IMG/VR virus record: IMGVR_UViG_3300030222_000011 | Location: 1 to 42,773 of that record | Origin: a virus | Strand: one strand, 5' to 3' | Length of the DNA: 42,773 nt | Shown here: positions 1 through 42,773 of the stretch, one piece after another | How the letters are laid out: every line of letters begins with the position of its first letter | Position numbering within the stretch: position 1 is the first letter of the stretch | Position numbers and translations under genes: made by a program | The notes under the pieces: model-generated | Seen by the model: only the letters and a program-made list of their open reading frames with translations | What the model was told of the DNA's origin: nothing | Database searches by the model: none

Positions 1-55
1 AACTGAGCATCGGAAATGGAGGCGGGCTGCCGCCTGGCGGGGCTGCCCCGGCGCG

Positions 56-127
56 TCAGCGCTTGTCGTAGATGTTCGCCGGCTTGACGAACGGCGACTT
101 CTTCCGAGGCTGGATGAGAATCGGCAT
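56..127 (-). CDS. Possible 23-residue basic peptide
   Basis: A tiny ORF starts at ATG 127 and ends with TGA at 56-58. AGGAGA lies 7 nt upstream of the start, a good ribosome-binding site. The product is proline- and lysine-rich (begins MPILIQPRKK, ends NIYDKR) with no membrane segment. It is transcribed away from the operator array at 210-269, so the array could control it together with the plus-strand gene at 320. I do not recognise a family. The good Shine-Dalgarno is the main argument that it is real; its length makes chance possible. Confidence 0.35.
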   Translation of the reverse strand: MPILIQPRKKSPFVKPANIYDKR

Positions 128-209
128 TGTCTTCTCCTATTTCTGAGCGTTGCCCTGACGACAACACGAAGACGCTGCGCAAACATGGTTAATGGATTGC
201 AAGTGTAGA

Positions 210-269
210 TAAACGAGGCCCGTTTACTGATAAACGGAAGCCGTTTATTTTTCTTGGATTGACGTTTAT
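210..269. promoter_or_regulatory. Phased palindromic operator array
   Basis: Two palindromes and one half-site share the core TAAACG/CGTTTA. Site 1 is TAAACG-N5-CGTTTA at 210-226. Site 2 is the perfect ATAAACGG-AAG-CCGTTTAT at 230-248. A half-site ACGTTTAT lies at 262-269. The dyad centres fall at about 218, 239 and 260, exactly 21 bp (two helical turns) apart. A TTGACG hexamer (259-264) overlaps the third site and could be the -35 of the gene at 320. The arrangement looks like cooperative repressor binding; the XRE regulator encoded at 520-1269 is a natural but unproven candidate. Confidence 0.6.
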
Positions 270-319
270 TTACAAAAGGTTCCGATGCGCCGACACTGCT
301 TCCCGACCGAGGATGTGCA

Positions 320-523
320 ATGCCCGAACCGTCACATGAATTCTCTGGCAGCGACATGGACGGTTGGTCGCCGGCGGAACTGGCGCGTCTCGCCTCGGCG
401 CTCGAATCACTGACGCCGCTGACCGTCTTCGTCGACGACGAACGGATGCGCCCGGTCGTCGTGCGGCTGCTTCGGCAGACCGCCGGCGCGGTACTCGACG
501 AGGCCTATCAGCGCGCGGGCTAG
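320..523 (+). CDS. Small acidic hypothetical protein (67 aa)
   Basis: A 67-residue soluble protein, rich in Ala, Leu and Glu/Asp and probably helical, with no cysteines and no membrane segment. GAGGA lies about 7 nt before ATG 320, and the gene begins just downstream of the three phased operator sites. Its stop overlaps the stop of the convergent XRE regulator by 4 nt. I do not recognise the family. The position between an operator array and a regulator suggests an accessory or regulatory partner, which is inference only. Confidence 0.55.
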   Translation: MPEPSHEFSGSDMDGWSPAELARLASALESLTPLTVFVDDERMRPVVVRLLRQTAGAVLDEAYQRAG

Positions 524-1269
524 ACGGCCCGAAGGATCGGCGCGTCCGACGCCCCGAAGTGCGACCGCACGACCGTCGGGATCTCGGGATCGTCGAGCGG
601 CACGACGCCGACCCGACGAAGCGCGCCGCGAAGCGACGGGCCGTGACATGGCAGCATGACGGCCCGCGTGAAGATCGGCCCGATCATGCTGGACAGGAGC
701 GCCGTCCCGGTAAAGAACAGGCCCGTGGCCGCCTGTTCGAGGCCGATCAGCGATGGCTCGTGCACGGCCCGGCGGTTGATGCCGCACAGATAGGTTCGCC
801 CGCCCGCCCCGACAGCGAGCCCTTCATGGTCAGACCGATAGAACGCGTAGTCAGGGTGGCCCGGCCGGTGGAACCGGACGATGCGGCGGAACCCCACCAT
901 GCTCTCCCACCGCCGGACAAGAACCAATGACCTGAGCGCATCGCCCGGATGTTCGGCCATCGCGAAATAGAGATCGTAGCGCCCGGAGGCCACGTCGGCC
1001 GGCTGCATCGGGAGGTCGGCCAGCGTCAGTTGGGGGGCGCCCCCGGAGCCCCCGTGCCGTTCGATGAAACCGGGATCGAAGAAATCGGTCTGCGCGACTC
1101 CGAAGTAGGTGGCGAGGCGCACCAGCGTCCGCTCGCTCGGAAAGCTGACCCCCGCTGCCTGGTTGTTGATCTGCTGGGGGGAGATATCGAGGTCGCGCGC
1201 CACCTTCGCCGCGCCATGGTTGCGCAGAAGAAAACGCAGGTTCTTCGCAAAGACCTCGCGCGCGGACAT
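520..1269 (-). CDS. XRE-type helix-turn-helix regulator with C-terminal sensor-like domain
   Basis: Residues 1-65 form a Cro/C1-type helix-turn-helix: VARDLDISPQQINN is the turn and recognition helix, followed by RTLVRLATYFGV. Residues 90-249 are a separate globular domain without a recognised catalytic motif, in the position of an effector domain in larger XRE regulators. ATG 1269 is chosen because GGAGG sits 6 nt upstream; an in-frame GTG lies 6 nt earlier. It is convergent with the small gene at 320. A role as the repressor of the TAAACG palindromes 250 bp away is plausible. It could be host or prophage-flank DNA. Confidence 0.75.
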   Translation of the reverse strand: MSAREVFAKNLRFLLRNHGAAKVARDLDISPQQINNQAAGVSFPSERTLVRLATYFGVAQTDFFDPGFIERHGGSGGAPQLTLADLPMQPADVASGRYDLYFAMAEHPGDALRSLVLVRRWESMVGFRRIVRFHRPGHPDYAFYRSDHEGLAVGAGGRTYLCGINRRAVHEPSLIGLEQAATGLFFTGTALLSSMIGPIFTRAVMLPCHGPSLRGALRRVGVVPLDDPEIPTVVRSHFGASDAPILRAV

Positions 1270-1380
1270 GCCCACCCTCCAGCGCGCCGATCATGAAGAC
1301 TTCGCCGGAAAGTTCAATAGCGGGCAGTACAGAGGTTGGTCAGGTTAAGGCACCGTGGCCGACGATCAAGCGCTTCGGCC

Positions 1381-2028
1381 TCATCCTGGCGCGCTATCGA
1401 TTTCGATCAGCCGTTCGTCTGAGAGCGGCCGCTGCAGCGCCGACGCCTCCTCCCATGGCGCATTGAGCCAGGTGTCAATCTCGTCCGGCTCGGTAAGGAT
1501 CACCGGCATCGCCTTTTGGTGGATCGGCCCGACAACGCCGTTTGGCTCGGTGGTCAGAAAGCCGAAAAGGTCGACGCTGATCTCCCCCTCCTTGAGCTTG
1601 CGCACGCCGGTCCATCGGGTCCACACGCCGGCGAAGACGAACAGGGGCCGCGCGTCAGACAGCGCGAACCAGTGATTGCGGATCCGCCCTGTTTCCGGAT
1701 CCTTGTCGCGGCCCGGCTCGGCGAAGGCGTTCGCCGGCACGACGCAACGGCTGGCCGGCCCCAGCCAGCGGCGCCAATGCGGCGAGGCCGTGTTGCGGAC
1801 GTTGGTGACGCCCCGGTCGACCTTCTTTCCCTTCAGCGCGAACTGGGGCGAAGGCATGCCCCAACGGGCCATGACGATTTCGGCGCCATCATCTCCCTTG
1901 CGCACTACCGGCGCTTCATAGTCCGGATAGATGTTGCCGGCGGGCACATTGCCGGCCGCATTGGTCATGGCACGGCTGAGCTCGAGGATGGCGGCCGGTC
2001 CGGCCGACAAGTTGTAGAGGTTGCACAT
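1381..2028 (-). CDS. SOS response-associated peptidase (SRAP, YedK/HMCES family)
   Basis: SRAP proteins cross-link through Cys2 to abasic sites in single-stranded DNA and shield them. The sequence begins MCNLYN, placing Cys2 directly behind the removable initiator Met. Family blocks follow in order: RWGMP near residue 55, TNVRNT (75-80), RCVVPANAF with Glu104, and IHQKAMPVIL with His170 as the presumed catalytic His. At 215 residues it has normal family length. No strong ribosome-binding site is visible, but the Cys2 requirement fixes the start at 2028. Phage-borne copies exist, so it may be host or prophage cargo. Confidence 0.9.
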   Translation of the reverse strand: MCNLYNLSAGPAAILELSRAMTNAAGNVPAGNIYPDYEAPVVRKGDDGAEIVMARWGMPSPQFALKGKKVDRGVTNVRNTASPHWRRWLGPASRCVVPANAFAEPGRDKDPETGRIRNHWFALSDARPLFVFAGVWTRWTGVRKLKEGEISVDLFGFLTTEPNGVVGPIHQKAMPVILTEPDEIDTWLNAPWEEASALQRPLSDERLIEIDSAPG

Positions 2029-2088
2029 GGCGCAAACGTGCCCAACCGGGCGGAACCGTCAAGACCCACCAGTCAGCGCAGAAATTTT

Positions 2089-2116
2089 TTGTATCGTCGC
2101 CCAGTCGAAATATGCT
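2089..2116 (+). promoter_or_regulatory. Possible promoter of the secreted-protein gene
   Basis: TTGTAT at 2089-2094 and TATGCT at 2111-2116 are 16 bp apart in an AT-rich stretch just before the gene starting at 2153, giving a leader of about 30 nt that carries the GGAGG. The hexamers are imperfect, so this is suggestive only. Confidence 0.35.
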
Positions 2117-2152
2117 AAGATTGAAAACGTAGAAAGTTTTCTGGAGGACATC

Positions 2153-3223
2153 ATGAAGCGTTTCATAGCACTCTTGATTGCCTTTTCACCCACTATAGGC
2201 TTTGCTCAAGAATTAGACCATTGCGTCGCAGTTTATGAAACCGCAACTAGGAATTTACAGATATCGGAAGCCTCCTACAGTAGTTTGAATACCGTCTTTG
2301 ATCAATACTGTGAATCTAACGGTGAATTCAAAGATAGCGCAAAATCAGGCGGCCTTGAGGCTGTCATAAAATCGGTTCCGATTTCGCTCTCCGGAAATGC
2401 GTCATCTATAGAAGAACGTTTCCAGAATTTTTGCAGCAATTATTCCGGTATCAGATACAATAGTGCTGCGTCCCGAGCCCTTGCGGATACCGTCGTGGTC
2501 GATGCATTGAACGCGTTCAACAATTGCATCGAAATAAGCTCTCGTGGCGTAATTATAAGTCATTCCTCTCCCACGGGTCTTGACGGAACATTCAATTTCA
2601 CTTTTCGAGCAAATATCAATTATGAACTTCAAGGGGTACAAGAGGGAAGGAACATTGAATGTGAGATTAGAGACCCTCTTGACGGAAAGATGATTCAAGC
2701 GGATACGAGCACTACTCTGAAATTTGACAAGCCATTTAGTGCATTTTGTAAACGAAAACCGGAAGGTAGTCCTTCTGGTAAATTTTTCCCAAGAACTAGT
2801 GTTGTATTCGCTTCAAATCAAGGAAACTATTCTGTGTTGTATCCTGCAGAGGAAGTGTTAGATGTGGAATTTGCCTCCGTCTTGGACAGACGAATAAGTA
2901 ATGCGGAAGATCGTTTAATTGCCTTATCTAACAACCTAGAAACCAACATAGTGAAGCTTGAGGAGCGAGTGAATGACGTTTCTTCCGCTTCGAGCGCATT
3001 GGTGAGCGAGCTTCGGACCGCAATTGATTTCAAAGTCTTTAAAGTCCTAAGGGCCGATAGCCAGCCTGGGGAACGCGACTACGCACATGTGGGATGCGCC
3101 GACCCTACGGCATGGGTCCAGAGCCAGTGTCCAGGATACTCCGTTGAAATGATTGTACTTAGTAGTCGTTCGGGCGGTCATTGCGGCTTCACTCACTATC
3201 TGGGTATCTGTAAAAGAAAGTAA
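2153..3223 (+). CDS. AT-rich accessory gene: secreted protein with coiled coil and Cys-containing C-terminus
   Basis: The start at 2153 has GGAGG upstream and gives a clean Sec signal peptide (MKRFIALLIAFSPTIGFA, then QE). The product is 356 aa. The mature protein has an N-terminal domain with several cysteines, a middle beta-rich domain, a coiled-coil stretch around residues 245-300, and a C-terminal domain with spaced Cys (VGCADPTAW, SQCPGY, GHCGFTH, GICKRK). The tail may bind a ligand or surface structure. The region is much richer in A/T than its neighbours, a sign of recent transfer. I do not recognise the family. Cargo exported to the periplasm or cell surface is the most that can be said. 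Confidence 0.75.
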   Translation: MKRFIALLIAFSPTIGFAQELDHCVAVYETATRNLQISEASYSSLNTVFDQYCESNGEFKDSAKSGGLEAVIKSVPISLSGNASSIEERFQNFCSNYSGIRYNSAASRALADTVVVDALNAFNNCIEISSRGVIISHSSPTGLDGTFNFTFRANINYELQGVQEGRNIECEIRDPLDGKMIQADTSTTLKFDKPFSAFCKRKPEGSPSGKFFPRTSVVFASNQGNYSVLYPAEEVLDVEFASVLDRRISNAEDRLIALSNNLETNIVKLEERVNDVSSASSALVSELRTAIDFKVFKVLRADSQPGERDYAHVGCADPTAWVQSQCPGYSVEMIVLSSRSGGHCGFTHYLGICKRK

Positions 3224-3672
3224 CGTTCTTTTCACATGACCACAGATTGACTTTCGAAGAGTTCAGAGAACCCACAATTGGTTAGGCGTGTGGCTACGAA
3301 CATGCGCTTGACCTTCCGATACAGGTCTTGGTGCGTTTTTTGGGTTGTTCTCGTTGCACTCGTCATCGAATTCTCTAGCAATCTAGGATGCGGAAAAAGA
3401 CGAAAGCAATTGCGGTCAGGTCAGGGGTTGTCGTTCTTGAACCGGTCTGACCGGAACGGACCAATGCGGAAAAATTCTGTGCAACCATCAGTTCGGATTG
3501 CATACCATTTTGGCAAGTTTGACCTTCCGAAGCGAGCATTTGTGCAACACGTAGCATCGAGTATTTTGGGTTCGGAGCCGCATATCGCGGCGAACACCAT
3601 GAAGATCCGCATAGGGCCAAGAACATCCCAGCGGCTCTTCGCATCTTCGTTCTGAAACTGCAAACGCGGCCG
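3224..3672. other. Gene-free stretch
   Basis: About 450 bp of intermediate base composition between the AT-rich secreted-protein gene and the small cysteine protein. Open frames exist on both strands, but none has a convincing start, ribosome-binding site or recognisable protein character. No tRNA-like structure is visible. It may contain the left prophage junction, but no att repeat can be recognised without the right end. Confidence 0.4.
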
Positions 3673-3906
3673 TCATCCCGGCGCCATCCCGCCACCGGTT
3701 GGAACGATGCGCACGCCACACGGCCGACTGCCGCAGCGCGTGCAGCGCAGGCGCGGCGCCAGGTCCGCGTGCATGACCGAGAGGTCGCGGCCGTAGCGCG
3801 ACGCCAGCGCCTCGAGATCGAGCGGCGCCATGTGCCAGCAATCGCGGCCATGGCACACCGCCCAGAGCGCGGATCCATCCTCGAGCAGATCGCCGATCGT
3901 GTTCAT
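3673..3906 (-). CDS. Small cysteine-rich phage-associated protein (putative zinc-binding)
   Basis: A 77-aa protein with a Cys pair in CHGRDCWH near the N-terminus and CTRCGSRPC near the C-terminus, consistent with a small zinc-ribbon fold. The body LASRYGRDLSVMHADLAPRL resembles small proteins often annotated as hypothetical in alphaproteobacterial genomes and phages. It lies just beyond the late terminator at 3937-3973, on the same strand. Function unknown; DNA- or protein-binding is inferred only from the cysteines. Confidence 0.7.
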   Translation of the reverse strand: MNTIGDLLEDGSALWAVCHGRDCWHMAPLDLEALASRYGRDLSVMHADLAPRLRCTRCGSRPCGVRIVPTGGGMAPG

Positions 3907-3936
3907 GGGACAGGAATATGATCGCAGCCGCCGACA

Positions 3937-3973
3937 AGAAAAGCCCCGCGTGCCGGTCGGGGCGCGCGGGGCT
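3937..3973 (-). terminator. Rho-independent terminator of the late operon
   Basis: Perfect 8-bp arms GCCCCGCG (3943-3950) and CGCGGGGC (3965-3972) enclose a 14-nt loop. Read on the minus strand the stem is followed by TTTTCTT. It sits just after the last lysis-cassette gene and is the first clear stop signal below the late genes that begin at 29138. Confidence 0.8.
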
Positions 3974-4103
3974 TGGCGTCGATGTTGGGTTACAGGTTAT
4001 CGGGCGGGTCAGGCCCGTGGATCAGACACCGTTTGAAGGCTTCCTGTCGGCCCGGTTGATCGTCGCCCGGTGGCGGCGGGCCGCACCGCGCGGGCGGTTC
4101 GGA

Positions 4104-4445
4104 TCAGATCTTGTTGTTGCGATCCATGAAGATGGTCCGCAGTTCACGGATTTCCTTGGCCAGATCGCCGATCACCACGGCAAGCCGGTTCTCGACCTTG
4201 TCGAGATGCTCCGACGATGCGAAGTCCTTGGCCATTTTCAGTTCGAGCTGCGCCACTTCGCGGCTGACCTTGATCGCCTCGGCCCTTGCCTCGGAGGCCG
4301 CGGCCACGGCCGCCGCGGCGGTTTCCTTGTTGGTCTCCGACCGGGCGCTGATCTTCGAGGCCTGCCACACCCACCCCGCGACGAGCCCCGCCGTCGTGAT
4401 CGCCGACATGGCGATGGCCGCCCATGCGAGCCAGTCGATCGTCAT
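4104..4445 (-). CDS. Membrane protein with one N-terminal helix and a coiled coil (possible holin or accessory lysis protein)
   Basis: 113 aa. Residues 5-27 are a hydrophobic helix (LAWAAIAMSAITTAGLVAGW). Residues 33-113 are a charged coiled coil ending DRNNKI. It is the last gene of the lysis cassette before the terminator. Single-helix proteins with a long cytoplasmic coil are common beside phage endolysins. No classical holin family can be assigned, so holin function is inferred from location and topology. Confidence 0.65.
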   Translation of the reverse strand: MTIDWLAWAAIAMSAITTAGLVAGWVWQASKISARSETNKETAAAAVAAASEARAEAIKVSREVAQLELKMAKDFASSEHLDKVENRLAVVIGDLAKEIRELRTIFMDRNNKI

Positions 4446-4470
4446 CGTCTCACCCTTCGCCTTCTCGTTG

Positions 4471-4605
4471 TCAGCCGATCGCGCCGAACAGCCGCCCGAT
4501 CACCGTCACCAGCAGCACGAACGCCAGCACCGCGCCGAGCAGGCCGAACCAGAGCTGGAAGAAACAGCCGATCGGCGGCGGGTCGCCAGGGTCGCCCGGC
4601 ATCAT
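4471..4605 (-). CDS. 44-residue single-span membrane protein of the lysis cassette
   Basis: ATG 4605 overlaps the TGA of the upstream lipoprotein gene, suggesting translational coupling; there is no separate ribosome-binding site. The protein has a short Pro-rich head (MMPGDPGDPPPIG), one hydrophobic helix (about residues 18-38) and no tail. Size, topology and position suit a small holin or accessory lysis protein, but no family is recognised. An in-frame start at 4665 would add 20 residues and overlap the lipoprotein gene further. Confidence 0.5.
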   Translation of the reverse strand: MMPGDPGDPPPIGCFFQLWFGLLGAVLAFVLLVTVIGRLFGAIG

Positions 4606-4859
4606 CGGTTCACGGCCTGACTGTGGCGCAGGCACTCCGACCGCGTCCACACGTTCGCCCCGCACAGGCCGGCGGCCGTGTCGTCGATCTTGTCCTGGTC
4701 GGCCGGCGTCGCGCCGATCGCGCCGACCAGCGCCGTGCCGACCACGGCGCGGGCGGTCAGCCGCTGCTGGTCAGCGGACGCATTCACCGCTGACGAAGTC
4801 GTACATCCCGCCACGCTCATTGCACTGGCGGCGAAGAAAGCGAGCGCGATCGGCTTCAT
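4602..4859 (-). CDS. Outer-membrane lipoprotein, putative o-spanin (Rz1-like)
   Basis: 85 aa with a lipoprotein signal: MKPIALAFFAASAMSVAGC, lipobox VAGC with Cys19. GGAG lies 7 nt before ATG 4859. The start lies inside the 3' part of the membrane-anchored gene at 4771-5046, in another frame, with an 89-nt overlap. This nested architecture is the hallmark of Rz/Rz1 spanin pairs, which disrupt the outer membrane at the end of phage lysis. The mature part is not proline-rich as in lambda Rz1 and has a C-terminal Cys pair (GLCGANVWTRSEC), so the assignment rests on context. Confidence 0.65.
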   Translation of the reverse strand: MKPIALAFFAASAMSVAGCTTSSAVNASADQQRLTARAVVGTALVGAIGATPADQDKIDDTAAGLCGANVWTRSECLRHSQAVNR

Positions 4860-5046
4860 TGGTGATCTCCCTTGCGGCGCGATTGGTTGCTTCGGTCAGT
4901 TCGGCGCGGGCGTCCGCCTCGCCGGCCGCATGCTGCGCCGGCCCGTGCACGAACACGGCCCAGCCCAGCGCGACGGAAAAGCCGGCGGCGAGCGCCAGCG
5001 CGCCCACGGCGGCGAGCCGGAACGGCTCGGTCAGACGATCGATCAT
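4771..5046 (-). CDS. Inner-membrane protein, putative i-spanin (Rz-like)
   Basis: 91 aa. One N-terminal helix (about residues 10-34) is followed by a periplasmic helical stretch (ARAELTEATNRAAREI) and a C-terminal Cys pair around RRQCNERGG and GECVR. The start overlaps the stop of the muramidase gene as ATGA. The downstream lipoprotein gene begins within it in a different frame. Topology, order after the endolysin and nesting all fit an i-spanin, though it is shorter than lambda Rz. Confidence 0.65.
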   Translation of the reverse strand: MIDRLTEPFRLAAVGALALAAGFSVALGWAVFVHGPAQHAAGEADARAELTEATNRAAREITNEADRARFLRRQCNERGGMYDFVSGECVR

Positions 5047-6131
5047 GCGTAGCCCTCCAGGCCCGTGCGCGTGCGCCGCTTCTGCCAGACGCGCCAGCCG
5101 GCCCAGGCCAGCCCGCCAAGCGCCAGGCCGACCGAAAGGATCGTTAGCGCGAGAAGCACCTGGTCGGGCAGCGCATGGCCGGTGTTCTGCAGCGTGTCGT
5201 CGACCGTGCGCTTGGCCGTCTCGAGCGCGGCGCCGCCGCCGACACCGACGCCGACGCCGACGCCCACGTCGGGATCGCGGGTGACCGGCACGTCGCCGGG
5301 CGCCTCATCCGGCCGCTGGCGATAGCGGGCCAGCGCGGCCATGGTTTCGGGGCCGGCGATGCCGTCGACGGAAAGGCCCTTGGCCGCCTGGAAGGCGCGC
5401 ACGGCATGCAGTGTCGCCGGCCCGAAATCGCCGTCGACCGGACCGGCGTCGAAGCCGGCGCGGCGCAACAGGGCCTGCAGCTCGCGCACCTTGCGGCCCT
5501 TCGAGCCGAGGCGCAGCATGCCGGCGGCCGGGCTCGCCGCAAGCCTGCCGCCGCTGTAGCGCGCATAAGCCTCCGCCATCTTCTCGTCATAGCGGTTCCG
5601 GCGATAAAGGCGCCCGTTATAGACCCGCGCGAAGCCGGCCCAGTCGCGCCGGCGCAGCTCGTCGAGCAGGCCGTTGCGACGGATGAACCGGACCATCAGC
5701 TCGACCTGGCCGGCAAGGTCGCGCCGCGCCATGGCGACCAGACCGTGCACGCTGGAAAAGCCGAGCGCTTTCCAATTGCCGCCCATCACCTGACCGACGC
5801 CGAAACTGGTCGATTCGAGCGCGGCCTCGGCGTCGATCCGCATCGCGCGCTCGAGCAGCGCCCAGCGCGCGGCCTGGGAGCGCGGGTTGCGCACCCCGCC
5901 GACCTTCGGGCTGGCCAGCCCCTGCCGGCGCGCCAGCGCGCGCTTCTCCCCGGTCAGCCGGTCGTCGAACCAGTGGCCCTCGAACCGGATCACGGGGCGC
6001 CATTCGCCGTCGACCATGGCGCCGGTGCGGCCGGCGCTTTCGACCTCGACGACGGCGAGCAGCGCCGCCGGCTCGATCCGGTGTTCGTTCGCGACACGGG
6101 TGATCGTGTCGACGGTTTGCGCGTCGAACAT
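5043..6131 (-). CDS. Endolysin: N-acetylmuramidase with peptidoglycan-binding domain and C-terminal membrane anchor
   Basis: Hydrolyses the glycan backbone of peptidoglycan for host lysis. Residues 1-180 match the N-acetylmuramidase family PF11860, with Glu31 in VEVESAG as likely catalytic residue and IRFEGHWF (Glu51). A PG_binding_1 domain follows at about 205-265 (LGSKGRKVRELQALLRRAGF). A VG-repeat linker (about 290-300) and a transmembrane helix (about 322-345, LLALTILSVGLALGGLAWAG) end the protein. ATG 6131 has GGAG 8 nt upstream; a TTG lies 15 nt earlier. A C-terminal anchor is unusual for an endolysin and may hold it inactive at the membrane until lysis. Its 5' end was copied downstream (see 7417-7509). 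Confidence 0.9.
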   Translation of the reverse strand: MFDAQTVDTITRVANEHRIEPAALLAVVEVESAGRTGAMVDGEWRPVIRFEGHWFDDRLTGEKRALARRQGLASPKVGGVRNPRSQAARWALLERAMRIDAEAALESTSFGVGQVMGGNWKALGFSSVHGLVAMARRDLAGQVELMVRFIRRNGLLDELRRRDWAGFARVYNGRLYRRNRYDEKMAEAYARYSGGRLAASPAAGMLRLGSKGRKVRELQALLRRAGFDAGPVDGDFGPATLHAVRAFQAAKGLSVDGIAGPETMAALARYRQRPDEAPGDVPVTRDPDVGVGVGVGVGGGAALETAKRTVDDTLQNTGHALPDQVLLALTILSVGLALGGLAWAGWRVWQKRRTRTGLEGYA

Positions 6132-6292
6132 GGCGGTCTCCAGCAAAGGGGGTGTCAGCCTGAAAGTAGACGTGTCAGTTTCGGCGTTTACAGATTGCCG
6201 CTTTATTGCGGAAATCGGTGGCTTGAGAGTCCAGCGGCCAGCGCATAGGAGTCGGGCATGCGAATATCCCTTCTTCTACTTGCGCTCGGCGC
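6016..6292. repeat. Left copy of a long direct repeat
   Basis: This segment contains the first codons of the muramidase gene, the intergenic region, the ribosome-binding site and the signal-peptide start of the secreted protein at 6258. It is nearly identical to 7394-7669, about 1377 bp away, with scattered substitutions and one or two small indels. It marks a tandem duplication whose unit was one intergenic region plus one secreted-protein gene. Confidence 0.9.
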
Positions 6293-7358
6293 AATTCTGT
6301 TCATGGCGATCCCCAGCCAAAGGGCCGAAAATATACCCGCCTGGCAGACATACTGCGCGGTTCCGCAGCGCAATGCAGGGGAGCCGGGCATCATCTCAGT
6401 CGAGCGCGTGGGGCGCGCATCGCCTGACATCCGATCCGGTCACCTGTTCGTTCACGATGGGCGGTTGCGGACCTGGGACGTTGCCAATGGCGATCAGTTC
6501 AGAGGCCGCGACATGAAGCAGGCCCAGCCGGTTCCTTGCCCCGGATTTTCCGCCTACGGCTGGTCTTTCACATACGGCGATGGTCAAGCGACGGCCTGCA
6601 AGGCCGGGACGTGTACGTCCATCGCCGTGCGCGATCGAACTCTCGCCTTCTCCTATGCCGCCCATGACGGGGCGGTCTTTGTCGGCACAAGCTTTGGCGA
6701 CGCTCTGCTGTTTCGTGATGGACAATGGTGCCGGATGGTCAGACAGGGCGATGAATGGGCCTGCCCCGACGAAGCAGCACCACCACCAACAAAGCCGTCG
6801 AACCAGTTCTACTCCTCAGCGATCTACGAAGGGCGCACGCTGGTCGGCGAATACCCGACCGGCAATTTGTTCGAGTTTGACGGTCGACGCGTTTTCCCTT
6901 CCGGCATCCCGAGACCGGTTGAGGGCTACGCGCTTGAAGCCCAGACGCTGATGCCCTTCTGCGGCTCGCTTCTGGTCGGCTACTGGCCCACGGGGACGAT
7001 CCATCGGTGGGACGGCAAGCGCTGGCATGAGCCGATCTCCCTGTTCAATGTGCCGGCAGACTATCCGCAGTTCAGCGACCATGCCGAAGGCGCCGGGCTT
7101 GTCGCAAACTTCTTTGGCCGGAGGGTGCCTTCCCTGGTCCCGCATGATGGCGAACTCTACGCTATCAGCGGAAGCAAAGGGGATTGGAACGCGCAGATCG
7201 ACAGCGGTTTGCCGCCATCGGTTTTCTCGGAGTACGGCGTTGTCTGGCGACTATCTTGTAGCAACCAGAGTGGAGTGGTACGGGCCTCCTATTCCGATGG
7301 CTCGCGGGTCGAACCAGACGCCTTCAGCATCGCCCCTGCCGATCGGCCATTGATCTGA
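6258..7358 (+). CDS. Secreted repeat-containing protein, copy 1 (possible beta-propeller)
   Basis: 366 aa with AGGAG 7 nt upstream of ATG 6258. A signal peptide (MRISLLLLALGAILFMAIPS) is followed by NIPAWQTYCAVP. The body carries spaced, similar blades: GDALLFRDGQWCRM, LVGEYPTGNLFEFDGRR, LVGYWPTGTIHRWDGKRW and FFGRRVPSLVPHDGELYA. The recurring YPTG/YWPTG plus FDG/WDG pattern suggests a beta-propeller. The gene is on the plus strand between the endolysin and the tail spike, against the late operon, so it is likely independently expressed cargo. Its paralogue at 7635 keeps these motifs but has diverged elsewhere. Receptor masking or surface modification is a guess. Confidence 0.8.
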   Translation: MRISLLLLALGAILFMAIPSQRAENIPAWQTYCAVPQRNAGEPGIISVERVGRASPDIRSGHLFVHDGRLRTWDVANGDQFRGRDMKQAQPVPCPGFSAYGWSFTYGDGQATACKAGTCTSIAVRDRTLAFSYAAHDGAVFVGTSFGDALLFRDGQWCRMVRQGDEWACPDEAAPPPTKPSNQFYSSAIYEGRTLVGEYPTGNLFEFDGRRVFPSGIPRPVEGYALEAQTLMPFCGSLLVGYWPTGTIHRWDGKRWHEPISLFNVPADYPQFSDHAEGAGLVANFFGRRVPSLVPHDGELYAISGSKGDWNAQIDSGLPPSVFSEYGVVWRLSCSNQSGVVRASYSDGSRVEPDAFSIAPADRPLI

Positions 7359-7393
7359 CCATCGCACGGCTGAACGCCACTTCCCGCGTTACA

Positions 7394-7669
7394 ATGGCGC
7401 CGGTGCGGCCGGCGCTCTAGACCTCGACGACGGCCAGCAGCGCCGCCGGCTCGATCCGGTGTTCGTTGGCGACACGTTTGATCGTGTCGACGGTTTCGGC
7501 GTCGAACATGGCGGTCTCCAGAAGGGATGTGTCAGCCTGAAAGTAAACGTGTCAGTTTCGGCGTTTACAGATCGCCGCTTTATTGCGGAAATCGGTGGCT
7601 TGAGAGTCCAGCGGCCAGCGCATAGGAGTCGGGGATGCGAATATCCCTGCTTCTACTTGCGCTCGGCGC
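7394..7669. repeat. Right copy of the long direct repeat
   Basis: Counterpart of 6016-6292. It retains the endolysin ATG, its ribosome-binding site, the intergenic region and the first codons of the secreted-protein gene at 7635. On the left side it ends inside the muramidase coding sequence, showing which way the duplication junction was formed. Confidence 0.9.
7417..7509 (-). pseudogene. Duplicated 5' fragment of the endolysin gene
   Basis: From ATG 7509 the frame reads MFDAETVDTIKRVANEHR and on to LLAVVEV, almost the same as the first 30 residues of the intact muramidase, then stops at TAG (7417-7419) where the intact gene has the Glu31 codon of VEVESAG. Homology continues past the stop to about 7394 and then ends. 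It is a by-product of the tandem duplication and cannot make a functional enzyme, though its ribosome-binding site is intact and a 30-residue peptide could be made. Confidence 0.85.
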
Positions 7670-8678
7670 GATCCATTTCACTGCAGCATGCGCTGAGGAC
7701 AGGAGAACAATTCCGGCGTGGCAGACATATTGTGCGGTGCCAAACGATACATTCACCGGCGGTCAGGCCGGGACTGACCTGGACGTCGAGCCGGTGTTCG
7801 TTCTCGGCGAACGGTCGCATTCCATGTTCGCGTTTGCGGCAGATGACGGGATTCGGTTGCGCGACCTCAACTCAGGCCGACAGTGGCAGCTCCGATACGG
7901 CCGGTTCGAGACCGCACGTGCATTGCGATGCAAGCCGTTCGCGGCGTTCGGCGTAGAGGTTAGTCACTCCGATGATGCGGTCACCGCCTGCCGGGGCGAC
8001 AACTGCCAGTCGATCGAGATCAAGCAGGGTACGTTCGTGTTCGCCTACGCTGCCGCACGGTCGGCGATTGTTGCCATCACCAATTACGGTGACGCACTGC
8101 TCTTTCGCGATGACCAATGGTGTCGAATGACCTGGTCGGAGGACCGCTACACCTGCATCGGCAACGAACCGATGGTCACGGAGCCACGCAAGATGCAGTT
8201 CTATTCCTCGATCCGATACGACGGCGAGACATTGATGGGCGAGTGGCCAACCGGACGCCTGTTCGTCTTCGATGGCCGGACGATAGAGCCATGGTCCGAA
8301 CAGCCGCCGCACGTGAGCAAGGAAAGAACAGGTTTCGAAGCGCAGGCGATGGCCGTCTATTGCGGCGACCTTTATGTCGGGTACTGGCCGACCGGCGCGA
8401 TCTGGCGCCTTCACCGCCGGACGGGCGAGTGGAGCCGCATTGCACTGTTTCCCGATGCGGCCACGTTCTACCCGCATATTGACCGGCCGGCCGACGATCT
8501 GTCCGGTCGGTTCTTCGGACGGCGCGTGACCGCCCTGCTTCCACACGACGGCTCACTGTACGCCGCAACGTCAAATCTGCTCGGCTGGCACCGCGATCTG
8601 GACCAGTCCGTCGTCAGCGATATCGAGGCCGAGTTCTACGGCAAGACGCATCGTCTCACGGTCGACTGCACCCGCTAG
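7635..8678 (+). CDS. Secreted repeat-containing protein, copy 2 (possible beta-propeller)
   Basis: 347 aa and clearly paralogous to the protein at 6258. The signal peptide start MRISLLLLALGAI, the segment IPAWQTYCAVP and the blade motifs GDALLFRDDQWCRM, LMGEWPTGRLFVFDGR, YVGYWPTGAIW and FFGRRVTALLPHDGSLYA are kept. The loops between them and both ends of the mature protein differ strongly. The upstream 250 bp is nearly identical to copy 1, so both genes should share regulation. The last codon overlaps the convergent tail-spike gene: both stops are TAG within the palindrome CTAG (8675-8678). Function unknown. Confidence 0.8.
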   Translation: MRISLLLLALGAIHFTAACAEDRRTIPAWQTYCAVPNDTFTGGQAGTDLDVEPVFVLGERSHSMFAFAADDGIRLRDLNSGRQWQLRYGRFETARALRCKPFAAFGVEVSHSDDAVTACRGDNCQSIEIKQGTFVFAYAAARSAIVAITNYGDALLFRDDQWCRMTWSEDRYTCIGNEPMVTEPRKMQFYSSIRYDGETLMGEWPTGRLFVFDGRTIEPWSEQPPHVSKERTGFEAQAMAVYCGDLYVGYWPTGAIWRLHRRTGEWSRIALFPDAATFYPHIDRPADDLSGRFFGRRVTALLPHDGSLYAATSNLLGWHRDLDQSVVSDIEAEFYGKTHRLTVDCTR

Positions 8679-11041
8679 ATGACATAGCTGATCTGGCAGG
8701 CCGTGATGCCCTTCGTCCCGCTGGCGGTGAAGCTGCCAAGCAGAGGCGTCGGATAGAGCGCGATGACGCCATTGGTTCCGATCACGCCGACGCCGCCATA
8801 CTCGTAGCCGCCATTGTCGATGAGCGTCACATTGACCTGGCGCGCGGCAGTGGGCCGAAACGATGTGGGCATGCCGGTGATCGAACAACTGGTGCTGTTC
8901 GATGTGCCGCTGATGGACGGGATGCTTAGGGTGACGGTATCTCCGTTTCGCTTGGCCGAGATGGTGCCCGTCGGGCTGCTTGTCAGCCCGGTCATCGTTC
9001 CCGTGAAGGTCTGCGCGGTGAAGCCCTTGTTTCCAGCTTCCGACACAAGCGTGTCGGCCGAGCCGGCGTTCGACACAAGGGCAACCGCACTGCCCGCCTG
9101 AGAACAGTTTTCGATCCTCGCGGCGACCGTTCCCGCAACCGAATCGCGCCGCAACAGGGCAGTCGAGAGTTCGGCCGCATGGCAGTCCCGAATAACGATG
9201 TGCTCGGCCGGGAAGCCGGATGTGTCGCGCAGGCCCGAATGCTCAATAATGGCGCCGGGCGCAACGCCGCCATGCGAGACATTCTCAACAATGGTCGGCG
9301 AGGCCTGATGCGATGCCGTGTGCGTGCGAAGCACGATCGAATCCATGGCAGCGGTGCCGGTCTCGGCGTAGCCGCGCATGCCGGAAACCCTCAGTCCGCC
9401 ATGAACGTAGTTGCCAATGGTGCCCGAGACGATCTTCTCGACCGAATGCCCGTCGTGATGATAGGTGAGTTCTTCCGCAACGCCGTCGCCGTACTGGAAG
9501 TCGACTTCCATGAAACCGCGCCCGGTCGAGTTCCCCGTCGTCCGGATGAAGTGGCTTCCGCGAATACGGCAATTGGTCTTGGCGAACTTGAGCGACCTAC
9601 CCCAGCAGTTCTTGAACGTGCCGCCATTGATCCGCGCAAAACCATCGTAGCCTGCCGACGTTGCGGGCGGCACGCCGAAGATCTGAATGCCGTCCTGGTC
9701 ATAGATGTAGTCGGCATCTTCCGAATAGACATCCTCTATCCATGGATCATCAATCGTAACATCGCGAGCCTCGGCACTACCTGCATTGAGGATCGCGATG
9801 CCGTGAACCCCGATGGATGCCTGGACGCCCGCATTCACCGCAAGCTTGACGCCTTTCACATACGGCCGCACCAGATGAAGGGATTCGAAACCGCCATCAA
9901 TCCAGATGCCGAACCCGCCGACGTGATCGGTCCCCGACCGGTAGACGTTGATCGCGCCGATATGCTCTCCATAGCCGCGCCCGATGTCGGCCGCCGTCAT
10001 GTCGGTCGCGGCCGTGTTGCGGATCACCAGCCCGTTATAGGCCCTGTTGTCCGCGTCGACCTTCCATCCCCGGAAATCGAAACCGTGCTCGTCCACGATC
10101 AGGTCGACCGCTCGGGCGATCCCCGATACCGTGGTCAGCTTGATCGTCGCGCCATGTCCATAGATCACGGGCTTGCGGGTAAACGTGTAGTCGAGAAGCG
10201 CGCTGATCGCATAGGTCTTCTCGCCGAGATTGATCGGCACGCCGCTGGAATTGTGCTCGGCGAACACGGCTTCGAGCACGGAAAGATCATCCGTCGAACC
10301 GTCGCCGGCAGCACCGAAATCAGCGGGGTCGAGGAAGTATCGGTTGGGGTGAAGAAGCTCGTAGCCGTCCTCGGCAGCGTTGACGACGAGTTGCTTGCCG
10401 GCGTCACCGGACACTATGCTGGGCAGGTTGAGGCCGGCTGCCGCCGCTTCGGCCCTGTCGGCCGCCGCCTCGGCCGCCGCCTGGATCGCCGCGCTCGCCT
10501 GGTCGGACAGAAGCCGGAACGTCGATCCGGAAATCCGCCCGGTTATCTCGCTGCCGGCCGGCAGGCCGCCCGGCGCGATATCGTTGCCGGCCTTCGTCTC
10601 GACGGCAAGCGCCGGGCCGCCATTGAAGCTGACCGTCACCGGTCCGGTGTTGGCGAGCGCGATCGGCACGGTGATCAGCTGGGAGCCGTTGACGGGAAGC
10701 GCCGTCGTCGCCGCGATCGCGTTGGCCGTGCCGCCATCGTCGCTGGCCACCACGAAACTGTAGCCCGGCAGGTCCGCGACGCGGATCCATTCGCCGCTGC
10801 CCGAGGCGCCCGTCTTGCGATAGACGCCATCGTTGGCGGCACTATCGCCGATCACCAGCGCGCCCGCGTTCGCCGGATGGGCCAGGTCCGCCTCGAGGTC
10901 GGCGAGCGCGCCGTAGATGCGTTCGGAATAGACGGCCGAGGTGAACAGCCGCTCGACCTCGGTCATCCATGTGCGCAACCAGGACGGGTTGAACGTGGCG
11001 CCGCCGAAGATCGTCTCGGCGAGGCGGGTGAAGATACCCAT
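8675..11041 (-). CDS. Tail spike/fibre protein with pectate-lyase-like beta-helix
   Basis: 788 aa. The N-terminal ~100 residues (MGIFTRLAETIFGG) likely attach to the tail tip. A middle stretch near residue 200 is Ala-rich helical (AAIQAAAEAAADRAEAAAAG). From about residue 235 (DPADFGAAGDGSTDD) the sequence matches the start of the right-handed beta-helix found in pectate-lyase-superfamily tailspikes. The end (from about residue 670) is a separate beta domain with the SISGTSNSTSCSITG region. Such proteins recognise and often degrade surface polysaccharide. It is the last tail gene and the usual determinant of host range. Confidence 0.85.
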   Translation of the reverse strand: MGIFTRLAETIFGGATFNPSWLRTWMTEVERLFTSAVYSERIYGALADLEADLAHPANAGALVIGDSAANDGVYRKTGASGSGEWIRVADLPGYSFVVASDDGGTANAIAATTALPVNGSQLITVPIALANTGPVTVSFNGGPALAVETKAGNDIAPGGLPAGSEITGRISGSTFRLLSDQASAAIQAAAEAAADRAEAAAAGLNLPSIVSGDAGKQLVVNAAEDGYELLHPNRYFLDPADFGAAGDGSTDDLSVLEAVFAEHNSSGVPINLGEKTYAISALLDYTFTRKPVIYGHGATIKLTTVSGIARAVDLIVDEHGFDFRGWKVDADNRAYNGLVIRNTAATDMTAADIGRGYGEHIGAINVYRSGTDHVGGFGIWIDGGFESLHLVRPYVKGVKLAVNAGVQASIGVHGIAILNAGSAEARDVTIDDPWIEDVYSEDADYIYDQDGIQIFGVPPATSAGYDGFARINGGTFKNCWGRSLKFAKTNCRIRGSHFIRTTGNSTGRGFMEVDFQYGDGVAEELTYHHDGHSVEKIVSGTIGNYVHGGLRVSGMRGYAETGTAAMDSIVLRTHTASHQASPTIVENVSHGGVAPGAIIEHSGLRDTSGFPAEHIVIRDCHAAELSTALLRRDSVAGTVAARIENCSQAGSAVALVSNAGSADTLVSEAGNKGFTAQTFTGTMTGLTSSPTGTISAKRNGDTVTLSIPSISGTSNSTSCSITGMPTSFRPTAARQVNVTLIDNGGYEYGGVGVIGTNGVIALYPTPLLGSFTASGTKGITACQISYVI

Positions 11042-11051
11042 GGCGAGCCCC

Positions 11052-13169
11052 TCAGCTTGTGTGTTCGATGATGTTGGACGCGGGCGAGGCCGTGCCGTCC
11101 GTCGTCAGGGCGAGCGCGCGCACCTGCACGGTCGAGCCCGGATCGGGCGTCGGCGCCGCCGTCTCGATCGTGCCGGACGGGCGCACGTAACCGGTCTCGA
11201 TCTCGGTCCATGCGCCGGCGTCGATACGGTATTCGACGCGCATGGAAGCGACCTGCAGGTCGGTCGGCGCGGTGGCCGTCAGATCGTCATAAGTGCCGGT
11301 CAGGACCGGCGCGGCCGTCGCGGTGTTGTTGACCGCAAGGCTCGAAACCTCGAGCAGGTCCGAAAAAAGGCTGCCGCCGCCATCGGCATCGAAAAACCGC
11401 ACCCGGAAGTCGGCCCGGTCGCCGGTCAGGTCCTCGGCGACGACGGCCGTCGTCAGGTCGATCTCCGTCATGCCGGCCCATGCGCCGGGCGTCGTGACCA
11501 CATAGGGCCGCCACGTCGCCTCGGCCGTGGCGGCGCCGGAGACCGGCGTGAACCGCACGCGCGTCTCGCGGCCGCCGATCGCGTCCGTGGCGACGACGGT
11601 CGCCCACGCCGGCTCCGCCGGCTGGGGCAGCGGCGCGGCGTACTGGGGCAGCACGCGGTCGGGCGGCGGCGGCACCTCGTCGGCGGCCGGGTTCCAGGGC
11701 GTCTGCAGGATCGGCGGGATCGCATTGAACGGGATCTCGGTGCGCCCGTCCGCGTCGCTCACGGCGACCGGTTCGATGCGCGCCTTGACCAGGACAGGCA
11801 CGTTCTCGTCCTCGCCGACATCGGGGATTTCGAGCATCACGGTCCGCTTGCCCCATGCGGCAAGGCCGGCGAAGGTGGAATGGAACACGCCGAAATCGGC
11901 GCGTGCCATCCAGAACAGACGCCGCGCGATGCGCTGGGCCTGGCTGGCATCGCAGCAGAACGGCAGCCGGACCGGGAACTCCTTTTCGCCATAGCGGTCG
12001 ATCTCGTCCTGAACCCGCGCCCATGGCGCCGCGGTCAGGTCGATCTCGGCCAGTTCGTAGCCGCGCTCGGGCGAGAAATAGACCAGCGTGCACACGTTCG
12101 GCCGTGACGCCCCCTCCGGCCCGGCGCGGTACTCGGCGGTGATCCGGTGCCGTTCGGTGAGCGTCAGTTCGCTGTCCGGATCGTCCTCGAGCCAGGCGAA
12201 GGTGAACTTGCCCGAGGCGGCCCGCCGCACCTCAAGACCGGCCGAGGCCAGCATGTCCTCGACCACCTCGGTGCTGATGACGCCCTCCCACCCGCCCGAA
12301 AGCCGGCAGCGCGGCGCGGTGCCCGACAGGGTGGCGACGAGGGCTTCGGCCTCGGTGGCGCGTGTCGCCAGATCGTCGAAGTCGATGATCGCGTCGGTGA
12401 TGCCCGGCAGCTGCCGGAAATAGTGCAGGCAGATCAGGACACCGTTCCGCGACCAGACCGCGGTCTCCGTGCGCGGATCGAGAAACAGCCCGACCCTGGC
12501 CCGCACGCGCGTGTCGCGGATGCCGCCCTGCAGCAGCTCGGGAAACAGTTCGTTGCCCGTCCCCGGGTTCTCGAACCGCATCAGCGTCTGGAAGATGCCG
12601 CGCACCCGGTGATCGGCGGTCCAGACATCGGGAAACGAAGACAGAAGCCCGGGCCAGGCCACCTCGGTCCCGTCCCCGACACGGTGCTGCAGGTTGAGCC
12701 ATGAGCCGCCCGGGCGGGCGAACGGCGGCGTCGAGACATCGCCGTTGGCTTCGACCGTGACGGGGCGCCCGTCGTAGAAATACTGCTCGATCGCGACGGC
12801 CGGCCCGAAGCAATGCAGGATCAGGCGGTAGATCAGATATCCGTCGGTGTTGCCGTAGTCGATCTTGCCGGCCAGTTCGACCAGGCCGAAGGCGTGAATG
12901 CCCGGCCCTTCGGACCCCTGCTGGGTCTGCTTGAGCCGGTTCGGATCGATCTGCTGTCCGCGCGGCCGGAACAGGGCCTGCGCGCCCAGATAGGCCGCGC
13001 CAAGACCGCCATAGACCAGCGCCGCGCCGAGCGCCGCGGCGACCGGGCCGGTGGCAAGGCCAAGGCCCAGAATGCCCTGGATCGCGAAACCGATCAGCGT
13101 CTCGACGGCAAACGCCGGCGTCGCCGTCAACAGCAGCGTCAAAAGCGCGATCGCGGCGATGCGCATCAT
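11052..13169 (-). CDS. Central tail tip / host-specificity protein (lambda J-like)
   Basis: 705 aa. The start MMRIAAIALLTLLLT gives a hydrophobic N-terminus, followed by a Gly/Ala-rich hydrophobic stretch to about residue 60. The middle (residues about 75-480) has features of the J/GTA host-specificity proteins: GIHAFGLVELAGKIDYGN, a hub domain, and fibronectin-like beta segments after about 500 (AWATVVATDAIGGRETRVRF). The ATG directly follows the stop of the DUF6950 gene. Its place after K- and L-like genes and before the spike supports a tail-tip hub. The Sec-like N-terminus is odd for a virion protein but is seen in related phages. Confidence 0.8.
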   Translation of the reverse strand: MMRIAAIALLTLLLTATPAFAVETLIGFAIQGILGLGLATGPVAAALGAALVYGGLGAAYLGAQALFRPRGQQIDPNRLKQTQQGSEGPGIHAFGLVELAGKIDYGNTDGYLIYRLILHCFGPAVAIEQYFYDGRPVTVEANGDVSTPPFARPGGSWLNLQHRVGDGTEVAWPGLLSSFPDVWTADHRVRGIFQTLMRFENPGTGNELFPELLQGGIRDTRVRARVGLFLDPRTETAVWSRNGVLICLHYFRQLPGITDAIIDFDDLATRATEAEALVATLSGTAPRCRLSGGWEGVISTEVVEDMLASAGLEVRRAASGKFTFAWLEDDPDSELTLTERHRITAEYRAGPEGASRPNVCTLVYFSPERGYELAEIDLTAAPWARVQDEIDRYGEKEFPVRLPFCCDASQAQRIARRLFWMARADFGVFHSTFAGLAAWGKRTVMLEIPDVGEDENVPVLVKARIEPVAVSDADGRTEIPFNAIPPILQTPWNPAADEVPPPPDRVLPQYAAPLPQPAEPAWATVVATDAIGGRETRVRFTPVSGAATAEATWRPYVVTTPGAWAGMTEIDLTTAVVAEDLTGDRADFRVRFFDADGGGSLFSDLLEVSSLAVNNTATAAPVLTGTYDDLTATAPTDLQVASMRVEYRIDAGAWTEIETGYVRPSGTIETAAPTPDPGSTVQVRALALTTDGTASPASNIIEHTS

Positions 13170-13598
13170 TCAGATCGCCCAAACCTTGAGGATCGTGTGG
13201 TGGCGCGGCGCCAGGAAACGCACCCCACCGCGATGGGCCCGCCATGCCGCGCTGCCCAGCTCGCAGAAGATCACCCCGACATCGCGAAAGCCGAACGTCT
13301 TGATGACGCCGACATCGCCGAACCGCGGCATGCCGGCCCGCACGCCGAACCCGGCCGGCCCGAGCACCTGATCCCAGATCGGCATGAGACCGCCGGCATC
13401 GTCCATCATCGCCTCGGCCTCGGCCCGGCTGTGCCAGACCGGCATGTCGAGCGTCCGGCCGGTGATGTTGGCGACCCATTGCGCCGGCCATGCGCTGCAG
13501 TCGTCGACGCCATAGACCGGTTCGGTGTCGGCGACCTCGGCGCACATGGCGCGCAGCACGCGCCGGCGCCGCGCCGTTTCGTCGATCGCTGCGCTCAC
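13170..13598 (-). CDS. DUF6950 tail assembly protein (lambda K position)
   Basis: 142 aa. The GTG start at 13598 overlaps the preceding stop (GTGA). VYGVDDCSAWPAQWV places a Cys after Asp-Asp, as in DUF6950 and reminiscent of the catalytic Cys of NlpC/P60 peptidases. RFGDVGVIKTF and GGVRFLAPRHHTILKVWAI complete the family pattern. It lies between the L-like and J-like genes, where lambda encodes K. A peptidase role in tail assembly or wall penetration is inferred; the fold relation cannot be proved here. Confidence 0.75.
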   Translation of the reverse strand: MSAAIDETARRRRVLRAMCAEVADTEPVYGVDDCSAWPAQWVANITGRTLDMPVWHSRAEAEAMMDDAGGLMPIWDQVLGPAGFGVRAGMPRFGDVGVIKTFGFRDVGVIFCELGSAAWRAHRGGVRFLAPRHHTILKVWAI

Positions 13599-14173
13599 GG
13601 CAGATAGTCCTCGACGATCTCGCCATTGATCGGGTCGAGCCCGCGGTCGCCCGGATAGCGGGCCCGCTGGCCGGCCGGCGACCACATGCCGTTGGTCACC
13701 GGATAGTTCAGCGCCTCGAAGACCGAGACGATCTTGACCGCCACGGTGCGGATCGCCGCGCCCTGGAAGCGGAGCGCCGGGGCGGTGAACTTGCCGTCGA
13801 TCAGACGCCGGATATCGATCAGCACATCGCCGGTCTCGGCGTCGACGACGGCGAAGCTGACATTGGCGGTCGCGCCCTCGATGTCCGCGCGATCGTCCCA
13901 GATCGACTTGAGGAAGGACCGCGAGGCGCCCGAGAAGATGATGTCGACCGCGACGGCCTGGCCGAAGGCCGGCTCCTGGATCGCGTCGATGGCGACCATC
14001 GCGCCGCCGATCGGATCGGATACGCCTTCCCAGACCTGCCCGCCGATCTCGACCCGCCCCATGCCGGAATGATAGAAGCGCGTGCCCGAGGGCAGCGCGG
14101 CCTCGACGAACCATGCCCGCTGCACATGCGGACGCGACAGCACGTCGAGATCATCGTCGGAGAACACGGTCAT
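13595..14173 (-). CDS. Minor tail protein (lambda L position)
   Basis: 192 aa starting MTVFSDDDLD at ATG 14173, which overlaps the previous stop (ATGA). No signal peptide. The sequence is beta-rich with conserved-looking segments TRFYHSGMGRVEIGGQVWEG and GDRGLDPINGEIVEDYLP. The gene order of 231-aa protein, this gene, DUF6950 gene and J-like gene is typical of alphaproteobacterial siphoviruses. Role assigned from position; the family is known mainly as phage tail proteins. Confidence 0.7.
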   Translation of the reverse strand: MTVFSDDDLDVLSRPHVQRAWFVEAALPSGTRFYHSGMGRVEIGGQVWEGVSDPIGGAMVAIDAIQEPAFGQAVAVDIIFSGASRSFLKSIWDDRADIEGATANVSFAVVDAETGDVLIDIRRLIDGKFTAPALRFQGAAIRTVAVKIVSVFEALNYPVTNGMWSPAGQRARYPGDRGLDPINGEIVEDYLP

Positions 14174-14865
14174 GCGAAATCGCCGAAATGGGCGCGGGCG
14201 TGATAGTCGAACACTTCGACCAGATCGATCGTCGCGGGCTCGGTGAAGGCCAGCCCGCGCGTCTGGCGCACGGGCGCGATCGGGCGCATGGCAAGCACCG
14301 GCGTGAGGGTGGCGAAATCGTCGGCGGTCAGCGCCTTGCGCAGGCGCGGCCAGATCCGGTAGTGGCCCGGCGCGATCACCGCCGTGATCGCGTACAGACC
14401 GAAATGGAACGGCTCGAAGCCGACATAGTCGCCGATGCCGAGCGCATGGCCCCAGTCCCGATCGGTCAGCCGGATTGTGCCCGCATTGAAGCTGGCGGCA
14501 ACGGCCAGCGGCACACGCGGCAGCCATTCGCCCCACGCGCCCTCGGTCCACGCGCCTTCGGTCCAGGCGCCGCTCACAATCCCTCCGGCCTCCGCCGTGG
14601 TCATCCGGTCGGCGTCGAGAAAGTCGATCCGGGTCGCGTTGGCGCCGCCCAGAAAGGCCGTCATCCAGCCGCGCTCGCGACGGGCCTGCCGCCCCTCCAG
14701 CGCGTTGGTCGGCAGGCGCAGCGCGACCACGTCGCCGACATGATCGAAGGTCTGTTCGGACCCGTCGGCGACCGTGTTGGCGCCAGAGTTGCGCGCGTTG
14801 GGACCGGAGATCGGCTCGACCTCGGTTCGCGCCGGAAGGCAGGGCATGGCGAGCAGGCGCGCCAT
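14170..14865 (-). CDS. Minor tail protein (lambda M position)
   Basis: 231 aa. The ATG at 14865 shares one base with the tape-measure stop (TGATG). No membrane segment. WMTAFLGGANATRIDFLDAD and GAWTEGAWTEGAWGEW (a short tandem WTEGA repeat) are visible; the C-terminal 60 residues (PRLRKALTADDFATLTPVLA) end in a family-like block. Probably part of the baseplate/tip assembled on the tape measure, inferred from its place after that gene. Confidence 0.7.
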   Translation of the reverse strand: MARLLAMPCLPARTEVEPISGPNARNSGANTVADGSEQTFDHVGDVVALRLPTNALEGRQARRERGWMTAFLGGANATRIDFLDADRMTTAEAGGIVSGAWTEGAWTEGAWGEWLPRVPLAVAASFNAGTIRLTDRDWGHALGIGDYVGFEPFHFGLYAITAVIAPGHYRIWPRLRKALTADDFATLTPVLAMRPIAPVRQTRGLAFTEPATIDLVEVFDYHARAHFGDFA

Positions 14866-16799
14866 CAGCCAAAGCTCCGCTGCGGCCGGATGCGCCGCGT
14901 CTCGCGCGTGGCGTTCCGCGCGTCGACCATCGCCGGCACGGCGCCCGCAACCGTGGCGGCGGCGGACTGGCTCTTTTCGTCGATGATCGCCATGATCTGA
15001 CCGTTCTCCTCGACGAGGCGGCCGGTGACATGCAGGTCGAAGACCTGCCGGGCCGTCGGGCCGGCCCCGTTCGGAATGACGCGCTCGCCGCGCTCGAGGA
15101 TCGCTGGCACCTCGTTCGGCTTGAGGCCGGCGATGCCGCCATTGTGATAGCGCTGCGCGTGGGCGAAGGCGGCGAGCGGCACGGCCCGGTTGTGGTTGTA
15201 GCCGTCACGGCCGGCGGTGCCGCCGCCATGCAGGATGCCGGGGATCAGGAACCCGCCGAGCAGACCGCCGGCGCCCCGGCCGAGCCCGCCGCCAAGCGCG
15301 AGGCCTCCGCCGCCGCCGAACAGGCCGGCCAGCGGTCCGCGTCCGAAAATGGCGGCCTGCACGCCGGCCTCGACCAGCGTGTTGACGAACCGGTCGAGCG
15401 CGTCGATCCCGGTCTCGATGTCCGGCACAAGATCCTGGAAGGCGCCGGCCAGCGTGTCGTTGAGGAACTCGGAAGCGCGCGCGGCGCCCTCGATCGCGGC
15501 GCGCTCGCTTTCGATCCTGTCGATCAGCCGCGCGATTTCCTGGCCGGCGGCCGAACTGGCGTCGACGCCGGCGCGCTTGAGTTCGTTGTAGACGCGCTGC
15601 TGCTGCTCGTTCAGCCCGAGCTGGGCGTATTCGTCGCGCAGCGATTGCAGCACCTTGTCGAGCGCCTCGGCCTGCTTTTCGGCTTCGGATTTGGCGCGGG
15701 AGCGGCCGCTGCGACGACCGCCCTTGTCGCCATCATCGGTGGCGATGGGCGTAAAGGTAAGGCGCGGCGTAGGATCAACCGAGACGTTCCGTCGACGGTT
15801 CATCTCGTCCATGATCCGCCGCTCCTCGGCGGTCAGCGACGCGAACTCGGACCGCAACGAGTTGATCGTCCCTTGCAGGTTCCGGCGCTCGGCCTGCGCG
15901 AGCACGCCGGTCACGTTCCGCTGTTCGTCCTTGACAGCAAGAATGCGGTTCTCGAGCGCCAGACGCTCTTGCGAGATCGCTGTCAGTCTGTTTTCAAGCG
16001 AGAGATTGCCTCTTGCCTCCACTTCCCGGAAGCGGTCGATCAGGCCGATGACATCATTGGTCAGGTCGACCACGGCACGCCGGACGTTCGTGCCGATGAT
16101 CGACACCATCGTGTTCCAGCGCTCGTTGATCTCCTCGACCTGGCGCTTGTAGTCCTCGTCGAGCACGACGCCGAGCTGGCGCGCCTGGTCGCGCGCCGCC
16201 GAGATGGAGCCGGCGGCGTCGTCCATGAGCCGCTGGAACTGCTCGGCCGCGGTGCCGCCGAACAGTTCGTCGAGAATGCGCACCTGCGCGGCCTGGTCGA
16301 GCTGCTTGACCCGGTCGATGATCTCCTCGAACAGGCGCGGCGGATCCTTCAGCCCTTCCTTGAGTTCATCGACGGTGAACCCCAGACGCTTCAGCGATTC
16401 CTCGGCCGGACCCGCATCGGTGACGACGAACTCGTCGATGCGCAGCTGCATCTCCTTGAGCCCGTCGGTGAGCGCGTCGACCGAGATCAGGTTGCGGTCG
16501 GCGGCGAATTTCAGTTCCTGGAACGCCTCGAAACTGACCCCGGCGGTCTCGGCCTGCGCGGCCAGCTCCGCGACCTGGTCAACCGTGCGCTTGAGGGCGA
16601 CGCCGGTGGCGGCGGCAACCGCGGTGACGACCGTCACGGCGTTGCGCATGTTGCGCGCGAAGGCTGCGACGCTGCGCCCGTTCGCCCGGAAATCGGTCTG
16701 CAGCCGGCCGCGCAGGCGGGCCGAGGTCTGCTCGACCCGTCGCGCGCCCTGGCCGAACTGGCGCGGATCGAGGCCGACCGTGTAGTCGAGATCGGTCAT
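14865..16799 (-). CDS. Tail tape-measure protein
   Basis: 644 aa. It sets tail length and is ejected with the DNA. The N-terminus (DLDYTVGLDPRQFGQGARRV) and a hydrophobic helix near residues 50-70 are typical. LKEMQLRIDEFVVTDAGPAEESLKRLGF and LDELFGGTAAEQFQRLM resemble lambda-family tape measures. Long helical stretches occupy the middle; a Gly-rich hydrophobic region near residues 490-525 precedes the end. It starts by ATGA overlap with the T-like gene. It is short for the class, implying a short tail. Confidence 0.85.
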   Translation of the reverse strand: MTDLDYTVGLDPRQFGQGARRVEQTSARLRGRLQTDFRANGRSVAAFARNMRNAVTVVTAVAAATGVALKRTVDQVAELAAQAETAGVSFEAFQELKFAADRNLISVDALTDGLKEMQLRIDEFVVTDAGPAEESLKRLGFTVDELKEGLKDPPRLFEEIIDRVKQLDQAAQVRILDELFGGTAAEQFQRLMDDAAGSISAARDQARQLGVVLDEDYKRQVEEINERWNTMVSIIGTNVRRAVVDLTNDVIGLIDRFREVEARGNLSLENRLTAISQERLALENRILAVKDEQRNVTGVLAQAERRNLQGTINSLRSEFASLTAEERRIMDEMNRRRNVSVDPTPRLTFTPIATDDGDKGGRRSGRSRAKSEAEKQAEALDKVLQSLRDEYAQLGLNEQQQRVYNELKRAGVDASSAAGQEIARLIDRIESERAAIEGAARASEFLNDTLAGAFQDLVPDIETGIDALDRFVNTLVEAGVQAAIFGRGPLAGLFGGGGGLALGGGLGRGAGGLLGGFLIPGILHGGGTAGRDGYNHNRAVPLAAFAHAQRYHNGGIAGLKPNEVPAILERGERVIPNGAGPTARQVFDLHVTGRLVEENGQIMAIIDEKSQSAAATVAGAVPAMVDARNATRETRRIRPQRSFG

Positions 16800-16996
16800 G
16801 GCGTTCCCTTGCGCATCGAGAGTGCCGCCATGGCCCGCTCGCGGATGGCGTCGGCCCGGGCGCGGTCCAGCCGCGCGCCGCCATGCTGGCGGCGGCCGGT
16901 GGCGACCTGCCAGCCGTCGAACGCCATGCGCAGTTCGGCGGGCGTTGAACGCCAGTAATGATCGGGACGCCAGCCCATCGCCGTCGCCATGATCAT
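16796..16996 (-). CDS. Tail assembly chaperone T segment (probably made as a G-T fusion)
   Basis: 66 aa if started at ATG 16996 (MIMATAMGWRPDHYWRS). RPDHYWRSTPAELRMAFDGW is the typical block of GTA-like tail assembly chaperones. The frame is open upstream without a stop to beyond 17101, encoding DIFRYG directly before the ATG, so the segment is continuous with the -1 frame of the upstream G-like gene. By analogy with lambda G/GT it is probably produced mainly by -1 frameshifting, giving a 206-aa fusion; independent starting at 16996 by ATGA coupling is also possible. Confidence 0.75.
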   Translation of the reverse strand: MIMATAMGWRPDHYWRSTPAELRMAFDGWQVATGRRQHGGARLDRARADAIRERAMAALSMRKGTP

Positions 16997-17415
16997 TCCG
17001 TAGCGGAAGATGTCACCGGGGCCTTCGGCGTCGCGTCCGCCATCGCCATCCGCACCGCCAGGATCAGCCGCGCCTCTTCCTGCGCGGCGAGCCGCTTTTT
17101 TTCGGCGTCGCGCTCCTCCGGCGTCTGGCCCAGCACCATGCCGATCAGCGCGTCGGCGATCGCGTCGAGCCCGCCGATCCCGCGCGCGGCGGCGAGCACG
17201 GCGAGCGGATCGCCCTCGACGGTCTCGCACACGTCCAGCGCCCTGCCGAGAACGGCATGGTCGAGCCGGGCCAGCGCGTCGAGCAGGTCGCCAGAGGATG
17301 CCACGCCCAGCGCCGCGCGCATCCGCGCGATGCCGTCATGGGTGACGGCGACGATCGCCGCCCCGCCCTCGCTCTCGATCCGGCGTTCGCCGCGCCACTC
17401 GTTCGGCGCGGCCAT
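16993..17415 (-). CDS. Tail assembly chaperone (lambda G-like)
   Basis: 140 aa, the same length as lambda gpG. MAAPNEWRGE starts at ATG 17415, which shares one base with the tail-tube stop. The body is helical (DGIARMRAALGVASSGDLLDA) and ends in an acidic/basic helix where the slippery A AAA AAG lies at codons 105-107. It precedes the tape-measure gene, as chaperones do. The zero-frame product should be the major one and the G-T fusion the minor one. Confidence 0.75.
   Translation of the reverse strand: MAAPNEWRGERRIESEGGAAIVAVTHDGIARMRAALGVASSGDLLDALARLDHAVLGRALDVCETVEGDPLAVLAAARGIGGLDAIADALIGMVLGQTPEERDAEKKRLAAQEEARLILAVRMAMADATPKAPVTSSATE
17095..17101 (-). other. Programmed -1 ribosomal frameshift site
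   Basis: Reading the minus strand, GCC GAA AAA AAG CGG contains the heptamer A AAA AAG in exactly the zero frame needed for tandem -1 slippage (17101 to 17095). The shift leaves gene G after Lys107 and enters the frame of the T segment, which has no stop before its end. The predicted product is 107 G residues, 33 linker residues and the 66-residue T segment. Lambda uses the same logic for gpG/gpGT. A downstream pseudoknot or stem could not be evaluated. Confidence 0.75.
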
Positions 17416-17873
17416 CACAGGACCGTGCGCGTGATCGTGCCCGACAGTTCCACCTGCGCCGTGAACGACAGGCCGGTGTCGTTCTCGGCCTGGCCGCTTT
17501 CGCGGAAATTGCCGAACAGAGTCTCGGTCGCGACATACATGACGCCCTTGCCCAGGTGCACGACCCGCGTCTTGAATCTGGTCTGGTTGAACGCGGCCTG
17601 CTCGAGCCATGCGCCCTCGGCGTCGGTGTCGGTCAGTCCGGAGACGCCGAAGCTGATCGTCTGCGCCCCGTAGGCGGCGATCGTGATGATCTTCGAGGTC
17701 ATGTCCTGGCAGTCGGCACGGACCGAGCGGCGCAGGATCTCGTTGTCGATCGAGAAATCACCCGACATCGCGCCGCACAGATATTTCCAGTTGTCGGGAT
17801 CGGCCTCGACGGTCGAGCCGCCCTGCGGGGCCCATCGCTGGATGGCCAGTTCCTTGCCGTCTAGAGTAGACAT
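17415..17873 (-). CDS. Major tail tube protein (lambda V-like)
   Basis: 152 aa. AAGGA lies about 8 nt before ATG 17873. Beta-rich sequence with LAIQRWAPQGGSTVEAD, LRRSVRADCQDMTSKII and a C-terminal beta strand FTAQVELSGTITRTVL, as in phage tail tube proteins. It is located between the tail terminator and the chaperone genes, which supports the role. Confidence 0.8.
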   Translation of the reverse strand: MSTLDGKELAIQRWAPQGGSTVEADPDNWKYLCGAMSGDFSIDNEILRRSVRADCQDMTSKIITIAAYGAQTISFGVSGLTDTDAEGAWLEQAAFNQTRFKTRVVHLGKGVMYVATETLFGNFRESGQAENDTGLSFTAQVELSGTITRTVL

Positions 17874-17912
17874 GGTGAAATCCTTTCGGTTCCCGTTGCG
17901 TGAGAGGGATGA

Positions 17913-18323
17913 TCAGACGATCCGCATCGACCAGGTCTGGACCGCCATGGCGGCGGCGCCGTCGGTCGGCGCCGCATCGAAGTCGGTGCGGGCCAGATCG
18001 AGATGGACGACGAGCCCGCCGAGCGTCGGATCGGCGTCGAGCGCCGCCTCCATCTTGTCGGTCAGCGCATCGAGATCGTCGTCCACATCCTGTCCGTCGC
18101 GGGTACGGACGAGGCCGACCAGTTCGAGCGTCAGAAGGCGGCGCCTTGTGCCGCACCGCGGGGCCGGGCCGGACTGCTCGGCCGCGTTGGCGACGGCCAC
18201 GACATCGTCCCGCCCTTTCGGCATCGCCGCGAGCACGCTCCGGCCCGACCGCACATCGAGGCCCGGCACGGCGGACAGGGCGGCGATGACGGCGTGGCGG
18301 ACCGGCGTGCGCGGATGGCTCAT
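17913..18323 (-). CDS. Tail terminator / completion protein (lambda U-like)
   Basis: 136 aa. The start overlaps the previous stop (ATGA). HPRTPVRHAVIAALSAVPGL followed by beta segments and LDADPTLGGLVVHLDLARTDF is the typical pattern of tail terminators, which cap the tail tube and join the head. Its place just before the tube gene agrees. Confidence 0.7.
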   Translation of the reverse strand: MSHPRTPVRHAVIAALSAVPGLDVRSGRSVLAAMPKGRDDVVAVANAAEQSGPAPRCGTRRRLLTLELVGLVRTRDGQDVDDDLDALTDKMEAALDADPTLGGLVVHLDLARTDFDAAPTDGAAAMAVQTWSMRIV

Positions 18324-18670
18324 GGCGCCGCCACCGGCTGGACCGAGGCCACGGACATGGAGCGCCCGTCGCGGCGCGGCGCGTCCATGCGCCAGGCCTG
18401 GCCCGCCGCGTCGATGACGATCCAGCCCTCGTCGGCATCGGGAAGGTCGGCGGTGACGAACCGGACCGCCTGATCGGTGGCGACGGCGCCGCCGAAACCG
18501 TCCCGCTCGAAGGCGGTGCGGTCGATGCCGCGCAGGATCACCCGCAGGGGCGCACCGTCAGCGCCCGTGTCGTGCACCGTGCCGTCCGGCGCGCGCACCG
18601 TCACGGGCGCACCGAAATGCCGCACGAACGGGCCGCCCATGCGGCGGAACGGGGCGGCATCGGCGATCAT
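18320..18670 (-). CDS. Head-tail connector (lambda FII-like)
   Basis: 116 aa, beta-rich. APVTVRAPDGTVHDTG and RVILRGIDRTAF with PDADEGWIVIDAAGQAWRM resemble head-tail joining proteins of the FII kind (Phage_attach). No membrane segment. It lies between the coiled-coil protein and the tail terminator, as FII does. Confidence 0.65.
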   Translation of the reverse strand: MIADAAPFRRMGGPFVRHFGAPVTVRAPDGTVHDTGADGAPLRVILRGIDRTAFERDGFGGAVATDQAVRFVTADLPDADEGWIVIDAAGQAWRMDAPRRDGRSMSVASVQPVAAP

Positions 18671-18673
18671 CGC

Positions 18674-18988
18674 CTACTGGCCGGCATTGCCGCCAGCGGC
18701 GGCGAGCGCGTCGGACAGTTCCTTGTTGGACGCGGTCAGCTCCTTGATCTGCTTGTCACGCTCGGAGAGCGCGTCGGACAGTTCGGCCAGTTGCGCCTCG
18801 AGCGCGGCGGTTTCGCCGGCATTGGCGTTCTCGCGCTGGCGGAAGACGCCGTGCGCCTTTTCGATGGCGACGATCTCGTCGTCGGAAACCTTGCCGGCGC
18901 CCTTGCCGACCGGAACCGGCTCGCCGGGCGCATAGACCCGGTCGCCGGTGGTGATGGAGATGTTGAACCTGTGTGTCTTCGTGGCCAT
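18674..18988 (-). CDS. Small phage protein with beta head and coiled-coil tail (lambda FI position)
   Basis: 104 aa with a strong ribosome-binding site (AGGAGG before ATG 18988). Residues 1-35 form beta strands (FNISITTGDRVYAPGEPV). Residues 45-95 are a coiled coil (ETAALEAQLAELSDALSERD). It sits where lambda has FI, which helps terminase dock on proheads and also has a coiled coil, but the sequences are not obviously homologous. Assigned by position only. Confidence 0.55.
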   Translation of the reverse strand: MATKTHRFNISITTGDRVYAPGEPVPVGKGAGKVSDDEIVAIEKAHGVFRQRENANAGETAALEAQLAELSDALSERDKQIKELTASNKELSDALAAAGGNAGQ

Positions 18989-19026
18989 GGCGGCCTCCTT
19001 TGCAGTGCGGATCGGAACGGATTGAC

Positions 19027-19102
19027 CGCCGAAGGCGGCAAGGCCGAATGGCCGTCGCCGCTCATGCGGCGGAGCGAGCGCGGCGGGGTCGCAACCCCGC
19101 CG
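19027..19102. repeat. Cluster of hairpins after the capsid gene (REP-like, possible terminator)
   Basis: Several short inverted repeats lie in a row. The strongest has perfect 9-bp arms CGGCGGGGT (19081-19089) and ACCCCGCCG (19094-19102) with a 4-nt loop. CCGCC-GAA-GGCGG and GGCC-GAAT-GGCC occur nearby. There is no T-run after the stem on either strand, so a classical terminator is unlikely. An mRNA-stabilising hairpin protecting the abundant capsid message, or REP-type DNA, is more likely. Confidence 0.6.
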
Positions 19103-19121
19103 AACAAGCGAAGCGAAAGAC

Positions 19122-20147
19122 CTAGCGAACCGACGCGTAGAACGTCTGGTTGATGTCGACCGGCACCGGCAGTGGCGCCGACTGGGTCAGCAGCACCTCC
19201 GTGGACGGATCGTCCTCCTCGAAGATCTTCGAGAACCGGGCCTCGGCGCGCATCGACTTGAAGTCCTGAATGGCGCCGTAGGCCATGTGCCCGTCCATGC
19301 GCGCGCCGATGCCGGCAACGCCATATTGCGGCCAGAAGTGCTGGGTCTGGTCGGCATCGTCTTCGTAGGTCTGGGTGTACTCCCAGAAGTTGAGGCCCTC
19401 GATCGAGCCGATGTAGCGGGCGACATCGTCGAGCCCGCCGGTGGCGCCGGCCGCCAGGCTCATCTCGCCGTCGCGCTGGCGGCGATTGTCGAGGATCTCG
19501 CGGACATCGTCGTCCTTGGTGAAGATTTCGGCCGCGCCGTAGCCCATGACCCAGTTGCGCACGACGCCGCCGGAGATCGAGCCGACCGACCGTGCCCACG
19601 CCCGCAGATTGTCGAGCGGCAGCACGCCGGTCTCGCCCCAGCGCGCGGTCGTGGTCAACGCCGTGGACAGCGACGCATCGCGGCTGTAGTCGATCGTGTC
19701 GGAAATGCCCTCGCCCTCGGCGACCACCTGGCCGTTGATCAGCAGATCCGCGCACATCTTTTCCTCGCGGCCGCGGATCTCGTTCTCGTGATCGGCGAGC
19801 GTCTGCTGCACCTGCACCTCGTGCCGGTCCAGCATCGACATTTCGCCGCCATAGCGTTCGCCGGTAAGCCGCACCTGGCTGTCATTGGGCCGCAGCGAGT
19901 TCTTCGGCTTCAGGTAGGGCGCCGAATAGGCGGTCGCCTGCCGCGCGCGCCGTTCGCGTTCCTTGCCCGGCACGTTGGGCGAGACGAACGGCGCGATCTT
20001 CCGGCGGCGGCCGATGCGATCGAAGATGATCTCCTGTGTCTCGAACAGGGCGACCGAGGTGAAGAACATGTCCCGCAGCCAGGGCGTGAACGGATCGAGC
20101 GCATCGGCGGCCGCGACCACCTGCGCCGTGGTGAAATAGGTCGGCAT
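19122..20147 (-). CDS. Major capsid protein (lambda E family)
   Basis: 341 aa, same size as lambda gpE. AGGAGG lies before ATG 20147. FTTAQVVAAADALDPFTPWL, FETQEIIFDRIGRRRKIAPF, ISPN-like FVSPNVPG and the later blocks IFTKDDDVREIL and AYGAIQDFKSMRAEARF match phage capsid family PF03864. The shell is built from this HK97-fold protein. It follows the decoration gene by 12 nt. Confidence 0.92.
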   Translation of the reverse strand: MPTYFTTAQVVAAADALDPFTPWLRDMFFTSVALFETQEIIFDRIGRRRKIAPFVSPNVPGKERERRARQATAYSAPYLKPKNSLRPNDSQVRLTGERYGGEMSMLDRHEVQVQQTLADHENEIRGREEKMCADLLINGQVVAEGEGISDTIDYSRDASLSTALTTTARWGETGVLPLDNLRAWARSVGSISGGVVRNWVMGYGAAEIFTKDDDVREILDNRRQRDGEMSLAAGATGGLDDVARYIGSIEGLNFWEYTQTYEDDADQTQHFWPQYGVAGIGARMDGHMAYGAIQDFKSMRAEARFSKIFEEDDPSTEVLLTQSAPLPVPVDINQTFYASVR

Positions 20148-20159
20148 GGTGGAGCCTCC

Positions 20160-20525
20160 TTATGCCAGGGTTTCGATGAAGATGGAGCGGTCGGCCGCGT
20201 CGCAGGCCGCCTCGAACTCGGCCGCCGTGACGCCCGCGCCGAAGGTCAGCTTGGCCGCGTCGAACACGCCCGTGCAGTAGGCGAGCGCGGTCACGTCGCC
20301 CGAGGTCGCGTCGACCGCCTCGGCGAGGATCAGCCGCGGCGTCTCCGAGCCGTCGGAGGACGCATCGAGGGCCAGCTTGTACTTGCCCGAGGCAGTGATC
20401 TGGCCGATCACCGCGCCCCGGGCCAGTTCGCCCGCGCCGGAGACGACCGTCACGGTACGGGTGCGGACGGGAAAGCCGCCGAGGATCATGTCGCCCGGCG
20501 TATGGGTCTGGGTGGTTGCAGGCAT
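20160..20525 (-). CDS. Head decoration protein (lambda D family)
   Basis: 121 aa. AGAGGAG lies before ATG 20525. GDMILGGFPVRTRTVTV and GELARGAVIGQI with the C-terminal DAADRSIFIETLA are typical for the D family, which trimerises on the expanded capsid and stabilises packaged DNA. Located directly before the capsid gene as in lambda. Confidence 0.85.
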   Translation of the reverse strand: MPATTQTHTPGDMILGGFPVRTRTVTVVSGAGELARGAVIGQITASGKYKLALDASSDGSETPRLILAEAVDATSGDVTALAYCTGVFDAAKLTFGAGVTAAEFEAACDAADRSIFIETLA

Positions 20526-20528
20526 GGC

Positions 20529-21095
20529 TTAGCTCCTCTTGCCCTTGCGCTTGTCGATCGCCGCGAGCGAGGCGGCATGGATGCGGTCGGCCATGCCGTC
20601 CGCGCCCTTGGCCTTCGGCGCGGCAAGCGGCTTGAGGCCGGTGCGGTGCGCCGACATCTTCTCGGCGAGAGTGCCGGCGGCGGCGCGGCCGGCGGCCTTG
20701 TCGCCGGTTGCGGCCTGCATGATCCCGACGGCCTCGTCGGCGGTCAGGCCGGTGCGGTTGAAGGCCAGGTCGGCCGCGAGCGCCGGGACGGCGGCCGAGG
20801 CCTCGCAGGTCAAGATCGCCTGCGCGCGGGCGTTGGCCGCGGCGAAGCCGCGACGATAGGCGGCCCGCATGGCGGGCTTTTCGTCGTCCTCGCCTTCGGC
20901 CGCCGCGTCGTCCTCTTCACCCTCGGCTTCGGGATCGGGATCGTCGCCCTCCGCCTCGTCCTCCGGCGTCTCGTCGGCGGCCTTCGGATCGTCCTCGGTT
21001 TCAGCGGCGGGATCGGGCTTGTCGTCCCCGGTCTCGGCGCGGGTCTTCATGCGCCCGGCGATCAGGCCGAGCGCACCCGTCAGGGTGGTGCTCAT
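20529..21095 (-). CDS. Acidic protein, putative capsid scaffold
   Basis: 188 aa with GAGGA before ATG 21095. Residues 20-75 are a very acidic, disordered stretch of Asp/Glu. The C-terminal 110 residues are helical with AMRAAYRRGFAAANARAQAIL and basic end DKRKGKRS. In lambda the scaffold Nu3 is the C-terminal part of the protease gene; here it seems to be a separate gene between protease and decoration genes. Scaffold function is inferred from position, acidity and helical basic tail. Confidence 0.6.
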   Translation of the reverse strand: MSTTLTGALGLIAGRMKTRAETGDDKPDPAAETEDDPKAADETPEDEAEGDDPDPEAEGEEDDAAAEGEDDEKPAMRAAYRRGFAAANARAQAILTCEASAAVPALAADLAFNRTGLTADEAVGIMQAATGDKAAGRAAAGTLAEKMSAHRTGLKPLAAPKAKGADGMADRIHAASLAAIDKRKGKRS

Positions 21096-21160
21096 GGGTT
21101 TTCCTCGATGGTAGGGCGCGGGATTGCGACTTTCTTGCCCTTGACGGCGGGCCGCCGATG

Positions 21161-22039
21161 TCAGCCGTAGCGTTCGACGAACGCGGCGAAGGCCTGGCGC
21201 GGAGCCGCCACCATGTCCGCAAGACCGGCCTCGACCGCGGCATCGCCGCGCAGGATCCCGGCCCTCAGATCGAGCGCCGCCTGCTTCGTCAGACGGTCGC
21301 CACGGTAGCGCTCAAGCCGGCCGGCGAAGCGGTCTGCGCCCGCCATCACCAGCGCGGTCATGTCGTCGGCGAAGCCGTCACGTTGCTCGGCAAGCGGATG
21401 ACCATCCGCCTTCTTCTCCGCGCTGGTGAATATCTGTACGTCGAAGCCGTCCTGGTCGGCCTTCCGAAGCGCATTGACATACATCGCCATTGCACCGATC
21501 GAACCGATGGCGCCGCTCTCGGGAACGACGATGGCACCGCAGGCCGACGCCAGCAGGTAGGCCGCCGAAAGCGCATTTGGCGTCAGGATCGCAACGGTCG
21601 GCTTTTCCATGGACAGCGCGAAGATTTCGTCGGCCAGCTCGAAACAGCCATCGACGAGGCCGCCCGGCGAATCGACCTCGAACGCGACAGCCTTGATGGC
21701 GTCGTCGGTCCGCGCATCCTCTACTTCGATGGACAGGCCCTCGTAGGAGGTCATGCCGGAATGCTCGCCCTGCCAAGCGCCTTTGTCGACCAGCGTCCCC
21801 TCGATGCAGATCACCGCCACGCCACCGACCTGTTGCGGCCCCTGGTAGATTCTCTTTTCGGTCCAAGGGTCGATCTTGTCGCGCAGCCGCTCGGTCAGTA
21901 CGCCCATTTCGATCTGTGAGATCGGGCCGCCAAGAACGCGCGGCCCGAAGACCTCGGCGAGAACCGCCGCCTTGCCGGGGTCGATCATCAACGGCGTGTC
22001 GACCCACTTCTGGGCCAGCCGTGCAAAGGGAAAGGTCAT
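21161..22039 (-). CDS. Prohead protease, S49 family (lambda C-like)
   Basis: 292 aa from ATG 22039. This start gives TFPFARLAQKWVDTPLMIDP, the usual N-terminus of phage S49 proteases, with AGGTGA upstream; a GTG at 22078 that overlaps the previous stop would add 13 residues. FEVDSPGGLVDG, the Ser-containing PNALSAAYLLASACG, IGSIGAMAMYV and the Lys-containing TSAEKKADGHP are the SppA/S49 landmarks for the Ser-Lys dyad. It processes portal and scaffold during prohead maturation. Confidence 0.88.
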   Translation of the reverse strand: MTFPFARLAQKWVDTPLMIDPGKAAVLAEVFGPRVLGGPISQIEMGVLTERLRDKIDPWTEKRIYQGPQQVGGVAVICIEGTLVDKGAWQGEHSGMTSYEGLSIEVEDARTDDAIKAVAFEVDSPGGLVDGCFELADEIFALSMEKPTVAILTPNALSAAYLLASACGAIVVPESGAIGSIGAMAMYVNALRKADQDGFDVQIFTSAEKKADGHPLAEQRDGFADDMTALVMAGADRFAGRLERYRGDRLTKQAALDLRAGILRGDAAVEAGLADMVAAPRQAFAAFVERYG

Positions 22040-22074
22040 GGCTTCACCTGCTGATCGAACGGGTACCCGACCCG

Positions 22075-22593
22075 TCACGCGCTGCGGCCGATCAGGCCGA
22101 TCTGGTACTTCGCCTCCGCCCCCGCGGCATTGGCGATGCGCAGGATATCGCCCGTGTCGGCGGTCACCGCGCCCAGGCCGGCCGCGCCGCCGGCCGCCAG
22201 CATCACCATGGCGTTCGGAACGATCGGGCCGAGCGTCGGCGTCGTGCCCCCGAGGAACCCGGTGAACGGGTTCGAACCGCCGCCGATCGTCAGGTTGGTC
22301 GTGTTGGGGTCACCAGTCTTCGGGGCGTTGATCAGGATCAGGCCGACCAGCTCCGCCATGGCGATCGCGTTGCCGAACGTGTCGGTCAGGCCGCCGACGA
22401 GATCGATATCGTCATTGGCGCCCGAGGCGACGGTGCGCTCTCCGAACCAGGACAGGTCGGCCTGGCCGGCGCCGGTGCCGGTGGCGAGGATCAGTTCGAG
22501 GTCGATCTGCGCCGGCGCGGCGGCATTGCCGAACGGGCCGTTGACGCTCTGAACGGCTCCGAAATCAGCCTTGATGGTTGTCTGCAACGTCAT
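22075..22593 (-). CDS. Beta-rich structural protein between portal and protease genes
   Basis: 172 aa with AGGAG before ATG 22593 and no membrane segment. Gly, Ala, Thr and Asn dominate (GNAAAPAQIDLELILATG, NLTIGGGSNPFTGFLGG), suggesting a beta-sandwich as in capsid decoration or head-fibre proteins. Lambda has no gene at this place. I do not recognise the family; a virion surface protein is inferred from composition and context. Confidence 0.65.
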   Translation of the reverse strand: MTLQTTIKADFGAVQSVNGPFGNAAAPAQIDLELILATGTGAGQADLSWFGERTVASGANDDIDLVGGLTDTFGNAIAMAELVGLILINAPKTGDPNTTNLTIGGGSNPFTGFLGGTTPTLGPIVPNAMVMLAAGGAAGLGAVTADTGDILRIANAAGAEAKYQIGLIGRSA

Positions 22594-22621
22594 GGTCTCG
22601 GTCTCCTTGAAGTGGTCGGTC

Positions 22622-24346
22622 TCACGCGGCGCGGCGGCCGATCAGCGGAACGCCCGAGCGGGAGCGCGCACGCGCCTGCCGGCGCCGTTTCGCTTCGGCC
22701 CCGGACAGTTCCTCGCCGTCGGTCCCGTCCGCCCCCTCGGGCTGCTGCGGCTGGATCCGCGCCTCGGGACGGCCAGGATCGGGATCGAGCCCGAGCGCGG
22801 CCATGGCCGCACGCTCGCGGGCCCGCTGCTCGATCACCTCGCGCCAGTCGAGCCCCTGCTCGGCCGCTTCGCGCTCGAGCGTCGACACGTTCAGCGAAAT
22901 CCGCATGGCGGCCGCCTCGGCCTCCTTCTGCGGGTCGATGTAGCCGCGCGCCTGACCGATCCAGTGCGCCCCCGCCCATGCATCGGGCGCCAGCGCGAAG
23001 GACGGAGCCCCGGCCGGAAGATCGAGCAGTCCCTTGTCGAAGACCTCCTCGAGCCAGGCGCGGTACCAGGGCTGCAGGAACTGCGCGATGATCTCGACGC
23101 GCATCGCCTGGAACCCCTTCCAGACTTCCTGCAGCGCCGCGCGGGCCGACGAATAGTTGACCTCCGACCAGTCCATGGTCAGCTGCTCGGCCGTGATCCC
23201 GAGCACGGCGGCAAGGTTGCGCAGGCCGAACTTGAAGAACGATTCGAACCCGGTGTTGGGATGCTGCGGCCGGCTCAGTTCGACATCCTCGCCGGGGTTC
23301 AGGAAATTGATCTGCCCGCCCGCCATGCGGATCGGGCTTTCCTTGTAGACCGAGGCCTGCGCCTGCATCATCGCGTCCATCAGCCCGCCCAGCGCCTCGG
23401 CCGGCTGTTCGGCCTCCAGCGCGTCGGCGAGCGCGCCCGCGTCGAGCGGAGTGGTCACGAAGGCGGCGAGCAGGGCGTTGAGCGCCGCCGCCGACAGTTC
23501 GTAATCGTCATACTGGTGCAGCTGCCGGCCCTTGCGCATGAACGGCACCAGATCGGCCACCGCGCGGGTCATTCCCGCCTCGCGGCGGCGGCGCAGGTGC
23601 ACCACGCGCGGACGGCCCCATTCCGTCTCGCGTTCGATGAACGTCCAGTGCTGCGGCATCTGGCCCGGCAGGTGCCAGTCGCCCGGATGGGCGTCGGCGA
23701 ACCAGTAGCCCGTGGCCGCGCCCAGCGCGTCGAGCGAGACGCCGTCGCGCAGATCGACGCGGTCCATCGTGCCGCGCGGGTTGGAACAGCGCGCCGGATG
23801 GACGACCTGCATGGCGGTGCGCCAGCCCGCCGGCGCATCCTCGCGCCAGACCAGAATGCCGAAGGCCTCCCCGTCGGCGATGTAGTGCCAGGTGGCCGAC
23901 GTCACCACGGACATCGCCGTTCCGGCGCGCTCGGCGTCCGCCCAGAAGCCGCCGCCCTCGGAATAGTCGCGCCACAGCGTCTCGATCTGTTCGCCGATCG
24001 CCTGGGCCTGATCGCGGGTCAGGCCGAGATAGCGCCAGTTCGGCATGGCATTGAGCCGGAAACCGGCGCCGACCAGGTTGACCAGCTTCTTGTCGATGGC
24101 GGCGAAGACCCAGCCATCGTTGCGCGCCATGTCATGAACGCGCGCCGACAGCGGTTCGCGATCGGCCGACACGGCGGCCTGGCCCGACACGAACGGCGCG
24201 CGCCATTCGCGCAGCGCCGCATGATCGGTGCCCGCGCCCTGATAGGCCCGCCGCCAGGACGCGCTCATGGCGGTCGCCTGCGCGCGCCGGCGCATGCCGG
24301 CGGGCAGCGGCTGGCCGTCCGGGCCGAGGATCACCGGGTCGGTCAC
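22622..24346 (-). CDS. Portal protein (lambda B family)
   Basis: 574 aa from GTG 24346, which overlaps the gpW stop (GTGA). MSASWRRAYQGAGTD, RVHDMARNDGWVFAAIDKKL, FLNPGEDVELSRPQHPNTGF and LTMDWSEVNYSSARAALQEV are characteristic of lambda-type portals. It forms the dodecameric ring for DNA entry and exit. The C-terminal 60 residues are basic and Arg-rich. Confidence 0.92.
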   Translation of the reverse strand: MTDPVILGPDGQPLPAGMRRRAQATAMSASWRRAYQGAGTDHAALREWRAPFVSGQAAVSADREPLSARVHDMARNDGWVFAAIDKKLVNLVGAGFRLNAMPNWRYLGLTRDQAQAIGEQIETLWRDYSEGGGFWADAERAGTAMSVVTSATWHYIADGEAFGILVWREDAPAGWRTAMQVVHPARCSNPRGTMDRVDLRDGVSLDALGAATGYWFADAHPGDWHLPGQMPQHWTFIERETEWGRPRVVHLRRRREAGMTRAVADLVPFMRKGRQLHQYDDYELSAAALNALLAAFVTTPLDAGALADALEAEQPAEALGGLMDAMMQAQASVYKESPIRMAGGQINFLNPGEDVELSRPQHPNTGFESFFKFGLRNLAAVLGITAEQLTMDWSEVNYSSARAALQEVWKGFQAMRVEIIAQFLQPWYRAWLEEVFDKGLLDLPAGAPSFALAPDAWAGAHWIGQARGYIDPQKEAEAAAMRISLNVSTLEREAAEQGLDWREVIEQRARERAAMAALGLDPDPGRPEARIQPQQPEGADGTDGEELSGAEAKRRRQARARSRSGVPLIGRRAA

Positions 24347-24585
24347 CGGAAGCTCACCGCGCGGGACGGCGCCCGATGCCGGACCTGCCCCGCAAGCGCC
24401 GCGCGGATCTCGGCGATCCAGCGCCGCAGCCTGTTCTCGCTGGTCGCCTGGAACTTTATGGTCTCGCCGTCATAGGACAGTTCCACCTCCTGCGCGCCCA
24501 GCATCAGCCGGTTGAGCGCATCCTCGGCGTCGGCAAGCCGCTGTTCCCAGACGGCCCGGTTCGTATCGGTGACAGTGATCGTCAT
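24343..24585 (-). CDS. Head-tail joining protein (gpW family)
   Basis: 80 aa. The start overlaps the terminase stop (ATGA). DTNRAVWEQRLADAEDALN followed by the beta hairpin VELSYDGETIKFQATSEN and a helical end is typical of gpW-like connectors. The place between terminase and portal genes is the same as in lambda. Confidence 0.8.
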   Translation of the reverse strand: MTITVTDTNRAVWEQRLADAEDALNRLMLGAQEVELSYDGETIKFQATSENRLRRWIAEIRAALAGQVRHRAPSRAVSFR

Positions 24586-26627
24586 GGGTCCTGACCGGTT
24601 CTGGCGCGCCGGGCGCGGGCGAGCGCGTCGGCGACGGACTGTCTGGAGGTTTCATCGGCGGCCGGCGCGGCGGCCCCCTTTGGTTGCCCGGCCGTCGAGA
24701 CCATCAGATCCTCAAGATCGACTTCGGCCGGTGCGAGCGCGGCCACGGCATCACGGCGCGCCGCCCACTCATCCTCGCCCCAGCGGTTGACGCCGAGCCG
24801 CACCATGGCCGCGCGCGCCTGGTTGGCGTTGTCGAGCACCTCGTTGCGCTTGCCGGCGGGAAGGTCCCACTGCCAGCGAACCCGGCCGGACCGGCGCACC
24901 ATGACGCGCCGCTCGGCGACGAGCTGCTGCCAGAAATCGTCGCCCATGCCGGCGGGCAGGTCGACGTATCCCGGACGCGCCGGATCGGTCTTCTTCAGGT
25001 GGCGCATCAGCCGGAGCTTGAACTCGGAGGCGTTGAAGGTGAAGAACCGGTTGGCGTAGGGCCGCCGCTTCTTGCGGCCGCGCTTGTCGGTCTCGTAGGA
25101 GACCTGCAAAAGCAGCGGCGCGTTGTCCTGGTTGCCGCCGCGCACCATGATCACCTTCGAGCGCGGGTGCTTCTTGGCCCAGTCCCACACATCGTTGGTC
25201 GAGTAGTTGCCGTCGATCGCCGTCATGTCGACGGGCCGTGCGAGACCGCTCTCGTCGGTCCATTTGCGCGCGATCAGCGCATCGAGCGCCGCCCTGATCT
25301 CGGGCTCGGATACATGGCCCGAATGCTCTTCGGCGCCCGGGCCGAAGCGCCCGGTCCGTCCGTCGAACCGGCCGTGATCGATCGGCGCCGCGTAGGCGAA
25401 CTCGCCGAACCCCCAAAGGGTCCACTCGACCCAGCTTTCCTGAACGTCGATGCCGAGGCAAAGAACGAGCGCGCGATCGGGCACGGTGCGCTTCCGGCGG
25501 GCATTTTCCTCGGCCCTGTCGCGCAGCATCTCCCAGTCGACCGCAGCCTGGTCGAACACCATCGGCAAGCCGAGCGAATCGTTGAAGAACGTCTGCTCGA
25601 TCGAACGGCGCTCGGCCTGGTCGGCGTCCTCGGCCGCTCCGTTCTGCACCTTGGCCCAGCCGCGCGCGATCGCCGACCAACTCTCAAGCGGCGAATAGGC
25701 CATCCAGATATGGAACGACCGGTGCCAGTTCTTCCGCTCGGGATGGCGCGCGACCCAGTGCGCGCCGTTGGCCGGATCGACCATCCAGGCCCGGTGGCGT
25801 TCCTCGATCCGCCCGGCGCAGGCGATGCACCGGAAATGCGCCTCCTCCGGGTTCTCCGGATCGAGATGGTCGCGCATGTTCTCCCATTCGAGCGGCTGGA
25901 ACGCGCCGCAATGCGGGCACGGCACGTGGTAGCTTTCCTGGCTGCCCTCGTTGAACGAACGCGTGATCCGGCATCCCGGCGACAGAAGGGGCGTCGACAG
26001 CTTGAAGATCTTCGCCTGCGCTGCGGCCTTGGCGCGGCTCTCGGCCTGCACCTCGGGGTCGCCGGCCGAATTGTCCTCCCATTTGCCGAGATCGTCGTGA
26101 ACCTGCTTGGGGCAGGTCATCTGCGACAGGTTGGCCGCCGAGTTGGCGCCGGCCACCTGGATCGCGCCGCGCCCGTCGCTGCGCTCCTTGTAACGCACCG
26201 AGCTGCCGCCATCGCGCGACCGCTCCGGAAACAGCGTGCGCAAATCCTTCGATTCCCGGATCATCGGCGCCAGCTTCTGTTTCGACCACCGGTCGCCGTT
26301 CTCCTCGGTGGGGTGCACGTAGAGGAAGAGGCACGGGGCGAGGTCGAGCGTGCCGAGCGTGAAGACGTTGGCGAGCACGGTGCCGCCGACCTGGGCCGAC
26401 TTGCGCAGCGTCACGTAGCGGCACGGCTCCTCGGGCGACAGCGCGTTCAGGATCTCCGTGAAGAACGGAAACAGCCTTTCATTGTAGGCGCCGGGGAAGT
26501 CCGAACTGGTCTCGGTGAAGCGGATGTTCCGCTTGGCCCAGGCCAGATAGTCGACCGGCGGCGGCGGCTCGGTCACCTCCGCCAGGACTTCGGCCAGAAG
26601 GCGTTCGGGATTGTAGAGCAGCGTCAC
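24582..26627 (-). CDS. Terminase large subunit (lambda gpA family)
   Basis: 681 aa from GTG 26627, overlapping the small-subunit stop. The N-terminal ATPase contains a KSAQVGGT loop as the Walker A equivalent (usually KSAQVGKT; the Gly for Lys is notable) and FLYVHPTEENGDRWSKQKL. A CPHC/CIAC zinc-type pair lies near residue 240-275. The nuclease part includes LVLCLGIDVQESWVEW and the Asp of TAIDGNYSTNDVWDW. It powers packaging and cuts cos. Confidence 0.92.
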   Translation of the reverse strand: MTLLYNPERLLAEVLAEVTEPPPPVDYLAWAKRNIRFTETSSDFPGAYNERLFPFFTEILNALSPEEPCRYVTLRKSAQVGGTVLANVFTLGTLDLAPCLFLYVHPTEENGDRWSKQKLAPMIRESKDLRTLFPERSRDGGSSVRYKERSDGRGAIQVAGANSAANLSQMTCPKQVHDDLGKWEDNSAGDPEVQAESRAKAAAQAKIFKLSTPLLSPGCRITRSFNEGSQESYHVPCPHCGAFQPLEWENMRDHLDPENPEEAHFRCIACAGRIEERHRAWMVDPANGAHWVARHPERKNWHRSFHIWMAYSPLESWSAIARGWAKVQNGAAEDADQAERRSIEQTFFNDSLGLPMVFDQAAVDWEMLRDRAEENARRKRTVPDRALVLCLGIDVQESWVEWTLWGFGEFAYAAPIDHGRFDGRTGRFGPGAEEHSGHVSEPEIRAALDALIARKWTDESGLARPVDMTAIDGNYSTNDVWDWAKKHPRSKVIMVRGGNQDNAPLLLQVSYETDKRGRKKRRPYANRFFTFNASEFKLRLMRHLKKTDPARPGYVDLPAGMGDDFWQQLVAERRVMVRRSGRVRWQWDLPAGKRNEVLDNANQARAAMVRLGVNRWGEDEWAARRDAVAALAPAEVDLEDLMVSTAGQPKGAAAPAADETSRQSVADALARARRARTGQDP

Positions 26628-27280
26628 GCGGCCAGTTCCGGTGCGTGCGCGGCATCGTCATCGGTCGCGTCCTCGACATGGACCGGCTGGGCTTCCGCGT
26701 CGGCCTTGAAGCCGGCGCTTGCGCGCTTGCGGGAGTCGCGCCAGCAGCGGGTCAGCAACGTCATCGCCTCGGACTTGGAAAGGCCGTGCTCGGCGGCCAG
26801 CGCCATGGCCATGTCGCGGATCGCCGCCTCCATCACCGTGAAGGCTTCCGAGGCGGCGCGGGTGATCTGGGTCCGGGCATCGGCGGTCAGCATGTATCGC
26901 CCGGTCTGCGCCGCTTCCTCGCGCGCCATGCGCTCGGTCTGCATCTTGGCCTGCTTGGCCTTTTCCTCGGCCACGATGCGCAGGTGATTGTCGGCCGCCG
27001 AAGGGCCGGGTTCGAGCGGTGGGGCTTCCAGTTCGGCGCGTCCAGTGCTGCCGTCGATGACAGCAGCAGCCGCCTTGCCGTTCGCGCCCAGCGCCTGCGA
27101 CTGGTCGAGCCGCTGGCCGAGATGGCGATCGGCGATCTCGACGATGATGCGCGCACGCCGGCCCTCACCCTCCAGCGCCGACGGGCCGATCTGGCCATCG
27201 GCGATGTACTGCGAGATGCGCCCCGGCGAGACGCCGCGGTGCGCGGCATACTCGCCCTTGCTCATCGTGCGCTCGGTCAT
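26624..27280 (-). CDS. Terminase small subunit (Nu1-like)
   Basis: 218 aa from ATG 27280 (an ATG 15 nt further in is an alternative). Residues 6-60 form a winged helix (SKGEYAAHRGVSPGRISQYI) that should bind cos, as in lambda Nu1. A long helical region (about 95-150) mediates oligomer and large-subunit contacts. It precedes the gpA gene and follows a repeat-bearing intergenic region, as in lambda. Confidence 0.85.
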   Translation of the reverse strand: MTERTMSKGEYAAHRGVSPGRISQYIADGQIGPSALEGEGRRARIIVEIADRHLGQRLDQSQALGANGKAAAAVIDGSTGRAELEAPPLEPGPSAADNHLRIVAEEKAKQAKMQTERMAREEAAQTGRYMLTADARTQITRAASEAFTVMEAAIRDMAMALAAEHGLSKSEAMTLLTRCWRDSRKRASAGFKADAEAQPVHVEDATDDDAAHAPELAA

Positions 27281-27509
27281 GATGACATGCCCCGCGCGTT
27301 CGCGCTCACTTTAGCGATTGGCATCGATCTTTAGGCTCGGTGTTTAGGCTTCGAAAACCGGCTCAGACTGGCCACAAACTGGGGCCCGAATTACTCGCGT
27401 CGGCGAGGCGCCGAGGAAGGACCCGCAGCGCCGCACCACACCCCCCGTTCAATGCGAATGGACCTGCGACGCCGATCACCATCGGTGGCTTTGCCGTTTG
27501 GACCGGCGT
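27281..27509. other. Intergenic region before terminase; candidate cos/packaging site
   Basis: In lambda the cos site lies directly before nu1; this is the same place. Three similar motifs CTTTAGC (27309-27315), CTTTAGGC (27329-27336) and GTTTAGGC (27342-27349) could be binding sites for the small subunit. A small inverted repeat CTCGC-N4-GCGAG lies at 27394-27407. No other function is visible in these 229 bp. The exact cut cannot be told from sequence. Confidence 0.4.
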
Positions 27510-28328
27510 TCAGCAACGGTATGGGCGGTTGGGCTTGCGCAGGATGGCATCGGCGTGCCGCCTGACCCAGACCGGCAGGCGCTGCCTGACCGTCTGCGCC
27601 GTCCACTGGCGGAAGCGGAAGCGCTTCTCGTAGGCGGGCCGGTTGGTCGTGAAGATGAACAGCGGCACGATCGTGCCGTCGGCCTTGCGCTGCCAGATGC
27701 CGCGCGGCAGGCTGTCGGCATTGCCGCCCATGCCTTGGTCCCGTGCCCCCGGCACGAAGACCCGTCCGATGCCGCGCGTCTTGCGGCGCTTCATCGTCTT
27801 GCCCGTCGCGTTGCCGATGCCCTCGGTGCCGATGCGCAGCTGCGCGACGATTTCCGGATAGACCCGCGTGGGCACGTTACCGTAGCGGTTGAGCCGGATG
27901 CCCGCCCCCGGCATCGCGTATTCGTTGGACCGCATCAGCCCCTTGGCGATCAGGAACTTCTCCCACCTGGTATGGCCGCGATATTCGCCGGTGATTTGCG
28001 GCCGCAGATACTTGGCCGCCGGCGTTCCCTTGCCCGCCCGATCCTTGATGAACAGGCGCGCGACCGGCTTGCGCGTCGAGGCGAACGCCATGGTCGCCGC
28101 GCGCTGGGTGAACGGCACGGGCTTGTCGAAAACCCGCTTCGTCCATTTCTGGAAATAGCCCTCGGCGGGCGCGTAGCCGCTGAACGACCGCCTGCCGACG
28201 CCGGACTTGCCGACGATCTCGACGGCGGTCTGGTTGACGGCGCGGCGCAGGACGCGCGGCAGGTCCTCGCCCAGATCGCGGGCAAGGCGCCGGTCGAACT
28301 GCAGATGGTTGCTGCGGACGGTGAGCAT
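27510..28328 (-). CDS. Phage protein, possibly related to minor tail protein Z
   Basis: 272 aa. QTAVEIVGKSGVGRRSF, ATMAFASTRKPVARLFIKD and GTPAAKYLRPQITGEYRG resemble the lambda Z type of tail completion protein, but only weakly, and the position (before terminase, not after FII) is different. Basic and soluble, ending in RKPNRPYRC. No clear ribosome-binding site before ATG 28328. If it is Z, the late genes have been rearranged. Confidence 0.55.
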   Translation of the reverse strand: MLTVRSNHLQFDRRLARDLGEDLPRVLRRAVNQTAVEIVGKSGVGRRSFSGYAPAEGYFQKWTKRVFDKPVPFTQRAATMAFASTRKPVARLFIKDRAGKGTPAAKYLRPQITGEYRGHTRWEKFLIAKGLMRSNEYAMPGAGIRLNRYGNVPTRVYPEIVAQLRIGTEGIGNATGKTMKRRKTRGIGRVFVPGARDQGMGGNADSLPRGIWQRKADGTIVPLFIFTTNRPAYEKRFRFRQWTAQTVRQRLPVWVRRHADAILRKPNRPYRC

Positions 28329-28490
28329 CGCGGCTGATCGCAGGCCATAGCTTCCACTTCGCGGACCATCGCACGCGGCCAGATCGGCCTTGTGGGGTCC
28401 AGGGTTGCCGGGTGTCGCATCCCGGGGAACGGGATCGTCAACGCGAGAAGAGCACGGAGGCGCCCTGCGGCAGTGGCCTAGTTCGAAGCG

Positions 28491-29138
28491 CTAGTCGCTG
28501 AGCTTCACGCTGTCAACGCCCATGCGGCAGGGTGTGAGCCTTCCGAACAGGTCGAGCTCGAGGGCCAACTCGCCGTTGCGATCCTCCGACCGCACGACAT
28601 GCCCTTCGAGCCCCTTGAACATCCCCGAAGTGATCACGACACGCCGGCCTCGGGCGAACAGCACGCCCTGGCTGAACGCATCAAGTCCCTCGAATTCCAT
28701 CAGCTTTTCGACCGTTGCACCCGGCAACGCCTGCGGCCGGCCGGCGCTGCCCAGGATGCCGGTGACGCCGTCGAACGTCATCACGCCGAGCCATGCCGCC
28801 TCCCATCCGGCGATCAGCTCGACCAGCACATAGCCGTCGAACAGTGGTATCTTGCGGTCGACGACGGCGCGCCGACGCCCCACCCTTTTCACAACTTTCC
28901 GCATCGGACACCAGGCGTTCAGCCCCTCGGCCCGCATCGATTCGGTTAGCGCCATGCCACTGCCGCGATGGGCCACGACATACCAGGCGCACTTGCCGTC
29001 GCGATCGGCCGCCTGGGCCCGCAACCAGCGGACCATGTCGCGCCGGGCGCGCTCGCTTTCCGCCTTTCGCACCGACCGGTCCGGGTCGACGACATGGGTC
29101 CGCCAGTCGTCATCGCCAAAGTCAGGCTTCACGGTCAT
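28491..29138 (-). CDS. NusG/RfaH-type transcription elongation factor
   Basis: 215 aa. Residues 1-48 are a charged extension. An NGN domain follows (about 50-150: AWYVVAHRGSGMALTESMRA, RKIPLFDGYVLVEL, FDGVTGILGSAGRPQALP) and a KOW domain (about 158-215: GVLFARGRRVVITSG and FKGLEGHVVRS). NusG paralogues bind RNA polymerase and prevent pausing or termination. ATG 29138 overlaps the initiator gene by 17 nt. It lies just before the long late region, where lambda would use an unrelated factor (Q). A late-gene antiterminator is the likely role. Confidence 0.85.
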   Translation of the reverse strand: MTVKPDFGDDDWRTHVVDPDRSVRKAESERARRDMVRWLRAQAADRDGKCAWYVVAHRGSGMALTESMRAEGLNAWCPMRKVVKRVGRRRAVVDRKIPLFDGYVLVELIAGWEAAWLGVMTFDGVTGILGSAGRPQALPGATVEKLMEFEGLDAFSQGVLFARGRRVVITSGMFKGLEGHVVRSEDRNGELALELDLFGRLTPCRMGVDSVKLSD

Positions 29139-30447
29139 CTCCCGTCGCTCCATCGGTTCGGGTTGCGGTTTCAAGCGCCTCGGCGAACGCCACGAGCGCG
29201 GCATCCAGATCGCCGCCGGGCGGGGTCTTCGGCAAATAGACGACCTCCATCCCATCGGCGCGCGGGAACCATGGCCAGCGTCGTTCCGCAAACAGGGCCT
29301 GCCAGGCCCTGGCCAGATCAGAGCCGGCGGGCACGGCCTCCATCGCCTCGGCCATGGCGTGCCATCGCGGCGCGAACACCTGCCCCTTGCGGCGCTGCGC
29401 CGCGTAGCCGATCGCCATGAGCGATGGCCATGCGGCCCGGAAATGCACTGGCAGCGGCGTCTCTGGCAGATCGACGCCCTTGCGCTCGGGCCCGGCCATG
29501 ACCTGGCCGAGCCAGAACGCCGACCAGACTGGGCCGAACGGCGGAGCGTGGCCGTCGGGCAGCCTGGCCGACCGGGCCGAGTTCGTTGCGGTACGCCTGG
29601 CGCGCTCGACCGCGCTGTCGGACAGGTCGGTCCATTTGCGGTCCCGGAAATAGACCCCGAGCGGCACGGGCTTGACGCCCTGCCGGGCGCATTCACCGAG
29701 ATAGGCGTCGCGGCAGCGCTCGGCTTCGGCCCGCTCGGCGTCGGTCAGCCGGCCGAACTGCGTCACCGCCCAGCGGATCGAGCCGCCCAGCCATCCGTGC
29801 CACTCGCCCTGCGCCGAGCCGGCGCCCTTGCCCAGCGCCTTGACGCGCTTTTCGAACTTGGCCGGGTCATCGACCGTTCCGGACGCCCCATCGTCGGGCT
29901 CCAGATGTTGATCGTTCCCCGCCCCGTCCGTCGCCTCGCGCGCGCGCTCTCTCTCTTGAGGGTTATGAGGGTTATGAGGGTTATACTGAGGGGTTGGGTG
30001 ACATCTGGTGTCACCCTTATTGGCCGATTTGTCACCCTTAGCGTCCGAAATGTCACCCTTGGCGTCGTCGGCTAAGGGTGTCACCATGTCACCCTTAGCC
30101 ACTACATCTTGTGTCGCCTCTTCAGCGCGCCGGCCATCGATCACCGCCGCCCAGCCGTGACGGGACAGCGCATTGAGCATGTCGACATCGAGCGCATATT
30201 CGTTGGTGGAACCCGGCCCGTTGCCGCCCTTTCGCACGAGCGTGAGCAGGCCGACCGAGACGAACTCGTCGATCTTGCGCTGGACCGTGCGGCGCGAGGA
30301 TTCGGCCGCCAGGGCCACCGTGTCGAGCGAGGGGAAGATCTTCGTGCCGTCATCGTGGCAGTGATCGATCAGCTTCATCAGGACGAGCTTGCGCGTCCTG
30401 CAGCCCATCACCGCCTTAAAGCCCAGCCCGAGCAGATGCGCGCTCAC
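29122..30447 (-). CDS. Replication initiator-like protein with winged helix and internal iterons (lambda O-like logic)
   Basis: 441 aa from GTG 30447, overlapping the HTH gene stop. Residues 1-95 form a winged-helix domain (DGTKIFPSLDTVALAAESSRRTVQRKIDEF). Residues 115-165 are a low-complexity hinge with KGD repeats and NPHNPHNPQ. The C-terminal half is helical with AMAEAMEAVPAGSDLARAW. The hinge is encoded by iteron-like DNA (29958-30100). Lambda O has the same layout: DNA-binding N-terminus, ori inside the gene, partner-binding C-terminus. No helicase or loader gene is seen, so it may recruit host DnaB directly. Confidence 0.7.
   Translation of the reverse strand: MSAHLLGLGFKAVMGCRTRKLVLMKLIDHCHDDGTKIFPSLDTVALAAESSRRTVQRKIDEFVSVGLLTLVRKGGNGPGSTNEYALDVDMLNALSRHGWAAVIDGRRAEEATQDVVAKGDMVTPLADDAKGDISDAKGDKSANKGDTRCHPTPQYNPHNPHNPQERERAREATDGAGNDQHLEPDDGASGTVDDPAKFEKRVKALGKGAGSAQGEWHGWLGGSIRWAVTQFGRLTDAERAEAERCRDAYLGECARQGVKPVPLGVYFRDRKWTDLSDSAVERARRTATNSARSARLPDGHAPPFGPVWSAFWLGQVMAGPERKGVDLPETPLPVHFRAAWPSLMAIGYAAQRRKGQVFAPRWHAMAEAMEAVPAGSDLARAWQALFAERRWPWFPRADGMEVVYLPKTPPGGDLDAALVAFAEALETATRTDGATGDDREA
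29958..30100. repeat. Iteron cluster, putative phage replication origin inside the initiator gene
   Basis: Direct copies of GTCACCCTTA begin at 30010, 30031 and 30052 (last with G for A), exactly 21 bp apart, and at 30088. An inverted relative (GCTAAGGGTGTC) lies at 30071-30082. Perfect 8-bp arms GGGTGACA (29996-30003) and TGTCACCC (30009-30016) form a palindrome over the first copy. Three 9-bp tandem copies of GAGGGTTAT (29958-29984) adjoin it. The spacing is a multiple of three, so the protein carries KGD repeats. Spacing of two helical turns and the inverted elements argue for initiator binding. Confidence 0.65.
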
Positions 30448-30806
30448 GCCGGGCCTCCATCGTCTTGCCCGTGCTGAAGCGTCAGGGGCTCACTTCCTTT
30501 CCCATCAGCCGGCACGTCATCATCCAGAATCGCATCAACCAATTCGTCGCTGACAAGGGTCAGCAGAAGGCGGCGGCGCAGTTCCGTGACGGTCATCTTG
30601 CGCGCCCTGGCCGCCGCTCGCAGGCCGGCATTGATCCGCGCGTCTTCAGCGCGGGCCGCATCACGCCTTCGCGCATAGCGGATGAAGCCGCCGATCGTGG
30701 TCGTCTTCACCCCGAGTTCGGCCGCGATCTGGGTGCGGCTGGCGCCCGCCTCACGGCGGGCCATCACATAGTCGGTCCGGTGCATGCCGCGCGGGTCGAG
30801 CGTCAT
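30444..30806 (-). CDS. Small helix-turn-helix protein
   Basis: 120 aa. MHRTDYVMARREAGASRTQIAAELGVKTTTIGGFIRYA is a typical helix-turn-helix of the sigma-region-4/resolvase style. The rest is Arg/Ala-rich helix and an acidic tail. The ribosome-binding sequence before ATG 30806 (AGGGGG) comes from a short REP-like element. Same strand and stop overlap with the initiator gene (GTGA). Likely a DNA-binding regulator of early or late genes. Confidence 0.65.
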   Translation of the reverse strand: MTLDPRGMHRTDYVMARREAGASRTQIAAELGVKTTTIGGFIRYARRRDAARAEDARINAGLRAAARARKMTVTELRRRLLLTLVSDELVDAILDDDVPADGKGSEPLTLQHGQDDGGPA

Positions 30807-31492
30807 GGGCTGAGCCCCCTATCGCTCGCAACGCCGGTCATTTTGTTCGCGCCACGCCCCTCGCCCTTCATCGCCTCGAGCATGGCGCTGGCGGCGGGCC
30901 AGTCGACGCGCAGCGACAGCCGCCTGATCCCGTGCCAGGGCCCCATGATCGCCCCGCCGAAGGCGGCGGCGCGGCGCAGCGTCTCGATCTCCATGCGCAC
31001 GTCGACCGCATCGACGCAGCCGGCCCGCCAGCGATCGCCCTTGTCGCGGGCGCGCTCGTCGGGCAGCGGGAAGCCCGGGCCGCCCACCGTGGCGGCCAGC
31101 CGTGCCTCGCGATCGACGGTATCCGGAAACAGGCCGTTGACCGGCAGGAGACGCGCCGGATCGTCGGTCTCGCCCCCGCTCGCCAGCCATCGGTCGGCGA
31201 TCCGGTCGAGCGCCCGAGCCAGCGCCTTGAGCGCGGCGTCCCGGCTGGCGAAGAACCAGCCCGGCGGCAGCACGGTGCGACCCAGGCCGATCGTCGGCGC
31301 GAGCACCCAGGTGAAGCCGCGCACGGTGCCGGTCCGCCCGCGCAGCGGATCGCCGCCCAGCTCCGGACCTGATCCGGGGTCCGGCGCGATGCAGGGCACC
31401 ACGGCCAGCGCGCCGAACGCCTCGCCCGCCAGCACGACCCGATGGCCGTCCGAGACCATCGGCACCGAGACTTGTTCGGGCAGGCGGGTCAT
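30803..31492 (-). CDS. Hypothetical phage protein (229 aa) with a REP-encoded segment
   Basis: A soluble Arg/Gly-rich protein with no recognised domain. Residues around 37-46 (PDPGSGPELGG) are encoded by a palindromic REP unit (31362-31384), and the C-terminal ASDRGLSP by a second element at the gene junction. Core segments WVLAPTIGLGRTVLPPGWFF and FGGAIMGPWHGIRRLSLRVD look conserved in character. The stop overlaps the next start (ATGA). Part of the early operon; function unknown. Confidence 0.6.
   Translation of the reverse strand: MTRLPEQVSVPMVSDGHRVVLAGEAFGALAVVPCIAPDPGSGPELGGDPLRGRTGTVRGFTWVLAPTIGLGRTVLPPGWFFASRDAALKALARALDRIADRWLASGGETDDPARLLPVNGLFPDTVDREARLAATVGGPGFPLPDERARDKGDRWRAGCVDAVDVRMEIETLRRAAAFGGAIMGPWHGIRRLSLRVDWPAASAMLEAMKGEGRGANKMTGVASDRGLSP
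31362..31384. repeat. REP-type palindrome inside a gene (PDPGSGPE unit)
   Basis: TCCGGACC-TGAT-CCGGGGTCCGG forms an imperfect palindrome, related to the unit at 33766-33790 (ACCCCGGATCAAGTCCGGGG). On the coding strand it reads as Pro-Asp-Pro-Gly-Ser-Gly-Pro-Glu. Such units are common in alphaproteobacterial intergenic DNA; here one sits in frame inside an ORF. Confidence 0.7.
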
Positions 31493-31656
31493 CGGATCGC
31501 CCCCGTGACGCCACGCCCGCGATCATCCCTGCCTGTTTCAGGGAGAGACGGCTTTACCTTGCGTTTACGATCGCGGCGAAGAGTCGGGATCGGAAAATCT
31601 TCCGAAGCGTAGTGCCCGTTGCGCGAATTACTTCGCCCACGAAGAAGGACAAGACA

Positions 31657-31809
31657 GTGGAACTGATCCTCGCCATCGGCATCGCCATTTGCGCCGTGAC
31701 CATGTCGTGGGCCTGCGCCGGCGTCGGCGCTGATCGCCAGGAGATCAGGCAGATGCTCGAGCGCGAGGACGCCGAGCGCGCCGACGATGATGCGTTCATC
31801 GACGACTAG
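31657..31809 (+). CDS. 50-residue membrane protein, plus strand
   Basis: The GTG start at 31657 has AAGGA 7 nt upstream. The product has a single N-terminal hydrophobic helix (ELILAIGIAICAVTMSWACAGV) and a short acidic tail (LEREDAERADDDAFIDD). It runs against the early operon and overlaps the end of the convergent gene at 31796 by 14 nt. Function unknown; small phage membrane peptides often act in exclusion or host interference. Confidence 0.5.
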   Translation: MELILAIGIAICAVTMSWACAGVGADRQEIRQMLEREDAERADDDAFIDD

Positions 31810-31978
31810 CACGATCCCCCCCCTTCCGCACCGTGTCGCGCGCCATGTAGAGCGTGCGCCAGACGGCATCTTCGCGCACCGACAGAAGGTCTGCGATCTC
31901 CCTGGTCGAGAACTGGCCCGACGCCCACAGGACGCACGCGGCGATCGCCTGGCCGTCGAACAGGACCGCGCGGTTCAT
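31796..31978 (-). CDS. Small HTH protein (60 aa)
   Basis: FSTREIADLLSVREDAVWRTLYMARDTV is a helix-turn-helix of the sigma-factor/LuxR C-terminal style. The rest is only 25 residues. ATG 31978 overlaps the stop of the REP-derived ORF upstream (ATGA), so its translation is probably coupled to that ORF. Likely DNA-binding. Confidence 0.6.
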   Translation of the reverse strand: MNRAVLFDGQAIAACVLWASGQFSTREIADLLSVREDAVWRTLYMARDTVRKGGDRASRR

Positions 31979-32133
31979 GAATTCGCCTCTTTGTCGCTCG
32001 CAGTGTCGGCCGCTGCGCGGCCTTGCTCGCTCCCGGCCAAAGGGCCGGACGGGCAGTCGCCCTTGCGGCCTTCGGCCGGGCCCTCATCCTGAGCGTGCGG
32101 AACGGGCCTGTGGTGAGCCAGTCGAACCATCAT
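31975..32133 (-). CDS. 52-residue ORF made of REP-like repeats, coupled on both sides
   Basis: It starts at ATG 32133, overlapping the cytosine methyltransferase stop (ATGATG), and ends at 31975, overlapping the next gene's start. The product begins MMVRLAHHRPVPHAQDEG, then GDCPSGPLAGSEQGR and AAADTASDKEANS. The first part is a repeat often read as MVRQAHHE in other genomes; the second is the same unit found at 42457 and 42688. No fold can be predicted. It may be only a translational bridge between the methyltransferase and the HTH gene. Confidence 0.45.
   Translation of the reverse strand: MMVRLAHHRPVPHAQDEGPAEGRKGDCPSGPLAGSEQGRAAADTASDKEANS
31987..32130. repeat. Composite of REP-like palindromes
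   Basis: Two units lie side by side. One (31987-32055 or so) contains GGCCGCTGCGCGGCC and CGGCCAAAGGGCCG hairpins and matches copies at 42457 and 42688. The other (32080-32130) contains CCTCATCCTGAGCGTGCGG and ends in the sequence read as ATGGTTCGAC on the minus strand. Together they form the ORF at 31975-32133. Confidence 0.65.
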
Positions 32134-33698
32134 TCCGCCGCCTCCAGGAAGAACGGCTCGACGGCGGGCCGCCAGGCGTCGCTCGGCTCCGCAGCCGCCT
32201 TCAGGAACCCGCAATTGGCCGAAACGAGCGCTGCGGCCGGCCAAGGGCTGACCGAGTTGCCGCATTTGTGGATCTGCTGGGTCTTGGTGATCGGCGCGCC
32301 ATCGGCACCCCGGTCGATCACGTAATCGTCGGGAAAGCCCTGGGCGCGGAACAGTTCGCGCGGGGTCAGCATCCGCATGCCGATGTCGACGATCGCCCAC
32401 TCGGCGCCGCCGATGGTCACCGTGACCAGCCCGAACCGGTCCGCACCGGTCACCGAATGGCACGGCTCGCGCAGCGACGCGCCGATCGCCGTGCCGTAAT
32501 ACTTCACCATGAAGGCCGAGACGGCATAGGCGTGCGTGGTGCTGGCGCAGATCGTAGACAGCGGCTCGCACGCGTCGCGCAGCTCGCGTTCTGACCCCTT
32601 CATGTTCATCATGAAGGCGCTGACCACGGCCTGCGTCGATCCCTTGCCGACGATGGTCGACGCCGGCTTGCGCGCGTCGTGGCCGATCACGCCGGTGTTG
32701 TGCTGGGCGAGGAACGCGGCGACGAGGGCATGCTTGGCCCCGCCGGCGACGGCCGTGCCGAGCGGCTTGTCGAGACCCGGCACGCGCGGGGCCTGGCCGG
32801 CCCGCTCGCCATAGCCGATCTGGACCAGCGTCGGCACAACAAGGCAATTGGTGTCCTTTTTCGAGGCACAGACCGTGTGCATCGGCTCGCTGGCCGATCG
32901 GCTGCGACCGCCCTGCTGACCATAAGTCACGAAGAACGGTTCGGCCGCGTCGATCACATAGCGTTTCACCCCCGCCGCGACCCGCTTCAGCGTCGCGTCG
33001 GCCAGCGGCCGCTTGGCGCGCACGCCGTGCGTCGCCATGATCGCCTCGGACGTGTCGAAGATGGACGGGCACGGCACCGACCAGTCGATGATTTCGGCCA
33101 CCGTGCGCCAGGGCTTCAGCGCGCCGGCCAGCACGCGCGGATCGCCGGGCGGCCCGTGCGTCGGCTCGGGCCAGACGATTGGTTCGCCGTCGCACCGCAT
33201 GACGATGAACAGCCGCTTGCGGATCGTCGGCGCGCCATAGTCGCAGGCGCGCAGTTCGCGCCCTTCGATCCGGTAGCCATGGGCGCGCAGCGCCGCCTGC
33301 CAGCCGTCATAGTCTTCCCATGTGCGGAATTCCTCGACGTTCTCCATGATGATGACGCGCGGCTTGCGCGGGCCGAGCTGGCGCACGAACTTGGCGATCG
33401 TCCATGCCAGCCCGCGCACCGAGGGCGAGGTCGGGCGGCCGCCGCGCGCCTTGGAGAAATGCCGGCAGTCGGGCGAAGCCCACAGAAGACCGATCCGGTC
33501 GCCGCGGCGGCGCGCATGATCCTCGAGGTCCACCTGCCAGACATTCTCGGGCAGGTGCTCGGTCTGCGGATGGTTGGCCGCATGCATGGCGAGCGCGACG
33601 CGATCATGGTTGATGGCGATGTCCGGCGAGCGGCCGAGCGCCATTTCGATGCCGGTCGAGGCGCCCCCGCCGCCGGCGAAACTGTCGACGATCAGCAT
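32130..33698 (-). CDS. C5-cytosine DNA methyltransferase
   Basis: 522 aa. Motif I is DSFAGGGGAS (residues 5-14), the catalytic Cys78 is in SPDCRHFS (a variant of the usual PCQ motif), ENV (119-121) is motif VI, and CDYGAPTIRKRLF holds motif VIII. GFPDDYVIDR and CGNSVSPWPAAAL are motifs IX-X. SAM-dependent methylation of cytosine C5. No restriction enzyme gene is beside it, so it is an orphan phage methyltransferase, presumably anti-restriction. ATG 33698 has GGGGG upstream provided by a REP-like element. Confidence 0.9.
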   Translation of the reverse strand: MLIVDSFAGGGGASTGIEMALGRSPDIAINHDRVALAMHAANHPQTEHLPENVWQVDLEDHARRRGDRIGLLWASPDCRHFSKARGGRPTSPSVRGLAWTIAKFVRQLGPRKPRVIIMENVEEFRTWEDYDGWQAALRAHGYRIEGRELRACDYGAPTIRKRLFIVMRCDGEPIVWPEPTHGPPGDPRVLAGALKPWRTVAEIIDWSVPCPSIFDTSEAIMATHGVRAKRPLADATLKRVAAGVKRYVIDAAEPFFVTYGQQGGRSRSASEPMHTVCASKKDTNCLVVPTLVQIGYGERAGQAPRVPGLDKPLGTAVAGGAKHALVAAFLAQHNTGVIGHDARKPASTIVGKGSTQAVVSAFMMNMKGSERELRDACEPLSTICASTTHAYAVSAFMVKYYGTAIGASLREPCHSVTGADRFGLVTVTIGGAEWAIVDIGMRMLTPRELFRAQGFPDDYVIDRGADGAPITKTQQIHKCGNSVSPWPAAALVSANCGFLKAAAEPSDAWRPAVEPFFLEAAE

Positions 33699-34123
33699 TT
33701 GTGCCCCCTATCGCCCGCCGCAAATTGCGCTGCGCGCAATGGCGGGCTCCGGCCGAAAGGCGGCGACCCCGGATCAAGTCCGGGGCAGGCTGGGCTGACG
33801 CCCTTTTCGGCTGCGGCGTTTGCATCGCTCCGATCGTGTTTCACGTGACCTGTGGTGCAACAGTTTGATTTCACAACGTCTTTTTCCGGCGGCAGGTAGA
33901 AGGCGCGTTCGGAGACCCCGGCCCAGTCGCAGATCGCCATGACCTTGCCGGCGTCGATGTTGGTGCCGCCCTGCGCCCGCGACAGGTCCGAGGCGGTCAC
34001 CCCGATCTCGGCCGCAATCGCCCGCAGACCGCGCCTATCGGCGATGCAGGCGGCACGCACCGTCCTGGCGAAGGCGCGCCAGTCGAACCCGGCGCGGGCC
34101 GGGTTGGCGTCAGGCCCGGGCAT
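33692..34123 (-). CDS. XRE-like HTH phage protein with REP-encoded tail
   Basis: 143 aa. FDWRAFARTVRAACIADRRGLRAIAAEIGVTASDLSRAQGG is an XRE-type helix-turn-helix as in many small alphaproteobacterial phage proteins. NCCTTGHVKHDR follows. The last ~35 residues (ACPGLDPGSPPFGRS, then AAQFAAGDRGHKC) are encoded by two REP-like units at the gene junction, suggesting the original stop was displaced by their insertion. It overlaps the methyltransferase start by 7 nt. Confidence 0.65.
   Translation of the reverse strand: MPGPDANPARAGFDWRAFARTVRAACIADRRGLRAIAAEIGVTASDLSRAQGGTNIDAGKVMAICDWAGVSERAFYLPPEKDVVKSNCCTTGHVKHDRSDANAAAEKGVSPACPGLDPGSPPFGRSPPLRAAQFAAGDRGHKC
33704..33794. repeat. REP-like elements at the HTH/methyltransferase junction
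   Basis: CCCCCTATCGCCCGCCGCAA starts the unit, which has arms CCCGCC/GGCGGG and ATTGCGC/GCGCAAT. It closely matches 36697-36757 and partly 30815-30837. An adjoining unit ACCCCGGATCAAGTCCGGGG (33766-33785) belongs to the PDPGS family. On the minus strand the first unit ends in GATAGGGG and lies directly before the methyltransferase ATG. Confidence 0.75.
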
Positions 34124-34400
34124 GGCTCTGCCCTCCCTGCACCAGTTGCACCCCGTGTTCGGCTGGATCATGCCCCAGCGCGCCCCAGATGCGCGCCCGC
34201 GTATCCGGCGCCACCGGGCGGCCGGCGAGCGCGCTGTCGAACTCGGCATGGGTGATGCGCGCCTCGCGCCGGATCACGGACGAGACAGCGCGGCGGGCTT
34301 CGGCCGGTGGCTCGTCATGGACTCTGCGGCGGGCCACGATCCGCGCCCGCAGAAACAGGCGCAGCGTGTGGCAGGAAAAGTCGGGGATCGGCAACGTCAT
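34110..34400 (-). CDS. Small hypothetical early protein (96 aa)
   Basis: A basic protein with GGGGAGG before ATG 34400. SCHTLRLFLRARIVARRRVHD is followed by a second helix region THAEFDSALAGRPVAPDTRARI, which could be helix-turn-helix-like. Overlaps the following gene by 14 nt. It is divergent from the plus-strand gene at 34442 with 41 bp between. Family unknown. Confidence 0.55.
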   Translation of the reverse strand: MTLPIPDFSCHTLRLFLRARIVARRRVHDEPPAEARRAVSSVIRREARITHAEFDSALAGRPVAPDTRARIWGALGHDPAEHGVQLVQGGQSHARA

Positions 34401-34441
34401 GCCCTCCCCCGTTCGGAATGCTCCGTGGTAGATCGGAGACC

Positions 34442-35083
34442 ATGCTGACCGATGGCCCGATCAAGCCCGCCTATGTCCTCCTGACGATCGCGATTGCCGC
34501 TTTCGTCCTTGGCGTGTGGCTTGATACGTCGCAGCCGCGTCTGTGCGGCCCGCCCGACGAAAGCTGCGCGAGGGAATGGTTCGGAGCGCTCAGTGGCTGG
34601 TTCGCCGGCATCGCCGCGCTCATCACGGGCTGGTTCCTGCTCGGTCAGTTGCGATTGATGCGGCGCCAGACAGACTTCATGCTCGGACTGACAGACCCGA
34701 CAATCGTGGCGCGTGATCCCCGATCGGACTTCGATGAGGTAGGGCTGAGAGTGGTCAACTGGAGCCGTTCGGAGATCGAAATCGGCCGTGTTCGATGTGT
34801 CCGGTCGAGTGCACCTCTTGAGATTGCCCTGAGCGAAGCTCGGGTTGATGGAGACAAGGTCCCTGTCAAGATGGATCCTAGCCGGAGCCCCCCTATCCGC
34901 GTTCCTGGCTGGATCGCTCGAACGGGCTCCCCGCCGATGGCCGAGATCCTCCTCATGACGGACACCACGAGGGCAGGAACTGCGGTACACGCCACATTCG
35001 CTGTGGAGGTGACCATGCTCGAAGAGAACCACCGTAAGCTGGTTCTTACTGCAAGCACTATCGTCACTTCGATACTGGACTAA
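34442..35083 (+). CDS. Two-span membrane protein, plus strand
   Basis: 213 aa. CGGAG lies just before ATG 34442. Two hydrophobic helices (about 11-32, PAYVLLTIAIAAFVLGVWLD; 51-75, GWFAGIAALITGWFLLGQL) are separated by a short loop with two Cys. A C-terminal cytoplasmic domain of about 140 residues is beta-rich (VGLRVVNWSRSEIEIGRV). It runs against the early operon and is probably independently expressed lysogenic cargo. No known family assigned. Confidence 0.6.
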   Translation: MLTDGPIKPAYVLLTIAIAAFVLGVWLDTSQPRLCGPPDESCAREWFGALSGWFAGIAALITGWFLLGQLRLMRRQTDFMLGLTDPTIVARDPRSDFDEVGLRVVNWSRSEIEIGRVRCVRSSAPLEIALSEARVDGDKVPVKMDPSRSPPIRVPGWIARTGSPPMAEILLMTDTTRAGTAVHATFAVEVTMLEENHRKLVLTASTIVTSILD

Positions 35084-35091
35084 CCCCGCCA

Positions 35092-36690
35092 TCACACGCT
35101 CCCTGGCGGTAGGGGCGCGGCGTCCTGCAGGCTCTTCCAGTCCACCCGATGCAGGACGGTCCGGTCGCCATAGGGCCGGTCATCGGCGCCATCGGCCGCC
35201 AGTTCCCAGACCAGCCAGCATGTGTTCATCTGGCTCGATGCGCGGGCGCCGGCCCATCCCTCGCGATGCATCATCGGCAGGCGGCGCGTGAAGACGTGGA
35301 TCCGGGCCGGCGGCCATGTCTCGAGGAAGAAGGTGCGGTCGGCATCGTCGCAGCCCGCCAGCACGTTCAGATTGCACAGCATCGCCATCTTCGGCGGGCG
35401 GAACATCTCCAGCGCGTGCCGGATGAACCGGTTCATCGCCTCGCCATAGGGCGGATTTGTAATGATGTCGGCGCCCAGCCCGTCCGGATTGCCGTTGTCG
35501 GCGCCCATGAAGGCGTGGTCGGCCAGCCAGCCCCGGTCGGTGTCGAGGAAATCGACCGTCGCCTGGACCTCGCCATGCCGGTCGGCGCAGCCGCGGTCGC
35601 GCAGGTCCGACAGGATGACGTCGTAGCCGGCCGCCTCCAGCGGGCCAGAGATCGCGCCGAGCCCGCAGGCCGGCTCCCAGACCACCGGGCCGAACCGCTC
35701 ATGCGCGAGCAGCGCGCCGATCGCCTCGGCCGGGGTCTGGTAGAAATTGTCGCCGCGTTCATCGCGCGAGGCCGAGCGCGTGCCGATCGCGGCGCGCAGG
35801 CTGGCGCGCGTCGGTTCCTGCCCCTCGTCGAGCCGGGCGCGGATGGCCCGCTCTGCCAGCCCCGGCTCAGCCCGTTCGGCGTCGCGCAGCGCCCGCGCCT
35901 CGGCCAGGCGCTGTTTGGCGATCCGGAAATCATCAAGGTGCAAAAGGTCCGCGCCGGGGACCGTTTCCGCATTGTCGTTCTGGGCCTTCGGCCGCCCGCC
36001 CTTGGAGATCAGCCCGGCCGCCTGCCCGGCATCGATCAGATCGGCGATGGCGATCTGCACCTCGGCCTCAATCAGGAGCGCCTCGCCCTGCAGCACATGC
36101 GCCTTGCGGAGCAGCTGCTCGGAGGCCTCAAAGCGCTTTGCATAGGCGGTCGCCTGGCGGGCCGTGTCGTAGGCGCGCGCGGACAGAAGGCGCGCCGCCT
36201 CCAGATCGCCGTCGCCGCCGGCGCCGCGCGCGGCATTGACGGTTCGGAACAGGGCGTTGAGCGCGCCCTGCAGTTCGTGCGCCTCGGTTTCGATGCGCCG
36301 AAGTTCCGCCTCGGTCAGCGCGCCGTCGGCATGGGCGTCGGTGATCGCGGCGATCACATCGGCATGTTCGCGCGCCAGGCCGGCAATGGCGCCGAGCGGC
36401 CCCGCCTCGTCGCGGCCACCGGCCTGAGATGTGGCCGGACGGAGCCGGTAGCCCTCGAGCCGCGCCAGCGCGCGCAGCAGCACCGGCTCGCCGGCATCGC
36501 GATCGAGATCGAGCGCGACATCGAGCGGTACATGCATGTCGGCATGGTCGCGGCTGCCATAACGCGACAGCGCAGCCTTGTTGACGCGGGTGATGTGCTG
36601 GGCGCTTTCGCCACCGCCGCAGGCCCGCACCGCATGACGCAATGCCGCCTTCAGTTCGGCCCGGTCATGGTCGGATGAGGGGCGGGTCAT
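35092..36690 (-). CDS. CII-like regulator fused to adenine-N6 DNA methyltransferase
   Basis: 532 aa in three parts. Residues 1-85 resemble the phage regulatory protein CII family (LKAALRHAVRACGG, VPLDVALDLDRDAGEPVLLR). Residues 160-300 are helical with ISKGGRPKAQNDN and LDDFRIAKQRLAEARALRD, a pattern seen in phage DUF3102/ParB-like proteins. Residues 310-532 are an amino-methyltransferase: FYQTPAEA, motif I VWEPACGLGAI (337-347) and motif IV NPPY (412-415). Presumably DNA adenine methylation linked to a DNA-binding head. ATG 36690 has AGGGG upstream, from a REP-like element. Confidence 0.75.
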   Translation of the reverse strand: MTRPSSDHDRAELKAALRHAVRACGGGESAQHITRVNKAALSRYGSRDHADMHVPLDVALDLDRDAGEPVLLRALARLEGYRLRPATSQAGGRDEAGPLGAIAGLAREHADVIAAITDAHADGALTEAELRRIETEAHELQGALNALFRTVNAARGAGGDGDLEAARLLSARAYDTARQATAYAKRFEASEQLLRKAHVLQGEALLIEAEVQIAIADLIDAGQAAGLISKGGRPKAQNDNAETVPGADLLHLDDFRIAKQRLAEARALRDAERAEPGLAERAIRARLDEGQEPTRASLRAAIGTRSASRDERGDNFYQTPAEAIGALLAHERFGPVVWEPACGLGAISGPLEAAGYDVILSDLRDRGCADRHGEVQATVDFLDTDRGWLADHAFMGADNGNPDGLGADIITNPPYGEAMNRFIRHALEMFRPPKMAMLCNLNVLAGCDDADRTFFLETWPPARIHVFTRRLPMMHREGWAGARASSQMNTCWLVWELAADGADDRPYGDRTVLHRVDWKSLQDAAPLPPGSV

Positions 36691-36696
36691 TGGTGT

Positions 36697-36757
36697 CCCC
36701 TATCGCCCGGCGCAAATTCCGCTTCGCGGAATGCCGGGCTCCGCCGCATAGGCGGCG
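36697..36757. repeat. REP-like element upstream of the fusion gene
   Basis: CCCCTATCGCCCGGCGCAAA begins the unit; arms CATTCCGCGAA-type around 36712-36735 and CCCGG/CCGGG pair up. Nearly the same as 33704-33765. On the minus strand it ends in GATAGGGG and delivers the ribosome-binding sequence for ATG 36690. Confidence 0.75.
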
Positions 36758-36861
36758 CCGCGCGGTCGCGCGGGTTGGGCGCACGCGAAACCGGCGAAGC
36801 CGGCCGAAACCGATTACCGGCCGGTTTCGGTGACGGCGCCCCCGCGGCGTGCGACACGAAA

Positions 36862-36904
36862 TGAAAAGGCCCGCCCGGCGCGGATAAAGGGCAGCCGGGC
36901 GGGC
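36862..36904 (-). terminator. Rho-independent terminator after the Cro-like operon
   Basis: Perfect 11-bp arms GCCCGCCCGGC (36869-36879) and GCCGGGCGGGC (36894-36904) enclose a 14-nt loop. On the minus strand the stem is followed by CTTTTCATTT. It lies between the first two early genes (37350-36974) and the methyltransferase fusion, so delayed-early expression must bypass it by antitermination or by a second promoter. A second inverted repeat (36804-36812 with 36822-36830) follows. Confidence 0.8.
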
Positions 36905-36973
36905 AGTTGCCCCGACGGCGCAGGGAGGACGCCGGGGTTGGGGAGGAAGGGAATGCGGACAACGGCGCACCCA

Positions 36974-37093
36974 TCACCGGGTCACTCCGAAAGCGAGGAA
37001 CACCCAGGCCGAAAGGACGGCGATGGTGAAGGCCGGCAGCGCCGCATGGGCGGCGATCGCGACGGCTGTGGCGGCGAGAAGCGCGGCACTCAT
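36974..37093 (-). CDS. 39-residue hydrophobic peptide
   Basis: ATG 37093 overlaps the Cro-like gene stop (ATGA). MSAALLAATAVAIAAHAALP followed by AFTIAVLSAWVFLAFGVTR gives one or two membrane helices and almost nothing else. It is the second gene of the early operon and precedes the terminator. Function unknown; small early membrane peptides can act in superinfection exclusion. Confidence 0.5.
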   Translation of the reverse strand: MSAALLAATAVAIAAHAALPAFTIAVLSAWVFLAFGVTR

Positions 37094-37350
37094 TCCGCCG
37101 CCTCCGGCAGATCGGGCGCGGACGGGGCGGGACGCGGGATATCGTCCGGCCAGACCGCATCGGCGGGCCAGTTGTCCGACAGCCACTGCATGGCGGCGTC
37201 GAGACGGCGCGAACCAATATCGCCCCCGTCACGGAGCTGCTGCAGGCGAGTCCCACGGCTCAACAGTACCGTCGACAGTCGCGCCCGACTGAGCCCAGTC
37301 TGCTCCTCGTAGGCAGTGCATAGCCGCAGGAATCGATCAAGAACCGTCAT
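37090..37350 (-). CDS. Cro-like early regulator
   Basis: 86 aa from ATG 37350. TVLDRFLRLCTAYEEQTGLSRARLSTVLLSRGTRLQQLRDGGDI is a helical DNA-binding candidate, and LDAAMQWLSDNWP is typical of small phage proteins transcribed divergently from CI-type repressors. It is the first gene of the minus-strand early operon, whose promoter contains operator O1. A Cro role is inferred from position. An in-frame start at 37395 would run into the operator and is less likely. Confidence 0.6.
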   Translation of the reverse strand: MTVLDRFLRLCTAYEEQTGLSRARLSTVLLSRGTRLQQLRDGGDIGSRRLDAAMQWLSDNWPADAVWPDDIPRPAPSAPDLPEAAE

Positions 37351-37364
37351 GGTCGCGGGTTGTG

Positions 37365-37436
37365 GCGTACATTTGTACGCTTTGTCAAGCGACAACGTTC
37401 CGCTTTAACGCTGAAAGGCTACGTACGATAGTACGC
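37365..37436. promoter_or_regulatory. Divergent immunity control region: two operators and two promoters
   Basis: O1 is GCGTACA-TT-TGTACGC (37365-37380) and O2 is ACGTAC-GATA-GTACGC (37421-37436). For the minus-strand early operon the -35 is a perfect TTGACA (37388 to 37383) directly before O1, so repressor at O1 blocks it. For the repressor gene TACGAT (37424-37429) lies inside O2 and 9 nt before ATG 37439, which implies a nearly leaderless message and autorepression. The same operator motif recurs at 41748-41792. Confidence 0.8.
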
Positions 37437-37438
37437 AG

Positions 37439-38113
37439 ATGACCATAAACCCTGTTCATGAGCGCATTCAGGAGCGGCTTGACGCGTTGGCAATCAGCCC
37501 GCAGCGCGCTTCTCTGGATGCTGGCTTGAGCAAGGACTACCTGCGATCTCTACTCAGCCGCCCGGACAGCTCGCCAAGGAGCGATGCACTGCAGAAGTTG
37601 GCCGTCGTGCTTCGCACAACGCCGCAATGGCTGCTGACCGGTAACGAATTGCCTGGCTCGGGCGGCGCCTTGCTCGAGCCGCCCGGAGTGCCAGTCGACC
37701 TGCCGATGCCGTCGGGGCGAGATTTGCCGGTCTTCGGACTTGCGGCCGGTTCGGGGACGGGCGCGCTGACCATGACCAGCGAGCCCGTCGAATACATCCC
37801 CTGCCCGCCGGGCCTCGCCCGGGTGCGCGACGCCTATGCGCTGATCGTTACCGGCAGTTCAATGGAACCCCGATACGAGGCCGGCGACGTGGTGTTCCTG
37901 AACCCGCACCGGCCGCCGCGCCAGGGCGACCATGTCGTCATCCAGGAAGCGCGGGAGGGCGGCACGATCGTCACCATCAAGCGGTTCGAGCGATGGGTCG
38001 ACGATGCACTGATCACCACGCAGTACTCCCCGCTCCGCGAAGTGCGGTTTGCCCGCGACCAGGTAGTTGCCGTGCATCGCGTGCTGACGACGAATGAGCT
38101 GCTTCTGGCATGA
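37439..38113 (+). CDS. Prophage repressor, LexA/CI-type (HTH + S24 autoprotease)
   Basis: 224 aa. Residues 5-65 form a helix-turn-helix (DAGLSKDYLRSLLSRPDSSP). The C-terminal half is an S24 peptidase: Ala103-Gly104 in LAAGSGTG is the likely self-cleavage bond, Ser141 in GSSMEPRYEAGD the nucleophile and Lys181 in VTIKRFE the base. RecA-stimulated cleavage should induce the prophage. No ribosome-binding site precedes ATG 37439, which stands 2 nt after operator O2, so translation is probably leaderless, as for lambda cI. Confidence 0.88.
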   Translation: MTINPVHERIQERLDALAISPQRASLDAGLSKDYLRSLLSRPDSSPRSDALQKLAVVLRTTPQWLLTGNELPGSGGALLEPPGVPVDLPMPSGRDLPVFGLAAGSGTGALTMTSEPVEYIPCPPGLARVRDAYALIVTGSSMEPRYEAGDVVFLNPHRPPRQGDHVVIQEAREGGTIVTIKRFERWVDDALITTQYSPLREVRFARDQVVAVHRVLTTNELLLA

Positions 38114-38169
38114 ACCGCCATCGCATCAAATCAGGTATCTAGCCACCTGAGTTCAACACTTGACAGGTG

Positions 38170-38856
38170 TCAGATCTTCGACAACTTTTCTCGAAGCTCT
38201 TCTGGCTTAACATTTCCCTGCTTCCATTCCTCAATGAGATGCAACAACGCTCCTATTCGTACCCTGAATCTATTTCTCAAAAGAAAGTTCGTAAGATATT
38301 CACCCTCTGAAATTCGTTTTAGATCCTCACTCACATTTATATCTTTTGCAAAAGAATCGGACTTAGATCGAACCAAATTTTTTGTGGCTCTAAACTTCAT
38401 ACAAGCAACTATTGTGTGGCGCACGGGATCAAGAAAAAGACTTAGCAATCGGGCAAGCGACGCCGCAATCAAGCCACCAATGAAAATCAGTACACTTCTG
38501 ATCTCCGGACTTCCCAGCCATCCACCCCCAATACTAGCTTCATATTTTACAACTGAGAGCTCGCCGCTATTCGATATCACCAACGCTCCAGTCGAAGCAT
38601 AATCCCTAAGGCGTGCTTCGTACAACGTGCAACTGTCAATGGTCTTCACTTCCTCAAACTCCGAAGTCACGGCACCATAAACAATGAACTGCGGGAGAAT
38701 TGAATCTTGGCATGAAATGAATTGCATTCTTATAGAATCACCAGACTTGCGAAACTGGACTGCATAGGCCCCGTCAGTTACCTTTGCGACAGATACACTT
38801 GTTTGAAGAAAAAACAAGAATGAAATTAATAGTACTTTTGTGTTAACTCGCGACAT
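38170..38856 (-). CDS. Membrane partner of the ATPase: periplasmic domain, membrane helix, cytoplasmic domain
   Basis: 228 aa, AT-rich. An N-terminal hydrophobic segment (about 7-24) is a signal peptide or first span. A periplasmic domain of about 95 residues with Cys50 and Cys76 follows. A strong helix (121-143, SVLIFIGGLIAASLARLLSL) leads to a charged cytoplasmic domain of about 85 residues ending EELREKLSKI. The start lies 31 nt inside the end of the ATPase gene; GGAGG stands 13 nt before ATG 38856. Operon overlap and topology suggest a membrane effector or sensor working with the ATPase. No known family recognised. Confidence 0.7.
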   Translation of the reverse strand: MSRVNTKVLLISFLFFLQTSVSVAKVTDGAYAVQFRKSGDSIRMQFISCQDSILPQFIVYGAVTSEFEEVKTIDSCTLYEARLRDYASTGALVISNSGELSVVKYEASIGGGWLGSPEIRSVLIFIGGLIAASLARLLSLFLDPVRHTIVACMKFRATKNLVRSKSDSFAKDINVSEDLKRISEGEYLTNFLLRNRFRVRIGALLHLIEEWKQGNVKPEELREKLSKI

Positions 38857-41021
38857 GGCGCAAACAAATCCTCCAACTTTGCGGCAAAGAGAGCTCGGAT
38901 TCGTCGCTCCACTTCGGCGTTCAAATACGTAAGCTCCGCACTACCTCTAGTTGAGTTTCTTACAGCTTGGATCTCCTCTCTAATTGTCGAGGTTGGCGGC
39001 TCAGACTGGTAGTACTTAGCACCCACGGCCTCAAGTCTCCTATAAACATTCGGCCACGTCTTCTTTTCAAAAACGAGCATTTCCTCAATCAAGATGGCAA
39101 ACATGAATGTCTGTCGACCTTTATCCTCCAAAATCTTCTGCAGACAGCTCCCGTAGTCTTCCTCATCGAATACCAAATATGAATAATCGGGATCCCTATA
39201 ATCAAAGTGGGACAACAAATCTGAAGGAAAAAGAACCTTCCAATCGTCAACACATAGCTGCAAATACTTAAACGAATCAGCAAGTTTATCAAGTAGAAAC
39301 TCACCCCTTTCGGTAATCTCGATGTGCTTTATGTAGCCGATCGAGCCTGATGATCCTTCCGCACCGACATCAACTGAAATCAACTCCGAGGTCGGCACTT
39401 CAAAGAGGCTGCTCAATATATACCGCACCAATGATTCGGAGTAGCCGCGGCCATTCCTTCCACAGAATACTCGAATTATATCGCCATCTGTTGTGAGGAT
39501 ATCCTTTCGAGCTTTCAAATAGGCAAGAATTAGCTTCTTAAGCCAGATTGTGTAAAGATGGTTGTCCTTGAAATCAGAGGGCACTCCAACTTCTTTACTT
39601 GGCGACGGCGCATTAATGAGATAGATATTTGGTACATTGCCAGAAAATTGCGTATATCTACGCCGACCAGCAAGCATGTAAGCAAGCATGGATGGGTAAT
39701 ACTGTTGCGTAAATCTCGAATTCAGATCTGATTTCTGCCCATCAAGAAATTCGAGCCACGAGAATTCGGCTATTTGATTGATCATATCTCTAAGCCCTTT
39801 TCGGCTTAGGCTCCATAGATCATCGAGAAGTGCCTGCCCAGGACCAGACCTCTGCTGATAGAGCTCTCTAAGCCTTCGGATCTGTTTCAGAAACTCGTCC
39901 TGCTTGGCAGCCTCCTTGACTGTGTTAGCGAGTTCTTCAAGTAGATCGAAACGCCTGCCAACCACCTCCTTGGCCCTCGATAGCTCAGGAGGCGCCAAGG
40001 TGAATAGACGCTCCTCAACACCCTCCAGAGGAACCTCATGATGCTGAGAAATCAAGAAGGCTATCGTGTCTTCGCGACATGCAAAGAGGACCGGGATTCC
40101 CAACCGCGACGAACTTCGGTCAGTCTGAAGCCAGAACATCTTGATGATCTCGACGATAGTCGCATGAGCACGACGAACCTGCTCTCGCTCCGGGTGTTGA
40201 TCACCACCTTCCGCAAAGAAGCCGCGGTCACCTAAGTGATAGAGGAAGTCAATATTATCTATGATTAGGAATACGCGCATAGCGTGTCTCTGGTGCAGCA
40301 AGCTGGTCAGATGAGCCAAGTTGGCGTCGATTTCTGATCGATCTGCCTCTCTTGGCAACCTACAGTCACGAGCCAACCGCTCAATCTGATCTCCGTTGAG
40401 AACACTATTATTCTTAAGAGTAGAGATAATACTTCGCTTTACGATTTCTAGTACCTCAAGGTCATCGGGTATGCCGTGATTGGCGCTAACGTCAAGATTG
40501 ACTTTTACAGGGACATATCCGTCCTTCTTGAGGCGAGAGATCTGTCTACAGATGAAATTACAGATGAAGGTTGTCTTTCCAATTCCAACTCGACCAATAA
40601 GAAAGCTCAGTAAGTTTTGGCCTTCGTAAGAACCGTGTGGTATTAGGCGGTCATACAACTCGTCATATGAAAGCGTAGGGTTATCATAGAGCTGACCTTG
40701 GTGAATTGTCGGCTCCATATAGTAATGACGATGATGATGGAACAGCCGAGAAACATGTTCCGGGTTTCCAGCGTCAACAGTGTTAGCCGCAATAAATTCA
40801 AAGTTTGCAGTGTCGTGATGAGAAAATACCGATTTCAGCATCGAGACAAACTGTGCGTCGTCGCTGTGAAACTTCTTTGCATTTCGAATGAAGGACTTAT
40901 GTGAACTTGTTTCCACACGACTAAACAGCTTCTTATTCTGAAAGCTTACAGCGTTTGATAAATCTCTAGCGAAGCTCTGTGGATCAATCATCGTATCATT
41001 TACTCGGCGAGATTGCGACAT
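38826..41021 (-). CDS. Large P-loop (AAA/STAND-like) ATPase of a cargo module
   Basis: 731 aa from ATG 41021 (a TTG lies 12 nt earlier; ATG 40991 also possible). An N-terminal domain of about 130 residues precedes Walker A GRVGIGKTT (143-151) and Walker B VFLIIDNIDF (250-259). PVLFACRED (310-318) is in the place of a sensor motif. The C-terminal 400 residues are helical with winged-helix-like segments (about 440-530) and no enzyme motif. Strong A/T bias and position between repressor and second operator mark it as lysogenic cargo. ATPase plus membrane partner resembles phage defence pairs, but the exact family is not recognised. Confidence 0.8.
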   Translation of the reverse strand: MSQSRRVNDTMIDPQSFARDLSNAVSFQNKKLFSRVETSSHKSFIRNAKKFHSDDAQFVSMLKSVFSHHDTANFEFIAANTVDAGNPEHVSRLFHHHRHYYMEPTIHQGQLYDNPTLSYDELYDRLIPHGSYEGQNLLSFLIGRVGIGKTTFICNFICRQISRLKKDGYVPVKVNLDVSANHGIPDDLEVLEIVKRSIISTLKNNSVLNGDQIERLARDCRLPREADRSEIDANLAHLTSLLHQRHAMRVFLIIDNIDFLYHLGDRGFFAEGGDQHPEREQVRRAHATIVEIIKMFWLQTDRSSSRLGIPVLFACREDTIAFLISQHHEVPLEGVEERLFTLAPPELSRAKEVVGRRFDLLEELANTVKEAAKQDEFLKQIRRLRELYQQRSGPGQALLDDLWSLSRKGLRDMINQIAEFSWLEFLDGQKSDLNSRFTQQYYPSMLAYMLAGRRRYTQFSGNVPNIYLINAPSPSKEVGVPSDFKDNHLYTIWLKKLILAYLKARKDILTTDGDIIRVFCGRNGRGYSESLVRYILSSLFEVPTSELISVDVGAEGSSGSIGYIKHIEITERGEFLLDKLADSFKYLQLCVDDWKVLFPSDLLSHFDYRDPDYSYLVFDEEDYGSCLQKILEDKGRQTFMFAILIEEMLVFEKKTWPNVYRRLEAVGAKYYQSEPPTSTIREEIQAVRNSTRGSAELTYLNAEVERRIRALFAAKLEDLFAPCRELTQKYY

Positions 41022-41171
41022 TTTGTTTGTCAAGATGGCTATATCACTGATGTTGAGTCAATGCTTGGAGCGGCCTCCACGTGGTAAGGTTCTTTAGACA
41101 GCAAGCATGCGATACGCGAGCATCAGTGAGACTTTCTGGACCGGGACTGCGGCGGTAGCTGTTCACTTGCG

Positions 41172-41387
41172 TCACTCAGGCAGATGAGACCATAGCGTCT
41201 TGAGGCCGTCATAGGCGCCCTGCTCCTGCTGCATGCAGGCGCGGTCCATCGTCGCCGAATAGGTCCCGCCGAAGCTGGCGACCGCCTCGCAGTGCTGCTC
41301 GACGTCGGAGCGTGGAATGACCGGTTCGGCGTGGGCGGCATTCGCGGCGACCAGCAGGGCAGCAAGCAGCGCCGGGACGATCCTCAT
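41172..41387 (-). CDS. Small secreted protein (71 aa)
   Basis: Signal peptide MRIVPALLAALLVAANAAHA, then a mature part of about 50 residues with two Cys (EQHCEAVASF, DRACMQQEQG), possibly a disulfide. The start overlaps the preceding stop (ATGA). Second gene of a two-gene minus operon beginning near operator O3. Function unknown. Confidence 0.65.
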   Translation of the reverse strand: MRIVPALLAALLVAANAAHAEPVIPRSDVEQHCEAVASFGGTYSATMDRACMQQEQGAYDGLKTLWSHLPE

Positions 41388-41680
41388 GGCTCCCGGTCCT
41401 CCGTGATCAGGACCTTCTGGCCACGGGTCAGGAGGACGAAGAGGCCGAGGATGACGGCGCCCGCCATCCAGAAGCCGACGATCATGCCCGAGGCGATTGT
41501 GGCACCGATCGCGGCGCCGGTTTGCTCATATTCATTCGTGAGGCCGGCGGACCTCTCGCCGATGCTCACCCAGTAGCCGATCAGCCAGGCCGCCATCAGC
41601 AGGTTGAACCCGATGAAGATCCATTTGAACAGGTGGCCGAAGAAGCCACGCTTGCGCACCTCGCGCTGAATCACCGTCAT
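41384..41680 (-). CDS. Two-span membrane protein (98 aa)
   Basis: GGAGG lies 7 nt before ATG 41680 (MTVIQREVRKRGFFG). Two hydrophobic stretches (about 17-37 and 61-83; WIFIGFNLLMAAWLIGYWV, ASGMIVGFWMAGAVILGLFV) flank a polar loop with SIGERSAG. Arg/Lys-rich N-terminus. Transcribed from the region of operator O3, so it may be under repressor control or expressed in the lysogen. A DUF of small phage membrane proteins is possible but not recognised. Confidence 0.6.
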   Translation of the reverse strand: MTVIQREVRKRGFFGHLFKWIFIGFNLLMAAWLIGYWVSIGERSAGLTNEYEQTGAAIGATIASGMIVGFWMAGAVILGLFVLLTRGQKVLITEDREP

Positions 41681-41747
41681 TGCCCCACCTCCCACCCCGG
41701 TTGGCTTCGTAACACAGCACTCCATCAAGCCCTTCAACTGAGCGCAA

Positions 41748-41800
41748 GCGTACTAATGTACGCCACGACGCTTGACACGTACATTTGTACGCCATACGGT
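41748..41800. promoter_or_regulatory. Second repressor-controlled promoter
   Basis: O3 is GCGTAC-TAAT-GTACGC (41748-41763), and O4 is ACGTACATTTGTACGC (41777-41792), almost identical to O1. O4 fills the spacer of an excellent promoter: TTGACA (41772-41777), 17 bp, TACGGT (41795-41800). Transcription goes rightward into the genes from 41870. The repressor of 37439 should therefore silence two distant early operons. Confidence 0.85.
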
Positions 41801-41869
41801 CCGCGCCGTCCCACCCGCCCTGCGACAGCATATGGCGTGCCGCTGGCCGGGACAGCGTTGAAGGAGCTC

Positions 41870-42136
41870 ATGATGATCCGCACCCGTCCTGTTCCTGCCC
41901 CAAGGGCCTGTCCTGAGCTTGTCGAAGGGCCACGCCCGCTTGGCTGCCGCCAACGCCTCGTCGAGACGATGGCGATGACCATGCGCGAGATGGCGTTCGC
42001 CGGCGAAACCGTCGACGCCGAGGCGCTGCGTCAGCGCGGCTTCACCGACGCCGCGATCGACAGGCTGGCGCCCGAGGCGATTGCCCGCGCCCGCCGCGAC
42101 GCCGTCCGCCAGATCGGCGCGGAGGCCGCGCGATGA
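41870..42136 (+). CDS. First gene of the rightward early operon (88 aa, REP segment inside)
   Basis: AAGGAG lies just before the double ATG (41870/41873). Residues 10-25 (PRACPELVEGPRPLG) are encoded by a known type of repeat unit (CCTGAGCTTGTCGAAGG at about 41911-41927). The C-terminal 55 residues are helical (MTMREMAFAGETVDAEALRQRGFTD-type) and may be the functional part. It follows promoter/operator O3-O4. Function unknown. Confidence 0.6.
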   Translation: MMIRTRPVPAPRACPELVEGPRPLGCRQRLVETMAMTMREMAFAGETVDAEALRQRGFTDAAIDRLAPEAIARARRDAVRQIGAEAAR

Positions 42137-42447
42137 ACGATGCATCCTACACCGAAGCCGAGCGCCTGGACGCCCGCTACGAGGCGTGGATTGCCAGCGG
42201 CGGCCCCGAAATCGTCACACAGCAGCAGGCCAGGCTCGCGTCGAACGCCCTCGACACGCTGATCGCCGCACGTTGGAGCATCCTTCAACAGCGCATGATC
42301 CCCGAGTTCGACATCGAGGTGATGGAGGCGGTCATCCGCAAGGGCGACCGGCTCGAACTGATCAGCTGGTCGACCTTCAACAAGGGCTGGATGCGCAAGG
42401 CCGCTTCGGGCTGGACGATCTTTTCCGAGCGGGAGTACGCGTCATGA
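42133..42447 (+). CDS. Hypothetical early protein (104 aa)
   Basis: Overlaps the previous gene (ATGA). Acidic helical protein, NDASYTEAERLDARYEAWI, with a Trp-rich end (LISWSTFNKGWMRKAASGWT). No known domain seen. Second gene of the rightward early operon. Confidence 0.65.
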   Translation: MNDASYTEAERLDARYEAWIASGGPEIVTQQQARLASNALDTLIAARWSILQQRMIPEFDIEVMEAVIRKGDRLELISWSTFNKGWMRKAASGWTIFSEREYAS

Positions 42448-42674
42448 GCGCCTCAAAGCGCGACTGCGCGTCCGGGCCTTTGCCCGGGAGCGAGCCACCC
42501 GCCGCAGGCGGGTTCTCGGCGAGCGATAATCCAGGATGGACACCGCAGCACCAGCGCTGGTGGACCGAATTCACCGTCACGGTGACGCTCGTCCTGGCCG
42601 CCTGCGCCGGCACCTTCGTCGCGCTCTGCTTCAACGACTGGTCGCGCCTGGTCGCCGTCCTGGGGGTGGTGTGA
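42444..42674 (+). CDS. Small membrane protein with REP-derived head (76 aa)
   Basis: ATG 42444 overlaps the previous stop. Residues 3-28 (SKRDCASGPLPGSEPPAAGG then FSASDNPG) come from the same repeat unit as in 31975-32133. After that WTPQHQRWWTEFTVTVTLVLAACAGTFVALCF gives a membrane helix. The repeat has apparently been inserted in frame before or at the start of a membrane protein gene. Confidence 0.6.
   Translation: MSASKRDCASGPLPGSEPPAAGGFSASDNPGWTPQHQRWWTEFTVTVTLVLAACAGTFVALCFNDWSRLVAVLGVV
42457..42527. repeat. REP-like coding unit (GPLPGSE type)
   Basis: CGGGCCTTTGCCCGGGAGCG and CCCGCCGCAGGCGGG form hairpins, with CGAGCGA at the end. It matches 31987-32055 (minus strand) and 42688-42773. 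The second hairpin differs in sequence but not in position, so the structure rather than the sequence is conserved. Confidence 0.7.
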
Positions 42675-42773
42675 ATGACTGACCACCGCAAGGCCGACGA
42701 TTGCGCACCCGGAAAGGCCGACCGGCCGTCCGGCCCCTTGGCGGGGAGCGAGCATGGCCGCGCAGCGGCCGAC
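42675..42773 (+). CDS. Partial early gene, runs off the window
   Basis: Starts at ATG 42675 directly behind the previous stop and is open to the window end (33 codons, begins MTDHRKADDCAPGKAD). The visible part is again a repeat unit of the GPLAGSE type, so the actual function lies outside the window. Confidence 0.5.
   Translation, partial: MTDHRKADDCAPGKADRPSGPLAGSEHGRAAAD
42688..42773. repeat. REP-like coding unit at the window end
   Basis: Contains CGGCCGTCCGGCCCCTTGGC, GGGGAGCGAGC and the hairpin GGCCGCGCAGCGGCC, the same as the unit at 31987-32055 in reverse orientation. The copy is cut by the end of the window. Confidence 0.7.

Follow-up and report, generated by a model that had tools for sequence, protein, structure and literature searches.

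The window, an IMG/VR virus record analysed over its full length of 42,773 bases, carries two adjacent genes for putatively secreted proteins with a predicted beta-propeller fold, each preceded by a copy of the same flank. We suggest that the first of these, gene 1, is probably a foreign gene that was added in front of the resident gene 2 by recombination within the flank, which is now duplicated. Events of this kind are ordinary gene shuffling in viruses, and here neither version has yet been lost. The phage would thus have retained two alleles of one accessory gene, a resident and a foreign one, and the footprint, consisting of a duplicated flank and a dead stub of the neighbouring gene, is still visible. 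Contigs of relatives are referred to below by L numbers.

Results

The gene order is endolysin (−), gene 1 (+), gene 2 (+), and tail fibre (−). The intact endolysin (5043..6146, minus strand) contains an N-acetylmuramidase and a peptidoglycan-binding domain (Pfam Muramidase, E = 3e-50; PG_binding_1, E = 1.5e-20). Its 5' end forms the left part of flank copy A (6013..6294), which continues through an intergenic control region of 111 bases into the first ~12 codons of gene 1. Gene 1 (6258..7358, plus strand; 366 aa) is followed by a spacer (7359..7390), for which blastn-short gave no significant similarity to L021, L003, or the rest of the window. Flank copy B (7391..7671), seen in the repeat search and in the comparison with L003, has the corresponding parts, namely an endolysin stub, the control region between the genes, and ~12 codons from the start of gene 2. 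The stub (7391..7509, minus strand) is dead, as shown by its translation and by a three-way alignment with copy A and L003; it retains only ~39 endolysin codons, with an in-frame stop at codon 31, details that go beyond the initial annotation of this DNA. Gene 2 (7635..8678, plus strand; 347 aa) is a complete ORF with its own start, ribosome-binding-like site, and signal. The right-hand neighbour, both in the window and in L003, is a tail fibre gene (8675..11041, minus strand; PHROG tail fibre, E = 8e-54). The GC fraction is 0.61 for genes 1 and 2, 0.65 for the window, and 0.73 for the endolysin. Across the lysis region, a second likely secreted protein of 367 aa, without a family match, is encoded at 2120-3223 on the plus strand.

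The repeat search in the window found the pairs 6013-6143/7391-7521 and 6145-6303/7522-7680, each with 93% identity. This agrees with the initial annotation, which had described near-identical flanks, including the endolysin 5' end, at 6016-6292 and 7394-7669. The copies differ at 21 sites, about 7%, and share an exact match of 60 bases. A 31-base piece of the flank occurs in only two copies in the window (chance expectation, 0). The end of the near-identity at 6292 was also confirmed: in the change-point fit it ends after this position (2-log-unit range 6290-6295, log-likelihood gain 93.7), with an identity of 0.943 to the left and 0.475 to the right. The near-identity extends into the signal-peptide codons of both genes, and the breakpoint, J1 (6290..6295), marks the change from the shared flank and signal to what appears to be a foreign mature part. 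Past the breakpoint, the two genes are only about half identical at the DNA level, and an alignment of the proteins over 347 residues gives 42% identity (E = 3e-75), in keeping with the earlier description of proteins that differ strongly beyond the signal peptide. The divergence of the duplicated DNA is thus not uniform, as it would be after a recent tandem duplication, but breaks sharply at 6292.

The flank had been described as a conserved control region. The likeness of the two copies is real, but it reflects recent copying and not special conservation of the control region, because the dead endolysin stub differs as little (10 of 134 sites in the stub part vs. 6 of 111 in the intergenic part; Fisher p = 0.6). 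The heptamer GTGTCAG occurs twice, 20 bases apart, at 6152-6178 and 7529-7555, and the pair is kept in both copies and in L003. These paired units are possibly a regulator site. We also considered GTGTCAG as the end of an insertion sequence or transposon, but no match was found in plasmids, phages, 297 genomes, or other viral contigs, and this candidate was rejected. A palindrome, GTAAACG-N12-CGTTTAC, was rejected as a conserved operator, since it is perfect in copy B only. The flank gave no Rfam match to a structured RNA, and its single-strand folding is not unusual. A search of the flank for a sigma-70-like promoter was negative; promoters of alphaproteobacteria frequently deviate from the sigma-70 consensus.

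The virus contig L003 (IMGVR_UViG_3300027607_000109), which was recovered with gene 2, is ~95% identical in DNA to the window and is collinear with it on both sides (94-96%). It has one flank and gene 2 only (97% identity to gene 2 of the window), and the whole 18.8 kb record holds a single homologue. The window differs from this sister phage by an extra ~1.38 kb, which comprises gene 1 and the second flank. The divergence of 7% between flanks A and B is of the same order as the 4-6% divergence between the window and L003 elsewhere. In a three-way comparison of the flanks, summed over three parts, copy A has 13 private changes, copy B has 8, and L003 has 3, and the L003 flank is intermediate in sequence between A and B. 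This intermediate sequence would also fit an old two-gene arrangement, with flanks homogenised by gene conversion, and with gene 1 deleted in L003 when the flanks recombined; the 60-base exact match permits such recombination, and ongoing gene conversion would likewise keep the copies alike. However, both relatives, L003 and L021, have a single gene, copy B has drifted alone, with private changes that include the stop in the stub, and extra steps are needed. We consider this history unlikely, and we infer a gain of gene 1 in the window phage rather than a loss in L003. Elsewhere in the alignment, at 3684-4100 of the window, the similarity to L003 falls to 86% and is fragmented; because of this drop, the region appears to be a second variable spot, beyond the small genes that adjoin the endolysin.

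Could the extra copy result from misassembly? The window is an IMG/VR virus record from a metagenomic contig, and the 60-base exact repeat is a possible crossing point for an assembler. However, the second junction, J2 (7391), has no shared word or repeat at which a mis-join could occur, the copies differ at 21 sites, and the stub with its stop codon must adjoin gene 1 in some real genome. Thus, an assembly artefact is very improbable.

The closest relative of gene 1 was found in a contig of a Tepidamorphaceae MAG (L021), in a prophage-like region with one homologue located between a phage-type lysozyme and tail genes. The L021 protein is 67% identical to the gene 1 protein overall and 70% in the mature part, vs. 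about 40% to the gene 2 protein, and its signal peptide is unlike that of gene 1. At sites where gene 2 and L003 differ from L021, codons 1-10 of gene 1 match gene 2 by 15:0, while from codon ~20 on the informative sites are mostly of the L021 type. Because the affinity switches along the gene from the gene 2 type to the L021 type, gene 1 appears to be a mosaic, in which the flank and codons 1 to ~12-14 come from this phage group and the mature part from a foreign lineage. With the root of the four sequences placed between the two groups, the split of genes 1 and 2 would predate that of gene 1 and L021. The two genes of the window are therefore not each other's closest relatives, gene 1 being nearer to L021 than to gene 2 (42-44%), and the sister phage is single-copy; these results speak against the tandem duplication of the genes that the initial annotation had claimed. 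A variant of that idea is a tandem duplication of the endolysin 5' end, flank, and gene 2, followed by replacement of the mature part of the first copy with the foreign allele. This would yield an identical final order and mosaic, but it requires two events where one suffices, and the region behind gene 1 showed no sequence from gene 2. We regard it as improbable.

In the 20 kb around the L021 homologue, no other resemblance to the window was found. At 8384-16533 of L021, genes for a GTA TIM-barrel tail protein, another tail protein, the propeller protein, and the phage lysozyme lie in a row, and this region may represent a prophage or else a GTA-like element.

How widespread is the family? 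Scans of viral contigs with the genes and the flank found L003 only, scans of phages and plasmids found none, and in the scans of genome contigs L021 was the sole relative. Profile searches of 8 genomes of the family, 397 of the order, and 385 of the class, the last two sets being samples of the genomes available, found only the genome of L021 itself. There are thus three homologue-bearing contigs (the window, L003, and L021), one of which is a recombinant. The donor type, a single-copy flank joined to gene 1, was not seen among these three. A comparison of relatives for the number and variety of cassettes had been proposed; L003 and L021 have one gene each.

For the mature parts of genes 1 and 2, pS is 0.71, which is saturated, and dN is about 0.64-0.66, giving a dN/dS of about 0.3. 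The saturated synonymous sites contrast with the flank copies, which are ~7% apart. Between gene 2 and its L003 counterpart there are 12 synonymous and 12 non-synonymous changes, with dN/dS of 0.26-0.31. The non-synonymous changes are fewer than expected (Fisher p = 0.006), showing that gene 2 is under purifying selection. One of two options in the initial annotation, a recent tandem duplication after which the mature parts came under strong diversifying selection, would leave near-identical flanks beside very different mature parts, as observed. However, it is hardly credible in view of the 70% amino acid identity of the gene 1 mature part to L021 vs. 42% to gene 2, the saturation of synonymous sites, the low dN/dS on which that option was to be judged, the purifying selection on gene 2, and the dead stub, whose conservation equals that of the control region. 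The sequences give no sign of diversifying selection, in a test that is limited by saturation and by the number of sequences, only four. This is a caution that near-identical flanks next to divergent genes need not imply diversifying selection. A diversity-generating retroelement would not fit either, since the changes affect about half of the bases along the entire gene, unlike the pattern of such an element.

Discussion

In the history that we propose, the spot between the endolysin and tail fibre genes would be occupied by an accessory (moron) gene that encodes a secreted beta-propeller protein and is read from an intergenic region of its own, in the direction opposite to the late genes. 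The ancestral state would be that of the sister phage, with gene 2 only. A gene 1 allele from a different phage lineage would then have been inserted before gene 2, with its mature part joined to the flank of this group at J1 (~6292), within the signal-peptide codons, and the other end of the inserted piece connected at J2 (7391) to endolysin codon ~40. The flank and signal start would thereby be present twice, gene 2 would remain intact downstream with its own control region, and the same event would leave the truncated endolysin stub between genes 1 and 2. The geometry would be that of a single crossover between a piece with the flank and gene 1 and the resident flank and gene 2. The route might have been, for example, a circle of ~1.38 kb, as the gene order is compatible with a circular intermediate, or an unequal exchange between two phages. 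The simplest account would be recombination between two related phages, one with the flank and gene 1 and the other with the flank and gene 2, so the donor presumably already carried the flank joined to gene 1.

A circular intermediate has been proposed for the displacement of Rhs C-terminal regions (Jackson et al. 2009, PMC2935791). The proposed event is like Rhs-type displacement (PMC2935791) in that the conserved 5' part exists twice, a variant gained by lateral transfer is fused to it, and the older variant is shifted farther downstream along with a piece of that conserved part. Here, the same conserved 5' part is indeed found before both variants (flanks A and B, 93%). However, this shared part is made up of a control region, a signal start, and part of the adjacent endolysin gene, rather than a long core domain. 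Furthermore, the displaced gene 2 is complete with its own start and is not a headless fragment, and the variants are homologous, whereas Rhs tips are unrelated.

The locus also resembles phage mosaicism and moron genes, in having its own intergenic region, a lower GC content, a strand opposite to that of the late genes, and a position that is variable between phages. In mosaicism near lysis and tail genes, one variant usually replaces another. In the window, by contrast, both variants are retained side by side, and the junction lies inside signal-peptide codons.

The second option in the initial annotation, exchange of cassettes by recombination at the conserved flank, holds as far as a single recombination is concerned, which fits the sharp breakpoint, the change in affinity, and the single-copy sister; repeated exchange does not follow from three contigs with one recombinant. 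It is rather unlikely that exchange recurs at the flank with the signal start, with related phages swapping and stacking envelope-acting propeller variants there. If it did, a single prophage would express several variants simultaneously, as a match to competing phages or hosts.

What is the function of the two proteins? Gene 1 gave no match in Pfam, PHROGs, NCBIfam, or PADLOC, and gene 2 gave no useful match in these databases, only phrog_32328 (function unknown) with E = 0.04. A sequence search of the PDB gave nothing useful. Both proteins have a hydrophobic N-terminus after MR, which we read from the sequence as an export signal, and a possible lipobox (TAAC) is present in gene 2 and in L003 but absent from gene 1. 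The AlphaFold models of both proteins are beta-propellers of moderate confidence, with four-stranded blades arranged in a circle, a pTM of 0.70, and mean pLDDT of 61 and 65. The top VIA-align matches are to streptogramin B/virginiamycin B lyase, with Z = 15.8 (rmsd 4.0, 234 aligned) and Z = 14.3 (rmsd 4.2, 231 aligned). A beta-propeller is thus predicted for both proteins, as a fold and not as a function, with a blade count that is uncertain at the confidence of the models. These proteins would belong to a rare and unnamed family of secreted propellers, encoded between the tail fibre and endolysin genes of alphaproteobacterial phages.

We tentatively suggest that the proteins may be lysogenic-conversion factors at the host envelope, acting, for example, in receptor masking or superinfection exclusion, although we would put the chances of this below even. 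A role at the envelope is the leading guess because the tail fibre gene adjoins and because distant phages carry plausible envelope or carbohydrate genes at this place. In distant phages with a related endolysin, the adjoining gene encodes an acyltransferase, a Kelch-like secreted protein, a GH43-like protein, or a C5-epimerase, all of which are plausible as envelope or carbohydrate genes. Known superinfection-exclusion proteins, Cor of phi80 and N15 (PMC11436027) and Ltp of TP-J34 (PMC3952083), are similar in being exported and prophage-encoded, and gene 2 has a possible lipobox and adjoins the tail fibre gene. However, the proteins of the window are predicted beta-propellers of ~35 kDa. We know of no sequence relation between Cor or Ltp and these proteins.

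The acyltransferase, Kelch-like, GH43-like, and C5-epimerase genes are found upstream of the endolysin (about 3-6 kb) in L007, L008, L009, L011, and L015, and in L009 the spot beside the endolysin holds an apparent toxin–antitoxin pair. Farther away in the window, a 735-aa gene at 38826-41033 on the minus strand has a weak match to an AAA ATPase and to no PADLOC family. Its GC3 of 0.48 is much lower than that of the rest of the phage, and it is possibly a recent accessory or defence gene.

Follow-up and report, generated by a model that had tools for sequence, protein, structure and literature searches.

What do two foreign-looking genes beside the repressor of a temperate phage do for the lysogen that carries them? 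The genes lie in the 42,773-base virus record IMGVR_UViG_3300030222_000011, which is taken here at its whole length as the window, and they encode a large P-loop ATPase and a small membrane protein. The original prediction read them as a possible new two-gene defence or exclusion system. Position, composition, and architecture make such a role plausible, and the pair is a well-bounded candidate of unproven function rather than a demonstrated system.

The phage with the pair is a temperate bacterial virus. Terminase, portal, major head, and tape-measure genes are present in the window according to PHROGs, and no integrase was seen among the 25 window ORFs scanned against PHROGs, several of which are shadow frames. 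There is no sign of circularity; the first and last 300 bases share a longest exact match of 8 nt. In the phage collection, Sinorhizobium phage phi2LM21 has the nearest terminase (58.8% identity over 90%), while in the viral contigs a 98% identical terminase is found in a single fragment (G001/L002), which represents a sister phage. The window also contains a minus-strand gene (35092-36690) in which a CII-like activator (PHROG 101) is fused to a DNA methyltransferase (PHROG 799), and the separate phi2LM21 genes p19 and p21 match its two halves.

The repressor is a CI-type protein (Table 1) whose helix-turn-helix is weak in Pfam and which matches a PHROG repressor family. After it come the convergent pair, two small ORFs on the minus strand that are rich in GC (41172-41387 and 41384-41683), and finally the second of two sets of operator-like motifs. 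With up to one mismatch allowed, the motif CGTACNNNNGTACG occurs only at the four sites listed in Table 1, all of them exact, against 0.63 sites expected by chance; four sites were reached in 1 of 100 shuffles. The second operator proposed for this region is thus borne out as a motif, and CI would be expected to bind these operator-like sequences.

Table 1. Positions of the gene pair and of neighbouring features in the window.
Feature	Position	Strand	Basis
Operator-like CGTACATTTGTACG (37366-37379) and CGTACGATAGTACG (37422-37435), before CI	37366-37435		motif scan
CI-type repressor carrying an S24 peptidase domain; converges with the pair	37439-38113	+	Pfam, PHROG
Probably acquired AT-rich segment: the pair plus roughly 115 bp of upstream sequence	38093-41137		two-state composition segmentation
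Hairpin around and beyond the stop codon of the pair, possible terminator before CI	38110-38180	-	z -2.75
Membrane protein (P0002), 228 aa	38170-38856	-	ORF list, hydropathy; low-confidence model
Overlap of ATPase and membrane-protein genes, 31 nt	38826-38856	-	ORF coordinates
P-loop ATPase (P0001), 731 aa	38826-41021	-	ORF list, motifs, near-threshold AAA_22
Walker B-type FLIIDNID, residues 251-258	40248-40271	-	sequence
Walker A GRVGIGKTT, residues 143-151	40569-40595	-	sequence
Second operator-like pair, CGTACTAATGTACG (41749-41762) and CGTACATTTGTACG (41778-41791)	41749-41791		motif scan

The pair has a far higher A/T content than the phage, as had been claimed. Its GC is 0.453 versus 0.679 for positions 3501-38113, and its codon-usage distances from the phage core genes are 0.73 and 0.81; CI lies at 0.26, the SRAP gene at 0.25, and the short GC-rich gene 41384-41683 at 0.44. 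The AT-rich segment that encloses the pair (log-likelihood gain 329) begins at the end of CI and stops some 115 bp upstream of the ATPase gene, so the pair seems to have brought its own upstream sequence. It is probably acquired prophage cargo. A trace of transposition was sought at the two edges of the segment, and no direct repeat is common to both. Upstream of the ATPase, at the segment edge, lies an inverted repeat, TCACTGATG (41044-41052) and CATCAGTGA (41121-41129), which is a possible regulator site or insertion trace. Taken whole, the region upstream of the ATPase folds no better than shuffles, no Rfam family was found in the window at the gathering threshold, and a promoter scan was uninformative (3 sites versus 3.9 expected).

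A second AT-rich block spans positions 2080-3664, with a GC of 0.45 over 2031-3400. Its plus-strand ORF (2021-3223) adjoins the SRAP gene and encodes a protein that looks exported, with a probable start at MKRFIALLI within the ORF. This protein has nothing above cut-off in Pfam or NCBIfam and no match in PADLOC (E<=1) or in phages (E<=0.1), and its gene is another acquired orphan in the window.

The two genes of the pair overlap on the minus strand, with the coordinates, strands, and lengths first proposed for them. The longest open run of the ATPase ORF, at 737 codons, is well outside chance, since 300 dinucleotide shuffles of positions 38114-41040 averaged 121.7 and never exceeded 237; an alternative TTG start at 41033 would give a protein of 735 aa. 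The 228-aa ORF is unremarkable by length alone under the dinucleotide-shuffle control and owes its credibility to its hydrophobic N-terminus, its membrane peak, the basic residues that follow, a GGAGGA 12 nt 5' of its ATG within the ATPase gene, and the 31-nt overlap. From this arrangement, translational coupling between the two genes is likely. The hairpin at the end of the pair is matched by equally good folding in 2 of 200 shuffles, has a weak U run in its tail, and is absent from the sites of the terminator scan; it may end the transcript of the pair.

The ATPase consists of an N-terminal region of about 130 aa, a core at about residues 130-460, and a C-terminal region (460-731) that, by eye, looks like a winged helix plus helices. 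The Walker A and Walker B motifs read from the sequence are present, and a further motif, LFACRED, begins at residue 312. The Walker A motif, the DNID Walker B, and the C-R at the sensor-1 place presumably put the protein, by eye, on the STAND/ORC side of P-loop ATPases. The core matches Pfam AAA_22 just below the cut-off (E 8.6e-6, 26.5 bits versus 27) and, more weakly, AAA_16 (E 0.00064, 20.7 bits, cut-off 32.6) and NACHT (E 0.061). The C-terminal part has no Pfam family at E<=10 and no NCBIfam family, although divergent repeats could escape detection. The STAND assignment in the original prediction is weakly supported: the core matches are sub-threshold or weak, and neither C-terminal superstructure-forming repeats nor a fused effector was found (Pfam at E<=10; NCBIfam).

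Other searches leave the ATPase similarly unplaced. No enzyme, toxin, repeat, or effector domain was detected with Pfam or NCBIfam; the sole Pfam match of the N-terminal region is to GH46 (E 0.0066), which was rejected together with LemA (E 0.056) as below cut-off. Against PADLOC 2.0.0, no model matches at full length, and the best, PDC-M01A (E 0.019), covers the Walker A stretch, as does the PHROG match to phrog_14719 of unknown function (E 1e-5), which is accompanied by two weaker matches. A housekeeping or metabolic ATPase, which would have counted against a defence role, was sought in Pfam, NCBIfam, and PDB sequences and not found, and the housekeeping reading is rejected in the absence of a matching profile. 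The single-sequence AlphaFold model of the ATPase (mean pLDDT 39.6) is too poor for reliance.

The membrane protein has a signal peptide at about residues 1-24, with plausible cleavage after SVA by eye. Its Kyte-Doolittle profile contains just this N-terminal hydrophobic segment and one transmembrane peak that spans residues 114-145, which suggests an exported domain at about 25-113, a helix within 114-145, and a basic cytoplasmic tail. The single-sequence AlphaFold model (mean pLDDT 50.5), again too poor for reliance, shows strands at first, followed by a long helix and further helices. A fold search with this model gave nothing at E<=0.001, and its immunoglobulin-like and butyrophilin matches were set aside. 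PADLOC 2.0.0 contains no full-length match, with only a partial one to Cas85f (E 0.076). Neither this protein nor the ATPase is named by NCBIfam or PDB sequences, and the earlier view that no named system is recognisable holds for both under PADLOC and NCBIfam models.

Within the loci sampled, the pair is seen in this phage alone. No relative of the ATPase was found in the viral, genome, phage, or plasmid collections; phages and plasmids were searched by tblastn at E 0.01 and E 10, and the viral and genome contigs were scanned with exact peptide patterns, which reach only close relatives. The ATPase is also absent from the 19 of 22 terminase-related virus records that were examined (all except L014, L017, and L021). 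At E 10, the phage search returned three weak matches (E 0.1, 3, and 4). The best of these, H37, aligns with residues 332-448 at 31.6% identity, with E 0.1 over the whole phage collection and E 3.9e-5 over the compared loci alone, and was rejected as chance, since it lies in a 326-aa frame that lacks a Walker motif and looks capsid-like by eye. Among the compared loci, the ATPase is matched only by the window and by L037, which was rejected. A winged-helix motif of related-looking ATPases gave 18 matches in the viral contigs, all rejected as frames of 14-81 aa that lack Walker A. For the membrane protein, no relative was found in viral contigs, phages, plasmids, or PDB sequences or in the 10 related loci tested. 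No paper listed in a limited full-text literature search, judged by its listing, describes a prophage system that couples an ATPase to a single-pass partner with an exported domain.

Eight loci with a related CI were compared (the sister as L032, plus L066-L072), and Pfam names cargo after CI in three of them. The sister, whose CI is 57% identical to that of the window, carries an unrelated VasI-family gene (E 1.8e-20), L071 an HSDR_N protein (E 2.5e-11), and L067 a protein with RTX and cadherin repeats. L068 has low-GC unnamed genes after CI (minimum 1-kb GC 0.44 versus 0.53 upstream). No clear cargo follows CI in the remaining four loci (L066, L069, L070, and L072); at that place L069 encodes an Arc-like regulator, and the Pfam search covered no protein of L070. 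GC falls after CI in L067, L068, and L071 and hardly in the sister (0.643 versus 0.691). The sister fragment spans the slot, which is bounded by CI on one side and by the counterpart of the 104-aa gene at 42133 on the other, and the pair is absent from it; no exact copy of the operator motif occurs in the 10.4 kb read. A genome-contig scan found no relative of the 42133 gene. Because related phages carry different genes after CI, the site appears to take exchangeable, sometimes alien, cargo.

The sister VasI-family (PF11319) protein, at L032:6462-7115 directly 3' of CI, belongs to a family named for type VI secretion and is apparently phage cargo. To our knowledge, neither VasI nor RTX/cadherin genes are defence genes. 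The stand-alone HSDR_N protein immediately 3' of CI in L071 (L071:8727-9785) is a candidate single-gene defence, and an account of phiLM21-like Sinorhizobium prophages names an HsdR-like gene as a potential defence participant (PMC12429752). A MmeI-type restriction gene in L040 was rejected as slot cargo; it lies beyond what looks by eye like an integrase gene and may be host DNA. Two small, similar-looking proteins with hydrophobic segments (NALYHT...RWNRWFNF, by eye) occur at L067:10084-10683 and L046:9803-10372, in the early regions of related phages, and have no Pfam or PADLOC match. At E<=0.01, PADLOC matched none of seven cargo-like proteins (six from CI slots and one from L046).

The closest published parallels are two-gene prophage systems that combine a cytosolic and a membrane protein. 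In lambda, an operator lies beyond rexAB, and RexB is a four-helix membrane protein. For RexA, the literature gives no more than a distant match to DUF4747, and a very remote relation to the ATPase is thus possible. RexAB of lambda and of Pseudomonas putida is described as a cytosolic and a membrane protein near the prophage repressor, with lambda rexAB just downstream of cI (PMC12894663). The pair resembles lambda RexAB and P. putida RexABpp as two linked genes by CI that encode a cytosolic and a membrane partner, and it has a RexAB-type location, beside CI with operator motifs on both sides. Unlike lambda rexAB, it is oriented opposite to CI, its cytosolic partner is a 731-aa P-loop ATPase, and its membrane partner has a signal peptide and one helix. 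RexAB proper is rejected: Pfam gives no DUF4747 match (whole ATPase at E<=1, parts at E<=10), and the Kyte-Doolittle profile of the 228-aa protein lacks the four-helix topology of RexB and of the CarolAnn and Sbash partners.

CarolAnn gp43/gp44 and Sbash gp31/gp30 likewise each unite a prophage-borne membrane protein with a second protein in the immunity region; the membrane proteins have four putative transmembrane domains, and their partners of 370-372 aa match DUF4747 weakly (PMC6426606). The pair is like both in its prophage setting and two-protein make-up and unlike both in its single-pass membrane protein and lack of a DUF4747 match. The same text gives the Sbash pair its own promoter in lysogeny (PMC6426606), so failing to share a transcript with CI does not count against the present pair. 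The pair also recalls STAND/AAA-type defence ATPases (AVAST and relatives) in its Walker A, Walker B-like DNID, and weak AAA_22, AAA_16, and NACHT matches, but differs from them in the lack of a full-length PADLOC match or a detected repeat or effector domain, and in its separate membrane partner. PARIS (AriA/AriB), described as a two-gene ATPase system on phage-related elements with AAA_15/AAA_21 and DUF4435 as its detection profiles (PMC9122126), is rejected, since Pfam gives no match of the pair to AAA_15, AAA_21, or DUF4435.

Of the original prediction, the foreign-looking cargo beside the repressor and the overlap of an ATPase gene with a membrane-protein gene both stand, and the defence role is what position, composition, and architecture suggest. 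The reading in which the pair is cargo in the CI-downstream accessory slot and protects the lysogen by exclusion or abortive infection has, in our judgement, about an even chance of being right. Such a two-part exclusion device is favoured for its position, its alien composition, the turnover of cargo there, and the published cases in which a cytosolic and a membrane protein occur together near a prophage repressor. Both proteins would be made in the lysogen, where the cytosolic ATPase would be kept inactive until an infection cue brought about its ATP-dependent change or oligomerisation. Docked on the basic cytoplasmic tail of its single-pass partner, it would signal through that tail, and the membrane protein would in turn disturb the envelope or keep the incoming genome from entering. 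Lysogenic expression, topology, physical interaction, the direction of signalling, and the protective effect are all putative parts of this scheme. Counted against a defence role are the lack of a seen homologue or co-occurrence and of a full-length PADLOC match, the single-pass topology, the convergence with CI, the four of eight relatives that lack clear cargo, and slot cargo that PADLOC does not match, along with the sister's GC that is not low, its divergent CI, and its lack of an exact operator.

The membrane protein might instead be the sensor of an envelope event, such as adsorption, DNA injection, or wall damage, with the ATPase as effector or transducer. One helix and an exported domain make this a serious rival: a single pass, an exported stretch of about 90 residues (strands in the low-confidence model), and a basic cytoplasmic tail are more receptor-like than a multi-pass pore. 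The poor model, the empty fold search, and an ATPase that lacks a detected enzyme or toxin domain speak against it, however, and we consider it unlikely. Rather doubtful, too, is a reading in which a new ATPase family and a single-pass envelope protein make up a two-gene prophage exclusion system, where the exported domain would read an envelope event during infection and the ATPase would turn it into shutdown or blocked DNA entry. The alien composition and accessory position suit any moron gene, and the second AT-rich block also encodes an exported-looking protein, so the pair could be lysogenic-conversion or host-fitness cargo that serves, say, the envelope or a stress response. Set against known conversion genes and published precedents, however, a large P-loop ATPase whose partner is a membrane protein by the repressor is nearer to exclusion systems, and this explanation also seems unlikely. 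A role in the phage cycle itself (replication, partition, or the lysogeny-lysis switch), with leftward expression from the second operators on induction, is improbable. The pair does share its strand with the ORFs at 41384-41683 and 41172-41387, lies downstream of them, and reads away from the second operator motifs, but a 150-nt gap and the border of the AT-rich block lie between it and these operator-proximal ORFs, its composition is alien, and it is missing from the sister fragment.

The orphan status of the pair makes it novel and bars a stronger claim. If the exclusion reading holds and the pair does exclude phages, a large P-loop ATPase whose partner crosses the membrane once and has an exported domain would join the few two-part prophage systems at the repressor side, and the CI-downstream slot of these phages, whose relatives are known from alphaproteobacteria, would be a place to find more.
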